A stretch of DNA of 64,000 nucleotides from Lactococcus allomyrinae (GTDB lineage Bacteria > Bacillota > Bacilli > Lactobacillales > Streptococcaceae). The DNA is taken from contig NZ_CP032627.1 of NCBI RefSeq assembly GCF_003627095.1, forward strand, positions 2,108,001-2,172,000, read 5' to 3'. The notes under the pieces were generated by a model, which was given only the letters and a program-made list of their open reading frames with translations, searched no databases and had not been told where the DNA came from. This document shows positions 1 to 64,000 of this stretch, in pieces. Made by a program: the position numbers and the translations under genes. The stretch's first letter is position 1. Every line of letters starts with the position of its first letter.

Positions 1-24
1 GCCTTACCGCTTGGCTATACCCCA
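1..24 (-). tRNA. tRNA-Gln, 5' part only
   Basis: The reverse complement begins TGGGGTATAGCCAAGCGG, the acceptor and D-arm start typical of bacterial tRNA-Gln. The anticodon lies outside the window, so the identity rests on the 5' third. It is the last visible member of the tRNA string downstream of the first rRNA operon. Confidence 0.75.
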
Positions 25-31
25 TTAAAAA

Positions 32-105
32 GGCGGATGACGAGGATCGAACTCGCGAGTGCCGGCGCCACAAGCCGGTGTGTTAACCACTTCACCACAT
101 CCGCC
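32..105 (-). tRNA. tRNA-His (GTG)
   Basis: A cloverleaf folds with acceptor GGCGGAT paired to ATCCGCC and anticodon loop TTGTGGC, giving GTG. The extra 5' G expected of tRNA-His is present. It belongs to the tRNA string following the first 5S gene. Confidence 0.95.
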
Positions 106-114
106 ATAATGAAA

Positions 115-185
115 CACGGGCAGCAGGAATTGAACCCACACCAAAGGTTTTGGAGACCTTTGTACTACCTTTATACTATGCCCGT
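115..185 (-). tRNA. tRNA-Trp (CCA)
   Basis: A 71-nt cloverleaf with acceptor ACGGGCA paired to TGCCCGT, anticodon CCA in loop CTCCAAA and discriminator G. It lies in the same leftward tRNA string as Val, Tyr, His and Gln. Confidence 0.93.
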
Positions 186-201
186 ACAAGTATAAAACAA
201 A

Positions 202-281
202 TGGAAGGGGAGGGATTCGAACCCCGAACCCGAAGGAGCGGATTTACAGTCCGCCGCGTTTAGCCTCTTCGCTACCCTTCC
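202..281 (-). tRNA. tRNA-Tyr (GTA)
   Basis: An 80-nt class II tRNA with a long variable arm, acceptor GGAAGGG and anticodon GTA in the loop CTGTAAA. Confidence 0.95.
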
Positions 282-315
282 AACTATGTATTCAAATAAA
301 GGCTGAACCAACCTA

Positions 316-388
316 TGGGAGTTAACGGGATCGAACCGCTGACCCTCTGCTTGTAAGGCAGATGCTCTCCCAGCTGAGCTAAACTCCC
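316..388 (-). tRNA. tRNA-Val (TAC)
   Basis: Anticodon stem TCTGC/GCAGA with loop CTTACAA gives anticodon TAC; the acceptor is GGGAGTT paired with AACTCCC. It is the first tRNA after the 5S gene of the first rRNA operon. Confidence 0.95.
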
Positions 389-393
389 CAAAC

Positions 394-507
394 TTGGCCA
401 TTAGCTTATCTCCCAGAGGGCAACCCCCAAGTACTTCCGCCGTAGATGGACTTAACTGCTGTGTTCGGCATGGGAACAGGTGTATCTCCATCGCAATGAT
501 GACCAAA
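394..507 (-). rRNA. rrf: 5S rRNA, operon copy 1
   Basis: The reverse complement carries the conserved 5S core CCTGTTCCCATGCCGAACAC and the later GGAAGTACTTGGGGG segment. It follows 23S by about 80 nt. It has one more C (plus-strand 424-428) than the copy at 18618-18730. Confidence 0.95.
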
Positions 508-590
508 TCATTAAATGTTACTTTGAACATTCAAAACTAAATAACAATTCTTCTAACTCCTAAACCATAAGCATTTTATATTTGACTCTC

Positions 591-3484
<2,894 letters not shown>

Positions 3485-3674
3485 TGCCATGATGATTTAA
3501 AATCATCGTTTTTCAAGTATAAGTTTGTAAATTCTTTAAAATTCACAGCTTTTCGGTTTATTTATCGTTATTAGATATTGTTATTTAGTTTTCAATGTTC
3601 AATTCTATTTTTATGTCTTCGTTGACAATAAGATAACTGAACTTTCCGCAAGCGGACCGCCCTTCCTATCTTAA

Positions 3675-3747
3675 TGGAGCCTAGCGGGATCGAACCGCTG
3701 ACCTCCTGCGTGCAAAGCAGGCGCTCTCCCAGCTGAGCTAAGGCCCC
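3675..3747 (-). tRNA. tRNA-Ala (TGC) in the 16S-23S spacer
   Basis: Anticodon stem CCTGC/GCAGG with loop TTTGCAC gives TGC. A single tRNA-Ala in the 16S-23S spacer is usual in lactococci and streptococci. Confidence 0.96.
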
Positions 3748-3834
3748 ACAATCAAGAATTTGATTCTTGCTTAGGTTTATTAACTAAACCCTCAAAACTG
3801 AATAAAGTTGAATGCTCACGTCTTTGTAACTATT

Positions 3835-5388
<1,554 letters not shown>

Positions 5389-5541
5389 GTATTTAAGTCA
5401 CCGTAGTGACTGGCTTGTCTTTCATTATTGATTGACAGATTTTTTGATGTATCTTACTACATCACATGAGTCATTCTTCTTTATTCAGTTTTCAAGGGTC
5501 TATTCGCTTGAGCGGCTTCCCTCTCTCGCGACAACTATTAT

Positions 5542-5570
5542 ATTCTATCAAACACCACTTCCTTTGTCAA
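5542..5570 (-). promoter_or_regulatory. rRNA operon promoter, copy 1
   Basis: On the minus strand there is TTGACA (5565-5570), a 17-nt spacer and TAGAAT (5542-5547), about 150 nt upstream of 16S. The same promoter stands before copy 2. The A/T-rich stretch upstream (5577-5630) could act as an UP element. Confidence 0.7.
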
Positions 5571-5630
5571 GAATTTGTTGTGTTTTTTTATATTTTTTTT
5601 ATTGCTGGTCTGTATTATCACTTTTTAGTA

Positions 5631-5659
5631 CAAAAAAAGCTCCAAAAATAATTGGAGCT
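5631..5659 (-). terminator. Terminator of rplM-rpsI
   Basis: Read leftwards, stem AGCTCCAA/TTGGAGCT with a 6-nt loop is followed by a run of seven T. It lies 22 nt after the rpsI stop codon and just upstream of the rRNA promoter region. Confidence 0.85.
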
Positions 5660-5680
5660 TTTGTCCTATTAATAATAAAA

Positions 5681-6073
5681 TTAACGTTTTGAGAATTGTG
5701 ATGCTTTACGGGCTTTCTTGAGACCAGCTTTTTTACGTTCAACCATACGAGCGTCACGTGTAAGAAGACCAGCGCGTTTCAAAGAACCGCGGAAGTCAGG
5801 GTCCACTTCAAGCAATGCACGGGCGATACCATGACGGATAGCTCCTGCTTGACCTGATACACCGCCACCATTAACGTTTACGAGTGTGTCATAAGCACCT
5901 TCTGTTTGTGTGGCTGCAAATGGTTGGTTGATAACCAAACGCATATCAGCATGTGGAATATATTGTTCAACATCACGGTTATTTACAGTGATTTTACCAG
6001 TACCAGGTACGAGACGTACGCGTGCTACTGCATTTTTACGACGGCCTGTGCCGGCATATTGTACTTGTGCCAT
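5681..6073 (-). CDS. rpsI: 30S ribosomal protein S9
   Basis: A 130-residue S9 protein of the small ribosomal subunit. The conserved N-terminal [14 protein letters not shown] and the basic C-terminus ending QFSKR, which contacts P-site tRNA in the 30S head, are both present, and the length is normal. It lies 19 nt downstream of rplM with an AGGAAGG Shine-Dalgarno, forming the standard L13-S9 operon. Transcription stops at the hairpin at 5631-5659. Nothing unusual is seen. Confidence 0.98.
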
Positions 6074-6092
6074 TTGTTTCGTTCCTTCCTGA

Positions 6093-6539
6093 TTAGATTA
6101 AACCTGAGATGTCAAGAACTTCAGGTTTTTGAGCTGCATGAGTGTGTTCTCCGCCAACAAACACTTTAAGTTTCATGCCTTGTGCACGACCAAGTGTATT
6201 GTGTGGAAGCATACCTTTAACTGATTTTTCAATCAATTTAACAGCGTTCTTTTCACGAAGTTCACCAGCTGTGATTGATTTCAATCCACCTGGGTGAAGT
6301 GAGTGAGAATAGTAAACTTTATCTGTTGCTTTTTTACCAGTCAATTTGATTTTTTCAGCATTGATAACAATTACAAAGTCTCCTGCATCAGCATGAGGTG
6401 TATAAGTTGGTTTGTTTTTACCGCGAAGTACGCTTGCTACAACTGCAGAAAGACGTCCAAGAGGAACATCTGTCGCATCAACTACGTACCATTTACGGTC
6501 AACGTTTTGTGCGTTAGCCATGAAAGTGGTTTTCATCAT
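6093..6539 (-). CDS. rplM: 50S ribosomal protein L13
   Basis: L13, an early-assembling large-subunit protein of 147-148 residues. The [16 protein letters not shown] segment and the [10 protein letters not shown] motif are diagnostic. Two adjacent ATG codons (6539 and 6536) could start it; AAAGGA upstream is better spaced for 6539, while homologues usually begin MKTTF at 6536. It heads the L13-S9 operon, with its own promoter at 6650-6679 and a folded leader at 6566-6638. Confidence 0.97.
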
Positions 6540-6565
6540 TTTGCTTATTTTCCTTTTACTAGAAT

Positions 6566-6638
6566 TTGTTTACGGGCAATCATTCCTTAATTGCTAGGTA
6601 TTTTTGGGTTTCCGGGGCCACAAAAATGGGGTAAACAA
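6566..6638 (-). promoter_or_regulatory. Candidate L13 leader RNA
   Basis: The rplM leader folds as a closing helix GTAAACAA (6631-6638) with TTGTTTAC (6566-6573) enclosing two hairpins: caaaaat/atttttg (6621-6627 with 6600-6606) and attgc/gcaat (6590-6594 with 6576-6580). This resembles the known L13 leader of low-GC Firmicutes, where L13 is thought to regulate its own synthesis. The assignment to that family is by structure and position only. Confidence 0.6.
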
Positions 6639-6649
6639 TACCGTTTATC

Positions 6650-6679
6650 ATCATATCATATTTTTATTTGCTTTGTCAA
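6650..6679 (-). promoter_or_regulatory. rplM-rpsI promoter
   Basis: On the minus strand TTGACA (6674-6679) is separated by 18 nt from TATGAT (6650-6655). Transcription would start just before the candidate L13 leader. Confidence 0.75.
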
Positions 6680-6710
6680 GATTTTTTCGTTTTTATTGGT
6701 CGTTTTTTTG

Positions 6711-6719
6711 TGGTAGAAT
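6711..6719 (+). promoter_or_regulatory. Extended -10 promoter of rnhC
   Basis: TGGTAGAAT fits an extended -10 element (TGnTAnnnT). Its last base is only 7 nt before the rnhC ATG, so the transcript would begin at or next to the start codon. No convincing -35 or Shine-Dalgarno is visible. Confidence 0.6.
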
Positions 6720-6725
6720 ATCCTT

Positions 6726-7604
6726 ATGAACATTGTTCTAAAATTAAATAAAAAAGAACTTGAGCAGTTATATATTAAATTTAATCAGTATAAAACTTCA
6801 TCTAAAAATCCTTATATTACTTTTTTTGCTAAAGTTAAAAAAACTTCTATCTCGGTCTATACTTCTGGGAAAGTTGTTTTTCAAGGTGCGGAAGCTGAAA
6901 AATTGGCTAGTGTTTTTGGATATAGTATGCAAGAAGTTCCAGAAAACCAAACTAATATTATTGGTACAGACGAAGTAGGAAACGGTTCTTATTTTGGAGG
7001 ATTGTTTGTTGTTGCAAGTTACGTTAACTCTGAAAATCTTGCATTCTTGAAAAAACTTGGCGTTGCTGACTCCAAAAAACTGACTGATGAAAAAATTATA
7101 GAAATTGCTCCTATCTTAATGGACAAAGTCCTACATATTCCTCTAGTTGTTGAGCCTTCAAAATATAATGAGGTTATTGAATCAGGCTATAATGCTGTTA
7201 GTATTAAAGTTGCTTTGCATAATCAAGCCATTTTTTTGTTGGAACAAAAGTTAAAAAAATCTCCTGCTGCCATTATTATTGACGCTTTTACAACGGAGGC
7301 GAACTATAAGAAATATGTAAAAAGCGAGAAAAATCAGGTACTGACAAAAGTAACCCTACTGACCAAAGCAGAAGATCAATTTCTAGCAGTAGCAGTGAGT
7401 TCTATCATTGCTCGTTTTCTTTTTTTAGAAAATCTTAGGACCCTGTCTATTAGTTCTGGTTTCAAATTACCTAGTGGTGCAGGAGCAAATTCTGATAAAA
7501 TTGCTGCTGAAATCATCAAAGCTAAAGGGATTGATTCTCTTCGAGATTTAGCAAAACTACATTTTGCTAATACTAAAAAAGCATTAAAAATCTCTAAAAT
7601 ATAG
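6726..7604 (+). CDS. rnhC: Ribonuclease HIII
   Basis: RNase HIII cleaves the RNA strand of RNA-DNA hybrids left by R-loops and misincorporation. The 292-residue protein has the N-terminal TBP-like substrate-binding domain (about 1-75) and the RNase H fold, starting at [13 protein letters not shown] with catalytic Asp82 and Glu83; ADSKKL and the later acidic residues are also present. No Shine-Dalgarno precedes the ATG, and the -10 box lies 7 nt upstream, so the mRNA is probably leaderless. It is followed by lepB after 14 nt and runs against the direction of its left-arm neighbours. Confidence 0.95.
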
Positions 7605-7618
7605 AAAGTATAAAATTC

Positions 7619-8245
7619 ATGAAAAAATTTTTAAAAGAGTGGGGATTATTTCTCGCGATTATCATTGTAGTTGTTCTCTCTCGTATTTTTGTCTGGTCTC
7701 TAGTCGTTGTTGACGGACATTCAATGGATCCGACACTTGCTGACCGTGAGCGTATGGTCATTGTCAAAACTTCTCAGATCAATCGCTTTGATATTGTTGT
7801 TGCAAAAGAAACGAATAATGGCGAAACTAAGGATATAGTGAAACGAGTGATAGGTATGCCAGGTGACGTGATAAAATTTGATCATGATCAACTCACAATC
7901 AACAATAAAATTTATAAAGAACCTTATCTCCAAAATTTTCAACAGCAACTAAAAGATGGGAAGTTAGAAAAAACATATGCTGCTTATCCTTTGACTGATG
8001 CACTTACCTCACAAAGTCGAAACTTTTTCGTTAGTTTAGCTCAAAATACGAAAGCTTTCACAGTGGATAGTACTGGAAATCCTGTTTTCACCGTTACTGT
8101 ACCTAATGGTCAATATTTCTTACTTGGTGACAATCGGGTTGTTTCTCAAGATAGTCGGGCTGTCGGGACATTTAAACGCTCTGCAATTATTGGTGAGGCA
8201 AAACTTAGAATATGGCCTCTCAATAAAATTTCTCTCATTAACTGA
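7619..8245 (+). CDS. lepB: Signal peptidase I
   Basis: A 208-residue type I signal peptidase that cleaves signal peptides from exported proteins at the outer face of the membrane. One N-terminal membrane segment (about 10-31) precedes GHSMDPTL, with nucleophile Ser35, and the general base Lys75 lies in KRVIGMPGD; the box E motif GDNR...DSR is at the C-terminal end. It is co-transcribed with rnhC (14-nt gap) and ends at the hairpin at 8249-8281. The length is normal for a Gram-positive SipS-type enzyme. Confidence 0.95.
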   Translation: MKKFLKEWGLFLAIIIVVVLSRIFVWSLVVVDGHSMDPTLADRERMVIVKTSQINRFDIVVAKETNNGETKDIVKRVIGMPGDVIKFDHDQLTINNKIYKEPYLQNFQQQLKDGKLEKTYAAYPLTDALTSQSRNFFVSLAQNTKAFTVDSTGNPVFTVTVPNGQYFLLGDNRVVSQDSRAVGTFKRSAIIGEAKLRIWPLNKISLIN

Positions 8246-8248
8246 TAA

Positions 8249-8281
8249 AAAATACTGACAAAAATTTTGTCAGTATTTTTT
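8249..8281. terminator. Bidirectional terminator built from the ACTGACA repeat
   Basis: AAATACTGACA pairs with TGTCAGTATTT around AAAATTTT, with A- and T-runs on both sides, so it can serve lepB (+) and the convergent DUF2127 gene (-). The stem is made of the iterated half-site found throughout the window. Confidence 0.85.
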
Positions 8282-8776
8282 TTTATGCTTTAAATTGCGA
8301 TATTCAAGGACGGTAAGCACAATCATTATCACGTCAACAATCGAAACTAAAATCATAAAAATTGAATGGCGAGTAGCAAATTCATTGAGCTGATAAATAA
8401 TAAAACCAAGAAAGACTACTATTGACAGAGGATAGGACCACAAAATTTTTCTCCATAAAAGAAATAAAGCGATTATTTTTATCAAGCCATGCGACAGTAA
8501 GTAGACTGCAGCAAGGTATTGTGTTCCTGCTGTGAAATGATGTCCAAAATTAACAATGAGATTGATGAAAAAATCGTTGGGAACTTCGTGTAATTCACCT
8601 TTTGAAAACCAATGGACGACATTGTTCACGCGCTCTGGAGTCATAAAGAGCATTGCAATACCGCCAATAATTTCAACAATTGCAAAAATACTCTTTAGCA
8701 GTAAAACAATATCAAAACTTTTCTCAATAATTTTTTCTTCTTTTTTTTGATTGCTATTTTTTATATTCACAACCAC
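8270..8776 (-). CDS. DUF2127 family membrane protein
   Basis: A 168-residue integral membrane protein with about four hydrophobic segments. The features match DUF2127: an LHEVPNDF motif in the external loop, AVYLLSHGLIKI, and YPLSIVVFLGFIIYQL. Its biochemical role is unknown. The start at 8776 is a GTG with a G-rich stretch just upstream; an alternative GTG lies at 8770. The 3' end overlaps the shared terminator with lepB. Confidence 0.75.
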   Translation of the reverse strand: MVVNIKNSNQKKEEKIIEKSFDIVLLLKSIFAIVEIIGGIAMLFMTPERVNNVVHWFSKGELHEVPNDFFINLIVNFGHHFTAGTQYLAAVYLLSHGLIKIIALFLLWRKILWSYPLSIVVFLGFIIYQLNEFATRHSIFMILVSIVDVIMIVLTVLEYRNLKHKKKY

Positions 8777-8785
8777 CCCATCACC

Positions 8786-8805
8786 ACTGACAGAATTCTG
8801 TCAGT
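8786..8805. repeat. Perfect palindrome made of two ACTGACAG half-sites
   Basis: ACTGACAG and CTGTCAGT flank AATT, giving a perfect 20-bp palindrome between the DUF2127 gene and purR. A similar pair forms the HIT-gene terminator at 60318-60346. No long T-run follows on the minus strand, so its role as a terminator here is unclear. Confidence 0.85.
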
Positions 8806-8828
8806 ACTTTTAATTCCTCTTTAGCGGA

Positions 8829-9652
8829 TTATTTTGGTTCATTTTCATCAAAAATATTGCCTAATTTTACATCAATCGTACGGTTAGCAATGTCAATACG
8901 ATCCACCTTAAGAATAGATTTATAATCATCAACAAGACGCTCCCTTTAAATGGTCCTTCAAGAAAAACTGCAATTCCCGCTAGAAAACAATCAAATTCAT
9001 GAACCAAACTCTTCATTCCATTAATCGTTCCTGCACCTTTCATAAAATCATCAACAATCAACACATTTTGACCAATAGAAAGACTACGTTTAGAGAGAGT
9101 CATGTTTTCAACTCGTGAGCTTGAACCTGACATATAATTCACATTTAGCGTTGCACCCTCTGTAACTTTAGGGTCTCGCCTAACAATAACGAATGGAACA
9201 TCTAAGATTTCAGCAACAGACTGAGCAATTGGAATTCCTTTTGTTGCAATCGTCATAATGACATCAACCTGCTTATCATGATATTCATGAGCTATAATTT
9301 GACCGATTTTGCGTAAATTTGATGGTAAACCTAAAATATCCGAAAGATAGATATAACCTCCAGGTAAAATGCGGTTTTCCTCACGCAAAAGCTCAGCAAT
9401 TTCTTCTGTCATCTCTCGTGAACGTTCGTCAGATATATATGGAGTAAAGCGTACACCACCTAAACTTCCAGGAAAAGTTTCCACAATTCCTACACCTTGA
9501 TTTTCAAAAACACGTTTAATAAACACTAAATCTTCTGAAATAGACGACTTTGCAACTTCATAATGCTTGCTTAATTCGTTTAAATTAAGCATTTTATTAG
9601 GGTGATTAATTAAAAAATTTGTAAAATCGACTAAACGTTCGTTTCTTTTCAT
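8829..9652 (-). pseudogene. purR: purR, purine operon regulator with a one-base frameshift
   Basis: PurR of the Bacillus/Lactococcus type: an N-terminal winged helix (about residues 1-75) and a PRPP-binding phosphoribosyltransferase-like domain containing VLIVDDFMKGAGT; the lactococcal protein activates purine genes through PurBoxes. The start at 9652 (MKRNERLVDF) fits a transcript from the -10 box at 9684-9689. The frame breaks where AAAGGGAGCG (plus-strand C run 8942-8944) lacks one G; restoring it gives the expected GERLVDDYKS...IFDEN tail ending at 8829. As read, translation runs to 8867 with an unrelated tail. It is either a real C-terminal mutation or a homopolymer sequencing error. Confidence 0.85.
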
Positions 9653-9683
9653 GATTTTCACCATTTTCTTGCTTGATATGTTC

Positions 9684-9712
9684 ATTATAGCACGCAATTT
9701 CCGAACATTCAA
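9684..9712 (-). promoter_or_regulatory. purR promoter with PurBox
   Basis: On the minus strand TTGAAT (9707-9712), a 17-nt spacer and TATAAT (9684-9689). The plus-strand sequence ATTTCCGAACATT (9697-9709) matches the lactococcal PurBox AWWWCCGAACWWT and lies in the spacer, suggesting autoregulation. Confidence 0.7.
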
Positions 9713-9759
9713 GTTTCATGTGAAACTTAAATTTCTGTCAGTACTGATGATTATGCAAA

Positions 9760-9785
9760 AAAACCTGTCAGTACTGACAGGTTTT
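9760..9785 (-). terminator. fusA terminator, 26-bp perfect palindrome
   Basis: AAAACCTGTCAGT and ACTGACAGGTTTT form a perfect palindrome, with a T-run on the minus strand 20 nt after the fusA stop. Its core is the iterated CTGTCAGTACTGACAG unit; a second, partial copy (CTGTCAGTACTGATG) sits at 9735. Confidence 0.85.
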
Positions 9786-9805
9786 CTTTTTTATTAACTC
9801 AAAGC

Positions 9806-11935
9806 TTAGTCAGCGTTACGACCGTTTTTAGCAATGATTTCTTCTTGAATAGATTTTGGTACATCTGAGTAGTGGTCAAATACCATCATGAAAGTACCGC
9901 GACCTTGTGTAGATGAGCGAAGTGTTGTCGCATATCCAAACATTTCAGCAAGTGGAATGAAAGCATTAACGATTTGTGATTTACCGTGAGCTTCCATTGA
10001 GTTAACTTGACCACGACGAGCAGTCACGTGACCCATAATATCTCCAAGATTTTCTTCAGGAACAGTAATCGTAACTTTCATCATTGGTTCAAGGATTGCA
10101 GGTTGTGCAGTCTTAGCAGCTTCTTTCATTGCAAGTGAAGCCGCAACTTTGAAGGCCGTTTCAGATGAATCGACATCATGGTATGAACCATCATAAAGTT
10201 TAGCTTTGATATCAACCATTGGATATCCAGCAAGGACACCATTAGCCATAGTTTCTACCAAACCTTTTTCAACGGCTGGTACGAATTCACGAGGAACAAC
10301 ACCACCGACGATTGCGTTTTCAAATTCAAATCCAGCACCTTCTTCATTAGGTGCGAATTCAATCCATACGTCACCGTATTGACCTTTACCACCTGATTGA
10401 CGTTTGAAGAATCCACGTGCTGAAGTTCCAGCGCGGAATGTTTCACGATAAGCAACTTGAGGCGCACCAACGTTTGCTTCAACTTTGAATTCACGTTTCA
10501 TACGGTCAACAAGAACGTCCAAGTGAAGTTCCCCCATACCAGAGATAACTGTTTCACCAGTTTCAGGGTTTGTTTCAACGCGGAAAGTTGGATCTTCTTC
10601 AGCCAATTTTTGAAGGGCAACACCCATCTTATCTTGGTCAGCCTTAGTTTTAGGCTCTACCATCAATTGGATAACTGGTTCTGGAACTTCTATTGATTCA
10701 AGAATGATTGGTGCTTTTTCATCTGTCAATGAGTCACCAGTTGTTGTATTTTTCAATCCAACAGCAGCGGCAATATCGCCAGCATAAACAGTTTGAATTT
10801 CTTTACGTGTGTTAGCGTGCATTTGAAGGATACGTCCGATACGTTCACGTTTACCTTTTGAAGTATTCATAACGTATGAACCAGCATCAAGTGTACCTGA
10901 GTAAACACGGAAGAATGAAAGACGTCCAACGAATGGGTCAGTCATAATCTTGAATGCAAGTGCAGCAAATGGAGCTTCATCTGATGCTGGGCGTTCATCT
11001 TCTGCATCTGTATCTGGGTTCACACCTTTAATTGCAGGAATATCAAGTGGACTTGGAAGGTAGTCAATAACTGCATCAAGCATCATTTGAACACCTTTAT
11101 TCTTGAAGGCAGAACCTGCAAGCATTGGGTAGAAATCAACATTGATTGTTGCTTTACGGATAGCTGATTTAAGTTCTGCTTCCGTAATTTCTTCACCTGA
11201 GAAGTATTTTTCCATAATTACTTCATCAAAGTCAGCAATCGCTTCGATAAGTTTTTCACGCCACTCGTTTGCAAGTTCTGTGTACTCTTCAGCGTTGAAG
11301 TTCAAAGATGCCAATTCAGCGTTAAATTCATCTGAACCAACAACTGTTTCTTTGATATCTGTCCCAAGGTCATTAGTATAGATTTCAGACTTCATAGTTA
11401 CTAAGTCAATAATACCGATGAAATCATCTTCTGCACCAATTGGAATTTGGATTGGGTGTGCATTAGCACCCAAACGATCGCCCAAAGTAGAAAGCGAGTA
11501 GTAGAAATCAGCACCGATTTTATCCATTTTGTTAGCAAAAACGATACGTGGAACTCCATATTCAGTCGCTTGACGCCAAACTGTTTCAGTTTGTGGTTCT
11601 ACACCTGATTGAGCATCAAGAACAGTCACAGCACCGTCAAGGACACGAAGTGAGCGTTGTACTTCAATAGTGAAGTCAACGTGACCTGGAGTGTCAATGA
11701 TGTTGACACGGTTACCTTTCCATTGAGCAGTGGTTGCAGCAGATGTGATGGTGATACCACGTTCTTGTTCTTGCTCCATCCAGTCCATTTGTGATGCACC
11801 TTCGTGAGTTTCACCGATTTTGTGGATTTTCCCAGTGTAGTAAAGAACACGTTCAGTTGTTGTTGTTTTACCAGCATCGACGTGGGCCATGATACCGATA
11901 TTACGTGTATTAGCAAGTGAAAATTCGCGAGCCAT
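9806..11935 (-). CDS. fusA: Translation elongation factor G
   Basis: EF-G, the GTPase that drives ribosomal translocation. The 709-residue protein has the G1 motif [13 protein letters not shown], switch region [18 protein letters not shown] and NKMDK in the GTPase domain, followed by the usual domains II-V. AGGAGA precedes the ATG. It is the third gene of the str operon, separated from rpsG by 247 nt that hold a terminator-like hairpin and a BOX-like element. tufA is not adjacent. Confidence 0.98.
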
Positions 11936-12017
11936 TTTTTTCTCCTATATTTTTATTTAGCATTGAGAGGTGATGAGTTTCCTCAACTACCATTTTAACA
12001 AATTTTTCATTAAAAGA

Positions 12018-12052
12018 TAAAATAAACCCGAGCGGGCAGGAGCCCAGCCCGG
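12018..12052 (-). terminator. Terminator-like hairpin between rpsG and fusA
   Basis: On the minus strand CCGGGC and GCTCGG enclose GGGC/GCCC with loop TCCT, followed by a U-rich GTTTATTTTA. It may partly terminate the str transcript before fusA, lowering EF-G relative to S12 and S7, unless fusA has its own promoter. Confidence 0.55.
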
Positions 12053-12081
12053 AGTTCTTTAGTCTTTTGTGACAGGCTGCT

Positions 12082-12183
12082 ATTTTGATTTGGCTAGAGA
12101 AATTCGTAGCGTTTGACCAAACGAAGCGTACTGAGGTACGTAAGTGAGGAGAGAACAAGAATTTCCGACATCCAAATTAAAAT
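12082..12183. repeat. BOX-like element with 12-bp inverted termini
   Basis: The 102-bp element begins ATTTTGATTTGG and ends CCAAATTAAAAT, inverted repeats matching 11 of 12. Inside, GAAATTC/GAATTTC extend the stem and two small hairpins (CGTTT/AAACG and CGTAC/GTACG) give a cloverleaf-like fold. Its right end abuts the rpsG stop codon. It encodes no protein. No second full copy was found in this window. Confidence 0.6.
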
Positions 12184-12650
12184 TACCAACGGAAGTGAGC
12201 GAACGCACGGTTAGCTTCAGCCATTTTGTGAGTATCTTCACGTTTCTTAACTGCTGCACCTGTGTTGTTAGCTGCATCCAAGATTTCTTTTGCAAGACGA
12301 TCTTGCATAGTGTGTTCACCACGGTTACGAGCAATTGTTACCAACCAACGAAGTCCAAGTGTTGTACGACGTTCTGGACGAACTTCAACTGGAACTTGAT
12401 AGTTAGAGCCACCAACACGACGCGCGCGAACTTCAAGAACTGGCATGATATTTTCCATAGCAGTTTCAAAAACTTCAAGTGGATTGTTTCCAGTAGCTTC
12501 TTCAATTTGTTTGAAAGCTCCGTAAACGATTTGAGCCGCAACACCACGTTTACCATCAAGCATAACGCGGTTGATAAGACGAGTTACTACGACTGAATTA
12601 TACATTGGGTCTGCCAAAACTTCACGTTTTGGGGCACGATTTTTACGCAT
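12183..12650 (-). CDS. rpsG: 30S ribosomal protein S7
   Basis: S7, the primary 16S-binding protein that nucleates the 30S head; 155 residues, with the conserved [19 protein letters not shown] segment. It follows rpsL by 18 nt in the str operon and has GGGAG upstream of its ATG. The stop codon coincides with the edge of the 102-bp inverted-repeat element. Confidence 0.98.
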
Positions 12651-12668
12651 TCTTACTTATCTCCCTTC

Positions 12669-13082
12669 TTAAGCTTTTGGTTTTTTAGCACCGTATTTAG
12701 AACGGCTTTGTTTACGGTCAGACACACCAGCAGTATCAAGCGCACCACGAACAATATGGTAACGTACCCCTGGAAGGTCTTTCACACGTCCACCACGAAG
12801 AAGCACAACGCTGTGTTCTTGGAGGTTATGTCCAATACCTGGGATGTATGCTGTAACTTCCATAAGGTTTGAAAGACGTACACGAGCGAACTTACGGAGC
12901 GCTGAGTTAGGTTTCTTAGGTGTCATTGTACCAACACGAGTTGCAACACCACGTTTTTGTGGGCTGGCAAGTTTAGTTTGTACTTTTTTACGGCTATTGT
13001 AGCCAACGTTCATAGCTGGTGATTTAGATTTAGTCACTTGAGCTTGACGAGGTTTGCGTACTAATTGATTAATTGTAGGCAT
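12669..13082 (-). CDS. rpsL: 30S ribosomal protein S12
   Basis: S12 of the decoding centre, 137 residues. The [11 protein letters not shown] segment, containing the lysine altered in classical streptomycin resistance, and [13 protein letters not shown] are wild type, so nothing suggests resistance. The start codon lacks a clear Shine-Dalgarno and sits right after a long leader hairpin (13092-13143). First gene of the str operon, with promoter at 13279-13307. Confidence 0.98.
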
Positions 13083-13091
13083 TTTACTGTC

Positions 13092-13143
13092 TGCTTTTTG
13101 TATTTTTCCACATAGTTGCGAAGCGATGAGAAATACAAAAGCA
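13092..13143 (-). promoter_or_regulatory. Long hairpin in the rpsL leader
   Basis: On the minus strand TGCTTTTGTATTT (13131-13143) pairs with AAATACAAAAAGCA (13092-13105), one base bulged, with an inner CGCTTCGC hairpin. The stem ends about 9 nt before the rpsL ATG, where a ribosome-binding site would be expected, so it could control translation. Function is inferred. Confidence 0.55.
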
Positions 13144-13278
13144 TTCCTTTCTTTTTATTGGCTGCTCTTTCGAGCAATTTTTGCGTCAGTATATGGTCGC
13201 TTAAGCCAAGTTCTGACAAGAAGTTTAGCAACTTTAACAAGTTCTCCTGAGAGTCCAAAGTAAAAAGTACCGCTTAAT

Positions 13279-13307
13279 ATAATATCATTCTTTTTTGAAA
13301 TTGTCAA
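13279..13307 (-). promoter_or_regulatory. str operon promoter
   Basis: TTGACA (13302-13307), 17 nt, TATTAT (13279-13284) on the minus strand. The leader to rpsL is about 190 nt and contains a GCTCGAAAGAGC hairpin and the longer stem at 13092-13143. Confidence 0.75.
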
Positions 13308-13357
13308 TCAATTTTTTAATGTTAATAGGCTGACAAAATATATTTATTGTGATTATC

Positions 13358-13386
13358 TTGGGCTTTCTTGCTTTTTTTGGTATAAT
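13358..13386 (+). promoter_or_regulatory. dacA promoter next to the start codon
   Basis: TTGGGC (13358-13363), 17 nt, TATAAT (13381-13386), with TGG directly before the -10 box (extended -10). The ATG is 7 nt after the -10, so the message is probably leaderless. Confidence 0.65.
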
Positions 13387-13392
13387 CAAGGC

Positions 13393-14697
13393 ATGAAAAA
13401 AATTGCAATTCTTCTTTGTACCTTACTGACAGCATTGTCAGTGCTAACAGGTATTTCTGTCAGCGCCGCTACTCCTTCTAGTAATAATTTTTCCGTAGCT
13501 GCAAAATCTGCAATTGCGGTTGACGCTTCTAGTGGAAAGATTTTATATGCCCAAAATGCAGATGATTCAAGCACAGCAATTGCCTCAGTAACTAAGCTTT
13601 TAACTGCTTATCTCGTTTATAAAGATATTGCTGAAGGGAAACTCAGTTGGACAACTAAAGTGCCAATTTCTCAATATGCCTATGATTTAACGCAAAATAG
13701 TAATGCAAGCAATATTCCACTTGCTAAAGACGAAACCTATACCGTCAAAGACCTCATGAACGCTCTTTTAATCCCCTCAGCGAACTCTGCTGCTGTGGCA
13801 CTTGCTGAAAAAGTTGCTGGTTCTGAACCAAAGTTTGTAGATATGATGACCGCTCAAATGAAAGCTTGGGGCATTAACGACACACATCTAGTCAATGCTT
13901 CAGGACTTCCAAATGATGATTTGAATGGACATATTTATCCTGATTCAAGTAACACAGCCACGAACACAATGAGCGCTAAAGCTGTAGCTGTGCTTTCTTA
14001 TCATCTCATCAAAGATTATCCTCAAGTTTTAGATATTACCAAACAAGTGCAGCTTCCCTTTGATGCTGGTGGGAAAACACAAACCACCCTTACTAATACT
14101 AATCAGATGCTTAAAGGGTTTACAAACTCACGCGCAGGGGTTGATGGTCTGAAGACAGGGTCAACTAGCTTTCAAATTGACTGTTTTGCTGGTACAACAA
14201 CCCAAAATGGTTTTCGCATCATTACAGTTATCTTAGATGCAGATAATCCCGCTGTTGATAATTCAACTCCTTTTACTCTTACTAATCAATTAATGAATTA
14301 CGTCTATGGACATTGGTGCACAGCTAGTCTTACTCAAAAGGGGAAAGCGATAAAAGATTTCGACAAAATTTCTTTGACTGACGGAAAACAGAAATCTGTT
14401 AACCTTGTCGCAGGAGAAACAATCAATCCTGTAGTTCCCTTTGCTACTGATGGAAGCGCTGATTTAAAATCTTTATCTATCAAATACAGTCAGAAAAAAA
14501 CTAAAACAATCGAAGCACCCGTTACAAAGGGACAAAAGATTGTTACAGTGTCTGCTTCACTCAAGGATAAGCTTGGCTACCTTCCAGGAAGTTCGACAGC
14601 TCAATTTTCACTCATTGCTAAAAATGATGTAGAAAAGAGCAATCCACTCAAGGTTTTCTGGAATCATTTCGTCATTTTTGTGAATGAGAAATTATAA
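13393..14697 (+). CDS. dacA: D-alanyl-D-alanine carboxypeptidase (PBP5/6-like)
   Basis: A low-molecular-weight penicillin-binding protein that trims the terminal D-Ala of peptidoglycan stem peptides. It has an N-terminal signal peptide (about 1-26), the SxxK motif Ser65-Val-Thr-Lys68, Ser129-Ala-Asn131, and KTG in GLKTGST; the C-terminal NPLKVFWNHFVIFVNEKL fits the amphipathic membrane anchor of this class. The 434-residue length is normal. Its signal peptide is partly encoded by the iterated repeat (LLTALSVLTG near 13425). No ribosome-binding site is present; the transcript likely starts at the ATG. Confidence 0.93.
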   Translation: MKKIAILLCTLLTALSVLTGISVSAATPSSNNFSVAAKSAIAVDASSGKILYAQNADDSSTAIASVTKLLTAYLVYKDIAEGKLSWTTKVPISQYAYDLTQNSNASNIPLAKDETYTVKDLMNALLIPSANSAAVALAEKVAGSEPKFVDMMTAQMKAWGINDTHLVNASGLPNDDLNGHIYPDSSNTATNTMSAKAVAVLSYHLIKDYPQVLDITKQVQLPFDAGGKTQTTLTNTNQMLKGFTNSRAGVDGLKTGSTSFQIDCFAGTTTQNGFRIITVILDADNPAVDNSTPFTLTNQLMNYVYGHWCTASLTQKGKAIKDFDKISLTDGKQKSVNLVAGETINPVVPFATDGSADLKSLSIKYSQKKTKTIEAPVTKGQKIVTVSASLKDKLGYLPGSSTAQFSLIAKNDVEKSNPLKVFWNHFVIFVNEKL

Positions 14698-14699
14698 TT

Positions 14700-14757
14700 T
14701 TACTGACAGAAATATTGTCAGTAACTAAAAACTCTGTCAGCATACTGACAGAGTTTT
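14700..14757. terminator. Double terminator between convergent dacA and the sugar transporter
   Basis: Two adjacent hairpins: TTACTGACA/TGTCAGTAA (14700-14724), then AAAACTCTGTCAG/CTGACAGAGTTTT (14727-14757). Both stems are made of the iterated CTGTCAG/CTGACAG unit. The second has A/T tracts on both sides and can work in both directions. Confidence 0.8.
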
Positions 14758-14769
14758 CTTATAGTATTT

Positions 14770-15657
14770 TTAACCTTTTGACTTAACAACAGCAAGCAAT
14801 AGAGCACCAACGACGAAAAGAATCATACCTATCGCCACATAACCCAACTCCTTTTTGGTTTTCTTTTCTCCTAGGAAAAGAATTCCTCCAATTGTCGAAA
14901 TGATAATCCCAAGTTGCGAAAATGAAAAAGCAATTGCATTTCCTGCTTCTCTAGCTGCCATCAACATAAAGATATTTCCGATGCCCCACATAATACCAAC
15001 AATCATATTTTGAAAAACATACTTTTCAAGTTTGATTTTACCACCACCCATAGCAATAGCGCCAACAATCATTCCCAATGACATTGGCAAAATGATGGTC
15101 AATGTATCGAAATGTATGTTGAACCAAAGTGCTGACAGATTATTAAACAAAATAACATAAGCCACATAACCCAAAGTAGAATAAGTCAACCACATCAAGC
15201 CTTTACCATAATTATGATGTTCATGAATTACAGTATTTTCAGGGTCCCTTTTCGCCGAGAAATAAAAACCAATTACCAAAACAATCATGGCAATGAATCC
15301 AAGAATAAATTGAATTTGTTTTGTCCATTCATGAAAAGCGAAAACACCAATCAAACCGCCAAGTACAAGCTGCGTACCCGAAGAAAGTGGGCTGGCCACA
15401 GATACTCCCATATATTTCATCGAGTTAAACTGACCAAACTGGCCGATTGACCAAATCAATCCTCCGATAAATCCAATCAAGAAGATTGGCCATGTTAAAT
15501 GTGGCTGGCGGAACAAGAAAACAATAAGTGCAAAAACAAATGCGCCAAGCGTCATCCCAAGCGTTTGCTGTTTGGCATTGCCACCAAATTTGTTTGCGAC
15601 AAAACCAATTGAACCCCATGCGACCATTGGAACAAGCGCAAGCAGAACTCCTTGCAT
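14770..15657 (-). CDS. GRP-type sugar uptake protein (GlcU/RbsU family)
   Basis: A 295-residue membrane protein with about ten hydrophobic segments arranged as two five-helix repeats, typical of the glucose/ribose porter family in the drug/metabolite transporter superfamily. VPMVAWGSIGFVANKFGG at the N-terminus and the SSGTQLVLGG loop are characteristic. GlcU imports glucose with protons; RbsU imports ribose, and the sequence alone does not separate them. AAAGGTGA precedes the ATG. It is a single gene; the 257-nt upstream region is A/T-rich and shows no gene. Confidence 0.8.
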   Translation of the reverse strand: MQGVLLALVPMVAWGSIGFVANKFGGNAKQQTLGMTLGAFVFALIVFLFRQPHLTWPIFLIGFIGGLIWSIGQFGQFNSMKYMGVSVASPLSSGTQLVLGGLIGVFAFHEWTKQIQFILGFIAMIVLVIGFYFSAKRDPENTVIHEHHNYGKGLMWLTYSTLGYVAYVILFNNLSALWFNIHFDTLTIILPMSLGMIVGAIAMGGGKIKLEKYVFQNMIVGIMWGIGNIFMLMAAREAGNAIAFSFSQLGIIISTIGGILFLGEKKTKKELGYVAIGMILFVVGALLLAVVKSKG

Positions 15658-15914
15658 AATTTCACCTTTTCTAAGAGAAAAGCCCTATAAATCAAGCTTT
15701 CTTATATTATTTTTATATCTGCTTTACTCTATTTAATGTTTCACAATCTATAAAATGCAACTTTTTATTTCAATTTTTTTGCGATATAGTTTAAAACAGC
15801 ATTTTTTCATTTTACACTATTTTTTGGAAAAATCAAGCATTCTAGAACGTATAAATATTCAGAATTTAGTTAATCTCACGGAAATTTTTTTCTATTTATA
15901 AATGGAAAATTAAA

Positions 15915-16508
15915 CTATTTCTTTTCCAAAATCACTAAAATCGGTGGAGTATGAACTTGGTTGAGCGGACCATAGGTAAAAACGTCCCAAGTCTTTTGAT
16001 TAAGGGTAGAAACCCAATGAATAACCGCATTTTTTTCCTTCTCTCCACCCTCATGACCATAATAAATCATAAGAGCGATTCTACCACCAGTAACCAACAG
16101 TTCTGTTAGTGATGACAAAGCTGTCAGTGTTGTATCAGGCTTTGTAATGACTGTTTTGTCTGCTTTTGGTAAATAACCCAAATTAAAAATTGCAGCCTTA
16201 ATCGGCTTTTTGACATACTTACGAACGTTTTCATGTCCATCTAAAATTAATTTTACTGACGGGTTTTCTGTCAGTAACTTTTCATTTTCGAAATCCGAAA
16301 TTTTGATAACATTTTTTCCGGCAAAAGATAATCTTTTTTCAGTCGCTTCAATTGCTTCATTTTGCACATCAAAAGCAAAAATATTATCCGTCAAATTTGA
16401 CAGAAACAGCGTATCATAGCCATTTCCCATTGTTGCATCCACCACAATATCGTTAGGTTTTATAATCTCTTCCAAGCAGCTATGTGCCATTGCTAAAGCT
16501 TTTAACAT
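15915..16508 (-). CDS. mnmM: tRNA wobble-uridine methyltransferase MnmM (YtqB)
   Basis: A class I SAM-dependent methyltransferase of 197 residues. VVDATMGNGYDT is the SAM-binding motif I, and FNLGYLPKADK followed by TTLTALSS is the family signature. YtqB/MnmM converts nm5(s2)U to mnm5(s2)U at tRNA position 34 in bacteria lacking MnmC. Its start overlaps the preceding nucleotidyltransferase gene by 29 nt. mnmL, thought to act one step earlier, is encoded two genes upstream in the same operon. Several partial copies of the iterated repeat lie inside it. Confidence 0.88.
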   Translation of the reverse strand: MLKALAMAHSCLEEIIKPNDIVVDATMGNGYDTLFLSNLTDNIFAFDVQNEAIEATEKRLSFAGKNVIKISDFENEKLLTENPSVKLILDGHENVRKYVKKPIKAAIFNLGYLPKADKTVITKPDTTLTALSSLTELLVTGGRIALMIYYGHEGGEKEKNAVIHWVSTLNQKTWDVFTYGPLNQVHTPPILVILEKK

Positions 16509-17283
16509 CTACTTTCTCTACCACTTTTCTAAATTTTTCATCATCAAAATCCACTTTCCATCGCTCACCAATTTCTGTCAGCACTGAAAAAGCCCGCTCA
16601 GTAACTTCCGTCAAAAAGTTTTGAACATTGCTTACCGAAGTATATTTAACTAGCCAGTTCTGCTGCTCTAACGACAATTTTGACCGCTTCCCCTCGTACT
16701 TTGACCAATTTCCTAGACTATTAGGCTGTTCCCCCAACGCTATATACCAAAAAGTACAGAGGATATTTTTTAGATAAATACCGCACTCCTGCGCATAGTT
16801 CCATTCTTCACGTTGACTCCTCCTGAAAATTTCATGAACATAAGCGTAAAATTTTCCTAGATAAAAATCAAATTCTTCTTGAGTAAGTTGAAATTTTTCA
16901 CTCATTGACCGCCTTGTCAGTACTGATAAAAAATCATTCGTATCCATCAAAATTTTGATTTTCCTTAACCAGACTGACGGTGACAACTCTTCAAGAAAAT
17001 AAACAAACACATCAATTTTAACAAAATGCTCAAAATGTAAAACGGCATAATGTTCCGTCAGAGTTTCGATAAACAGCAAATCCTCTCTTTTTGTCAGCAC
17101 TGACAAAAATTCAGACTTACTTACACCATGCTCTATCAGTAATCGTAAATCCACATCCGAAAATTCATCCGCACCACCACTTGCTAATGAACCACCTAGA
17201 AACATTCCTAAAATCCCATTAATTTTTGAGCATTCTTCAGTTAATTCAAAGATTAACTGCTCACGCCAATCCGTTTCAGTCAT
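16480..17283 (-). CDS. Nucleotidyltransferase-fold protein
   Basis: A 267-residue protein with the polymerase-beta-type motif GGSLASGGADEFSDVDL near the N-terminus (Gly-Ser, then Asp-x-Asp) and a second acidic KIDVFVYF strand, as in minimal nucleotidyltransferases and aminoglycoside adenylyltransferase relatives. The C-terminal half is helical. Substrate unknown; I see no specific match to a resistance enzyme. The start at 17283 is chosen because GAGGTGG stands 5 nt before it. It lies between mnmL and mnmM and overlaps mnmM by 29 nt. The iterated repeat encodes FLSVLT twice and FSVLTE once. Confidence 0.75.
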   Translation of the reverse strand: MTETDWREQLIFELTEECSKINGILGMFLGGSLASGGADEFSDVDLRLLIEHGVSKSEFLSVLTKREDLLFIETLTEHYAVLHFEHFVKIDVFVYFLEELSPSVWLRKIKILMDTNDFLSVLTRRSMSEKFQLTQEEFDFYLGKFYAYVHEIFRRSQREEWNYAQECGIYLKNILCTFWYIALGEQPNSLGNWSKYEGKRSKLSLEQQNWLVKYTSVSNVQNFLTEVTERAFSVLTEIGERWKVDFDDEKFRKVVEKVDVKSFSNGT

Positions 17284-17417
17284 TAAAACCACCTCATCAC
17301 TTGGATTCATTATACGATTTATCACATAGAAAAGTGCCTGATATTTAGGCTACAAACCATATTTCAAAAAAATCTTTCCTCCAAACAATATAACATAACA
17401 CTAGTTTAGAAAATTTT

Positions 17418-18359
17418 CTAAAAAGTCACATCATTTGACACCCGAATATCACGACAGCCTTGTACTGAGCCTCGTCGTTCCATTTCAGCATCAATACTAT
17501 TCAAAACTTCCCACTTTTTCAAAGACCACATCGGACCAATAATCAAATCACGTGGTGCGTCTCCAGTCAAACGATGAATAACAATTTCCTTAGGAATCAT
17601 TTCTAGCTGGTCACAAATCACTTTCACATATTCCTCTCGAGACATGAGTTGTAATTTTCCGGCATGATAATCTCGTTGCAAACGTGTATTCTTCATTAAA
17701 TGCAGTAAATGTAATTTTACCCCTTGAATATCTGAATCCAATACCATACGTCTCACATTTTCAACCATCATTTCAGAAGTTTCACCCGGCAAACCATTAA
17801 TCAAATGTGTACAAACATTAATCCCGTGAACCCTCAAACGTTTCACAGCATCAACATAAGTTACATAATCATGAGCACGATTGATTAAATCTGATGTTTC
17901 CTCATATGTCGTCTGTAAGCCGAGATCAATCCAAACCTCCATTCGCTCATTTAATTCCGCCAAATAATCTACCACTTCCTCAGGCAAACAATCTGGACGT
18001 GTTCCAATCGAAATCCCCACCACATCAGGTTGACATACTGCCACTTCAAAACGCTCACGCAAAATCTCAACAGGTGCGTGTGTATTTGTAAAATTTTGAA
18101 AATATACAATATATTTCTTAACCCCAGGCCATTTCTTATGAAATTGAACCACTTCCGCCTCAAACTGCTGCGCAATCGGTGCCTCCGGCTCCAAAATCAT
18201 ATCTCCAGAGCCCGAAACCGTGCAAAAAGTACAGCCACCATGAGCGACAGTTCCATCCCTATTAGGGCAATCAAATCCAGCATCAATAGGGACTTTAAAT
18301 ATTTTTTCACCAAAATTTAATCTTAAATACTCATTCCATGTTGTATATCGTTTTTCCAT
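17418..18359 (-). CDS. mnmL: Radical SAM tRNA modification protein MnmL (YtqA, TIGR01212 family)
   Basis: A 313-residue radical SAM protein. The iron-sulfur motif appears as CPNRDGTVAHGGCTFC (a C-x(n)-C-x2-C arrangement typical of TIGR01212), followed by SIGTRPDCLP and the HGIN(V)CTHLINGLPGE strand. The B. subtilis YtqA counterpart acts with YtqB in forming nm5/mnm5 groups on tRNA wobble uridine. The start at 18359 (MEKRYTTWNEY) is preferred, with GCGAGG upstream. It is first in an operon with the nucleotidyltransferase and mnmM, after a 134-nt gap that carries a TATAAT (17309-17314, minus) and may add a second promoter. Confidence 0.85.
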   Translation of the reverse strand: MEKRYTTWNEYLRLNFGEKIFKVPIDAGFDCPNRDGTVAHGGCTFCTVSGSGDMILEPEAPIAQQFEAEVVQFHKKWPGVKKYIVYFQNFTNTHAPVEILRERFEVAVCQPDVVGISIGTRPDCLPEEVVDYLAELNERMEVWIDLGLQTTYEETSDLINRAHDYVTYVDAVKRLRVHGINVCTHLINGLPGETSEMMVENVRRMVLDSDIQGVKLHLLHLMKNTRLQRDYHAGKLQLMSREEYVKVICDQLEMIPKEIVIHRLTGDAPRDLIIGPMWSLKKWEVLNSIDAEMERRGSVQGCRDIRVSNDVTF

Positions 18360-18423
18360 TACTAACCTCGCCACATAGCAACAATTATAACACAAAAAAG
18401 AGACCACAAAGGTCCCTACAAAG

Positions 18424-18497
18424 CTGCGGATGTCAGACTCGAACTGACGACATCATGATTAACAGTCATGCGCTACTACCAACTGAGCTAATCCGCA
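18424..18497 (-). tRNA. tRNA-Asn (GTT)
   Basis: Anticodon stem CATGA/TCATG, loop CTGTTAA, anticodon GTT. Its sequence is the same as the tRNA-Asn at 50385-50458. It follows tRNA-Glu at the end of the second rRNA operon. Confidence 0.95.
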
Positions 18498-18534
18498 ATA
18501 ACACAAAACTCGGTAAAACCGAGTCTTGAAAATA

Positions 18535-18605
18535 TAGTCCGTACGGGATTCGAACCCGTGTTACCGCCGTGAAAAGGCGGTGTCTTAACCCTTGACCAAC
18601 GGACC
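18535..18605 (-). tRNA. tRNA-Glu (TTC), one D-loop G fewer than its twin
   Basis: Anticodon TTC in loop TTTTCAC. The D-loop reads AAGGGTTAAG, whereas the copy at 49758-49829 has AAGGGGTTAAG; otherwise they match. The missing G (plus-strand C run 18589-18591) may be real or a homopolymer error. Confidence 0.92.
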
Positions 18606-18617
18606 ATATATATTAAC

Positions 18618-18730
18618 TTGGCCATTAGCTTATCTCCCAGAGGGCAACCCCAAGTACTTCCGCCGTAGATGGACTTAACTGCTGTGTTCGGCATGGGAAC
18701 AGGTGTATCTCCATCGCAATGATGACCAAA
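18618..18730 (-). rRNA. rrf: 5S rRNA, operon copy 2
   Basis: Same as the 5S gene at 394-507 apart from one C fewer in the run at 18648-18651. Confidence 0.95.
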
Positions 18731-18813
18731 TCATTAAATGTTACTTTGAACATTCAAAACTAAATAACAATTCTTCTAACTCCTAAACCATAAGCATTTT
18801 ATATTTGACTCTC

Positions 18814-21708
<2,895 letters not shown>

Positions 21709-21898
21709 TGCCATGATGATTTAAAATCATCGTTTTTCAAGTATAAGTTTGTAAATTCTTTAAAATTCACAGCTTTTCGGTTTATTTATCGTTATTAGAT
21801 ATTGTTATTTAGTTTTCAATGTTCAATTCTATTTTTATGTCTTCGTTGACAATAAGATAACTGAACTTTCCGCAAGCGGACCGCCCTTCCTATCTTAA

Positions 21899-21971
21899 TG
21901 GAGCCTAGCGGGATCGAACCGCTGACCTCCTGCGTGCAAAGCAGGCGCTCTCCCAGCTGAGCTAAGGCCCC
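21899..21971 (-). tRNA. tRNA-Ala (TGC) in the 16S-23S spacer, copy 2
   Basis: Identical to the tRNA-Ala at 3675-3747, with loop TTTGCAC and anticodon TGC. Confidence 0.96.
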
Positions 21972-22058
21972 ACAATCAAGAATTTGATTCTTGCTTAGGT
22001 TTATTAACTAAACCCTCAAAACTGAATAAAGTTGAATGCTCACGTCTTTGTAACTATT

Positions 22059-23612
<1,554 letters not shown>

Positions 23613-23765
23613 GTATTTAAGTCACCGTAGTGACTGGCTTGTCTTTCATTATTGATTGACAGATTTTTTGATGTATCTTACTACATCACATGAGTCATTC
23701 TTCTTTATTCAGTTTTCAAGGGTCTATTCGCTTGAGCGGCTTCCCTCTCTCGCGACAACTATTAT

Positions 23766-23794
23766 ATTCTATCAAACACCACTTCCTTTGTCAA
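23766..23794 (-). promoter_or_regulatory. rRNA operon promoter, copy 2
   Basis: Same TTGACA-17-TAGAAT promoter as copy 1. The sequence upstream of -35 is different here, so any UP element or Fis-like control may differ between the operons. Confidence 0.7.
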
Positions 23795-23898
23795 GAATTT
23801 TATCACGACTTCCAGACCTTTTTTTACCTTTGTTCGTTTTCTACTCCCCTTGTATCCGCTTCATTATAATCTCTATCGCTTTCTGAATGAAATGTACC

Positions 23899-23934
23899 CA
23901 AAAAAGAAGCCCCTGTAGCTAGCAGGGAACTTCC
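23899..23934 (-). terminator. Terminator of the comX remnant
   Basis: On the minus strand GGAAGTTCCCTG and CAGGGGCTTC pair around CTAGCTA and are followed by TTTTTT. It follows the comX stop codon and insulates the rRNA operon. Confidence 0.8.
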
Positions 23935-23937
23935 TTT

Positions 23938-24246
23938 TTATTCTTCCGAGTCATCTAAATCAAAAAGAATAGATTTAATTTTTTCTTTGAGCCGATAGCG
24001 CTCCATACGTGTCAGTTCTTCGCCTCGCATTTGGCGAACGAGAAGTTCTTGGTAATGAGGACGAAGGCACTCATACACCTCTGCTAGAAGGTGATTAAAT
24101 ACAAGTGCACTTTCCGGGGTCTCTCCGTGTGACGAAATGACATCCGAATACTCATAGATATCTACCGCTCCTAATTGGTCAAAGCCTCGTTTTTTCGCTT
24201 GACTATGACGGATTTCATCTATCAACCGTTGGCGATGCTTTTTTGT
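23938..24246 (-). pseudogene. comX: comX (sigma-X) remnant lacking its N-terminal half
   Basis: The translated 95 residues match the C-terminal part of the lactococcal/streptococcal competence sigma factor ComX: RLIDEIRHSQAKKRGFDQ, then VDIYEYSD, and a region-4-like HYQELLVRQMRGEELTRMERYR. Homology can be followed upstream of the ORF start (KHRQRLIDE) until an in-frame TAG at 24250-24252; beyond it the sequence becomes A/T-rich origin DNA. The core-binding N-terminal region (roughly 70 residues) is missing and there is no ribosome-binding site, so no working sigma factor can come from this locus. A full copy elsewhere in the genome cannot be excluded. Confidence 0.75.
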
Positions 24247-24375
24247 TATCTATTATTATAAGTAGAAACTATGATAAATATAAATTTGAGATTTGATGTT
24301 TTCCATTTTATAAAATATCCCCATTATTGTTTTTAATTTTTAAATATTCGGTGGATTATTTTTATCGACTTTTTC

Positions 24376-24594
24376 TTTTCCACAAGATTGATACACATTT
24401 TATTTCTTTTTATCACTTGTGGAAAACTCTAAAAAACCTTATAAATTCTTGCTTTAAATAAAAAAGAAACCCCTATTTTCCACACTTTCCACAAATTTGT
24501 GAATAACTTATTTTAACAGTGGAAAACTTTATTTTTTTTATTTAAACAGACTGTGGAAAAATAGATTTCGAAATGATATAATAAGTTATCAACA
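24376..24594. other. oriC: oriC, DnaA-box cluster upstream of dnaA
   Basis: Between comX and dnaA (24247-24613, A/T-rich, no gene) are eight 9-mers close to TTATCCACA: 24376-24384, 24418-24426 (rev), 24476-24484, 24485-24493, 24498-24506 (rev), 24518-24526 (rev), 24552-24560 (rev), 24586-24594. Most read TTTTCCACA. Gene strand bias flips here, as expected at a replication origin. Confidence 0.88.
24554..24582 (+). promoter_or_regulatory. dnaA promoter overlapping DnaA boxes
   Basis: TATAAT at 24577-24582, with TGGAAA as a weak -35 17 nt upstream. The -35 region lies in one DnaA box and another box (24586-24594) covers the likely start site, which suggests autorepression by DnaA. Confidence 0.6.
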
Positions 24595-24613
24595 AACTAT
24601 GTAAAGGAGTATT

Positions 24614-25981
24614 ATGTCTCTCCTAACTGAGAATCAAAAATTTTGGGACAGAGTCACTGAGTTAGCACATCAAAATATTGGACAACAAGCTTTTGAATTT
24701 TTTATTGAACCTGCGCAATTATTAAGTATTGAAAAAGATGTCGTTAACATTTTATTAGATAGTGGGATGAAAAAAGATTATTGGAGGAAACAGAGTGATT
24801 TAATCACTACTGCTGGATTCGAAATTTTTGGACGCCCACTTACTTATTCTCTCTATGCTAAAGATGAGCTCTCAAGTAATGAGTTGAATAAATTGACATC
24901 TAAAGATAATGTTGCGGAAGCAACATCTTCTGAAACCATTACTACAGTACCTATTGCTAATGGATTAAATGAAAAATATATATTTGAAAATTTTGTTCAA
25001 GGACCTGGTAACCGTTGGACACTTGCCGCAGCTGTCGCTGTTGCAGATAAACCTGGTGACACTTATAATCCCCTTTTTATTTATGGTGGAGCTGGACTTG
25101 GTAAGACTCATTTGATGCACGCCATTGGTAATGAAATCTTAAAAGACAATCCGACAGCTAAAGTCAAATATGTTTCTTCTGAGAACTTTGTTAATGACTA
25201 TGTTAATGCTACTCGTAAAAATCAAATGGAAAATTTCGAAAATACATATCGTAATCTTGATTTACTTCTACTTGATGATGTGCAATTTTTTAGTGATAAA
25301 GAAGGTACCAAGACAGAGTTTTTCAACACTTTCAATGCTTTGTATGATAAAGGTGCTCAAATCGTTTTAACTTCTGACCGAATTCCTCAGGAATTAAATA
25401 ATTTGGAAGAACGTCTGGTGAGTCGTTTCTCTTGGGGCTTAACGACAGATATTACTGCTCCAGATTATGAAACTCGGATGGCTATTCTTCTCATTAAGTC
25501 TGAATCTAGTCGTTTAGAATTTCCTAGTGAAACTCTGAGTTATATTGCTGGACAAATTGACTCTAATGTTCGTGAACTTGAAGGCGCCTTAAATCGAGTT
25601 GAGTTTGTCGCTAAAGCTAATGGCATTACGGTGGTAGACATTGAAACAGCTAGTCAGGCTCTACGTTCTCTAAAAAATGCAACGCAACAGTCTTTATCCA
25701 ATCTTACAATTAAAAAGATTCAAGATGAAGTAGCTAATTACTATCATATTTCTTTTTCTGATTTAGTAGGACCTAAGCGTCCTAAAGAAATCGCTTTTCC
25801 CCGACAGATTGCAATGTATCTTGTTCGTGAACTTTTAGGTACAAGTCTTCCGGCAATTGGTACTGCCTTTGGAGGGCGTGATCACACGACAGTAATGTAT
25901 GCTTATAGGCAGATTTCTGATAAAATGAAAACAGATATAGAGGTTCAAAAAGATATTGATAGTATAAAACGTAAATTTTAA
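24614..25981 (+). CDS. dnaA: Chromosomal replication initiator DnaA
   Basis: A 455-residue initiator ATPase. The N-terminal helicase-interaction domain (about 1-80) and variable linker are followed by the AAA+ domain with Walker A GGAGLGKT (158-165) and Walker B LLLLDD (217-222), and by the DNA-binding domain with the [12 protein letters not shown] signature near residue 427. AAGGAG precedes the ATG by 6 nt. DnaA boxes lie on both sides of the gene. Confidence 0.99.
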
Positions 25982-25984
25982 GCT

Positions 25985-26084
25985 TGTGGAAAACTTCGAG
26001 ACTTATAAAAACTTTATTCCCTTGTTATACACAAGCAAAAAGCTTTCAGACTCTTGATTATTTCTGTTATGCAGATTATCCACA
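25985..26084. other. DnaA boxes between dnaA and dnaN
   Basis: Three boxes: TGTGGAAAA (25985-25993, reverse), TTATACACA (26025-26033) and a perfect TTATCCACA (26076-26084). With the cluster upstream of dnaA this gives the bipartite origin layout known from Bacillus. Confidence 0.8.
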
Positions 26085-26136
26085 AGACCTACTACTATTA
26101 CTAATAAATTTATAAAAATAATAATAAAGGAGTGCC

Positions 26137-27279
26137 ATGATTAAATTTTCAATTAATAAAAATGCTTTTCAAAATGCACTAAGGATTACAAAACAAGCCA
26201 TTGGTTCAAAAGTTACAATTCCTGCTTTAACAAAGTTGAAAATTGAAGTTGAAGATAAAGGGATAACGCTTATTGGTTCAAATGGGCAAATTTCTATAAA
26301 AAATTTTTTGCCAGCTGACAATAAAGATGCTAATATGTTTATTTCTAACACAGGTTCTGTCTTGTTAGAGGCTGCCTTCTTTGAAAACGTAGTTAGTCAG
26401 TTACCTGAGGTAACTTTAGAATTTACTGAAAAGGAGCAAAAACAAGTTGTTTTAACTTCTGGTAAATCTGAGATTACTTTAAAAGGTTTGGATGCTGAAA
26501 TTTATCCTCATTTACAAGAAATTTCACAAGGTGAATCATTAAAAATAAAAGTTAAAGCTTTAAAAGAAATTTTTAGTGAAACAGTATTTGCTGTTAGTAC
26601 ACAAGAAAATCGTCCAATTTTTACAGGTGTTCATTTAGAAATTTTACCTACGGGAGAATTGAAAGCAGTTGCTACAGACTCTCATAGGATGAGTCAACGT
26701 CTATTACCTTTAGAACAAACAGATTTAAAATTTGATGTTATTTTACCAAGTAAGTCAATCAATAGTTTTAAAAATGTTTTTACTAATGATGAAGAAGAAA
26801 TTGAAATCTTTATTAGTGGTAGCCAAATGTTATTTCAAAATGAAACAATTAGCTATTACAGCCGTTTGATTGAGGGTTCTTACCCTGATACTAATCGTTT
26901 GATACCGAAAGAGTCAGATTATACTTTAGATTTGGTATTTGATGTAGCAGAACTTCGCCATACGATGGATCGGGCGCGACTTTTGACTGTTATGACAACT
27001 AATGGTACAGTTAAACTTACAGTTACTGGTGACAGTGTTGTGACAACTGCAAATTCTCCAGAAGTTGGTTCGGTTCATGAAGAATTAACGGCTTTATCAA
27101 AAGAGGGTGCAGATATTGCAATCAGTTTTAATCCCGAATATTTGATTGATGCTTTGAAAGTAGTTAAAGTTCCTGAAGTACGTGTACGCTTCATTTCAAA
27201 TGTTCGACCATTTACTTTGCAACCTAAAAATGATGAAAGTGGATTTGTTCAGCTCATTACACCTGTTCGTACGAATTAA
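26137..27279 (+). CDS. dnaN: DNA polymerase III sliding clamp (beta)
   Basis: The ring-shaped processivity clamp, 380 residues in three similar domains, usual length. It begins [20 protein letters not shown], with the central ENRPIFTGV segment and the C-terminal PVRTN end. AAAGGAG stands upstream. It follows dnaA after 155 nt with DnaA boxes and ends at a hairpin made of the TGTCAGTA repeat. Confidence 0.98.
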
Positions 27280-27282
27280 AAA

Positions 27283-27316
27283 AATGTCAGTAAGTTTGTT
27301 TACTGACATTTTTTTA
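27283..27316 (+). terminator. dnaN terminator from the iterated repeat
   Basis: AATGTCAGTAA pairs with TTACTGACATT and is followed by TTTTT. The stem is again the TGTCAGTA/TACTGACA unit. Confidence 0.85.
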
Positions 27317-27415
27317 TCAGTAATGACAAAATGTTAGAGCATAAAAGATGTTATAAAACTGAGATATTATTGTTTTTTAGAAATAAGAGCTATGATACGC
27401 TGAATTTTTGCTTTT

Positions 27416-27424
27416 TGATATAAT
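27416..27424 (+). promoter_or_regulatory. rexB promoter, extended -10
   Basis: TGATATAAT is an extended -10 box. The -35 region is poor. A start near 27431 would give a leader of about 22 nt to the rexB ATG at 27453. Confidence 0.55.
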
Positions 27425-27452
27425 AGACTTAACGAAAGTTGGGTCTATTTTT

Positions 27453-30400
27453 ATGGAAATTTTATATACTGAGATTACACAAGATTTGACAGCGGGGCTT
27501 TTAAAGCGAGCAGTCAAGGAATTAGAAACTGGTCGTAAAATCTATTACATTGTACCTTCGTCAATGTCATTTGAAAAAGAAAAAGAAATATTAGAGCGAT
27601 TATCTGAAGGTGAGGATGCTGCTGTATTTGATTTGCTTGTTACTCGTTTTAAGCAACTTCCTTATTATTTTGATAAAAAAGAACATGGATTAGATAAGGT
27701 GGAATTGAGTCAAGCTGGACTATCAATGCTTTTTCGACGTGTTATGAGAAGTTTTTCTAAAGAAGAATTGCCACTTTATTTTTCACAGCAAAATTCGACT
27801 GGATTTTTGGAAATGTTAACTAATTTACGCTCAGAATTACTGACAGCTAATCTGGCAGCTGACGATTTGCCAGATAATTCTAAAAATCAAGAATTAAAAA
27901 AAATATTATCAAGATTTGAAGAGGAATTATCGAAAAATTATGCTAATTATTCAGAGTTTGGAGAGTTTACAGAACTTGTAAACAATGGAGAATTTGATAG
28001 TCAATTACGAAACAGTGTAATTATTGTTGATGGTTATACTCGATTTTCCGCAGAAGAAGAGTTGTTTATTGAGTCAGTAGAGCAACGAGTTGCAAATTTC
28101 ATTATAGGAACTTATGCAGAACAAAGGGAAGCTCTCGATTTTTCAGAAACTATCTATGTCAATGCTGTGCAGATGATTGAACGTTTTAGAGAAAAATTTT
28201 CGGCTGATATACAGATACTAAAGAAAAATAATGTAAATAAAGTTTACAGTAAGTTGACAAAGCTAGTTGAGCAAGAAGAACGTTTTGTTATTACTGATCA
28301 GACGATTCAGTTGTCTGAAAATGATGCTCATTCGTTTGCTATTTGGGAAGCTGAAAATCAAAATGTTGAAATTGAGCGTGTTGCAAAAGAAATACGCAAG
28401 AAAATCACCAATGGTGCATTTTTCAAAGAATTTACAGTGTTAGTTGGGGATTTAGCAGCCTATGAAATTGCAATAAAAGAGACATTTGAGCTTTATGATA
28501 TTCCTTTTTTCTATGCTCAGGAGGAAGCCATGAGCCAGCATCCTCTTATTGTATTTTTTGAAAGTTTATATGCAATCAAGAAAAATAATTATCGTACAGA
28601 TGATGTTGTAAATCTTTTAAAAAGTAAAGTTTACACTTGTCTGAACTTTACACAAGATTGTGTTGATCAGTTTGAATATTACGTACAGAAATTTAAAATT
28701 TCAGGTCGTAAAAGATATTCTACAATTTTTGATGAAAAAGAATTTACTCACTTAACTTCAGTTGAAAAATTACGCGAAAAATTGCTAGGGCAATCGTCAC
28801 CTTTACAAGAATTTTTAACGAGTAACTCAGCAAAAACAGGGAAAAAATGGGTTTCAGATTTACAGATTTTTTTGGAAAAAGGAAATGTGATTCATCGGAT
28901 AAATGAACTCTACAATGAATCAGAATATGAAAATGCTCATGAAGTTGCTGATAAGCATGAGCAGGTTTGGAAATCACTTCTGTCAGTACTGACAGAGTTT
29001 TCATCAGTGTTCTCTGAACAAAAAATGAAAGTTTTAGATTTTTTAGATATTCTATTAGCTGGATTGAAAGCAGCAAAATACCGTCAAATCCCCGCAAACG
29101 TTGATGTAGTCAATGTGAAAGATTATGAACTTGTTGAACCGCAAACGAATAAGTATATTTATGCTATTGGTTTAAGTCAAATGAACTTTCCACGAGTTAA
29201 GCAAAATTCAACGCTTCTATCAGATGAGGAAAGGGCAGAGATTAACAGTACAACTGCAGAAAATCAATTTATTGAGCAGCTTAATGTTGTAAACTATCAT
29301 AAAAATATGTTTACAGTATTATCATTAATTAATTCAGCAAAAGAACATTTAGTGCTGTCAATGCCACAAATTATATCCAATGAGCAAGGGGAACTTTCAT
29401 CTATTTTTCAACTATTTATTCAACATTCAGATAAAGCAATTGTGCATCAAATTAGAACTGTAAATCTGGAGGAAACGATAGAGCATATTGGAAATAATCG
29501 TGCTGTGATTGCGATGATGGGCAAAATTGAGCGAGAATTATTAGAAGCAGATGCTGTAAGTAGTGACAAGAAAACTTTTTGGTCAAGTCTTTTTAGGATA
29601 TTAGTTAAGTCTAATCCTAACTTCAAAAAATTACTTTTAAATTTAGATAAAGATATTGATAGTGTAAATCTTGAAACTGATACAGTGGAACAAATTTATT
29701 CTGACAAAATATATGCCTCTGTCAGTAGTTTTGAACGGTTTTATAACTGTGAATATCAATATTTTTTAGAAAATACACTTAGCTTGGAAACTTTTGAAAG
29801 TGTAGATATTAATTCAAAAATTGTAGGTAATTTTTTTCATGAAGTATTTGAGAAACTAATGAATTTACCAGATTTATCAAAAGATAATTTTGATGAGAGG
29901 TTGACAGATGTTTTACATGAAGTTGACAAAGATTATTCACGATATTTTACACAAGGTGCAACAGCACGATTTACCTGGAGTAATCTAGAAGAAATTGTTC
30001 GTCAAACAGCTGTTGTCTTGAAAAATTCTATCAGTACTGACAGAATAAAAACTTTACTGACAGAAAGTAGTTTTGGTTTACCAAAAAGTGAGTTAGGATA
30101 CTTTGATGTTGATGAAATTTCTCTTCGTGGTCGAATTGACCGAATTGATGAATTAGCTACTAAAATTGGTGCAATTGACTATAAGTCTAGTGCCCATCAA
30201 TTCAGTTTACAAGAGGTTTACGATGGATTAAGTTTACAATTTTTGACCTATCTTGATGTTTTGAAGAAAGCTTTTCCAGAACAACAAGCTTGGGGAGCAC
30301 TTTATCTGCAATTTAAAAATCAACCAATTAACTTGTCAGAAATTAATTCTCTGAATGAAATTGCTCAACTTTTGAATCAATCTATGCGTTATGAAGGACT

Positions 30401-30743
30401 GCTTTTAGAAGATGCAATTGATGATATTAAACAAATTGATAGTATTAATATTAAGAAAAATAATGTTTATACAGAAGAAGTTTTTGAGCAACTTCTAAGC
30501 TTAAATGAGCAACATTATCGAGAAGCTGGCAATAGGTTAAGGCAAGGACAAATTGTAATCAATCCAATTATGAAACGTTCAGAAGGAATTGATAAGAGCG
30601 GAAGTGTGCGAGGTTGTAGATATTGCCCTCTAAAATCAATTTGTAGATTTGAAGCAAATATTCATATGAAAGATGCTCGAGAAATTGGACAAAAATCCGC
30701 AGCAGATATTTTAGCAGAAATGAAAGGAGGAGAAAATGACTGA
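27453..30743 (+). CDS. rexB: ATP-dependent nuclease subunit RexB (AddB)
   Basis: The AddB-type subunit of the lactococcal RexAB helicase-nuclease, which processes double-strand breaks and recognises Chi. 1096 residues. The N-terminal half is a degenerate helicase-like region; the C-terminal nuclease domain has AIDYKSS, and four cysteines (YNCEYQY, and CRYCPLKSIC near the end) match the AddB iron-sulfur cluster. The ATG at 27453 (MEILYTEITQD) is preferred to the in-frame upstream codon at 27408, which lies before the likely transcription start. It overlaps rexA by 8 nt. One exact CTGTCAGTACTGACAG copy (28980-28995) encodes LLSVLTE. Confidence 0.95.
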   Translation: MEILYTEITQDLTAGLLKRAVKELETGRKIYYIVPSSMSFEKEKEILERLSEGEDAAVFDLLVTRFKQLPYYFDKKEHGLDKVELSQAGLSMLFRRVMRSFSKEELPLYFSQQNSTGFLEMLTNLRSELLTANLAADDLPDNSKNQELKKILSRFEEELSKNYANYSEFGEFTELVNNGEFDSQLRNSVIIVDGYTRFSAEEELFIESVEQRVANFIIGTYAEQREALDFSETIYVNAVQMIERFREKFSADIQILKKNNVNKVYSKLTKLVEQEERFVITDQTIQLSENDAHSFAIWEAENQNVEIERVAKEIRKKITNGAFFKEFTVLVGDLAAYEIAIKETFELYDIPFFYAQEEAMSQHPLIVFFESLYAIKKNNYRTDDVVNLLKSKVYTCLNFTQDCVDQFEYYVQKFKISGRKRYSTIFDEKEFTHLTSVEKLREKLLGQSSPLQEFLTSNSAKTGKKWVSDLQIFLEKGNVIHRINELYNESEYENAHEVADKHEQVWKSLLSVLTEFSSVFSEQKMKVLDFLDILLAGLKAAKYRQIPANVDVVNVKDYELVEPQTNKYIYAIGLSQMNFPRVKQNSTLLSDEERAEINSTTAENQFIEQLNVVNYHKNMFTVLSLINSAKEHLVLSMPQIISNEQGELSSIFQLFIQHSDKAIVHQIRTVNLEETIEHIGNNRAVIAMMGKIERELLEADAVSSDKKTFWSSLFRILVKSNPNFKKLLLNLDKDIDSVNLETDTVEQIYSDKIYASVSSFERFYNCEYQYFLENTLSLETFESVDINSKIVGNFFHEVFEKLMNLPDLSKDNFDERLTDVLHEVDKDYSRYFTQGATARFTWSNLEEIVRQTAVVLKNSISTDRIKTLLTESSFGLPKSELGYFDVDEISLRGRIDRIDELATKIGAIDYKSSAHQFSLQEVYDGLSLQFLTYLDVLKKAFPEQQAWGALYLQFKNQPINLSEINSLNEIAQLLNQSMRYEGLLLEDAIDDIKQIDSINIKKNNVYTEEVFEQLLSLNEQHYREAGNRLRQGQIVINPIMKRSEGIDKSGSVRGCRYCPLKSICRFEANIHMKDAREIGQKSAADILAEMKGGEND
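28980..28995. repeat. Exact CTGTCAGTACTGACAG inside rexB
   Basis: A perfect 16-bp palindrome within the coding sequence, read in frame as LSVLTE. Other exact copies are at 9765-9780 and 54034-54049, and a near copy at 44658-44674. Confidence 0.95.
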
Positions 30744-33700
30744 AATTAAGTTAACACCAGAACAAAAGGAAGCAATTTTTAGTTCAGGGAAAAATATCCT
30801 TGTTTCTGCAAGTGCAGGATCAGGGAAAACCTTTGTTATGGCACAGCGAATTGTTGAGAAAATTAAACAAGGTATAGAAATTAATCGATTATTTATTTCT
30901 ACATTTACAAAAAAAGCTGCTGCAGAACTAAAAACAAGATTAGAAAAAGATATCAAAAAAGCAAGACAAAATACAGATAAGAATGATGAAAGAAGGAAGT
31001 TGACACTTGCTTTACAGAATTTGTCAACTGCTGATATTGGAACAATGGACAGCTTTACACAAAAATTGGTTAAAAATTACTTTAATCGAATTGATGTAGA
31101 CCCTCATTTTCGAATTTTAGCAGATCAAACAGAAAGTGACCTGCTTAAACAGGATGTATTTGAAGAATTAGTTGAGTATTATCTTACACCAGCAAATGAA
31201 CAGGAAGTTTCTGCTATCATCTCAAAAGAAGATTTTGAGAAAATGGTAAAGAATTTTTCAAAAGATAGAAATATTAGCGGTTTTCAAGAAGTAGTTTACA
31301 ATGTTTACAGATTTGCATCTGCTACAGAACATCCAATAAAGTGGTTAGAAAATCAGTTTTTAAAGGGTTTTGAGTGTTATCAATCATTAACAGATTTATC
31401 AGAAGATTTTACAGATGATATCAATAAAAGTTTACAGTCATTTTTTGAGTTATTAGAAACTTCCTTAGAAAATGGAGTCATTGCTAAAAAGGGTGTTGGT
31501 CGGGATAAAGCAATGATTATTTTGGATAATAAAGAAGAACTTGTCAACTTGCTTGGTAAGAAAGACTACCAACATTTTTCAGAGTTATTTTTATCATTGG
31601 ATACTGATATTCGAGTGGGTTCATCAAAAGATGAAGTGATTTCTGAACTAAAGAAAAATTTTTCTGCACTCAAACAAGAGCTTATTGGCTCTAATAGCAA
31701 GCCAGGAATTGCGCGGGATTTTGTGAATCAGACAAAGCATAGTCAGTTAATTGAAAAATATCAGAGTGAAGCCTTTGAAGTAGCAAAGAATTTACAAAAA
31801 TTTGTGATTAATTTTTATCAACATTATTTGACGAGAAAACGTCAAGAAAATGCTTTTGAGTATTCTGATATTGCTCATTTTGCAATAGAAATTTTAGAAG
31901 AAAATCCGGATATTCGTGAGAACCTAAGAAAATATTATGATGAAATCATGATTGATGAGTATCAAGACACAAGTCATACGCAAGAAAGAATGTTGGAATT
32001 GCTTTCAAATGGACATAATTTGTTTATGGTTGGTGATATTAAACAATCAATTTACGGATTTCGTTTAGCAGATCCTGGACTTTTTCTTGAAAAATATAAG
32101 TCCTATGGTCAATCAGAAAATTCAAATCAATTGATTCGTTTAAAAGAAAATTTTCGTTCTAGAGGAGAGGTCCTAAATTTCACAAACCAAATTTTTAAAC
32201 ATTTGATGGATGAAACTTTAGGTGAGATGACTTACGGGTTAGAAGAACAGCTCGTTCAAGGAAATATCAGTGATTATCCTGAGAAAATGGAAGAGGCTTT
32301 TTATCCAGAATTACTGCTTTATAAAGAAAGTTCATTAGAAACAAATCTAGAATCTGGAGATACGGATATTACGATTTCAGATGGTGAGATTCAGAGTGCT
32401 GCAAAACAGATTCAAAAATTAATTTCATCTGGAATAGAGCCAAAAGACATTGCAATTTTAGTACGCTCAAAATCGAATAATAATAAAATAGAAGATATTC
32501 TGAGCAGTTATGATATTCCAGTTGTTTTGGATGAAGGACGTGTTGATTTTTTGAAATCAATGGAAGTGCTTGTTATGCTTGATGTTTTGAGGGCAATTGA
32601 CAATCCACTTTATGATATTTCTCTCGTTGCCCTTCTGCGCTCTCCATTATTCAGCTTTAATGAGGATGAATTAACTCGAATCAGTTTACAAGGTGGAAAA
32701 GAAGTTAGATTTTGGGAGAAAATTAAAATATGTCTTGATAAAATAGGCCCTAAACCTGATTTAATTTCGTTGGTATTAGCTAAAAAGTTATTAGATTTTA
32801 CGAAAAAGTTTACAGAATGGCGTAAACTTGTCAATCAAATTTCTATTCATGAATTACTTTGGAAAATTTACACAGAAACCTATTATTTTGATTATGTTGG
32901 TGCACTAAAGAATGGTGAAATGCGTCAGGCTAATTTACAAGCTCTAGCTATTCGTGCAGAATCTTATGAATCCTCTGGATATAAAGGCCTGTTTAAATTT
33001 ATCCAAATGATTAATAAATTTATGGAGCAAAATAATGATTTGGCTTCTGTAAACATCAAACTTCCGCAAAATGCGGTTCGGGTGATGACTTTTCATAAAT
33101 CAAAAGGTTTGGAATTTGATTATGTTTTCTTGATGAATTTGCAGTCCAGATTTAATGATAGAGATTTAAGAGAAAATATCATCTTAACACGAGAAAACGG
33201 GCTTGGAATGAAGTATGTTGCAGACCTCAAAAAAGAACCTGAAGTCATTACAGAATTCCCTTATGCTCTTGTTAAAATGGAAACACTACCTTATCGTGTC
33301 AATAAAGAATTAAAGCAAAAGACAATGCTCTCAGAAGAGATGCGTGTTCTTTATGTTGCATTTACACGTGCTAAAAAGAAACTTTATATGGTAGGGAAAA
33401 TTAAAGAAACGGATAAAAAGACAACATTTGATGATTATGAAGCGGCTGTACTAGAACATAGTGTACTTTCTGATAAGTATAGAAAGTCTAACAGAGGTTT
33501 TCAACATTGGATTTTAGGATTACAAGCAGCAGTAAATCTTCCAATGAAAATGAATATTTATACAAAAGAAGATTTTCAAGAACAAAAAACTAAATTTGCG
33601 AGTCAGCCTAATTTCAAAAAATTAGTAGAAGAATCACTGAAATTTGATGACATTATGACTTACTCAGAAGAGTTGGCAGTTGCTCAGAAGATTATGAACT

Positions 33701-34362
33701 ATGAGTATCCAAACATAGCAGCAACTCAACTTGCAAGTATTCAAACGCCAAGTCAAGTGAAAAAAAGAAGTTATGAAAAACAACTTGAAGTAGGAACTGT
33801 GAAACCTGTTAGTGAATTTGTGCGAGCAAAAATACTTGATTTTTCCGATTTTGGTCAAAAGAAAATTACAGCTGCTCAAATTGGTTCGGCTATTCATAGT
33901 TTCATGCAATATATTGACTTTGCTCATCCAGATTTGTTTAGTTTGCAGGCAACTTTAGATGAAATGGGATTTGACGAATCAATTAAAGATAAGGTGGATA
34001 TTTCGAAAATTTTAACGCTTTTTGATACAGAGCTTGGTCAACTTTTAATTAAACACGTTGACAGTACTGTAAAAGAAGCTCCATTTTCAATGCTAAGAAC
34101 AGATGAATTTGCAAAAGAACAATATATTGTTCGAGGAATTTGTGATGGTTTTATAAAATTGGAAAATAAAGTAATACTATTTGATTATAAGACAGATTAC
34201 TTTACACAGTTGACAGAAATTTCTAAAATAAAAAATCGTTATATTGAACAAATGGAGTTATATACAGAAGCATTGACAAAGGCCTATGGTGTCAATCAGA
34301 TTGACAAGTATTTAATTCTTCTTGGTGGTCCTGATAAAGTTTACGTTGAACAATTGGATTAA
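30736..34362 (+). CDS. rexA: ATP-dependent helicase/nuclease subunit RexA (AddA)
   Basis: The AddA-type UvrD-like helicase and nuclease of RexAB, 1208 residues. Walker A ASAGSGKTF near residue 25, FISTFTKKAA motif Ia, MIDEYQDTS motif II, VGDIKQSIYGFR motif III, and VMTFHKSKGLEFD and EEMRVLYVAFTRAK as later helicase motifs. The C-terminal nuclease has LFDYKTDYF. AAAGGAGGAG precedes the ATG, overlapping the end of rexB; the two genes are translationally coupled. Confidence 0.97.
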   Translation: MTEIKLTPEQKEAIFSSGKNILVSASAGSGKTFVMAQRIVEKIKQGIEINRLFISTFTKKAAAELKTRLEKDIKKARQNTDKNDERRKLTLALQNLSTADIGTMDSFTQKLVKNYFNRIDVDPHFRILADQTESDLLKQDVFEELVEYYLTPANEQEVSAIISKEDFEKMVKNFSKDRNISGFQEVVYNVYRFASATEHPIKWLENQFLKGFECYQSLTDLSEDFTDDINKSLQSFFELLETSLENGVIAKKGVGRDKAMIILDNKEELVNLLGKKDYQHFSELFLSLDTDIRVGSSKDEVISELKKNFSALKQELIGSNSKPGIARDFVNQTKHSQLIEKYQSEAFEVAKNLQKFVINFYQHYLTRKRQENAFEYSDIAHFAIEILEENPDIRENLRKYYDEIMIDEYQDTSHTQERMLELLSNGHNLFMVGDIKQSIYGFRLADPGLFLEKYKSYGQSENSNQLIRLKENFRSRGEVLNFTNQIFKHLMDETLGEMTYGLEEQLVQGNISDYPEKMEEAFYPELLLYKESSLETNLESGDTDITISDGEIQSAAKQIQKLISSGIEPKDIAILVRSKSNNNKIEDILSSYDIPVVLDEGRVDFLKSMEVLVMLDVLRAIDNPLYDISLVALLRSPLFSFNEDELTRISLQGGKEVRFWEKIKICLDKIGPKPDLISLVLAKKLLDFTKKFTEWRKLVNQISIHELLWKIYTETYYFDYVGALKNGEMRQANLQALAIRAESYESSGYKGLFKFIQMINKFMEQNNDLASVNIKLPQNAVRVMTFHKSKGLEFDYVFLMNLQSRFNDRDLRENIILTRENGLGMKYVADLKKEPEVITEFPYALVKMETLPYRVNKELKQKTMLSEEMRVLYVAFTRAKKKLYMVGKIKETDKKTTFDDYEAAVLEHSVLSDKYRKSNRGFQHWILGLQAAVNLPMKMNIYTKEDFQEQKTKFASQPNFKKLVEESLKFDDIMTYSEELAVAQKIMNYEYPNIAATQLASIQTPSQVKKRSYEKQLEVGTVKPVSEFVRAKILDFSDFGQKKITAAQIGSAIHSFMQYIDFAHPDLFSLQATLDEMGFDESIKDKVDISKILTLFDTELGQLLIKHVDSTVKEAPFSMLRTDEFAKEQYIVRGICDGFIKLENKVILFDYKTDYFTQLTEISKIKNRYIEQMELYTEALTKAYGVNQIDKYLILLGGPDKVYVEQLD

Positions 34363-34383
34363 AAGTAATGAAAGGAATGTGGA

Positions 34384-34587
34384 ATGTTAGATTATGAATT
34401 AGGTTCGATCGTTGAGATGAAAAAACCTCATGCTTGTACAATAAAAGCAACAGGAAAGAAAGCTAACCGTTGGGAAATTACTCGTCTTGGTGCTGATATC
34501 AAAATTCGATGCACAAATTGTGGACATGAAGTGATGATGGGAAGATTTGATTTCAATAGAAAATTGCAAAAAGTATTAGAAAAATAG
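34384..34587 (+). CDS. DUF951 family protein
   Basis: A 67-residue protein with a CxxC (IRCTNCGHEVMM) resembling half of a zinc finger, and basic ends. The family is commonly encoded next to ychF in Firmicutes, as here (590 nt upstream, with one small gene between). Function unknown; a nucleic-acid-binding role is plausible. GGAATGTGG precedes the ATG. Confidence 0.85.
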   Translation: MLDYELGSIVEMKKPHACTIKATGKKANRWEITRLGADIKIRCTNCGHEVMMGRFDFNRKLQKVLEK

Positions 34588-34675
34588 AAATGCAACCAAG
34601 AGTTGCACAGATTCTACTGAGGGTTTCTTGTAGGCAATCATAAGTTTTGAGATAATACCTATGGAGGTAGAAGCG

Positions 34676-35086
34676 ATGAAAAATACAGAATTTGAGCGTT
34701 TATATTGTCTTAGAAAGAAGAGTGGTAAAAGTCAGGAAGAAATTGCTGACCAGTTGGGAATTAGCCGACAAGCACTCTCAAAATGGGAAAATGGTGAGAG
34801 TTTTCCAACAACTGAAAATTTGATTGCTCTAGCAAAGATTTATAATGTAAGTGTAGATGAATTGGTTGGCAATACCGTCGATAAAATTGTGCCAGATTTA
34901 CCACAAGAAGTGAAAAAGAAGAAAATTACGAGTTTGGTTTATATGATTGCAGGACCATTTGCGACGATATTTTTCTTTCTCACTTTAGCTCTTTTTCCAA
35001 AATTTTCAATTCCGTGGATTTGGTTTTTATTTGTTCCAATAGCGGGTGGTATTGCGAGATTTTATGATAAAAAAAATAAATTGTAA
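34676..35086 (+). CDS. XRE-family regulator with C-terminal membrane segments
   Basis: A 136-residue protein. An N-terminal helix-turn-helix (KSGKSQEEIADQLGISRQ, SKWENGE) is followed by a short linker and two hydrophobic segments (about 80-105 and 108-128). Such membrane-anchored XRE proteins are common in Lactobacillales and have no settled function. The start at 34676 (MKNTEFERL) is chosen because GGAGG lies 8 nt upstream. It is inserted between the DUF951 gene and ychF. Confidence 0.8.
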   Translation: MKNTEFERLYCLRKKSGKSQEEIADQLGISRQALSKWENGESFPTTENLIALAKIYNVSVDELVGNTVDKIVPDLPQEVKKKKITSLVYMIAGPFATIFFFLTLALFPKFSIPWIWFLFVPIAGGIARFYDKKNKL

Positions 35087-35176
35087 AAATGGATTTAATT
35101 TAAAGTGAATTTTGTCTTTTTCTCTGATTTACGATATAATTTATAGGAATATAAATTTGACGGAGAAAATATAAAT

Positions 35177-36292
35177 ATGGCTTTAACAGCAGGTATTGTT
35201 GGTTTGCCCAATGTTGGTAAATCAACCCTTTTTAATGCAATCACAAAAGCTGGAGCGGAAGCAGCAAATTATCCTTTCGCAACAATTGACCCTAATGTCG
35301 GGATGGTTGAGGTGCCAGATGAACGTCTGAATAAGTTGACAGAGTTAATCAAACCTAAAAAGACAGTACCTACAACTTTTGAATTTACCGATATTGCTGG
35401 GATTGTCAAGGGTGCCTCACGTGGTGAAGGTCTGGGAAATAAGTTTCTTGCTAACATCCGTGAAGTTGATTCGATTGTCCATGTGGTTCGTGCTTTTGAT
35501 GATGAAAATGTGATGCGTGAAAATAATCGTGAGGGAGCGTTTATTGACCCTATGGCTGACATCGAGACTATCAATTTGGAGTTAATATTAGCGGACTTAG
35601 AATCAGTCAATAAACGCTATACGAGAGTTGAAAAAGTAGCTCGTACTGCTAAAGATAAGGATGCTGTTGCTGAATTTAATGTACTTAAAAAGATTAAACC
35701 TGTCCTTGAAGATGGTAAGTCTGCTCGTACGATTACATTTGATGATGATGAGTTAAAAGTAGTCAAAGGTTTATTTTTATTGACAACAAAGCCTGTACTT
35801 TATGTGGCAAATGTGTCTGAAGATGAAGTAGGAATGCCTGATAATATTGAGTATGTCAAACAAATCCGCGAGTTTGCGGCGACTGAAAATGCTGAAGTTG
35901 CGGTAATTTCTGCTCGTGTTGAAGAAGAAATTTCTGAACTTGAAGAAGAGGAAAAAGCAGAATTTTTAGAAGCTATTGGACTTTCTGAGTCAGGAGTTGA
36001 CCTGTTGACTCGTGCGGCTTATCACTTACTTGGTCTTGCGACGTATTTCACAGCTGGTGAAAAAGAAGTACGGGCTTGGACTTTTAAACGTGGAATGAAA
36101 GCACCACAAATGGCTGGTATCATTCACTCTGATTTTGAAAAAGGGTTTATCCGCGCGGTGACGATGTCGTATGATGATTTAATTAAATATGGTTCTGAAA
36201 AGGCTGTGCGTGAGGCAGGACGACTGCGCGAAGAGGGTAAAGATTATGTTGGGCAAGATGGAGATATCATGGAATTCCGCTTCAATGTATGA
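35177..36292 (+). CDS. ychF: Redox/ribosome-associated GTPase-like ATPase YchF
   Basis: A universally conserved OBG-family P-loop protein, 371 residues, that binds ATP and associates with ribosomes. [11 protein letters not shown] (motif G1) near residue 9, then [22 protein letters not shown], and a C-terminal TGS domain ([21 protein letters not shown]). TATAAT upstream near 35133 and CGGAG before the ATG. It ends at the hairpin at 36329-36354. Confidence 0.97.
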
Positions 36293-36328
36293 TGCTTGAT
36301 GTGATGTAAAAGTGAATATTGACAAAGT

Positions 36329-36354
36329 GCTGATTTGTAAGAATCAGCCTTTTG
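36329..36354 (+). terminator. ychF terminator
   Basis: GCTGATT and AATCAGC pair around TGTAAG, followed by CTTTTGGTATTTTT. Confidence 0.65.
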
Positions 36355-36400
36355 GTATTTTTGTCCAAAATAGTTACTGACAAATCTGTCAGTAGAGGTA

Positions 36401-36919
36401 ATGATGAAAATTTATATTGTTGGAACTGTTGGTTCAGGAAAGTCAACACTATCTAATCGTCTTTCTGAATTACTTGAAATTCCTGTTTATCATCTCGATG
36501 ATATAGTTCATGTGAAAAATGAAAAATCAACTCTAGGAAATACAAAACGTACTGACAGAGATATTGACCGTATTTTTAAGGATATTTTGAGTCAGGAAAA
36601 TTTTATCATTGAAGATACTTTGCGTATTAGATTTACGGATGCTTTACACCAAGTTGACAAGGTTGTATTTCTTGATTTACCTTTAAATGTGCTGAAATAC
36701 AGAGTATTGAAAAGGTTTGTGAAACAAAAACTAGGAATTGAGAAAAGTTCTTATAAGCCAAGTTTACAGTTTTTGCGCCAAATGTTGATTTGGCTGAGAG
36801 ACTCACCACGTGGAAAAGTTGAAGGACTGTCAAATGTCTTGGTGTTAAAAAATAGTAAAGAAATCCGATGTTTTATACAAGAGGTAGAAAATGAAAAATT
36901 TTTGGGAAAATATCTATAA
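36401..36919 (+). CDS. P-loop kinase-like protein (DNA topology modulation/FlaR-like)
   Basis: A 171-172-residue NTPase with Walker A GTVGSGKST at the N-terminus and YHLDDIVH, IIEDTLR and VVFLDLPLNVLKYRVLKR segments, typical of small adenylate-kinase-like proteins annotated as topology modulation proteins. Real substrate unknown. GAGGT precedes two ATG codons (36401, 36404). A paired repeat (ACTGACA...TGTCAGT, 36375-36394) ends right at the ribosome-binding site. It overlaps the next gene by 29 nt. Confidence 0.75.
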   Translation: MMKIYIVGTVGSGKSTLSNRLSELLEIPVYHLDDIVHVKNEKSTLGNTKRTDRDIDRIFKDILSQENFIIEDTLRIRFTDALHQVDKVVFLDLPLNVLKYRVLKRFVKQKLGIEKSSYKPSLQFLRQMLIWLRDSPRGKVEGLSNVLVLKNSKEIRCFIQEVENEKFLGKYL

Positions 36920-37511
36920 TCATGAAAAAAATGCTGAATATGATGGCTGGTTAGATTCATTTTTACCAGATTTATCTAAGGGGAAAGTGCTTGATTTGGG
37001 TTGTGGAAATGGTGCTGTGTCAAATTTTTTAATGCGACAGAGTGTTGATGTTTTAGCTTGTGATTTTTCAGAAGAGGCTTTAAAGAATTGCACACTCCTT
37101 AACCCAAAAATCAAAACGCAGAAAGTTGACTTACGGGAGGGTCTATCTTTTACTGACAAGTCTTTCAGTAGTGTCATTGCGGAGCTTTCTCTGCATTATT
37201 TTTCGTCAGCACTGACAGAACAAATTTTACGAGAGATTTGGCGGATTTTGGATGATGAGGGACTGTTGTTTGTTCGCGTGAATTCGACGAAAGATGTTCA
37301 TTTTGGTGCAGGGCAAGGTGAGGAAATTGAACAAAATTTTTATTCTAAAAACGGAAATACTAAGCGTTTTTTTGATGAAGAGATGATTCAACATTTTTTC
37401 TTGACAGAAAACTGGGAAAAAGTTTTTGTAAGCGAACAAACGAAAATACGCTATGAAAATGAAAAAACATTTTGGGAAATTGTTTTAAGAAAGCGAGATG
37501 ATAAAAAATGA
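36891..37511 (+). CDS. Class I SAM-dependent methyltransferase
   Basis: A 206-residue methyltransferase with motif [14 protein letters not shown], an acidic loop LACDFS, and a UbiE-like [15 protein letters not shown] strand. Substrate not known. It overlaps the kinase-like gene by 29 nt and pth by 4 nt, so the three probably form one unit. The iterated repeat appears at 37150 and 37205 (SSALTEQ). Confidence 0.8.
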
Positions 37512-38074
37512 CAAAAATGGTTGTAGGGCTTGGAAATCCAGGGAGTAAATATGAAAAAACTAAGCATAATATGGGGTTTATGGCACTGGATTTGTTGGCA
37601 AAAGAGCTAGGGGTGACATTTAGTGAGGAAAAACCTTTTATGTCTTTGGTTGGCTCAACTTTTGTCAACGGTGAGAAAGTGTTTCTCGTGAAACCATTGA
37701 CTTTTATGAATGAATCTGGACGTGCTGTTGCACCACTTTTAAAATATTATAATCTTGATTCAGATGAGTTGGTCATTATGCATGATGATATGGACTCACC
37801 TGTAGGACGAGTGCGTTTGCGTCAGAAAGGATCATCTGGTGGGCAAAATGGAATTAAGTCTATACTGACACACGTAGGAACTCAGGAGTTTAACCGTGTA
37901 AAAATAGGAATTGGGCGTCCCAAAAATGGTATGACTGTTGTCAATCATGTTTTATCCAAGTTTGATGAAGAAGACGCTGGAGCAGCACAAGATGGCATTT
38001 TTAGAGCGGTTGATGCAGTGAATTTCTACCTTGAAAATGGTGATTTTCAAAAAACGATGAACAAATTTAACTGA
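37508..38074 (+). CDS. pth: Peptidyl-tRNA hydrolase
   Basis: Pth releases peptides from peptidyl-tRNA dropped by ribosomes. 188 residues, usual length, with [20 protein letters not shown] (catalytic His in the KHNMG segment), [10 protein letters not shown], and MHDDMD with its aspartate. The ATG overlaps the preceding stop by 4 nt. It is upstream of mfd, as in streptococci. Confidence 0.97.
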
Positions 38075-38125
38075 CAGAAAGTTGTCAGTGAATATTTACA
38101 GTAAGTTTACACGAAGAGAGAATAA

Positions 38126-41100
38126 ATGAACATCATTGAATTTTTTGACCAAAATTATCAACTTCAAAGTTGGCAACGAAGTTTTTCAAAACGAGAACGC
38201 ACTTTACTGACAGGTCTTTCGGGAACTGCAAAGGCACTTGTCATGGCAAATGCTTTTGTAAATGTCCCTGACAAATATATTGTCATTACTGACAGTCAAT
38301 TTCATGCTAACGAACTTTATGATGAATTGTCAACCTTGGTTGACGAGCGTCATGTTTTCCAGTTTTTCAGTGATGATAATGTTTATGCTGAGTTCGCCTT
38401 GGCATCAAAAGACCGTATTGCTTATAGACTAGAAGCGTTGAATTTCCTGCTGGATGAATCACAGACAGGTTTTTTAGTCGTTCCGTTTATGTCAATGCGC
38501 AGCTTACTTCCTAGTAGTGACAGCTTTCTTGAAAACTATCTTTTACTGACAAATGGTGATGAGTATGAATTGTCAGCATTGACAACGTTACTGACAAATG
38601 CTGGATATGAGCAAACTCAACGTGTGATGACACCAGGTGAATTTTCACGTCGAGGTGACATTTTTGATATTTATCCATTGGATGCAGAAAATCCTGTACG
38701 TTTAGAATTTTTTGGTGATGAAGTTGACACAATTCGCTCGTTTGATGTAGATAGTCAAAGGTCATTAGCAACACTTGAACAAATCGAAATCTATCCAGCA
38801 AGTGATTTTATTTTGAGTGATTTCGAGTTTGACAAAGGTGTTGAAAAATTGTCAGCACTGACAGAAACTCTAACAGACAATCAAGCAAAATCTTATATGG
38901 AAGAAATTATTGCAGCAGCATCAAATCACTATTACCATAAAGATTTACGCAAATTTGCTGAATATTTTTATGAAAAACCTGCTTCCCTGCTCAATTATTT
39001 TCCTAAAAATGTGCAAATTTTCATTGATGATTTTCAGAAATTAAATGAAGCCAATAATAAAGTTGAGCTAGAGGTAGCAGATTTTATCTTATCAGAAAAA
39101 TCAATGGGAAGAGGTTTTGACGGACAAAATTATCTTCTTGATATCATGGCGAAAGTTCGTAATTATAAGCCATCAACTTTTTTCTCAAATTTCCAAAAAG
39201 GTCTCGGAAATTTGCGCTTTGACAGTCTTTACAACTTTAAACAACATACAATGCAACAATTTTTTGGTCAATTAGAATTGTTTTACACAGAAGTTGACAG
39301 GTTTATAAAGCAAGGTTTTACAGTAATTCTTGCAGTTTCATCAGAAAAATTACGTCAATCTCTTAGTGAATTGGACCTTGATTTACATGAAGTTGACAGT
39401 GAAGAAATACAGGTTGGTAAAATTAATCTTATTGATTTACAACTTTCCAATGGTTTTAATTTTCTTGATGAAAAATTAGTTGTCATTACAGAAGCAGAAA
39501 TTTTTGGAAAGATTCGCAAGAAAAAAGCACGTCGACTCAATATTACTAATGCAGAACGTTTAAAAGATTATAATGAGCTTGAAGTCGGTGATTTTGTTGT
39601 TCATAAAAATCATGGGATAGGAAAATATCTAGGTTTACAAACGATTGAAGTCGGAGGAATGCACCGAGATTATCTTACAATCCAATATCAAAATGGTGAT
39701 ACTATCTCAGTCCCTGTTGACCATTTAGAACTTCTAAGCAAATATACTGCCGGTGAAGGAAAAACACCAAAAATCAATAAATTAAATGATGGTCGTTGGA
39801 AAAAAACAATGTCTTCAGTCACTAAACAAGTGGAGGACATTTCAGAAGACCTCATCAAACTTTATGCAACCAGACAAGCTCAAAAAGGTTATGCGTTCAG
39901 CATTGACGATGCTAATCAAGAAGAATTTGATAATGGTTTTGCTTATATAGAAACAGATGACCAACTTCGCTCCATTAATGAAATCAAAAAAGATATGGAA
40001 CTTGAAAGGCCAATGGATCGTTTATTAGTTGGGGATGTTGGATTTGGAAAAACAGAAGTTGCAATGCGAGCTGCCTTCAAGGCAATCAATGATGGTAAAC
40101 AAGTTGCTATTCTTGTTCCTACAACAGTTCTTGCAGAGCAACATTTTAATACCTTTAGTGAGCGTTTCATTAACTTTGGGGTAAATGTTGAAGTATTGAG
40201 CCGTTTTCAAACAAAAAATCAGCAGGCGGAGATTCTAGCAAAATTAAAAAAAGGTCGTGTTGATTTGATTATAGGTACACACCGTCTTCTTTCACAAGAT
40301 ATCGTTTTCTTTGACCTAGGTCTGATGATTATAGATGAAGAACAGCGGTTTGGTGTTAAACATAAAGAAAGATTGAAAGCACTGAAGACTCAAGTTGACG
40401 TTTTAACATTAACGGCAACACCAATTCCGAGGACATTGCATATGTCAATGCTTGGTATTCGTGATTTATCTGTTATTGAAACACCACCTACAAACCGTTA
40501 TCCTGTGCAGACTTACGTGATGGAAACGAACTATGGTGTGGTGCGAGATGCTATTTTACGAGAAATTTCACGCGGTGGACAGGTTTACTATGTTTACAAT
40601 CGGGTTGACACAATCGAACAAAAAGTTTCACAACTTGAGGAAATGATACCTGAAGCACGAATTGCCTATATTCACGGTCAAATGGGAGAGGTGCAGCTTG
40701 AAAATACGCTCCTTGCTTATATTGCAGGAGATTATGATGTTTTAGTAGCAACAACGATTATTGAGACTGGTGTTGACATCCCGAATGCGAATACGCTGTT
40801 CATCGAAAATGCAGACATGATGGGACTTTCGCAACTTTATCAACTTCGAGGGCGCGTGGGACGGTCAAATCGTGTTGCTTACGCTTATTTCATGTATCGA
40901 CCTGAAAAGATTTTGTCAGAGGTATCTGAAAAACGTTTGGAGGCAATTAAAGGATTTACAGAGCTAGGTTCAGGCTTTAAAATTGCTATGCGTGACTTAT
41001 CTATTCGTGGTGCAGGAAATCTTTTAGGAGCAGAACAGTCAGGGTTTATTGACTCTGTCGGATTTGACTTGTACTCGCAGTTATTAGAAGAAGCTGTTCA

Positions 41101-41611
41101 CTCTAAGTTGGGAGCGAAAAAACAACGACGCAAAACAAATGTGGAACTTTCCCTAGCATTAGATGCTTTTATTCCAGGTTATTATATTTCAGATGAACGA
41201 CAAAAAATAGAGATTTACAAGCGAATTCGGCAAATTGATGGGCGAAAAGTTTATGAAGAACTACAAGATGAGATGATTGACCGCTTTGGTGAATATCCTG
41301 ATGAAGTTGCTTACTTGCTGGAAATTGGACTTCTAAAATATTTTGCAGAAAATGCTTTAATTGAAAAAATTGAGAAGACAAATTTTGAAGCGGTAGTTAC
41401 AATGGATAAAACTGCCAATACGATGTACGATCCTCAAGAGTACTTTAAAGCATTAGCAGCAACGAAGATGAAAGCATCTGTTGGAGAAAAATATGGGAAA
41501 ATGACTTTCCGTTTCAAAATTGAAAATAGAAATGTAGTTGTTTTGTTGAGCGAGATTATGAACTTTGTAGAAGCTCTATCTAATATCAGAGAGAGTCATG
41601 AAGAAAAGTAA
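38126..41611 (+). CDS. mfd: Transcription-repair coupling factor Mfd (TrcF)
   Basis: The translocase that removes RNA polymerase stalled at DNA lesions and recruits UvrA. 1161 residues: UvrB-like N-terminal modules, the RNA-polymerase-interacting CarD-like domain (DFVVHKNHGIGKYLGL near 490), the helicase core with GDVGFGKTEVA and DEEQRFG, and the TRCF C-terminal domain. AAGAGAG precedes the ATG 51 nt after pth. Many half-sites of the iterated repeat cluster in its first 800 nt, encoding variants such as LLTG, ITDSQF and LSALTE. Confidence 0.97.
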   Translation: MNIIEFFDQNYQLQSWQRSFSKRERTLLTGLSGTAKALVMANAFVNVPDKYIVITDSQFHANELYDELSTLVDERHVFQFFSDDNVYAEFALASKDRIAYRLEALNFLLDESQTGFLVVPFMSMRSLLPSSDSFLENYLLLTNGDEYELSALTTLLTNAGYEQTQRVMTPGEFSRRGDIFDIYPLDAENPVRLEFFGDEVDTIRSFDVDSQRSLATLEQIEIYPASDFILSDFEFDKGVEKLSALTETLTDNQAKSYMEEIIAAASNHYYHKDLRKFAEYFYEKPASLLNYFPKNVQIFIDDFQKLNEANNKVELEVADFILSEKSMGRGFDGQNYLLDIMAKVRNYKPSTFFSNFQKGLGNLRFDSLYNFKQHTMQQFFGQLELFYTEVDRFIKQGFTVILAVSSEKLRQSLSELDLDLHEVDSEEIQVGKINLIDLQLSNGFNFLDEKLVVITEAEIFGKIRKKKARRLNITNAERLKDYNELEVGDFVVHKNHGIGKYLGLQTIEVGGMHRDYLTIQYQNGDTISVPVDHLELLSKYTAGEGKTPKINKLNDGRWKKTMSSVTKQVEDISEDLIKLYATRQAQKGYAFSIDDANQEEFDNGFAYIETDDQLRSINEIKKDMELERPMDRLLVGDVGFGKTEVAMRAAFKAINDGKQVAILVPTTVLAEQHFNTFSERFINFGVNVEVLSRFQTKNQQAEILAKLKKGRVDLIIGTHRLLSQDIVFFDLGLMIIDEEQRFGVKHKERLKALKTQVDVLTLTATPIPRTLHMSMLGIRDLSVIETPPTNRYPVQTYVMETNYGVVRDAILREISRGGQVYYVYNRVDTIEQKVSQLEEMIPEARIAYIHGQMGEVQLENTLLAYIAGDYDVLVATTIIETGVDIPNANTLFIENADMMGLSQLYQLRGRVGRSNRVAYAYFMYRPEKILSEVSEKRLEAIKGFTELGSGFKIAMRDLSIRGAGNLLGAEQSGFIDSVGFDLYSQLLEEAVHSKLGAKKQRRKTNVELSLALDAFIPGYYISDERQKIEIYKRIRQIDGRKVYEELQDEMIDRFGEYPDEVAYLLEIGLLKYFAENALIEKIEKTNFEAVVTMDKTANTMYDPQEYFKALAATKMKASVGEKYGKMTFRFKIENRNVVVLLSEIMNFVEALSNIRESHEEK

Positions 41612-41766
41612 ACTGGCTTTAATAGCACAGCTATTTGTTGCGTAAAATTATGTAACTTCATCGTATAAAATCAGTGTGGTGAGTAGAAAATTATCGAAAA
41701 AGTCATCAAAAGTAATGATTTCTTAGAAAATTTAAGCTTTAAGCATTTTTCAAACAAAATGAAATA

Positions 41767-41775
41767 TGTTATAAT
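41767..41775 (+). promoter_or_regulatory. Extended -10 promoter of rqcP
   Basis: TGTTATAAT is an extended -10 box ending 7 nt before the ATG at 41783; TTTTCA 17 nt further upstream is a weak -35. No Shine-Dalgarno is present, so the transcript is likely leaderless. Confidence 0.65.
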
Positions 41776-41782
41776 CAATCAC

Positions 41783-42055
41783 ATGAGATTAGATAAGTTT
41801 TTGAAAGTTTCACGTTTAATAAAACGTCGCCCAGTTGCTAAAGAAGTAGCTGATAAAGGTCGAATCAAAATTAACGGAAAACTTGCCAAATCATCTAGTG
41901 ATGTCAAATTTAATGATATGATTGAGATTCGTTTTGGTAATAAAATTGTTGAGGTACGAGTTCTTGAAACAAAAGAATTCACACGTAAAGAAGATGCTGA
42001 AAAAATGTATGAATTGATAAGTGAAACTCGTGTTAAAGTAGATGAGAGTGAATAA
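41783..42055 (+). CDS. rqcP: S4-domain protein RqcP (YabO/Hsp15-like)
   Basis: A 90-residue S4 RNA-binding protein ([32 protein letters not shown]). RqcP works with RqcH on obstructed 50S subunits to add C-terminal alanine tails in ribosome quality control. The position between mfd and divIC is the usual one in Firmicutes. The start at 41783 is preferred to the in-frame ATG at 41759, because the -10 box (41770-41775) lies between them. Confidence 0.9.
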
Positions 42056-42075
42056 GATTAAACTGGAGGTCTTCT

Positions 42076-42447
42076 ATGTCCAAACAAGTAATTCAGTTAA
42101 ATAATGAATTTACCAAGGGTAAAAATAAAGAAAAGTTTGCACCAGTGCCAAAACGCAAGCATTTGGGCTTTATTTTAGTGATTGCAATTTTGCTTTTTAG
42201 CCTTGCTAGCATGAGTTTGATTCGCTCTTATCAAAATTTGCAGACACAGGTAGGGTTAGAGCAAAAAGCTATAAAACAACATGAAGCATTGACCAAAGAA
42301 GTTGCGTCTAAAAGTGAAGAAATAAAAAAATTGCAAAATCCTAACTTTTTGCAAAAATTTGCACGTAGTCAAGGCTATTCACAAAGTGACGAAAAAATTT
42401 TTGAAACACAAAATCCTTTAATTGGTGCAAGTGGAGTGACGCCATGA
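42076..42447 (+). CDS. divIC: Cell division protein DivIC (FtsB-like)
   Basis: A 123-residue bitopic protein: cytoplasmic N-terminus, one membrane segment (about 33-53) and a coiled-coil region (about 55-95), the architecture of DivIC/FtsB septum initiators. TGGAGG upstream of the ATG. It is 20 nt downstream of rqcP and its stop overlaps the next start (ATGA). Confidence 0.88.
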   Translation: MSKQVIQLNNEFTKGKNKEKFAPVPKRKHLGFILVIAILLFSLASMSLIRSYQNLQTQVGLEQKAIKQHEALTKEVASKSEEIKKLQNPNFLQKFARSQGYSQSDEKIFETQNPLIGASGVTP

Positions 42448-42758
42448 TTGGTCAGATTAAAAACATCACAAAATTTGGTCTTTTTGTGAGTTTTTTCATA
42501 ACGGGCAAAGAAACAGACGAAAGTTTTATTCCTAAAGGAGTAGGTTTACTACGATGGTCGGAGCTTCCGAAAAGAGTTCCTAAACTAGAGGTTGGAGATC
42601 TAATAGGAGTGAGTATTCTTAAACGTTATGAAGATGAAAAAGTTGACTTGTCTTATGTTGAAAAAGATTTTAAAAGCACCTATGGCACTTTTTTAGAAGT
42701 AAGTGCTAGAAAAATAGAAGAGTTAAAGATTATGAATAAATCAGACTTGTCTCTTTAA
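42444..42758 (+). CDS. S1-domain RNA-binding protein (YabR-like)
   Basis: A 104-residue protein with an S1/OB fold (GQIKNITKFGLFVSF, GLLRWSEL, VGDLIGVSILKRYEDEKVDLS). YabR-type proteins follow divIC in Bacillus; a role in RNA metabolism is assumed. It overlaps divIC by 4 nt, so translation is probably coupled. The fold carries a longer than usual insertion (ITGKETDESFIPKG). Confidence 0.75.
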   Translation: MIGQIKNITKFGLFVSFFITGKETDESFIPKGVGLLRWSELPKRVPKLEVGDLIGVSILKRYEDEKVDLSYVEKDFKSTYGTFLEVSARKIEELKIMNKSDLSL

Positions 42759-42784
42759 AAATTTAAGAAAAATTTGGGGTAATT

Positions 42785-44227
42785 ATGAGTACGAAAGACG
42801 GAAATCTCAATGATGGACGTAATGTTTACTATGCAGGAAAACTTGTTGAAGACATGGCTAATGAGCCAGTATTTGCAAGAACGTTAAAATTTGTTCAGCG
42901 CTATTATGAACTTCAAGAAGAAGACCCAGAAACTTATCTTTACACGGATGAAAAGGGTGAAAAAAAGTCAATTCTATTTATGCCCACGATGACTGTGGAA
43001 GATTTAGCTCATAAACGCAGAATATATGAGCAAATTGCTCGTGAATCTTATGGTTTTTTGGGACGTACACCTGATTTTATTGATACAGGAATTGCTATTT
43101 TAGATTATTATGCAGATGTTCTAGGAAAAGATAGTCGATGCGACTATGCGAAAAATGCGCGTGATTGGGCTGCTCGTGTTAAAAAACATGACTTATTTAT
43201 TTCACACGCTATTCAAAATCCGCAGGTTGACCGTCAAAAAGGGTTGACAGAATTACTCAATGAGGGTCAAGAATTTGCTGCAGTATGGATCAAAGAAGAA
43301 CGCCCAGATGGTGTGATTGTTCGAGGAGCTAAACAAGTTAATACTCTGGCCCCTTTAGCTGACGAACTATTAGTATTTAATTTACCTGGTTTACACAAAG
43401 TTGACAGCAAATTTGCTTTGGCATTTTCACTACCTCTTGCAACTAAAGGCGTGAAAATGGTATGTCGTAAACCAACAATGAAGGAAGGATTCTCACTTAA
43501 AGATTACCCTCTATCTGGAAGTTTTGATGAAATGGATGCTTTCATTATACTGGATGATGTCTTTGTACCTAACGAAAATCTGTTTGTATGTGGCTCAGTT
43601 GAAAAATCAAATGCATTTTTTCCAGCATCTGGATTCTTTGTTCATACAGCTCATCAAGATGAAGTTCGTGGTTTTGTTAAGCTAGAGTTTGTGACTGGAC
43701 TTGCTGTTCGTTTAGCAGAAAAACTTGGTTTAACAGGTTTTCTTCGTGTGCAAGAAATGCTTGGTTCACTTACTGTAAATTTAGAAATGATTAAATCAAG
43801 CATTATTGCTAGTGAAATAACTGCTCATATGGAAAATGGAGTATTGACTCCAAATATGCAAGTTCTTCTTGCTGTCCGTGCAAGTTTGACAAATTATTAT
43901 GATGAGGCTCTAAGGGTAATTGCAGAATTTGCAAGTGGTTCAATTGTTGGTGTACCTGACTTTCGTGAGTTTGAAAATACAGATATTTCAGAAATTCTGA
44001 AAACAAGTATGACTAGCGCTTTATTGAGCGCAGAAGAACGCTCATTGTTGTTAAATTTAGCGTGGGATGTTACAGGTGAGTCATTTGGACAACGCCAACG
44101 TACTTATGAATTTTTACATGGTGGAAATCCAATGTGGATTAAAAATATGCATTGGTTGACAGAGGATTTAGAAGCTGCCAATCAGATGTTGGATAAGGTT
44201 TTAGAAAATGCAAGAATTGAGAAATAA
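42785..44227 (+). CDS. 4-hydroxyphenylacetate 3-hydroxylase (HpaB)-type flavin-dependent hydroxylase
   Basis: A 480-residue oxygenase component of the HpaB family, which uses reduced FAD and oxygen to hydroxylate phenolic substrates. Family features are SYGFLGRTPDF at about 87-97, HAIQNPQVDR, IVRGAKQ, MDAFIILDDVFVPNENLF, and the C-terminal SFGQRQ and EFLHGG segments. No HpaC-type flavin reductase is encoded nearby, and no catabolic genes. It lies between the YabR-like gene and the beta-lactamase-like gene, where streptococcal maps I know have no such gene. It overlaps the next gene by 20 nt. True substrate unknown; related dehydratases are less likely. Confidence 0.8.
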   Translation: MSTKDGNLNDGRNVYYAGKLVEDMANEPVFARTLKFVQRYYELQEEDPETYLYTDEKGEKKSILFMPTMTVEDLAHKRRIYEQIARESYGFLGRTPDFIDTGIAILDYYADVLGKDSRCDYAKNARDWAARVKKHDLFISHAIQNPQVDRQKGLTELLNEGQEFAAVWIKEERPDGVIVRGAKQVNTLAPLADELLVFNLPGLHKVDSKFALAFSLPLATKGVKMVCRKPTMKEGFSLKDYPLSGSFDEMDAFIILDDVFVPNENLFVCGSVEKSNAFFPASGFFVHTAHQDEVRGFVKLEFVTGLAVRLAEKLGLTGFLRVQEMLGSLTVNLEMIKSSIIASEITAHMENGVLTPNMQVLLAVRASLTNYYDEALRVIAEFASGSIVGVPDFREFENTDISEILKTSMTSALLSAEERSLLLNLAWDVTGESFGQRQRTYEFLHGGNPMWIKNMHWLTEDLEAANQMLDKVLENARIEK

Positions 44228-45524
44228 ACTCAATATTGGTATAGTCCTGGTGATGATTTTAATGCTCATCCCAGGCTTTTTTGCTTTCTCCAAGTTCAAA
44301 AACAATATTGATAGTAAGTATGCCAAACCTAAGAATCACGTGATAGCTGACAAAAAAATAATAAGTGAAACTTGGGAAGGAATCCCGCAACGTCCAGTTG
44401 CCTACCATGACTTAGTGGTTTACAACGATGATAAATTGAGTCAACCTAATGGAAAAATTCTTGCTCAAACTCAATTGAAAATTACAGAAGTGGTTGGAAA
44501 AGCATTTAAACTTAATGATGGAAAATATATTTCTGCTGACAAAAAATTAGTTATTTCGGATATTACACTTTCTAGAAAAGATGAATCTAAGATAATCTAT
44601 ACAACAAAAACTGTCAATGTATTTTACAGCCCAGTGACAACTTATGATAAACAAATTTTGTCAGTACTGACAGGAAGTCATAAATTTGTAGCTGACAAAA
44701 TTGCTCAAACTTACTGGGGAACTTATTATGAAATTTCTCTAGCTGATGGTAGAAAAGGTTGGGTTTCTTCAAAAGACGTCTCTTTAGAAAATCCAAAACT
44801 TCTACAAGTTCAAAAACTACTTGACCAAAAATATAATAATAAAAAATATTCGATTTATGTTAAACAATTAAATGATGATTTTACAGTTGGTGTAAACCAA
44901 AATGAAAAAATGTATTCTGCAAGTTTATCAAAAATTCCAATTCTATATTGGACACAAAAGCAGATTAATGATGGTTATGCATCACTGAACGATAAGCTTT
45001 TATATACTACATCAGTCAATACATTTTATGGAAGTTATAAACCAGCAGGAACAGGAAATCTTCCTAAAACTGCTGACAACAAAGTTTACACTTTACAAGA
45101 TATTATTAACCGTACAGCAAAACTTTCTGATAATGTTGGAAGTAATATGCTTGCTTATTATGAAACAAAAGAGTTTAGTCCAAATTATCAAAAAGAAATT
45201 AATCAAATTGCGGGAAGTCCATGGAATCCTGAAACACGAGAAGCTTCTGCACAGATGGTAGGACGTATGTTAGAAGCTCTATACAATGAAGGTGGAGCTG
45301 CTTTTAATGCTTTGTTTGATACATCATTTGACAATATAAAAATTGAGGCTGGTGTGCCTAAAAATATCCCAGTTGCTCATAAAATTGGAGATGCTGACAA
45401 TGATAATCATGATGCAGCAATTATCTTTACTTCTACTCCATATCTGCTTGTGATTGAAACAGATGGCGCAACTAATCAGCAAATTCAACAAATTTCACAC
45501 GAGATTTATGAGGTGATGAAATGA
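44208..45524 (+). CDS. Secreted serine hydrolase, class A beta-lactamase fold
   Basis: A 438-residue protein with an N-terminal membrane anchor (about 9-28), two SH3-like/GW-type segments (about 60-190) and a C-terminal class A beta-lactamase-like domain: Ser239-Leu-Ser-Lys242, Ser307-Asp-Asn309 and a KTG-equivalent HKIGDAD. It corresponds to the gene upstream of tilS in streptococci. A cell-wall-related role is likely; real beta-lactamase activity is doubtful. It overlaps tilS by 4 nt. A near-perfect repeat (44658-44674) encodes LSVLTG in the second SH3-like segment. Confidence 0.8.
   Translation: MQELRNKLNIGIVLVMILMLIPGFFAFSKFKNNIDSKYAKPKNHVIADKKIISETWEGIPQRPVAYHDLVVYNDDKLSQPNGKILAQTQLKITEVVGKAFKLNDGKYISADKKLVISDITLSRKDESKIIYTTKTVNVFYSPVTTYDKQILSVLTGSHKFVADKIAQTYWGTYYEISLADGRKGWVSSKDVSLENPKLLQVQKLLDQKYNNKKYSIYVKQLNDDFTVGVNQNEKMYSASLSKIPILYWTQKQINDGYASLNDKLLYTTSVNTFYGSYKPAGTGNLPKTADNKVYTLQDIINRTAKLSDNVGSNMLAYYETKEFSPNYQKEINQIAGSPWNPETREASAQMVGRMLEALYNEGGAAFNALFDTSFDNIKIEAGVPKNIPVAHKIGDADNDNHDAAIIFTSTPYLLVIETDGATNQQIQQISHEIYEVMK
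44658..44674. repeat. TTGTCAGTACTGACAGG copy in the serine hydrolase gene
   Basis: A near-perfect copy of the iterated palindrome, read in frame as LSVLTG. Confidence 0.9.
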
Positions 45525-46792
45525 CTCCCAATCAATTAAAATTTTTAAAAATAGTTAAAGATAAGCACTATTTTGATCGACATGATAAAGTTTTAGTTGC
45601 TTTATCTGGTGGTCAAGATTCTATGACGCTTTTTAATTGGCTTTATGATTTACAAGAAAAACTTGATATTAAGCTTGGTATTGCCCATATTAATCATGGT
45701 ATGAGAGTAGAGTCTGAGCATGAAGAGCAGGCTATTCGAGAGATGAGTAACAAGTTAGCAGTTCCTATTTATGTTGATAGGTTTATAGGGGAGTTTACAG
45801 AGCGGGATGCACGAGAATTTCGCTATAAATTCTTTGATAAAATAATGTATGAAAATGCTTATACAGCAGTGGTTACAGCTCATCATAAAGGAGATGTAGT
45901 AGAGACAGTACTGATGCGTGAAATTACTGGAAGACCTCTTAGAAGTTTACAGGGGATATCAGATTGTCAACCATTTGCAACAGGTGAACTCATTCGACCA
46001 TTGTTAGAGTTTGAAAAGACAGAACTTGATGCACCAGTTTTTTTTGAAGATTGGACTAATCATGGGACAAATCAGCTGAGAAATAGAATTCGAAATCAAC
46101 TCATCCCAAATTTAAAAAAAGAAAATCCCCAGTTTACAGAAGCAATATTATCATTGACATCTGAAATTAGTATGGCAATGTCGATTATTACCGACAGAAT
46201 TTCAGAGCTAGATATTGTCAGTAAAAAAATATCACTGACAGACTTTTGTCAGCAGAGTAAAGCCTTGCAGCACTTTATCTTACAAGAATATTTTGCTCAA
46301 TTTCCAGAGATGAGTATGAATAAATCTAAATTTGAAGAGTTGATTCATATTATCAATCGACCTCAACAATATCGTGAGAAATTGAATAAAACGGTACTTT
46401 TTGTTAAGACAAAAGATGAATTTTATATTGAAAAATATTATCCAGAATTAGAACAGAATACTGACAAAAATCTGTCAGTGCTGACAGAAAATCCTAATGA
46501 TGACAGCTTTATGCAAGTGAATTTACCAGCAACGGGAAAGATTGTAATTAGAAAAAGAGCGCCAGGTGATGTGATTCTGATTAATGGTCATCATAAAAAA
46601 CTAAGAAAATATTTTATTGATCAAAAAGTTCCACTTGAAAAGCGTGATAATTTACTTATTTTTGTAGAAAATGAACTCTATGCAGTAGTTGATGTTATAT
46701 GCTCTGATTTGAGTAAAAGGGCTAAAAATGATAAAATGGGAAGGACATTATGGGTTAAACCCAGTGTAAGAGAGGAAAAGCAACATGCTTGA
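45521..46792 (+). CDS. tilS: tRNA(Ile)-lysidine synthetase TilS
   Basis: TilS adds lysine to C34 of tRNA-Ile(CAT) so that it reads AUA. 423 residues, with the PP-loop Ser29-Gly-Gly-Gln-Asp-Ser34, the HINHGMR segment and HHKGD(V) motif, and a C-terminal substrate-binding region. The ATG overlaps the previous stop by 4 nt; the gene overlaps hpt by 8 nt. A block of three repeat half-sites (46459-46489) encodes [11 protein letters not shown]. Confidence 0.93.
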
Positions 46793-47336
46793 TAAAATGC
46801 TTGATAGAGACATTGAAAAAGTGCTTGTTTCAGAGGATGAAATCGTCGAAAAATCTAAAGAGCTTGGCGCAGTTTTGACTAAAGAATATGCTGATAAAAA
46901 TCCGTTAGTTCTAGGAATTTTAAGAGGTTCTGTTCCATTTTTGGCTGAGTTGATTAAACACATTGATGCCCATCTTGAAACAGATTTTATGACTGTTTCA
47001 AGTTATCACGGTGGTACAAAATCATCAGGTGAAGTCAAGCTGATTTTAGATGTTGATACAGCTGTTAAAGACCGCGATATTCTTATTGTTGAGGATATTA
47101 TTGATACGGGACGTACTCTGAAGTATCTGAAAGAGCTTTTGGAGCATCGTGGTGCTCGTGTAAAAATCGTTACTTTACTTGATAAGCCTGAAGGACGTGT
47201 TGTTGAGATTACTCCAGATTATTCTGGTTTCACTATTCCAAATGAATTTGTTGTCGGATTTGGATTAGATTATAATGAAAATTATCGCAACCTTCCCTAT
47301 GTTGGTGTCTTGAAACCAGAGGTTTACACAAAATAA
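46785..47336 (+). CDS. hpt: Hypoxanthine phosphoribosyltransferase
   Basis: Converts hypoxanthine or guanine plus PRPP to the nucleotide (purine salvage). 183 residues, with the PRPP-binding [13 protein letters not shown] and the catalytic loop [23 protein letters not shown] precedes the ATG inside the end of tilS. The tilS-hpt-ftsH order is conserved in Firmicutes. Confidence 0.96.
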
Positions 47337-47486
47337 TTTTATTCATACTAAGACTAAAGTATGAAAAATTGTTTGACCAATACTTACTATTAGCAATCCC
47401 TCTAAAATTATGCTATAACTAGATAATCTAACTGTTACTGATAGATTTTTTGTCAGTAATAAATAAATTAAAAAGACAAGGAAAAA

Positions 47487-49559
47487 ATGAATAACAACAA
47501 GCAACCAAAACAAGGAAATTTTGTAAAAAATATCTTCATGTGGGTCATGTTAGCTATTATCGTTGTTGTCGGGTTCAATTTCTTTTTCAGTAATAACCAT
47601 TCAAACGTAGATAAAATCAGCTATTCACAATTAATGACTAAGCTCGATGATGGCAAGATTAAGACAATCACAATGCAGCCATCTGATAGTTTGATAACTG
47701 TTACAGGGGAATATAAAGAGCCAGTAAAAGTTGACAATGCGGGGAGCTTCCCACTTTTAGGAAATTCAACAACTGAAGTTAAGGAATTTCAAGCATATAT
47801 TATCCCAACAGATAGTATAGTTAAAGATATGCAAAACGTTGCATCAGATAATGATGTAAAAATCAGTGTTATCCAAGCTTCATCAAGTGGTATGTGGATT
47901 CAAATCCTTTCATACATTATCCCTATGCTCCTTTTCGTGGGTGTTTTCTGGTTGATGATGGGTGGAATGGGTTCCCGTGGTGGCGGTGGCGCAGGCAATC
48001 CGATGTCATTTGGGAAATCTCGTGCCAAACAGCAAGATGGTAAGACATCAAAAGTTCGTTTTGCTGACGTTGCAGGTTCAGAAGAAGAAAAACAAGAGCT
48101 TGTTGAAGTCGTAGACTTCCTCAAAAATCCTAAGAAATATCATGATTTAGGCGCTCGTATTCCTGCTGGTGTACTTCTTGAAGGTCCTCCAGGTACAGGT
48201 AAAACTTTGCTTGCTAAGGCAGTTGCCGGTGAAGCAGGAGTTCCTTTTTACAGTATCTCGGGTTCTGATTTCGTAGAAATGTTTGTCGGTGTTGGTGCCT
48301 CACGTGTACGTGATCTTTTCGAAAACGCTAAGAAAACCTCTCCATCAATTATCTTCATTGATGAAATTGATGCTGTTGGACGTCAACGTGGCGCAGGTCT
48401 TGGTGGTGGTAACGATGAGCGTGAGCAAACTTTGAATCAACTCCTTGTAGAGATGGATGGTTTCCAAGATAATGCCAACTCTGTTATCGTTATCGCAGCT
48501 ACTAACCGTTCTGATGTACTTGACCCAGCATTGTTGCGTCCAGGACGTTTTGACCGTAAGGTTCTTGTTGGTGCTCCAGATGTTAAGGGCCGTGAAGCTG
48601 TACTTCGTGTCCATGCTAAAAATAAACCACTTGATTCAAGTGTTGACCTCAAAGTTATTGCTCAACAAACTCCAGGTTTCGTTGGTGCTGACCTTGAAAA
48701 TGTCCTAAATGAAGCAGCTCTTGTCGCTGCTCGCCGTAATAAGAGAGTTATTGATGCATCTGACATTGATGAAGCTCAAGACCGAGTTATTGCAGGTCCA
48801 GCGAAGAAAGACAAGAAGATTTCAGAGCATGAACGTGAAACAGTGGCTTACCATGAAGCAGGTCATACCATTGTTGGACTTGTTCTTTCAAATGCTAATA
48901 CAGTCCATAAAGTTACAATTGTTCCACGTGGTCGTGCTGGTGGATATATGATTGCTCTTCCAAAAGAAGACCAGTTCCTCTTGTCTAAGGAAGATATGAA
49001 AGAAAATCTTGCAGGACTTATGGGTGGTCGCGCAGCTGAGCAAATTATCTATAACCAAATTACTACCGGAGCTTCTAATGACTTTGAACAAGCTACACGT
49101 ATTGCTCGTGGAATGGTTACTCAGTATGGAATGTCTGAAAGACTTGGTACAGTTAGTTATGAAGGTGACCATGCAGTGTTCATTGGACGTGACTATGGTC
49201 AAACAAAAACTTACTCCGAAGCAACAGCAATTGCTATTGATGAAGAAATTCGTGCAATTACGAAAGAAGCTTATGATAAAGCAGTTGAAGTCATTCAAGC
49301 ACATCGTGAACAACATAAAGCAATTGCGATGGCATTGCTTAAATATGAAACACTTAATGCTAAGCAAATTCTTTCACTTTTCAACACAGGTAAAATGCCT
49401 GAAGGTGAAGGAGTCGAAGAAAGTAGTATTGAGCCAAAATCATTTGATGAAATTTTATCAGCAAAAAATGATTTCTCAAATATTAATATTTATAGTGGTG
49501 ATGAAACCTCAAGTTCTGAACCAGAAAATAAAAAATCAGAGAATGAAACAGCCGAATAA
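47487..49559 (+). CDS. ftsH: ATP-dependent zinc metalloprotease FtsH
   Basis: A membrane-bound AAA+ protease that degrades misfolded membrane and regulatory proteins. 690 residues: two membrane segments (about 15-35 and 135-155) flanking an extracytoplasmic domain, Walker A GPPGTGKT near 233, Walker [12 protein letters not shown], and the zinc motif HEAGH near 456. AAGGAA precedes the ATG. Upstream (47337-47486) a single TTTGACC heptamer hints at, but does not prove, CtsR control. The stop codon lies in the loop of the terminator at 49546-49570. Confidence 0.98.
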
Positions 49560-49570
49560 GGCTGTTTTTT
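49546..49570 (+). terminator. ftsH terminator overlapping its stop codon
   Basis: AAACAGCC and GGCTGTTT pair around GAATAA, followed by a T-run. The ftsH TAA is in the loop. Confidence 0.85.
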
Positions 49571-49587
49571 TCTGCTTGAGTTTATTC

Positions 49588-49615
49588 TTGACAAAAAATA
49601 TAAATCTGATATAAT
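49588..49615 (+). promoter_or_regulatory. Stable-RNA promoter P1
   Basis: TTGACA (49588-49593), 16 nt, TATAAT (49610-49615). It shares the block TTTATTCTTGACAAAAAATA with P2, and TAGTTGTCG after the -10 with the rRNA promoters. Confidence 0.75.
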
Positions 49616-49694
49616 TAAATAGTTGTCGTTTGAAGCGATAGCTTTCTAAAAGGCACTATTCATAGTATTTTCAAAAGAATAACATAGTTTATTC

Positions 49695-49722
49695 TTGACA
49701 AAAAATATAAATAGTGTATAAT
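49695..49722 (+). promoter_or_regulatory. Stable-RNA promoter P2
   Basis: TTGACA (49695-49700), 16 nt, TATAAT (49717-49722), about 35 nt before tRNA-Glu. The duplicated upstream block makes P1/P2 a tandem pair like rRNA operon promoters. Confidence 0.8.
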
Positions 49723-49757
49723 GGAAAAGTACTGTTTGAGGCAGGACAACAACGTAT

Positions 49758-49829
49758 GGTCCGTTGGTCAAGGGGTTAAGACACCGCCTTTTCACGGCGG
49801 TAACACGGGTTCGAATCCCGTACGGACTA
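49758..49829 (+). tRNA. tRNA-Glu (TTC)
   Basis: 72 nt, anticodon TTC, D-loop AAGGGGTTAAG. First gene of the stable-RNA cluster after ftsH. Confidence 0.96.
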
Positions 49830-49834
49830 TATTT

Positions 49835-49924
49835 GGAGGATTACCCAAGTCCGGCTGAAGGGAACGGTCTTGAAAACCGTCAGGCGTGTAAAAGCGTGCG
49901 TGGGTTCGAATCCCACATCCTCCT
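49835..49924 (+). tRNA. tRNA-Ser (TGA)
   Basis: A 90-nt class II tRNA with a long variable arm and anticodon TGA in loop CTTGAAA. The discriminator base reads as T rather than the G usual in bacterial tRNA-Ser. Confidence 0.95.
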
Positions 49925-49935
49925 TTTTATATTAT

Positions 49936-50009
<74 letters not shown>

Positions 50010-50017
50010 TTTATTAG

Positions 50018-50090
50018 GGCTCGGTAGCTCAGTTGGTAGAGCAATGGATTGAAGCTCCATGTGTCGGCGGTTCGATTCCGTCTCGCGCCA
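50018..50090 (+). tRNA. tRNA-Phe (GAA)
   Basis: Anticodon GAA in loop TTGAAGC. The acceptor GGCTCGG against TCGCGCC leaves one mismatch (T4 opposite C69). Confidence 0.93.
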
Positions 50091-50102
50091 TTTCTTTAAT
50101 TA

Positions 50103-50173
50103 GCGGATGTAGTTTAATGGTAGAACCCCAGCCTTCCAAGCTGGCTACGCGAGTTCGATTCTCGTCATCCGCT
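50103..50173 (+). tRNA. tRNA-Gly (TCC)
   Basis: 71 nt, anticodon stem CCAGC/GCTGG, loop CTTCCAA, anticodon TCC. Confidence 0.95.
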
Positions 50174-50187
50174 TAAATAAATATTTT

Positions 50188-50261
50188 GGGAGTTTAGCTC
50201 AGTTGGTTAGAGCACTGTGTTGATAACGCAGGGGTCCCAGGTTCGAATCCTGGAATTCCCA
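50188..50261 (+). tRNA. tRNA-Ile (GAT)
   Basis: Anticodon GAT in loop TTGATAA; the acceptor pairs with one G-T wobble. It directly precedes the divergent 5S gene. Confidence 0.94.
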
Positions 50262-50264
50262 TAT

Positions 50265-50378
50265 TTGGTATCTATTGCATAGGAGATATACCTGTTCCCA
50301 TGTCGAACACAGAAGTCAAGTCCTATTGCGCTGGAAGTACTTGGAGGTTGCCTCCTGGGAGATATAGACGATGCCAAG
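50265..50378 (+). rRNA. Divergent orphan 5S rRNA
   Basis: The 114-nt sequence keeps the 5S core (CCTGTTCCCATGTCGAACAC, GGAAGTACTTGGAGG, TGGGAGATA) but differs at many positions from the two identical operon 5S genes. Helices are maintained: TTGGTATC pairs with GATGCCAA (helix I), ATAGGA with TCCTAT where the others have GATGGA/TCCATC, and GGAGG with CCTCC. No 16S or 23S gene is nearby; it sits among tRNAs. Confidence 0.88.
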
Positions 50379-50384
50379 TTGTAT

Positions 50385-50458
50385 TGCGGATTAGCTCAGT
50401 TGGTAGTAGCGCATGACTGTTAATCATGATGTCGTCAGTTCGAGTCTGACATCCGCAG
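50385..50458 (+). tRNA. tRNA-Asn (GTT)
   Basis: Anticodon GTT in loop CTGTTAA; same sequence as the copy at 18424-18497. Last gene of the cluster. Confidence 0.95.
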
Positions 50459-50463
50459 TATGT

Positions 50464-50489
50464 AAATCGCTTGAGGGCGATTTTTTTTG
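50464..50489 (+). terminator. Terminator of the tRNA-5S cluster
   Basis: AAATCGC and GCGATTT pair around TTGAGG with a T-run following. Confidence 0.85.
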
Positions 50490-50507
50490 TTAGTTAAAAG
50501 ATTAACA

Positions 50508-50543
50508 AAAAATCTTGGCACATAAAAACGTGTCAAGATTTTT
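50508..50543. terminator. Second strong hairpin before mtlA
   Basis: A 14-bp stem, AAAAATCTTGGCAC with GTGTCAAGATTTTT (one G-T pair), loop of 8 nt, ending in T-rich sequence just before the mtlA -35 box. It probably blocks residual read-through into mtlA. Confidence 0.75.
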
Positions 50544-50544
50544 A

Positions 50545-50573
50545 TTTACAGAAAAAATGTAAACGTGTACAAT
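50545..50573 (+). promoter_or_regulatory. mtlA promoter with cre site
   Basis: TTTACA (50545-50550), 17 nt, TACAAT (50568-50573). TGTAAACGTGTACA (50558-50571) fits the catabolite-responsive element at all but about one position and overlaps the -10, suggesting CcpA repression. The mtlD promoter has the same design. Confidence 0.75.
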
Positions 50574-50606
50574 TGTTGTTGTACGAAATATACAAAGGAG
50601 ATAAAC

Positions 50607-52424
50607 ATGACTGAAAAAGTTAGTTTGAAAGTAAAAGTCCAACGTTTTGGTACTTTCTTATCAATGATGGTTATGCCTAATATCCCAGCATTAATTGCTT
50701 GGGGATTTATTACCTCATTGTTTTTGACACCTGGTGGATGGATTGTTGCGATTTGGCCACATTCTGTAGGATTTACGAAAGAAATTTCAAATGTTATTGG
50801 CCCAATGTTGGGTTATATGATTCCTCTACTTATCGCTTATACTGGTGGTAAAAATGTTTACGGTAGTGAACGCGGAGGTGTTGTAGGTGCTATTGGTGCA
50901 ATGGGATGTTTTGTTGCAGCAGAAGTTGGACCTGGAATTCCTATGATTTTAGGAGCTATGGTTGTAGGGCCTCTTGGTGGATGGTTACAAAAGAAATTTG
51001 ACAATTGGGTACAACCTCATATTAAAACAGGTTTGGAAATGTTAGTTAATAACTTTTCTGCTGGTTTTATGGGATTATTTCTTGCAATTATTTCTTATAA
51101 AGTAGTTGAACCATTCGTTGATTTCTTTACAAATATTGCTCATGATGGTGTGCAAGCATTGATTAATGCCCACTTGATTCCATTGGCTAATTTATTTATT
51201 GAGCCAGCTAAAATCTTATTCCTTAATAATGCTATTAATCATGGTATTTTAACACCGCTTGGTCTTGATCAAGCAAAGACTGCAGGTAAATCAATTCTTT
51301 TCCTTTTGGAAGCTAATCCTGGTCCTGGGCTTGGTATTTTGATTGCTTTCTGGTTATTCGGTAAAGGTACTGCGAAGGCGACAGCTCCTGGTGCTATCAT
51401 TATTCAATTTATTGGTGGTATCCATGAAATTTATTTCCCATATGTTATGATGAAACCTGCACTGTTCCTTGCTGTTATGGCTGGTGGTGTATCTGGTACA
51501 TTTATGAACAATATTTTGAACACGGGTCTTGTGGCTCCAGCTGCGCCTGGTTCGATTATTGCTATTTTTGCACAAGGTTCCTCTCCTGCTGCAGGTGGTA
51601 TCATGAACTTTGTCAAAATTTTGATTGCTGTTCTTGTAGCTGCTGCGGTATCTTTCATTGTAGCTGCTATAATTTTAAGACGTGACAAGTCTATGGTTGA
51701 TGATACAGCATTTGCTGAAGCTCAGGCTGGTGTAGCTGCTGATAAAGCCGTTTCTAAAGGTCAATCTAATTCTGCTACAACAAGTGACTTCTCTGCTGTA
51801 AAACATATTATTTTTGCTTGTGATGCTGGGATGGGCTCATCTGCGATGGGGGCTTCTATCTTGCGTAATAAAGCTAAAAAAGCAGGATTGACTCAAGATG
51901 TGACGAACGTTGCTATTGCAAACCTTAAAGCTGGCTCTGACACGATTGTTGTTACTCAGGAAGAGTTGGCTCCCCGGGCTGCTACAATGGCTCCAGAAGC
52001 GATTCGTTATTCTGTTGCTAATTTCTTAAATTCACCTAAGTATGATGAAATTATCAATACATTAACAGGTGCTGACGAAATTGTTGTGACTCCTGTTAGT
52101 GTTGAAACTTCGAATGCTGATGAAATTGATCTAAATCAAATTGATGAAGTGGTTTTTGCTCATGATAGTGTGCATACAGGATCTAGTACTATGGGTAAAG
52201 AAACAATTCAAGCGATTTTCCGTAATCATGGTGTAAAAATTCCAGTGTCAGATGTTGAGTTTATTGGTCTTGGAGCTTTTAATGCTTCAAATATCATGAT
52301 TGTAACGACTCAAGAATTTACAGACACAGCAAAATCAAAAGCACCAAATGCGCAACATCTTTCAGTAGAAAGTCTGATTACAACACCTGAATATTTGAAC
52401 ATGGTTAAACGAATGAATAAATGA
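50607..52424 (+). CDS. mtlA: Mannitol PTS enzyme IICB
   Basis: The membrane transporter that phosphorylates mannitol on entry, 605 residues. The IIC domain (about 1-370, many membrane segments, with GGIHEIYFPYVMMKP) is followed by a IIB domain whose phosphocysteine is in FACDAGMGSSAMG. A second, IIB-like repeat (about 510-605) has FAHDSVHTGSSTMG, where His replaces Ala/Cys positions and no cysteine is present. The start at 50607 (MTEKVSLK) has AAAGGAG upstream; an earlier in-frame codon at 50565 lies in the promoter. Confidence 0.96.
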   Translation: MTEKVSLKVKVQRFGTFLSMMVMPNIPALIAWGFITSLFLTPGGWIVAIWPHSVGFTKEISNVIGPMLGYMIPLLIAYTGGKNVYGSERGGVVGAIGAMGCFVAAEVGPGIPMILGAMVVGPLGGWLQKKFDNWVQPHIKTGLEMLVNNFSAGFMGLFLAIISYKVVEPFVDFFTNIAHDGVQALINAHLIPLANLFIEPAKILFLNNAINHGILTPLGLDQAKTAGKSILFLLEANPGPGLGILIAFWLFGKGTAKATAPGAIIIQFIGGIHEIYFPYVMMKPALFLAVMAGGVSGTFMNNILNTGLVAPAAPGSIIAIFAQGSSPAAGGIMNFVKILIAVLVAAAVSFIVAAIILRRDKSMVDDTAFAEAQAGVAADKAVSKGQSNSATTSDFSAVKHIIFACDAGMGSSAMGASILRNKAKKAGLTQDVTNVAIANLKAGSDTIVVTQEELAPRAATMAPEAIRYSVANFLNSPKYDEIINTLTGADEIVVTPVSVETSNADEIDLNQIDEVVFAHDSVHTGSSTMGKETIQAIFRNHGVKIPVSDVEFIGLGAFNASNIMIVTTQEFTDTAKSKAPNAQHLSVESLITTPEYLNMVKRMNK

Positions 52425-52436
52425 ATCATTAAAAAG

Positions 52437-52462
52437 TGTCGTCAGTACTGACAGGTTTTTAT
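52437..52462 (+). terminator. mtlA-mtlR hairpin from the iterated repeat
   Basis: CGTCAGTACTGACAGG followed by TTTTTATT. A shorter stem than the fusA copy; it may give partial termination before mtlR. Confidence 0.6.
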
Positions 52463-52524
52463 TAGGAGAAATCGCTCTTGGAAATGATAAAATAGAATAA
52501 ATATAATGGGGAAGGAGCGCTGTC

Positions 52525-54459
52525 ATGCTTATTACAAGTCGTGAGCAAAAATTAATTCATGAATTTTTAAAAAGTGGAACACTCACGATTTCCGAGATGC
52601 TAGAGCTAACGGGAACAAGTCGAAGAACACTTTATCGTGATTTAGATAAGCTGCAGCAATCCTTACCTCAAGGGGTCAATTTACGGACTTCTGATGATGG
52701 GTATTTACTGACAGGAAATTTGAAGTTACTGACAGAGGCGCGTGAATTAGTCGAATATTCGTCAGTAGAGCGTCTTCATGGTGAGTTGATGTTACTGATT
52801 GAGGATAGGGCCTCAATCGCCTCCATAACGGAGAGTTTTGGTGTAAGTCAGCCAACGGCAACAAGTGATTTACGTCAGATTGAGCAAACTTTGCTTGAAA
52901 ATGAGCTGGTACTAGAACGTGAGCAAGGTCTGAGAATTAAAGGACGTGAGGAAAATATTCGGTCGGTACTAGTTGCAAGTATCTACAACTCATGTTCAAT
53001 TCATGATGCAATTTCTGGCAATTTTGCTGAGAATAAGGTTTTAGCTTTCTTGGATTTAGAAAAATTTAGTCAAGCACAGACGGCTTTTGAAGCAATGGAT
53101 TTACAAGAGTCAATGACAGATAAAGTTCGTGTACTGATGCAATTTTTTTTGACAGCAGTATTGTTAAGACTGGATAAGCAACGATTTGTTGATACTTCTA
53201 GCATTAGACGCCCAAGTAAACGTTCTCTTAACTTTGTAAACCAATTATTGACTAAACTATCTGTAAACAACTTTACAATTGCTGAAATTATTTATTTGGC
53301 AGCGGTCTATGATGTACTCTATTTTGGTTTTGGACGTGAAATTCTCTTCATGGAGAAGTTTGATACTGATTTTTCTTATAAAATCAGGCAGCTTATCGAG
53401 CAAGTTTCACAGCAGCTTGAAATCGAGTTTAGCAAGGATGATCGATTATATGGCCTGCTATATGCACATTTGAAAGAATCTGATGTATTGCCTACGCTTT
53501 TCTCAGAAAAACAAAATGATTTCGTTAAAAAGATTGGATCTGATAATGAGAAAATTTTTCAAGTGGTGCAAACGGCACTAACACAAGTTTTTGCCAAACG
53601 TTTCTCTGAAATGGAATTTGCGTTTGTGACCCTACATTTTGTTGCGACTTTGGAGCGAAGTGACCTTGTTTTACCACTTAGAGCTGCACTTGTAAGTAGT
53701 CGAGGGCGTATTTCTTGTGAATTTCTAATGAGTAGTTTGAGAAAAAACTTTCCATTTTTAAAGAAAATTGACTTGATTCAAAGTTCAACAAAGTTTGATA
53801 AAAATCTGTATGATGTCATTTTCACAACGGAAAAAGAGCTCGATTATATTTATGTCAGTCGAACTTTAGAACAAAAAAATTTAGATGATATCCGACATCA
53901 ATTGCGCACAATTCAGCAAAGTACAAGAGCTGTCAGTACTGACGAAAGTCAAAAGAACTTTATCAATCTCAACCAAATGTTTAGTACAGGGCAAGCTATA
54001 CTGACAGATTTCAAAGTGACTCATATCACAAATCTGTCAGTACTGACAGATGTTGTCAATAAAGTTGTCAGCACTGTAAACGAAGATAATCATAAAGAAC
54101 TTGCAAAGTTACTAGAAAAAAGATTTGAAGAAACACATTTGGCAATTCCAGATACAAAAATGGCGTTACTTCACGGTGTTCACCCATCAGTCGCTGCTCC
54201 TTTATTTAGAATTTTTGACTTGAGTCAAGAAGTTGAAGTCATTGCAATGAATCGACAACCACTCAAGGTTAAGCGTATATTACTTCTACTTGCTCCACCA
54301 GAAGTGCCAGATTATGTTGCCTATCTTTTGGGAAAGATTTCAAGTTCAATCATTGAAAATAAACTTTACACAACAATCTATGACTCAGGAAATTATGCTA
54401 TTGTTAGTGAGCTTTTAAGACAGATTATCACAGAATCAATAAGAAAATATGGAGAATAG
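52525..54459 (+). CDS. mtlR: Mannitol operon activator MtlR (PRD regulator)
   Basis: A 644-residue PTS-controlled transcription activator: N-terminal HTH (LTISEMLELTGTSRRTLYRDL), a second winged helix, two PRD domains (about 180-400), a IIB(Gat)-like domain and a C-terminal IIA(Mtl)-like domain with PDTKMALLHGVHPS. The IIB-like loop reads SSRGRISC, so the usual phosphocysteine position is altered. AAGGAG precedes the ATG. It lies between mtlA and mtlF as in L. lactis. One exact repeat copy (54034-54049) encodes LSVLTD and another (53930) AVSTDE. Confidence 0.94.
   Translation: MLITSREQKLIHEFLKSGTLTISEMLELTGTSRRTLYRDLDKLQQSLPQGVNLRTSDDGYLLTGNLKLLTEARELVEYSSVERLHGELMLLIEDRASIASITESFGVSQPTATSDLRQIEQTLLENELVLEREQGLRIKGREENIRSVLVASIYNSCSIHDAISGNFAENKVLAFLDLEKFSQAQTAFEAMDLQESMTDKVRVLMQFFLTAVLLRLDKQRFVDTSSIRRPSKRSLNFVNQLLTKLSVNNFTIAEIIYLAAVYDVLYFGFGREILFMEKFDTDFSYKIRQLIEQVSQQLEIEFSKDDRLYGLLYAHLKESDVLPTLFSEKQNDFVKKIGSDNEKIFQVVQTALTQVFAKRFSEMEFAFVTLHFVATLERSDLVLPLRAALVSSRGRISCEFLMSSLRKNFPFLKKIDLIQSSTKFDKNLYDVIFTTEKELDYIYVSRTLEQKNLDDIRHQLRTIQQSTRAVSTDESQKNFINLNQMFSTGQAILTDFKVTHITNLSVLTDVVNKVVSTVNEDNHKELAKLLEKRFEETHLAIPDTKMALLHGVHPSVAAPLFRIFDLSQEVEVIAMNRQPLKVKRILLLLAPPEVPDYVAYLLGKISSSIIENKLYTTIYDSGNYAIVSELLRQIITESIRKYGE
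54034..54049. repeat. Exact CTGTCAGTACTGACAG inside mtlR
   Basis: A perfect 16-bp palindrome in the linker near the IIA-like domain, read as LSVLTD. A near copy is at 53930-53945 and a single half-site at 54001. Confidence 0.95.
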
Positions 54460-54460
54460 G

Positions 54461-54476
54461 TTTACACTAGTGTAAA
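54461..54476. promoter_or_regulatory. Palindrome TTTACACTAGTGTAAA after mtlR
   Basis: A perfect 16-bp palindrome directly after the mtlR stop. It could be an operator or part of a promoter for mtlF; a CTTAGCT/AGCTAAG hairpin follows at about 54520-54543. Role not established. Confidence 0.5.
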
Positions 54477-54567
54477 CTTTTAGTAAACTTTATAAATGAA
54501 GAAAGGAAGATAAATTCTTTCCTTAGCTTCTTTCATAGCTAAGAAGAAGATTTACACACTAAAAAAA

Positions 54568-54999
54568 ATGGAAATTCAAAAAAATCTGATTAAACTTAAT
54601 CAAAATTTTGCAACGAAAGAAGAAGCCATAGAATTTTGTGGTGATTTACTTGTAGCAGGAGGTCATGTCACACCTGACTATATTCCCGCAATGCTCAAAA
54701 GAAATGAAGAGTTATCTGTTTACATGGGAAACTTTATTGCAATCCCTCATGGTACAGATGAAGCTAAAAAAGAAGTGCTTAAAACAGGGATTTCAATTGT
54801 TCAAGTTCCACGTGGTGTAAACTTTGGTACAGAAGAAGAACCAAAAGTAGCTACAGTGCTTTTTGGAATTGCTGGTGTAGGCAATGAGCATCTCGATTTA
54901 ATTCAAAAAATTTCAATTTTTTGTGCGGATGTTGATAATGTTGTAAAGCTAGCAGATGCACAAACAGTTGAGGAAGTTGTCAGTTATTTCGCTGATTAA
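54568..54999 (+). CDS. mtlF: Mannitol PTS enzyme IIA
   Basis: A 143-residue IIA(Mtl) protein that passes phosphate from HPr to MtlA; the phosphohistidine lies in [10 protein letters not shown]. No good Shine-Dalgarno directly precedes the ATG; a GAAGAAG stretch after a hairpin lies about 20 nt upstream. It ends at the terminator at 55115-55147, leaving mtlD on its own promoter. Confidence 0.96.
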
Positions 55000-55114
55000 C
55001 ACATACTAATCCCACTTGCTCTATTTTCACAACTATAGTATTAAGTCACAATGCAAATGGCTAAATCCACAAGGAAAGATGGCTATAGTCCAGCAAATAT
55101 AAGAATAAATTTAA

Positions 55115-55147
55115 AAATATGACACATTGAACTGTGCCATATTTTTT
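55115..55147 (+). terminator. mtlF terminator
   Basis: AAATATGACACA pairs with TGTGCCATATTT (one G-T type mismatch) and is followed by T-rich sequence. Confidence 0.8.
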
Positions 55148-55148
55148 A

Positions 55149-55177
55149 TTTACACTGAAAATGTAAAAGCTTACAAT
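55149..55177 (+). promoter_or_regulatory. mtlD promoter with cre site
   Basis: TTTACA (55149-55154), 17 nt, TACAAT (55172-55177), with TGTAAAAGCTTACA (55162-55175), a symmetric cre-like site, over the spacer and -10. This repeats the mtlA arrangement. Confidence 0.75.
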
Positions 55178-55310
55178 TGGAAATATAGAGTATCTATAAA
55201 TTTATTGAAACCTTATCTAGTAATCGAATCAGCTGTAGTTTATCTTTGCGGTTTAATACATTACGGCTTTGGATATATTTAGTTTCATACTTTAAGGAGA
55301 ATAAGAGAAC

Positions 55311-56465
55311 ATGAAAAAAGCAGTACATTTTGGTGCAGGAAATATTGGTCGTGGATTTATCGGAGAAATTCTTAGTCAAAATGGTTTTGAAATTGCCTTT
55401 GTCGACGTGAATGCAACAATTATTGATGAATTGAACGCTCGTCATGAATACACGATTGAGTTGGCCAACGAAGCGCATACAACCATTGAAATTTCTGGTG
55501 TGAGTGGGATTAATAATGGACAAAACCCTGAGGCAGTTATTGCTGCAATTGCAGAAGCTGATGTTGTGACAACAGCAATCGGTCCAAATATTTTGCCCTT
55601 TATTGCTGAACTTTGTGCAAAGGGAATTCAAACACGGCGTATCAATGGAGTTAAAAAATCACTTGATTTTATTGCCTGTGAAAATATGATTGGTGGATCA
55701 GAGTTTTTACTTGAAAAAGTGACACCGTTTTTGACTGATGAAGATAAAGCATATATGGATGAGTTTATTGGATTTCCTAATGCTGCGGTTGACCGTATTG
55801 TCCCCAATCAAAAACACGATGATGCACTTTATGTTGTGGTTGAGCCATTCCATGAGTGGGTCATTGATGAAAGTCAGTTGAAAAATACAAGCTTTAAACT
55901 CGAAGGGGTGCATTATGCCAATGCTCTCGAACCTTTCATTGAACGTAAACTTTTCTCTGTAAACTCAGGGCATGCGACGGTTGCTTATAACGGAGCTTAT
56001 TATGGCTATAAAACGATTCTTGAGGCTTTACAGCATGAAGAAGTGCTGAATGCTTTGAAAGCTGTTCAAGCGGAAACTCGCGCACTTCTCCTTGCCAAAT
56101 GGGATTTTAAAGAAGAAGACCTTGTGAAATATCATGAAACGATTATTTCTCGTTTTGGAAATACACAAATTATTGACGAAGTAACTCGTGTTGGACGGAC
56201 ACCGATTCGTAAGTTGGGTTATGATGAACGCTTCATTCGTCCAATCCGCGAACTCAAAAATCGAGGACTCAGTTATGCTGCCCATTTAGATGTTGTAGGT
56301 AAAATCTTTGCTTATACTGATGATGGTGATAGTCAAGCAGTAGAGTTGCAATCTATGCTTAAAGTTTCTGATTTAGAAGAAGTTATAAAAAAAGTAACGG
56401 ATTTGACGGATGAAAAGCTTATTGCTGAGATTGAAACAGTAGTTAAAAAATACGCTAAATCATAA
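55311..56465 (+). CDS. mtlD: Mannitol-1-phosphate 5-dehydrogenase
   Basis: Oxidises mannitol-1-phosphate to fructose-6-phosphate with NAD. 384 residues, with the N-terminal NAD-binding [14 protein letters not shown] and the catalytic-region [14 protein letters not shown] and [10 protein letters not shown] segments. AAGGAG upstream of the ATG. It has its own cre-bearing promoter and ends at the hairpin at 56481-56507. Confidence 0.97.
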
Positions 56466-56480
56466 AATTACTCAAATTTT

Positions 56481-56507
56481 CCCTCATGTTGATTGAGGGA
56501 TTTTTGT
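56481..56507 (+). terminator. mtlD terminator
   Basis: CCCTCA and TGAGGG pair around TGTTGAT, followed by ATTTTTGTTTTTG. Confidence 0.85.
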
Positions 56508-56539
56508 TTTTGTAAGCTATAGAAGTTAACCGTTTCCAC

Positions 56540-56568
56540 TTGAAAAATTTAGGTGAAAATGATAATAT
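56540..56568 (+). promoter_or_regulatory. Promoter of the candidate 6S RNA
   Basis: TTGAAA (56540-56545), 17 nt, TAATAT (56563-56568); the start would be near 56575. Confidence 0.7.
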
Positions 56569-56574
56569 AGAAAC

Positions 56575-56774
56575 ATAGAAAAGCACTGGAATGTGCGAGC
56601 TCTTTCATTTTTTTGACCGACTATATTTGTATTGCATAGGGGTTCATGAGACATTCGGTAGCGTAATACCTCGAACGAAAGTAGGGGAAGCTGACTTGAA
56701 GCGAGAACACCCACCTGGCGTTTTAGCGGGTTCAATACACGGAAGAGCATACGGCATTCAATCAGTGTTTTTTT
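56575..56774 (+). ncRNA. ssrS: Structured RNA of about 200 nt, candidate 6S RNA
   Basis: The ends pair: CACTG-GAATG (56584-56593) with CATTC and CAGTG (56755-56767), GCTCTTTC (56599-56606) with GGAAGAGC (56741-56748), and GTATTG (56629-56634) with CAATAC (56733-56738), leaving a large bubble on the 5' side. The closing stem is followed by seven T and doubles as terminator. Length, rod-like fold and CCCACCTGG...GCGGGTTC in the 3' half suit Firmicute 6S RNA, which binds the housekeeping RNA polymerase. A 73-codon ORF across it has no ribosome-binding site. Confidence 0.55.
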
Positions 56775-57075
56775 GTATATTTAGTTATGTACTTCACTTG
56801 TATAAGAGGTAACTGGAGGAGTGTGGTATGGATTTGATAAAAAAACAACCCACTCAATAAAATTGGTGGGTATGCTCAGGTTATTATACCATTGTAAAAA
56901 CATACTTTAATTTATAAAAAGCTGTTTTTATTTGGCTATCTCATTCGTATGATAGCGAAATTATGGACAAGATTATCTTACCATATTTATCCAAAAAGGG
57001 ATTATAACAATTAGTAATAACTTTTGTTAACGTTGATAAGTAAAAACGAAAGTCATTGGTTTTGTATAAAAATTC
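56775..57075. other. Intergenic region between the 6S candidate and tRNA-Lys
   Basis: No standard gene. It contains a 10-codon ORF (56828-56860) with a perfect GGAGGA site and, on the minus strand, a short terminator-like hairpin (56839-56871) just downstream of an extended -10 box (56883-56891). The remainder is A/T-rich with nothing evident. Confidence 0.5.
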
Positions 57076-57104
57076 TTGCATTTTCTGGTGAAAAGGCGTA
57101 CAAT
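57076..57104 (+). promoter_or_regulatory. tRNA-Lys promoter
   Basis: TTGCAT (57076-57081), 17 nt, TACAAT (57099-57104). Confidence 0.75.
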
Positions 57105-57140
57105 GGTAAAGTAAGTTTTGAGCTTGCGTATTAAGAAATA

Positions 57141-57213
57141 GCCTCCTTAGCTCAGTTGGTAGAGCAGTAGACTCTTAATCTATGGGTCGTAGGTTCGAGT
57201 CCTACAGGGGGCA
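57141..57213 (+). tRNA. tRNA-Lys (CTT)
   Basis: Anticodon stem GTAGA/TCTAT, loop CTCTTAA, anticodon CTT. It is a single-gene unit with its own promoter and terminator. Confidence 0.95.
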
Positions 57214-57223
57214 TAAAAAAATA

Positions 57224-57256
57224 AAAAATAAGCGTTGTTAAGGCGCTTATTTTTGT
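57224..57256 (+). terminator. tRNA-Lys terminator
   Basis: AAAAATAAGCG and CGCTTATTTTT pair around TTGTTAAGG. Confidence 0.85.
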
Positions 57257-57279
57257 GTTTGTAAGTATTCTTTTGAATA

Positions 57280-57308
57280 TTGCACTTATAAATTTTCTGT
57301 GATATAAT
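57280..57308 (+). promoter_or_regulatory. pnuC promoter
   Basis: TTGCAC (57280-57285), 17 nt, TATAAT (57303-57308). The leader of about 55 nt shows no clear riboswitch. Confidence 0.75.
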
Positions 57309-57368
57309 TTTTCCAAAAGTTTAATAAATTTTAATTAAGAGTTCTTTTAATGAGAATATGGAGAGAAT

Positions 57369-58115
57369 ATGAACGTTTTTACTAGGGGATTATCACAAAC
57401 TTTTTCACCTAAAAATGTGATTCGTGAACTTATCACCTTACGTTTCTTTGACTATATAATGCTTTTAGTGATGCTTGTTGCGCAAGTGGTAGCCTATATT
57501 GCAACTGATGCATTTGATTTGATTAGCAATCTGTCATTGGTCGTTGGGGTATTTACAATTTTGAACCTCATTTTGATGAATAGAGGGCGATTGACTAACT
57601 ATCTTTGGGGGACAATCGGAACGATTTTTTGGTGGGTTATAGCATTACAGAGCCATTTGATTGGTGATATTTTTAGTCAGACTTTTTATTTGGTCATGCA
57701 ATTTGTAGGGATCTACTTTTGGCAGAAAAATTTGGATGATTTTGAGGGAGGCTCTGGTGAAGTAGCTCCTCGGAAGATAACAGCTAAGATTGCAAGTCTT
57801 GCTATTTTGGCTTTTGTAGTAATTTATGGAATTGTTTTAGCCACTTCTCATGGACTTCATGGTCAGCAAATATTCCTAGATGCAACGCTTTTGCCTCTAG
57901 GAATATTGTCTATGGTATTAATGACTTATGGCTATCGTTCACAATGGTTGGGATGGATTTTGATTGATTCTATCAATGTTATCATTTGGTTTAATAATTG
58001 GAATTCTGGAATACATGGTGGTAGCTCTGCTTTAGGAATGTTCGTTTTACAGATTACGATGCTCTTAAATTGTATCTACGGAACGTATCTTTGGTTTAGT
58101 AAGAAACCAGAGTAA
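57369..58115 (+). CDS. pnuC: Nicotinamide riboside/NMN transporter PnuC family
   Basis: A 248-residue membrane protein with about seven hydrophobic segments. The W/Y-rich VMQFVGIYFWQKNL and the C-terminal SQWLGWILIDSINVIIWF segment match PnuC, which takes up nicotinamide riboside for NAD synthesis. TGGAGAG precedes the ATG. It stands alone; a GCTGTCAG...AACAGC hairpin at about 58154-58172 probably ends it. Confidence 0.85.
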   Translation: MNVFTRGLSQTFSPKNVIRELITLRFFDYIMLLVMLVAQVVAYIATDAFDLISNLSLVVGVFTILNLILMNRGRLTNYLWGTIGTIFWWVIALQSHLIGDIFSQTFYLVMQFVGIYFWQKNLDDFEGGSGEVAPRKITAKIASLAILAFVVIYGIVLATSHGLHGQQIFLDATLLPLGILSMVLMTYGYRSQWLGWILIDSINVIIWFNNWNSGIHGGSSALGMFVLQITMLLNCIYGTYLWFSKKPE

Positions 58116-58189
58116 TGCATAGTTATTCTGCGTATCATAGGACTGGTTAAAGCGCTGTCAGCGTACTAACAGCTTTCTTTCCAAATGAA

Positions 58190-58213
58190 AATTGTCTGAA
58201 AAAAGTGTATAAT
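58190..58213 (+). promoter_or_regulatory. araT promoter region with possible CodY box
   Basis: TATAAT at 58208-58213 is preceded by AATTGTCTGAAAAAA (58190-58204), matching the CodY box AATTTTCWGAAAATT at about 12 of 15 positions. CodY represses araT in L. lactis, so the match is plausible. No good -35 is seen. Confidence 0.5.
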
Positions 58214-58225
58214 ACTGAAAAAGAC

Positions 58226-58247
58226 TTCTGTCAGCGTGCTGACAGAA
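58226..58247 (+). repeat. Repeat-derived hairpin in the araT leader
   Basis: TTCTGTCAGC and GCTGACAGAA flank GT, an inverted pair of the iterated half-site about 19 nt before the araT start codon. It lacks a T-run and lies in the untranslated leader. Confidence 0.8.
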
Positions 58248-58265
58248 AAGAGTGAAGGAAGCGCT

Positions 58266-59441
58266 ATGGATTTAACAAATAGATTTAACCCTAATTTGGA
58301 TAAAATTGCAGTTTCGATGATTCGTCAGTTTGATCAACAAGTTTCTAGTATTTCAGGAATTGTCAAATTAACTTTGGGTGAGCCTGATTTTTATACGCCT
58401 GAACACGTGAAGCAGGTTGGTATTGAGGCGATTACGGCGAATCAGAGCCATTATACTGGGATGGCTGGTTTGCCTGATTTAAGACAGGCTGCGAGTGATT
58501 TTATGGCTCAAAAGTATGGTTTGACTTTTAGTCCAGACAATGAAATTTTGGTTACAGTTGGGGTTACAGAAGCAATTTCTGCAACTTTACTTTCAATTTT
58601 AGTGGCTGGTGATGAGGTGTTGATACCTGCGCCAGCTTATCCTGGTTATGAGCCTTTAATTACGCTTTCTGGTGGTACTTTGGTTGAGATTGACACTACG
58701 GCAAATGATTTTGTTTTGACGCCTGAGATGCTTGAATCTGCGCTTGTAGAACATGTTGGAAAGGTAAAAGCAGTAATTTTGAATTATCCTGCAAATCCGA
58801 CAGGGGTAACTTACACGCAGGAGCAAATCAAATCACTCGCTGAGGTCGTCAAACGGCATGAAGTTTTCGTCATTGCTGACGAGGTTTACAGCGAGCTAAA
58901 TTACACGGGTGAGCCTCATGTTTCAATCGCGCAATATGCGCCAGAGCAAACGATTGTGCTGAATGGTTTGTCAAAATCTCATGCAATGACGGGCTGGCGG
59001 ATTGGGCTGATTTTTGCTCCGTCAGTGCTGACAGCGCAAATCATTAAGACGCATCAGTATTTGGTCACGTCAGCAAGCACGCAGTCGCAGTTTGCGGCGA
59101 TTGAGGCGCTGAAAAATGGGGCAAATGATGCAGAGCCGATGAAAAAAGAATATTTGAAACGGCGTGACTTTATCATTGAGCAGATGAGTAAGCTTGATTT
59201 TAAAATCATCAAACCTGATGGCGCTTTCTACATTTTCGCCAAAATTCCTGACGATTTGAATCAAAATTCATTTGAATTTTGTGTGGATTTTGCGCAAAAT
59301 AAATCTGTTGCGATTATCCCTGGAATCAGTTTTGGTCAATATGGGGAAGGCTTTGTCAGACTTTCTTATGCGGCATCAATGGATGTGATTGAACTTGCGA
59401 TGACACGTTTGGCAGAGTATGTCGCTGATAAACGTGGATAA
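58266..59441 (+). CDS. araT: Aromatic amino acid aminotransferase
   Basis: A class I PLP-dependent aminotransferase of 391 residues, first step in breakdown of Phe, Tyr, Trp and Leu in lactococci. LTLGEPDFYTPEHVKQ at the N-terminus, the NYPANPTGVTY segment, ADEVYSEL and the PLP lysine in LSKSHAMTGWRIG are all present. The start at 58266 (MDLTNRFNPNLDKI) has AAGGAAG upstream and matches known AraT starts; an earlier in-frame codon at 58236 lies in the leader hairpin. Confidence 0.9.
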   Translation: MDLTNRFNPNLDKIAVSMIRQFDQQVSSISGIVKLTLGEPDFYTPEHVKQVGIEAITANQSHYTGMAGLPDLRQAASDFMAQKYGLTFSPDNEILVTVGVTEAISATLLSILVAGDEVLIPAPAYPGYEPLITLSGGTLVEIDTTANDFVLTPEMLESALVEHVGKVKAVILNYPANPTGVTYTQEQIKSLAEVVKRHEVFVIADEVYSELNYTGEPHVSIAQYAPEQTIVLNGLSKSHAMTGWRIGLIFAPSVLTAQIIKTHQYLVTSASTQSQFAAIEALKNGANDAEPMKKEYLKRRDFIIEQMSKLDFKIIKPDGAFYIFAKIPDDLNQNSFEFCVDFAQNKSVAIIPGISFGQYGEGFVRLSYAASMDVIELAMTRLAEYVADKRG

Positions 59442-59860
59442 AGGCTGTCACTACACGCTTTCACATTATACTAGTTCAACTGCCTTGAGACGATTGACAA
59501 AAGTGGTGCTTTCCTTATCCGCAATCTTGATACATTGCATCAAGCGCGCGAGATGGTTTACGTTTACTCTTGTTGCTTTAGCCTAAGCAAAAGGAGGATA
59601 GCGGGAAGTTGCGTAGACCGTTCGTAGAACGGCGTGGGAAGCACATAGTCGAGCGAACCATTTGCCTCGTTGCTTCAGCAAATTAGACCCGTGGTGCATT
59701 AGCAACGTAGTGGAGTAATTTCTAAAAGGACTTTTTAGAAATTAAACAGTATTAAAAATATGAGGCACAGTGTTCTGGAAGTCTGGCGTTGGACGATTAT
59801 ATTTACAGCAATTCGTCAGGACTTAGACACTTGGTCAGCATACTGACAGGATGGTAAAAA
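59442..59860. other. Hairpin-rich intergenic region
   Basis: No ORF is convincing in these 419 nt. Four strong hairpins lie in a row: CTTGAT/ATCAAG (59526-59544), CCGTTC/GAACGG (59618-59632), CGTTGCT/AGCAACG (59668-59707) and the 11-bp AATTTCTAAAA/TTTTAGAAATT (59717-59743). A repeat half-site pair (GTCAGCATACTGACAGG, near 59835) precedes the next gene. It may encode a structured RNA or be an old repeat element. Confidence 0.5.
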
Positions 59861-60319
59861 ATGGAATGGTATGAAAATCGGATTTTATCTGCGAAAAATG
59901 GTACAAATCCAATGGTGATGGTAGAAATGAAAGCAGGATTTGCTGTGTTTGGCGATGTACAATTTTTGCCAGGTTATTGTGTATTGTTGCCCAAACATGA
60001 GATTTTTCAACTGAATGAACTTCCTTTGGCTGAGCGCACACAGTTTCTCTCGGATATGGCTTTGCTTGGCGATGCAATTATTGCAGCTTGTGAGCCGTTG
60101 CGCGTGAATTACGATGTTTTGGGAAATGCTGACCAATTTCTTCATGCGCATATTTTTCCGCGCTATGACTGGGAAGAGTCGAGTCGTCGAGTAAAACCAG
60201 TGTGGCTCTACGATGAAGCAAATTGGTATAGTGAAGATATAGCTTATCGGCCAGAGATTCATGATGAGCTTCGTAATCGTATAAAAGAAGAGTTAGTAAA
60301 ACTAATGACAGAAAAATAA
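59861..60319 (+). CDS. HIT-family nucleotide-binding protein
   Basis: A 152-residue HIT protein of the diadenosine tetraphosphate hydrolase type. The core motif reads FLHAHIFPRYDWE, keeping the last two histidines of the usual HxHxH triad while the first is replaced. PGYCVLLPKHE is the preceding strand. Likely a nucleotide hydrolase; substrate unknown. GGATGGTAAAAA precedes the ATG. It ends at the repeat-derived terminator. Confidence 0.8.
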   Translation: MEWYENRILSAKNGTNPMVMVEMKAGFAVFGDVQFLPGYCVLLPKHEIFQLNELPLAERTQFLSDMALLGDAIIAACEPLRVNYDVLGNADQFLHAHIFPRYDWEESSRRVKPVWLYDEANWYSEDIAYRPEIHDELRNRIKEELVKLMTEK

Positions 60320-60346
60320 ATACTGACAGAATTCTGTCAGTATTTT
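60318..60346. terminator. Terminator of the HIT gene, perfect palindrome
   Basis: AAATACTGACAGAA and TTCTGTCAGTATTT form a perfect palindrome with a T-run. Same core as the element at 8786-8805. Confidence 0.88.
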
Positions 60347-60575
60347 TTGATTTTTGTTCAATATAAAAGAATAGGGAAGCACCAACTTATTTTTCATTAT
60401 TTCTTGCCAATCGTACTCACGTCTTGGTATAACTGAATTCGCAACACCAGAAGCTATGAGAAAAGACAAAATGGAACCTGCTCTACGGGCAGAACCACAT
60501 TTTTCTATCTCCGTGCTTCCTGGCACTACGCTGTCCATTAGCTACAAAGAGCCAACTGGCATTTCTCTACACTTC
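60347..60575. other. Intergenic region between the HIT gene and recO
   Basis: No supported gene. A 78-codon minus-strand ORF (60302-60538) has no ribosome-binding site and runs through the HIT terminator; it could be a gene remnant. Its base composition is richer in G+C than the surroundings. Confidence 0.45.
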
Positions 60576-60605
60576 TTGACGGTGTTGCCCACATCTTGCT
60601 ATAAT
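60576..60605 (+). promoter_or_regulatory. recO-rgg promoter
   Basis: TTGACG (60576-60581), 18 nt, TATAAT (60600-60605) with TGC directly before the -10 (extended -10). Confidence 0.7.
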
Positions 60606-60634
60606 TAAATAAAAAGTAGGTGAAAGGAGAGATG

Positions 60635-61390
60635 ATGCGGGATGTTGAAACACGTGGTTTGATTCTTTATAGTCAAAATTACAAAGAAAAAGATAAGCTT
60701 GTAAAAATTTTTACTGAATCGTTTGGTAAGCGAATGTTTTTTGTAAAAAACTTTGGTAAATCAAAATATGCTAGTGGATTGCAAAACTTTACTTCATCAG
60801 TACTGACAGCGACAATCAATGATGAAGGTTTTAGTTTTATTGATGACGTCAGCGAAACGGTGACTTACAAACATATCATTGAAGACATTTTTGTCAATGC
60901 TCATGCTTCTTATATCATTAGTCTTGCAGATAGTGCGATTGCTGACAACCACTATGATCCGGCTTTGTTTTCTTTTTTGATTCGTGCTTTGGAATTGCTT
61001 GATGAAGGTTTTGATATGGAAATTATTACCAATATTTTTGAGCTTCAAGTGCTTAATCGTTTTGGTGTTTCGCTCAATTTTGCGGAGTGTGCTTTTTGTC
61101 ACACGACAACTGGACCTTTTGATTTTTCCTATAAATTTAGTGGTTGCTTGTGTCCGAAACATTTTGATGAAGACTTGAGACGGAGTCATCTTGACCCAAA
61201 TGTTATCTATCTCTGCAATCTTTTTCAGGAAATTTCTCTTGATGAGCTCAAAAAGATTTCTGTCAAACCAGAAATGAAACAAAAAATCCGTCAGTTCATT
61301 GACGGACTTTATGATGAGTATGTTGGCATTCACCTCAAAGCAAAGAAATTTTTAGATGGTATGGGAAATTGGGCGGATATTATGAAATGA
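60635..61390 (+). CDS. recO: DNA repair protein RecO
   Basis: RecO loads RecA on SSB-covered DNA together with RecR. 251 residues: an N-terminal OB fold (TRGLILYSQNYKEKDKLVKIFTE), a helical bundle and a C-terminal zinc-site region with CAFCHTTT and CLCPKHF. AAGGAGAG precedes two adjacent ATG codons; 60635 (MRDVETRG) matches homologues. The stop overlaps the rgg start by 4 nt. One repeat copy (60796-60811) encodes SSVLTA. Confidence 0.93.
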   Translation: MRDVETRGLILYSQNYKEKDKLVKIFTESFGKRMFFVKNFGKSKYASGLQNFTSSVLTATINDEGFSFIDDVSETVTYKHIIEDIFVNAHASYIISLADSAIADNHYDPALFSFLIRALELLDEGFDMEIITNIFELQVLNRFGVSLNFAECAFCHTTTGPFDFSYKFSGCLCPKHFDEDLRRSHLDPNVIYLCNLFQEISLDELKKISVKPEMKQKIRQFIDGLYDEYVGIHLKAKKFLDGMGNWADIMK

Positions 61391-62283
61391 GTGAAAAAAT
61401 GAATCAATCAAACTGGGGCTACGTTTTCCGAGAATTAAGAGAAGCGAAAAATTTTTCATTGTCAAAAGCAGCAGGGGATTATCAAGGGTCAACAAATTAC
61501 ATCACTTCAAAAGTACAAGTTTCAAGGTTTGAGCGTGGGATTTCCGATATTACATTGACAAAAATTTCTGGATTACTCGAAAATATAGGGGTCTCTTTTG
61601 AGGAGTATCTCTATCACATCAGGAGTTACGAACAGCCTAGAGAAATTTCGCTTGTCGAGCATCTTGGACGATTCCAAGAGCTAAATCAGTTGGATAAGAT
61701 TGAAGAACAGCATTTGATTTTGGCAAATGATTATCAAAAAACGAAACAAAGAAAGTTTTACTGGCTTGCTTTGGAGTTTAAGGCCTATCTGGCATTGAAA
61801 AATTTCAAAGATTATGAAATCAAAGCTGAAGAAATCAACGCAGTCAGCGACTATTTGTTTTCGGTATTGGAGTGGGGAGAGAGTGAGATTTTTCTTTTTG
61901 GAGAATTCATCCCATTCTTGTCAGAAAAACAGGTGTTTGATTATGCTAAAGAAGTAGTCAATCGCACAGAATTTTACCGCCAGTTTCCTCAACACAAGCA
62001 GCAAGTTGTACTAATGATAAGGGATTGTGCGCTCTATTTTATTGATAAGACAATGAAAGAAGAAGCGAATGAGTTGCTGAAAGACTACAAAAATCTGATT
62101 GCGAGTCCTATTGTAGATGTTTACAATCGAAAGGAGTACAAGTTTGTAGAAGGAAAATATCTGCTTATGGTAGGAAAAAAACAAGAAGCACAGCAAATTT
62201 TTGAATTTTTAGCGCAAATGTATGAATTGCTGGACTATCCAGAAACAGCAGAAATGATCAGAAAAATCGTTACAAATAAGTAA
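61387..62283 (+). CDS. Rgg/MutR-family transcription regulator
   Basis: A 298-residue regulator: N-terminal HTH_XRE (FRELREAKNFSLSKAAGD, VSRFERGISD) and a C-terminal helical repeat domain that in this family binds a peptide pheromone. Rgg proteins next to radical SAM genes control RiPP production in streptococci. The ATG at 61387 overlaps the recO stop as ATGA, so it is co-expressed with recO; a second in-frame ATG is at 61399. No short hydrophobic peptide gene of the SHP type is visible beside it. A terminator follows at 62263-62294. Confidence 0.88.
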   Translation: MSEKMNQSNWGYVFRELREAKNFSLSKAAGDYQGSTNYITSKVQVSRFERGISDITLTKISGLLENIGVSFEEYLYHIRSYEQPREISLVEHLGRFQELNQLDKIEEQHLILANDYQKTKQRKFYWLALEFKAYLALKNFKDYEIKAEEINAVSDYLFSVLEWGESEIFLFGEFIPFLSEKQVFDYAKEVVNRTEFYRQFPQHKQQVVLMIRDCALYFIDKTMKEEANELLKDYKNLIASPIVDVYNRKEYKFVEGKYLLMVGKKQEAQQIFEFLAQMYELLDYPETAEMIRKIVTNK

Positions 62284-62294
62284 TGATTTTTTAA
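62263..62294 (+). terminator. rgg terminator overlapping its stop codon
   Basis: AAAATCGTTAC and GTAATGATTTT pair (10 of 11) around AAATAA, followed by T-rich sequence. It separates recO-rgg from the peptide transcript. The same inverted repeat, just upstream of the peptide promoter, could also be an Rgg operator. Confidence 0.7.
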
Positions 62295-62306
62295 TGTTAA
62301 TTTTTA

Positions 62307-62312
62307 TATGAT
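62307..62312 (+). promoter_or_regulatory. Promoter of the RiPP precursor
   Basis: TATGAT as a -10, with no consensus -35 17 nt upstream (TGATTT), as expected for an activator-dependent promoter. The leader contains TTGTG (62322-62326) and CACAA (62348-62352) as a spaced inverted pair. Confidence 0.5.
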
Positions 62313-62380
62313 ACACTGTGCTTGTGGCGAAGAACGAAGCAACTTGTCACAAATCATAAAAAAATTAGGAGGTGACCAAG

Positions 62381-62452
62381 ATGAAAGTCACAATCAAAAA
62401 GAATAAAAAGGCACAAGAAACTCGCCAACATGTGATCAATGTTTGCAGTTGA
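62381..62452 (+). CDS. Putative RiPP precursor peptide, 23 residues
   Basis: A short ORF with a very strong ribosome-binding site (AGGAGGTGA, 7 nt before the ATG). The peptide begins MKVTIKKNKK and ends QHVINVCS, with one Cys at 22 and one Asn at 20. It is basic at the N-terminus and lacks a signal peptide. The position right before a radical SAM/SPASM gene and after an Rgg regulator is that of the peptides modified in streptococcal Rgg-controlled RaS-RiPP loci. The leader/core border is unknown; the Cys-containing C-terminal segment is the likely core. I cannot assign it to a described subfamily. Confidence 0.75.
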   Translation: MKVTIKKNKKAQETRQHVINVCS

Positions 62453-62460
62453 GAGACTTT

Positions 62461-62493
62461 GAAGCTGCCATAATGAGCAGCTTCTTCTTTTTT
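62461..62493 (+). terminator. Attenuating terminator between precursor and maturase
   Basis: GAAGCTGC and GCAGCTTC pair perfectly around an 8-nt loop, followed by TTCTTTTTTTA. Only 8 nt after the peptide stop, it should make precursor mRNA more abundant than maturase mRNA. Confidence 0.85.
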
Positions 62494-62513
62494 ATTTGGG
62501 AAAGGAATCTCCT

Positions 62514-63776
62514 ATGGCATTATTTACTAATTATGTAGAACAAGTAGAAAGCTCAGACAGCACGATTTTGTACAATTTTTATAACGGTATCTCCATAAAA
62601 TATCCTCACATATTATTTAAAAATATAGAAGAATTTTCCAGTAATAGTGATATTTATGATCTTTTAAATTCTGAGCAATTTTTGTCAAATAATTTTCACT
62701 TTAAAATCATCGATAGGACACTCCAACTCATTCTTCTTATTCACGAAGATTGTAATTTTCGGTGCACCTATTGCTACGAGAAATTTGAAAAAGGTGCGAT
62801 GAGTAAAGAAATTGCAGAGAGTGTCCTAAGGTTTATAAAAAAAGAAATAACGGAAAATAGGGAAAAATACGATAAGATACAACTTTCATGGTTTGGTGGA
62901 GAACCATTGCTAAATCTAAAAATCATTGAGTTTTTAAGTGATGAAGTTTTGAAACTAGCAAGACAAAATGACTTGGAATATTATTCAGATATTACTACAA
63001 ATGGTTACTTGCTCAGTCCAAGAATTTTTCAAAAACTTTTGAATTTAAAAGTGAATAATTTTCAGATCACGATTGACGGGACGCAAGTCTATCACGACAA
63101 ACAACGACTTTTAAAAAATGGACATGGAACATATGCTAGAATCATCCAAAATTTGTTGAGCATCAAGAAAAATATAACTGATGATACGGTTATTATCCTT
63201 AGGACAAACGTAGGAAAAGAGAATTATGAAACGATGGATGAAAATATATCAAATCTCATTTCCCTATTTGGAGATACAGAAAATATTTTACTTTTTTTCC
63301 ACAATATTGGTAACTGGGGAGAAAAGGAGATAGAAGTCGTAAAAAAAGACATCCGTCTTGAATTAACAAAACGGGTTATTGAACGTGGCGGTCATGTTGT
63401 ACCGTTTATTTGGACGATGGGACCAGATAATATATGTTATGCAGCAAAAGAAAATCACTATGTCATAGGATCCATGGGTTTGGTGTATAAGTGCACAGTC
63501 GCTCTTTATGATCAAAGAAATATTTTGGGGAGATTGGACAAACAAGGAAATTTGCTAATAGACAGAAAAAAAGAAAAAATGTGGACAGAAGTAGAGCTAG
63601 ATGAAGAATGTTATTCCTGTACACTCTTACCAAGTTGCCTGAACAATAGATGTCCTCTGAATAGAATGACTTCCAAGCAAACTCACTATTGTCTTCCCAC
63701 AAAAGGGCAAATCGAAGAAATGATACTAGTATTGGACAAGCAAAATCTGATTACGTATGAAATTGGAGCGAATTGA
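62514..63776 (+). CDS. Radical SAM/SPASM peptide maturase
   Basis: A 420-residue radical SAM enzyme. The SAM-cluster motif is Cys80-x3-Cys84-x2-Cys87, with WFGGEP (126-131) and TTNGYLL in the barrel. The C-terminal SPASM domain has Cys308, 327, 366, 369, 375, 380 and 393 (CYSCTLLPSCLNNRCP), enough for two auxiliary Fe-S clusters, as in sactipeptide, streptide and other peptide-modifying enzymes. About 75 N-terminal residues probably bind the precursor. The ATG at 62514 has AAAGGA 7 nt upstream; an in-frame TTG at 62496 lies before that site. The next gene begins directly after the stop. Confidence 0.9.
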   Translation: MALFTNYVEQVESSDSTILYNFYNGISIKYPHILFKNIEEFSSNSDIYDLLNSEQFLSNNFHFKIIDRTLQLILLIHEDCNFRCTYCYEKFEKGAMSKEIAESVLRFIKKEITENREKYDKIQLSWFGGEPLLNLKIIEFLSDEVLKLARQNDLEYYSDITTNGYLLSPRIFQKLLNLKVNNFQITIDGTQVYHDKQRLLKNGHGTYARIIQNLLSIKKNITDDTVIILRTNVGKENYETMDENISNLISLFGDTENILLFFHNIGNWGEKEIEVVKKDIRLELTKRVIERGGHVVPFIWTMGPDNICYAAKENHYVIGSMGLVYKCTVALYDQRNILGRLDKQGNLLIDRKKEKMWTEVELDEECYSCTLLPSCLNNRCPLNRMTSKQTHYCLPTKGQIEEMILVLDKQNLITYEIGAN

Positions 63777-64000
63777 ATGAACCTTATCAAAAGAAACTCC
63801 ACTTTTCGGTCTCTTTTTCTTTGTAATGTCTTTAACACGATGGGAAGCAATCTCTTCTCATTAGCCTTTATTATCTATGCTTCGACTTATCCCAATAGTA
63901 AGATGTATATCTCTCTAGCAGCACTACTCATGGTTTTTCCGACATTTTTAAATGCTTATATGGGCTATCTGGCGGATCACACCATAAACAAGAAACGAGC
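63777..64000 (+). CDS. MFS transporter, 5' part
   Basis: The ORF opens with ATG immediately after the maturase stop and runs off the window after 74 codons. Two hydrophobic segments are seen (about 11-33 and 43-65) followed by YLADHTINKKR, resembling the loop 2-3 motif of the major facilitator superfamily. In RaS-RiPP loci such a protein usually exports the mature peptide. It is probably translated by coupling, with GGAGCG upstream. Confidence 0.75.
   Translation, partial: MNLIKRNSTFRSLFLCNVFNTMGSNLFSLAFIIYASTYPNSKMYISLAALLMVFPTFLNAYMGYLADHTINKKR

What the first reader, a model, noticed from the sequence alone, without database searches (positions are those of the whole stretch)
61387..64000. 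Candidate Rgg-controlled radical SAM peptide (RaS-RiPP) locus in Lactococcus
Seen: an Rgg-type regulator, a 23-codon ORF with a near-perfect SD, a perfect terminator, a radical SAM enzyme with seven SPASM cysteines and the start of an MFS protein, all in one direction. Known: streptococci carry many Rgg/radical SAM/small peptide loci whose products are unusually cyclised signalling or antimicrobial peptides. Inference: this is a lactococcal member with a peptide (QHVINVCS end) that I cannot place in a described subfamily.
Basis: partly seen in the sequence, partly recalled or inferred. Interest (0 to 1): 0.88.

Follow-up and report, generated by a model that had tools for sequence, protein, structure and literature searches.

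The report
Rgg-linked lactococcal cyclic-peptide gene cassette
A Lactococcus genome carries a small gene cassette that probably makes, crosslinks and exports a very short peptide under the control of a neighbouring Rgg-type switch; it is an uncharacterised sister of a known streptococcal peptide family, and the crosslink is predicted, not shown.

Summary
In one direction lie rgg, a 23-codon ORF with a 9-base Shine-Dalgarno match, a terminator, a radical SAM/SPASM maturase with all seven auxiliary cysteines, and an MFS gene. The cassette recurs in Lactococcus sp. dk101 at another chromosomal site, with the peptide's two ends kept (MKVTIKKNKKAQETRQHVINVCS; MKVTIKKNPKSNSNHKHVINIC) through mostly synonymous changes, although that maturase ORF is frameshifted in the assembly. 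The maturase pair is a deep clade, 37% identical to the S. orisratti enzyme taken as NxxcB and outside its clade. Of 25 relatives examined, 18 lie beside a small peptide ending in N-x(1,2)-C; the opposite strand gave 2 of 25. Best reading: an Asn20-Cys22 thioether (loss of 2 Da), then export. Seven of seven related Lactococcus rgg genes end in a similar palindrome, 31-32 nt before a -10-like box, while the genes behind differ: a candidate Rgg operator. No convincing SHP gene was found near rgg. In three relatives rgg is followed by a transporter gene with no maturase or precursor between. This is a new variant of a known kind; chemistry, Rgg ligand and activity are untested.

The parts
61387..62283 (+). 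rgg: Rgg/GadR/MutR-type regulator, HTH plus Rgg C-terminal domain
   Evidence: Pfam PF21259 2e-26; TIGR01716 4e-27; PDB sequence hits to transcriptional regulators, best 4yv6 at 2.9e-16
62268..62285 (.). palindrome CGTTAC-AAATAA-GTAATG over the rgg stop; putative Rgg operator, also a possible rgg terminator as RNA
   Evidence: similar palindrome (5 or 6 of 6 pairs, arms covarying) in 7 of 7 Lactococcus rgg of this clade; RNA hairpin -12.2 kcal/mol, z -6.6
62312..62317 (+). putative -10 box TACACT, 32 nt after the palindrome's loop
   Evidence: a TANNNT box at 31-32 nt in 7 of 7 loci; in the window a second candidate, TATGAT, lies at 27 nt
62367..62375 (+). Shine-Dalgarno AGGAGGTGA of the precursor
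   Evidence: sequence
62381..62452 (+). precursor peptide MKVTIKKNKKAQETRQHVINVCS; predicted crosslink Asn20-Cys22
62461..62493 (+). intrinsic terminator/attenuator between precursor and maturase
   Evidence: a hairpin of different sequence at the same place in L004
62514..63776 (+). radical SAM/SPASM peptide maturase, 420 aa
   Evidence: Pfam PF04055 9.8e-19; best NCBIfam model TIGR04463, 172 bits against a 525-bit cut-off; tree
63777..64000 (+). 5' part of MFS transporter gene (complete in L002:5778-7010)

Best explanation
The cassette makes a very small ribosomal peptide crosslinked by a radical SAM/SPASM enzyme. Rgg binds the palindrome over its own stop codon and activates the promoter in front of the precursor gene (inferred). 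The precursor is made in excess of the maturase because a terminator lies between the two genes (inferred from position). The maturase recognises the lysine-rich leader, abstracts a beta-hydrogen from Asn20 and joins that carbon to the sulphur of Cys22, a one-residue-shorter version of the Asn20-Cys23 beta-thioether reported for NxxcA of S. orisratti (inferred from shared motif and homology). The leader is then removed and the MFS protein exports the product, acting as exporter and possibly self-protection (inferred). Shown: gene content and order, conservation of the peptide, the conserved palindrome and spacing, and the family relationship of the enzyme. Not shown: chemistry, cleavage, export, Rgg ligand, activity.
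For: The same cassette occurs in a second Lactococcus at a different site. Codon changes between the two peptides are mostly synonymous. N-x(1,2)-C endings are found beside 18 of 25 related maturases, against 2 of 25 on the opposite strand and 4 of 25 for the reversed motif. The maturase is 37% identical over 331 residues to the S. orisratti scaffold-24 enzyme, whose neighbouring peptide has N20 and C23, the crosslinked residues named for NxxcA in passages of PMC8326336. Asn is residue 20 in both lactococcal peptides too. All seven SPASM cysteines are present. The palindrome and its spacing to a -10-like box are kept in 7 of 7 loci with four different downstream gene contents. Homologous MFS genes stand directly behind related rgg genes in two other species, with no maturase or precursor between.
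Against: Only two loci have this exact peptide, and in one of them (L. sp. dk101 assembly) the maturase frame is broken before the last SPASM cysteines. The MFS proteins of the two loci are only 33% identical. The motif is N-x-C, not NxxC. In the tree, rooted only at the midpoint, the maturase pair is sister to, not inside, the clade that holds NxxC, and that clade also holds loci whose peptides lack N-x(1,2)-C (ending HYCDEDGNEF), so crosslink chemistry cannot be carried over with certainty. Seven of the 25 relatives had no motif peptide by the criteria, some of the 18 are near-duplicates of each other, and two further loci read (L080, L095) showed no convincing peptide and were not among the 25. 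The seven palindromes come from related genes and are not independent; a palindrome alone arises in 5-14% of shuffles, and it can also be read as a terminator of rgg. The more distant Rgg beside the second maturase of L. hircilactis lacks it.
Confidence: 0.6

Rival explanations
1. It is a RaS-RiPP cassette, but the bond is another one: an alpha-thioether (sactionine), a bond to His17, Ile19 or another residue, or an ether/C-C link.
For: H17, V18, I19, N20 and C22 are all identical in the two peptides; related SPASM enzymes make alpha-, beta- and gamma-thioethers (PMC8326336 passages; PMC13361665 section 13); the maturase is outside the NxxC clade.
Against: The pairing of Asn with a Cys one or two residues later recurs beside the maturase's relatives (18 of 25), and Asn is the acceptor in the one relative whose bond is described in the passages read.
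Confidence: 0.25
2. The crosslinked peptide is itself the ligand of Rgg: an autoinducing cyclic pheromone rather than a separate antimicrobial.
For: Within 600 bp before and 400 bp after the window's rgg the precursor is the only ORF of 8-40 codons with a Shine-Dalgarno match of 5 or more bases. rgg starts directly behind recO in the window and behind another gene (a MATE-type exporter by eye) in dk101, leaving no room for a divergent shp.
Against: One 31-codon TTG-start ORF with a 4-base match and a hydrophobic end overlaps the terminator (62443-62538), and dk101 has a 10-codon ORF with a 6-base match and a hydrophobic end inside rgg; I judge both chance but cannot exclude them. The precursor's last ten residues are not hydrophobic on average (-0.08). 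Related rgg genes persist with only a transporter. Subfamilies without an identified shp are already described (PMC13361665 section 15), and a ligand could be encoded elsewhere.
Confidence: 0.1
3. The short ORF is an attenuator leader peptide: its translation controls read-through of the terminator into the maturase gene.
For: The terminator stem starts 9 nt after the ORF's stop codon in the window and close behind it in L004.
Against: The peptide's two ends, not a codon run, are conserved, and the ending matches peptides beside related maturases, where the peptide often lies downstream of the maturase and could not attenuate it.
Confidence: 0.05
4. A decayed or silent cassette on its way out of the lineage.
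For: Maturase frameshift in dk101; no maturase or precursor between rgg and the MFS gene in L. hircilactis (recO site) and G012.
Against: All window genes are open, with catalytic and SPASM cysteines intact.
Confidence: 0.05

Closest known systems
NxxC RaS-RiPPs (NxxcA/NxxcB, S. orisratti and S. porci; Asn-Cys beta-thioether ranthipeptides)
   Same: Homologous SPASM maturase (37%), very short precursor with a lysine-rich leader, Asn at residue 20 (S. orisratti), Cys close behind it near the C-terminus, rgg next door
   Different: One residue instead of two between Asn and Cys; maturase outside the NxxC clade; precursor upstream of the maturase with a terminator between (downstream in S. orisratti scaffold 24 and S. 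porci); MFS instead of the ABC-type transporters (named by eye) found there
Rgg/SHP-controlled RaS-RiPP loci of streptococci (streptide, tryglysin, streptosactin and others)
   Same: rgg, precursor, radical SAM enzyme and transporter in one cluster
   Different: No convincing shp beside rgg; Lactococcus, whereas a review passage calls SHP/RGG operons conserved only in Streptococcus (PMC11002830)
L. fujiensis cassette at the same recO-lpdA site (L051/L060)
   Same: Same site, related rgg (45%), related maturase (37%), similar palindrome and -10 spacing
   Different: ABC-type transporter and three precursors downstream (endings INAVCGAGC, FNVLCG, INVVCGSGC)
Paenibacillus ehimensis locus (L070)
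   Same: Order peptide - maturase - MFS; peptide ends NDNCNGC
   Different: Longer precursor (42 aa); no rgg recognised next to it; a different maturase branch

Membership tests
Rgg-linked RaS-RiPP loci | rgg gene next to the biosynthetic genes | tested here: met
   also in dk101
Rgg-linked RaS-RiPP loci | short precursor ORF next to a SPASM radical SAM gene | tested here: met
Rgg-linked RaS-RiPP loci | adjacent shp pheromone gene (most, not all, subfamilies) | tested here: not met
   no ORF with a Shine-Dalgarno match of 5 or more bases besides the precursor; one weak TTG-start candidate over the terminator. Exceptions CGx, CGG and VSA are described in PMC13361665 section 15
Rgg-linked RaS-RiPP loci | transcription controlled by Rgg | tested here: inconclusive
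   conserved palindrome and spacing in 7 of 7 loci; no expression data
NxxC subfamily | Asn-x-x-Cys in the precursor | tested here: not met
   NVC / NIC, one intervening residue
NxxC subfamily | maturase groups with NxxcB | tested here: not met
   sister to the 19-row clade that holds it, 100/99 support, midpoint root
NxxC subfamily | Cys-to-Asn beta-carbon thioether | not testable with these tools
   needs MS/NMR
Ranthipeptides | thioether to a carbon other than the alpha-carbon | not testable with these tools
   needs MS/NMR
TIGR04463 radical SAM/SPASM RiPP maturases | score above the curated cut-off | tested here: not met
   172 bits against 525; the S. orisratti enzyme taken as NxxcB also falls short, 143 bits

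The most novel reading that the evidence does not exclude
An SHP-free Rgg circuit in Lactococcus in which the radical-SAM-crosslinked C-terminal end of the precursor (around HVINVC) is at once the product and the signal: the modified peptide is exported by the MFS protein, re-imported and bound by Rgg, which drives its own operon from the palindrome over the rgg stop codon.
Probability: 0.1. Interest if true: 0.75.

Novelty: new variant of a known kind. Interest (0 to 1): 0.45.

Why it matters
It adds a lactococcal branch to a peptide family studied mainly in streptococci, with a predicted Asn-Cys crosslink over one residue (a spacing also seen in the endings of some relatives, for example S. 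sanguinis and L. nasutitermitis, but not in the characterised NxxcA) and a compact layout convenient for in vitro work. The putative operator shared by seven Rgg cassettes with different cargo makes Rgg control of such loci directly testable in harmless lactococci.

Tried and rejected
Searched for DNA encoding HVIN[VIM]C in 295 Streptococcaceae genomes: 14 genomes had a match, 16 places in all. Only two places, the window and dk101 C31, lie in a precursor-like ORF; the second match in dk101 (C1) and the two in G015 lie in other frames and were not examined further. Rejected filing under NxxC: motif and tree say no. A plasmid or viral origin found no support: no DNA match in the plasmid collection, no maturase above about 35% identity among the 20 plasmid places listed of 134 records, no relative in the viral contigs. 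Rfam, 57000-64000: a tRNA at 57141 and one match far below its gathering score. NCBIfam gave no family for the six precursor peptides tried. No description of a lactococcal member was found in print with the searches (open-licence PMC only; listings and start of abstracts seen). A survey of lactic acid bacteria (PMC10134562, passages) groups RaS-RiPP, ranthipeptide and sactipeptide clusters as a class, so such loci may be tallied there without description. The primary NxxC paper was not read; it is known here through reviews. A literature search on Rgg binding motifs gave nothing that I followed up. Names given by eye from sequence, with no family search: lpdA and the pyruvate dehydrogenase genes, the ABC-type transporters, the MATE-type gene in dk101; MFS was checked in the window and in Paenibacillus, and by BLAST homology in three relatives.
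Full report
WHAT IS THERE. Behind recO lie, in one direction, rgg (61387-62283), a 23-codon ORF (62381-62452, MKVTIKKNKKAQETRQHVINVCS), a terminator (62461-62484 plus T run), a radical SAM/SPASM gene (62514-63776) and an MFS gene (from 63777; 410 aa in L002); a convergent gene that I recognise by eye as lpdA follows. Family searches confirm RecO, Rgg, radical SAM and MFS. The maturase has the CxxxCxxC cluster and seven auxiliary cysteines. Genomes of the same genus have contigs of the same length as named records of L. fujiensis, L. nasutitermitis, L. hircilactis and Lactococcus sp. dk101, so the host is a Lactococcus.

IS THE PEPTIDE REAL. In 5000 dinucleotide shuffles of the intergenic region, 34 gave a comparable Shine-Dalgarno plus ORF, so the ORF alone is suggestive. 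Of 18 genomes of the genus, 5, the window's own included, have a maturase match at E <= 1e-20. Only one other is close (58%, Lactococcus sp. dk101), and it has rgg, then MKVTIKKNPKSNSNHKHVINIC, a terminator of different sequence, the maturase and an MFS gene, on a contig other than that of its recO. Over the 16 codons that align without gaps (10 leader, 6 core) there are 7 synonymous and 2 nonsynonymous codon changes, and 7 of 10 base differences fall at codon position 3; the other two frames have no synonymous change. I read this as selection on a peptide, from few codons. Against full confidence: the dk101 maturase ORF is frameshifted in that assembly before its last cysteines, and the MFS proteins of the two loci are only 33% identical.

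RELATIVES. One scan of the species-genome collection with a nine-row alignment returned 51 loci. I used 25 of the 51 for the tree and for the peptide count; 26 were left out (near-duplicates, eight further Paenibacillus loci, fragments, distant matches, or frames not delimited). Two of the 26, L080 and L095, had been read and showed no convincing peptide. In the tree of 26 rows the window and dk101 form a pair (100/99) that is sister to 19 other rows (100/99), including the S. orisratti scaffold-24 enzyme, L. fujiensis, L. nasutitermitis, L. hircilactis and two loci whose peptides end in NEF. The root is only at the midpoint, and the tool warns of three long clostridial branches outside these groups. 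Identity to the S. orisratti scaffold-24 enzyme is 37% over 331 residues. That enzyme stands beside MIVKENKKYDPTKVYQTQRNDSCTNGICG, in which residues 20 and 23 are Asn and Cys, the crosslinked residues of NxxcA from S. orisratti in passages of PMC8326336. I therefore take it as NxxcB; no sequence from the original paper was compared. Of the 25 relatives, 18 (dk101 among them, and some near-duplicates such as S. porci and S. moroccensis) have, on the maturase strand and outside large genes, an SD-led 18-50 aa ORF with N-x(1,2)-C in its last 15 residues; the opposite strand gave 2 of 25 and the reversed motif 4 of 25. The seven without it are S. mitis, Heyndrickxia, Acetatifactor, the two NEF loci and two clostridial rows. 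The looser listing shows such a peptide for Acetatifactor too.

REGULATION. The genus search with Rgg gave 7 of 18 genomes at E <= 1e-30, one locus each, the window included. All seven end in CGTNAC-N6-GTNACG or a one-mismatch version (5 or 6 of 6 pairs), with arms that covary (GTAAC/GTTAC, GTCAC/GTGAC), lying over or beside the stop codon, and 31 or 32 nt further a TANNNT box. In mononucleotide shuffles a palindrome alone arises in 5-14% and palindrome plus box in 0.3-1.5% per locus; the loci are related, so these are not independent trials. Two of the seven, the window and dk101, also have a second box-like site at another distance. The genes behind it differ: peptide-maturase-MFS (window, dk101), maturase-ABC-peptide(s) (L. 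fujiensis, L. nasutitermitis), ABC only (G011), MFS only (L. hircilactis recO site, G012). A fixed spacing to a -10-like box fits an activator site. The same element also folds as an RNA hairpin with a T run in the window and in L. fujiensis, so it may end rgg transcription as well; in the window one arm pair is G-T, which pairs in RNA but not as DNA. I infer an Rgg operator, unproven. The Rgg beside the separate maturase of L. hircilactis (C49) is distant (28%) and lacks the palindrome. Around the window's rgg the only ORF of 8-40 codons with a Shine-Dalgarno match of 5 or more bases is the precursor itself; one TTG-start ORF with a 4-base match and a hydrophobic end overlaps the terminator, and dk101 has a 10-codon one inside rgg. 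I take these as chance, so no convincing shp was found.

GENOMIC SETTING. recO was found in 17 of 18 genus genomes; my script located it in 13 of those 17 loci. In 8 of the 13, the end of lpdA lies within about 150 bp of recO, and in one more at 357 bp: an empty site. In one (L126) another gene follows. In the window, G011 and L. hircilactis an rgg follows recO, as it does in L. fujiensis, read from a longer stretch. lpdA was seen behind the cassette in the window, G011 and L. fujiensis; for L. hircilactis I did not look. recO of G011 is 98% identical to the window's, yet its cassette is rgg-ABC, so cargo at this site changes between close relatives. In L. hircilactis a short tail resembling the maturase's C-terminus precedes the MFS start and its MFS is 70% identical to the window's, which suggests loss of maturase and peptide with the transporter kept; that genome has another, different maturase locus elsewhere. 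A published parallel is an S. thermophilus Rgg locus whose full form in S. suis makes ryptide: in 264 of 265 strains the operon encodes only the transporter (PMC12445099 passage).

COMPARISON AND VERDICT. The cassette works like a RaS-RiPP locus and is nearest to NxxC, but fails NxxC membership on motif spacing and on maturase clade. Reviews read in sections or passages (PMC13361665 sections 12, 13 and 15, and passages; PMC8326336 passages; PMC11002830 passages) describe sixteen streptococcal subfamilies and no lactococcal one that I saw. I rate it a new variant of a known kind, with moderate interest: the parts are familiar, the combination and the crosslink prediction are new and easily tested.

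Noticed in passing
L060 about 8877-9178 (+); L051:3012-3083 (-) is the middle one: L. fujiensis has three tandem precursor genes behind its ABC-type transporter with different endings (INAVCGAGC, FNVLCG, INVVCGSGC).
   Followed up: partly
window 61390-61399 to L002:7034; also L111, L119, L051: The recO-lpdA gap is empty in 8 of 13 Lactococcus loci read and holds different rgg cassettes in the window, G011 and L. fujiensis: a small cargo hotspot.
   Followed up: partly
L059:5947-7116 (same as L004): The dk101 maturase ORF ends early; the missing SPASM cysteines lie in another frame. Assembly error or pseudogene.
   Followed up: partly
L070, 185 to 56 bases before the maturase start: Paenibacillus ehimensis has peptide - maturase - MFS with an NDNCNGC ending, the window's gene order without a recognised rgg next to it.
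   Followed up: partly
L080: A contig filed as Roseivivax lentus holds a maturase match of the same length as the Paenibacillus ones; a contaminant or mislabelled record is possible, not checked.
   Followed up: no
window 57141-57213: A tRNA gene on the + strand (Rfam RF00005).
   Followed up: no
window 59450-59860: About 400 bases without a convincing gene between what look by eye like an aminotransferase and a HIT-type gene; no Rfam match.
   Followed up: no
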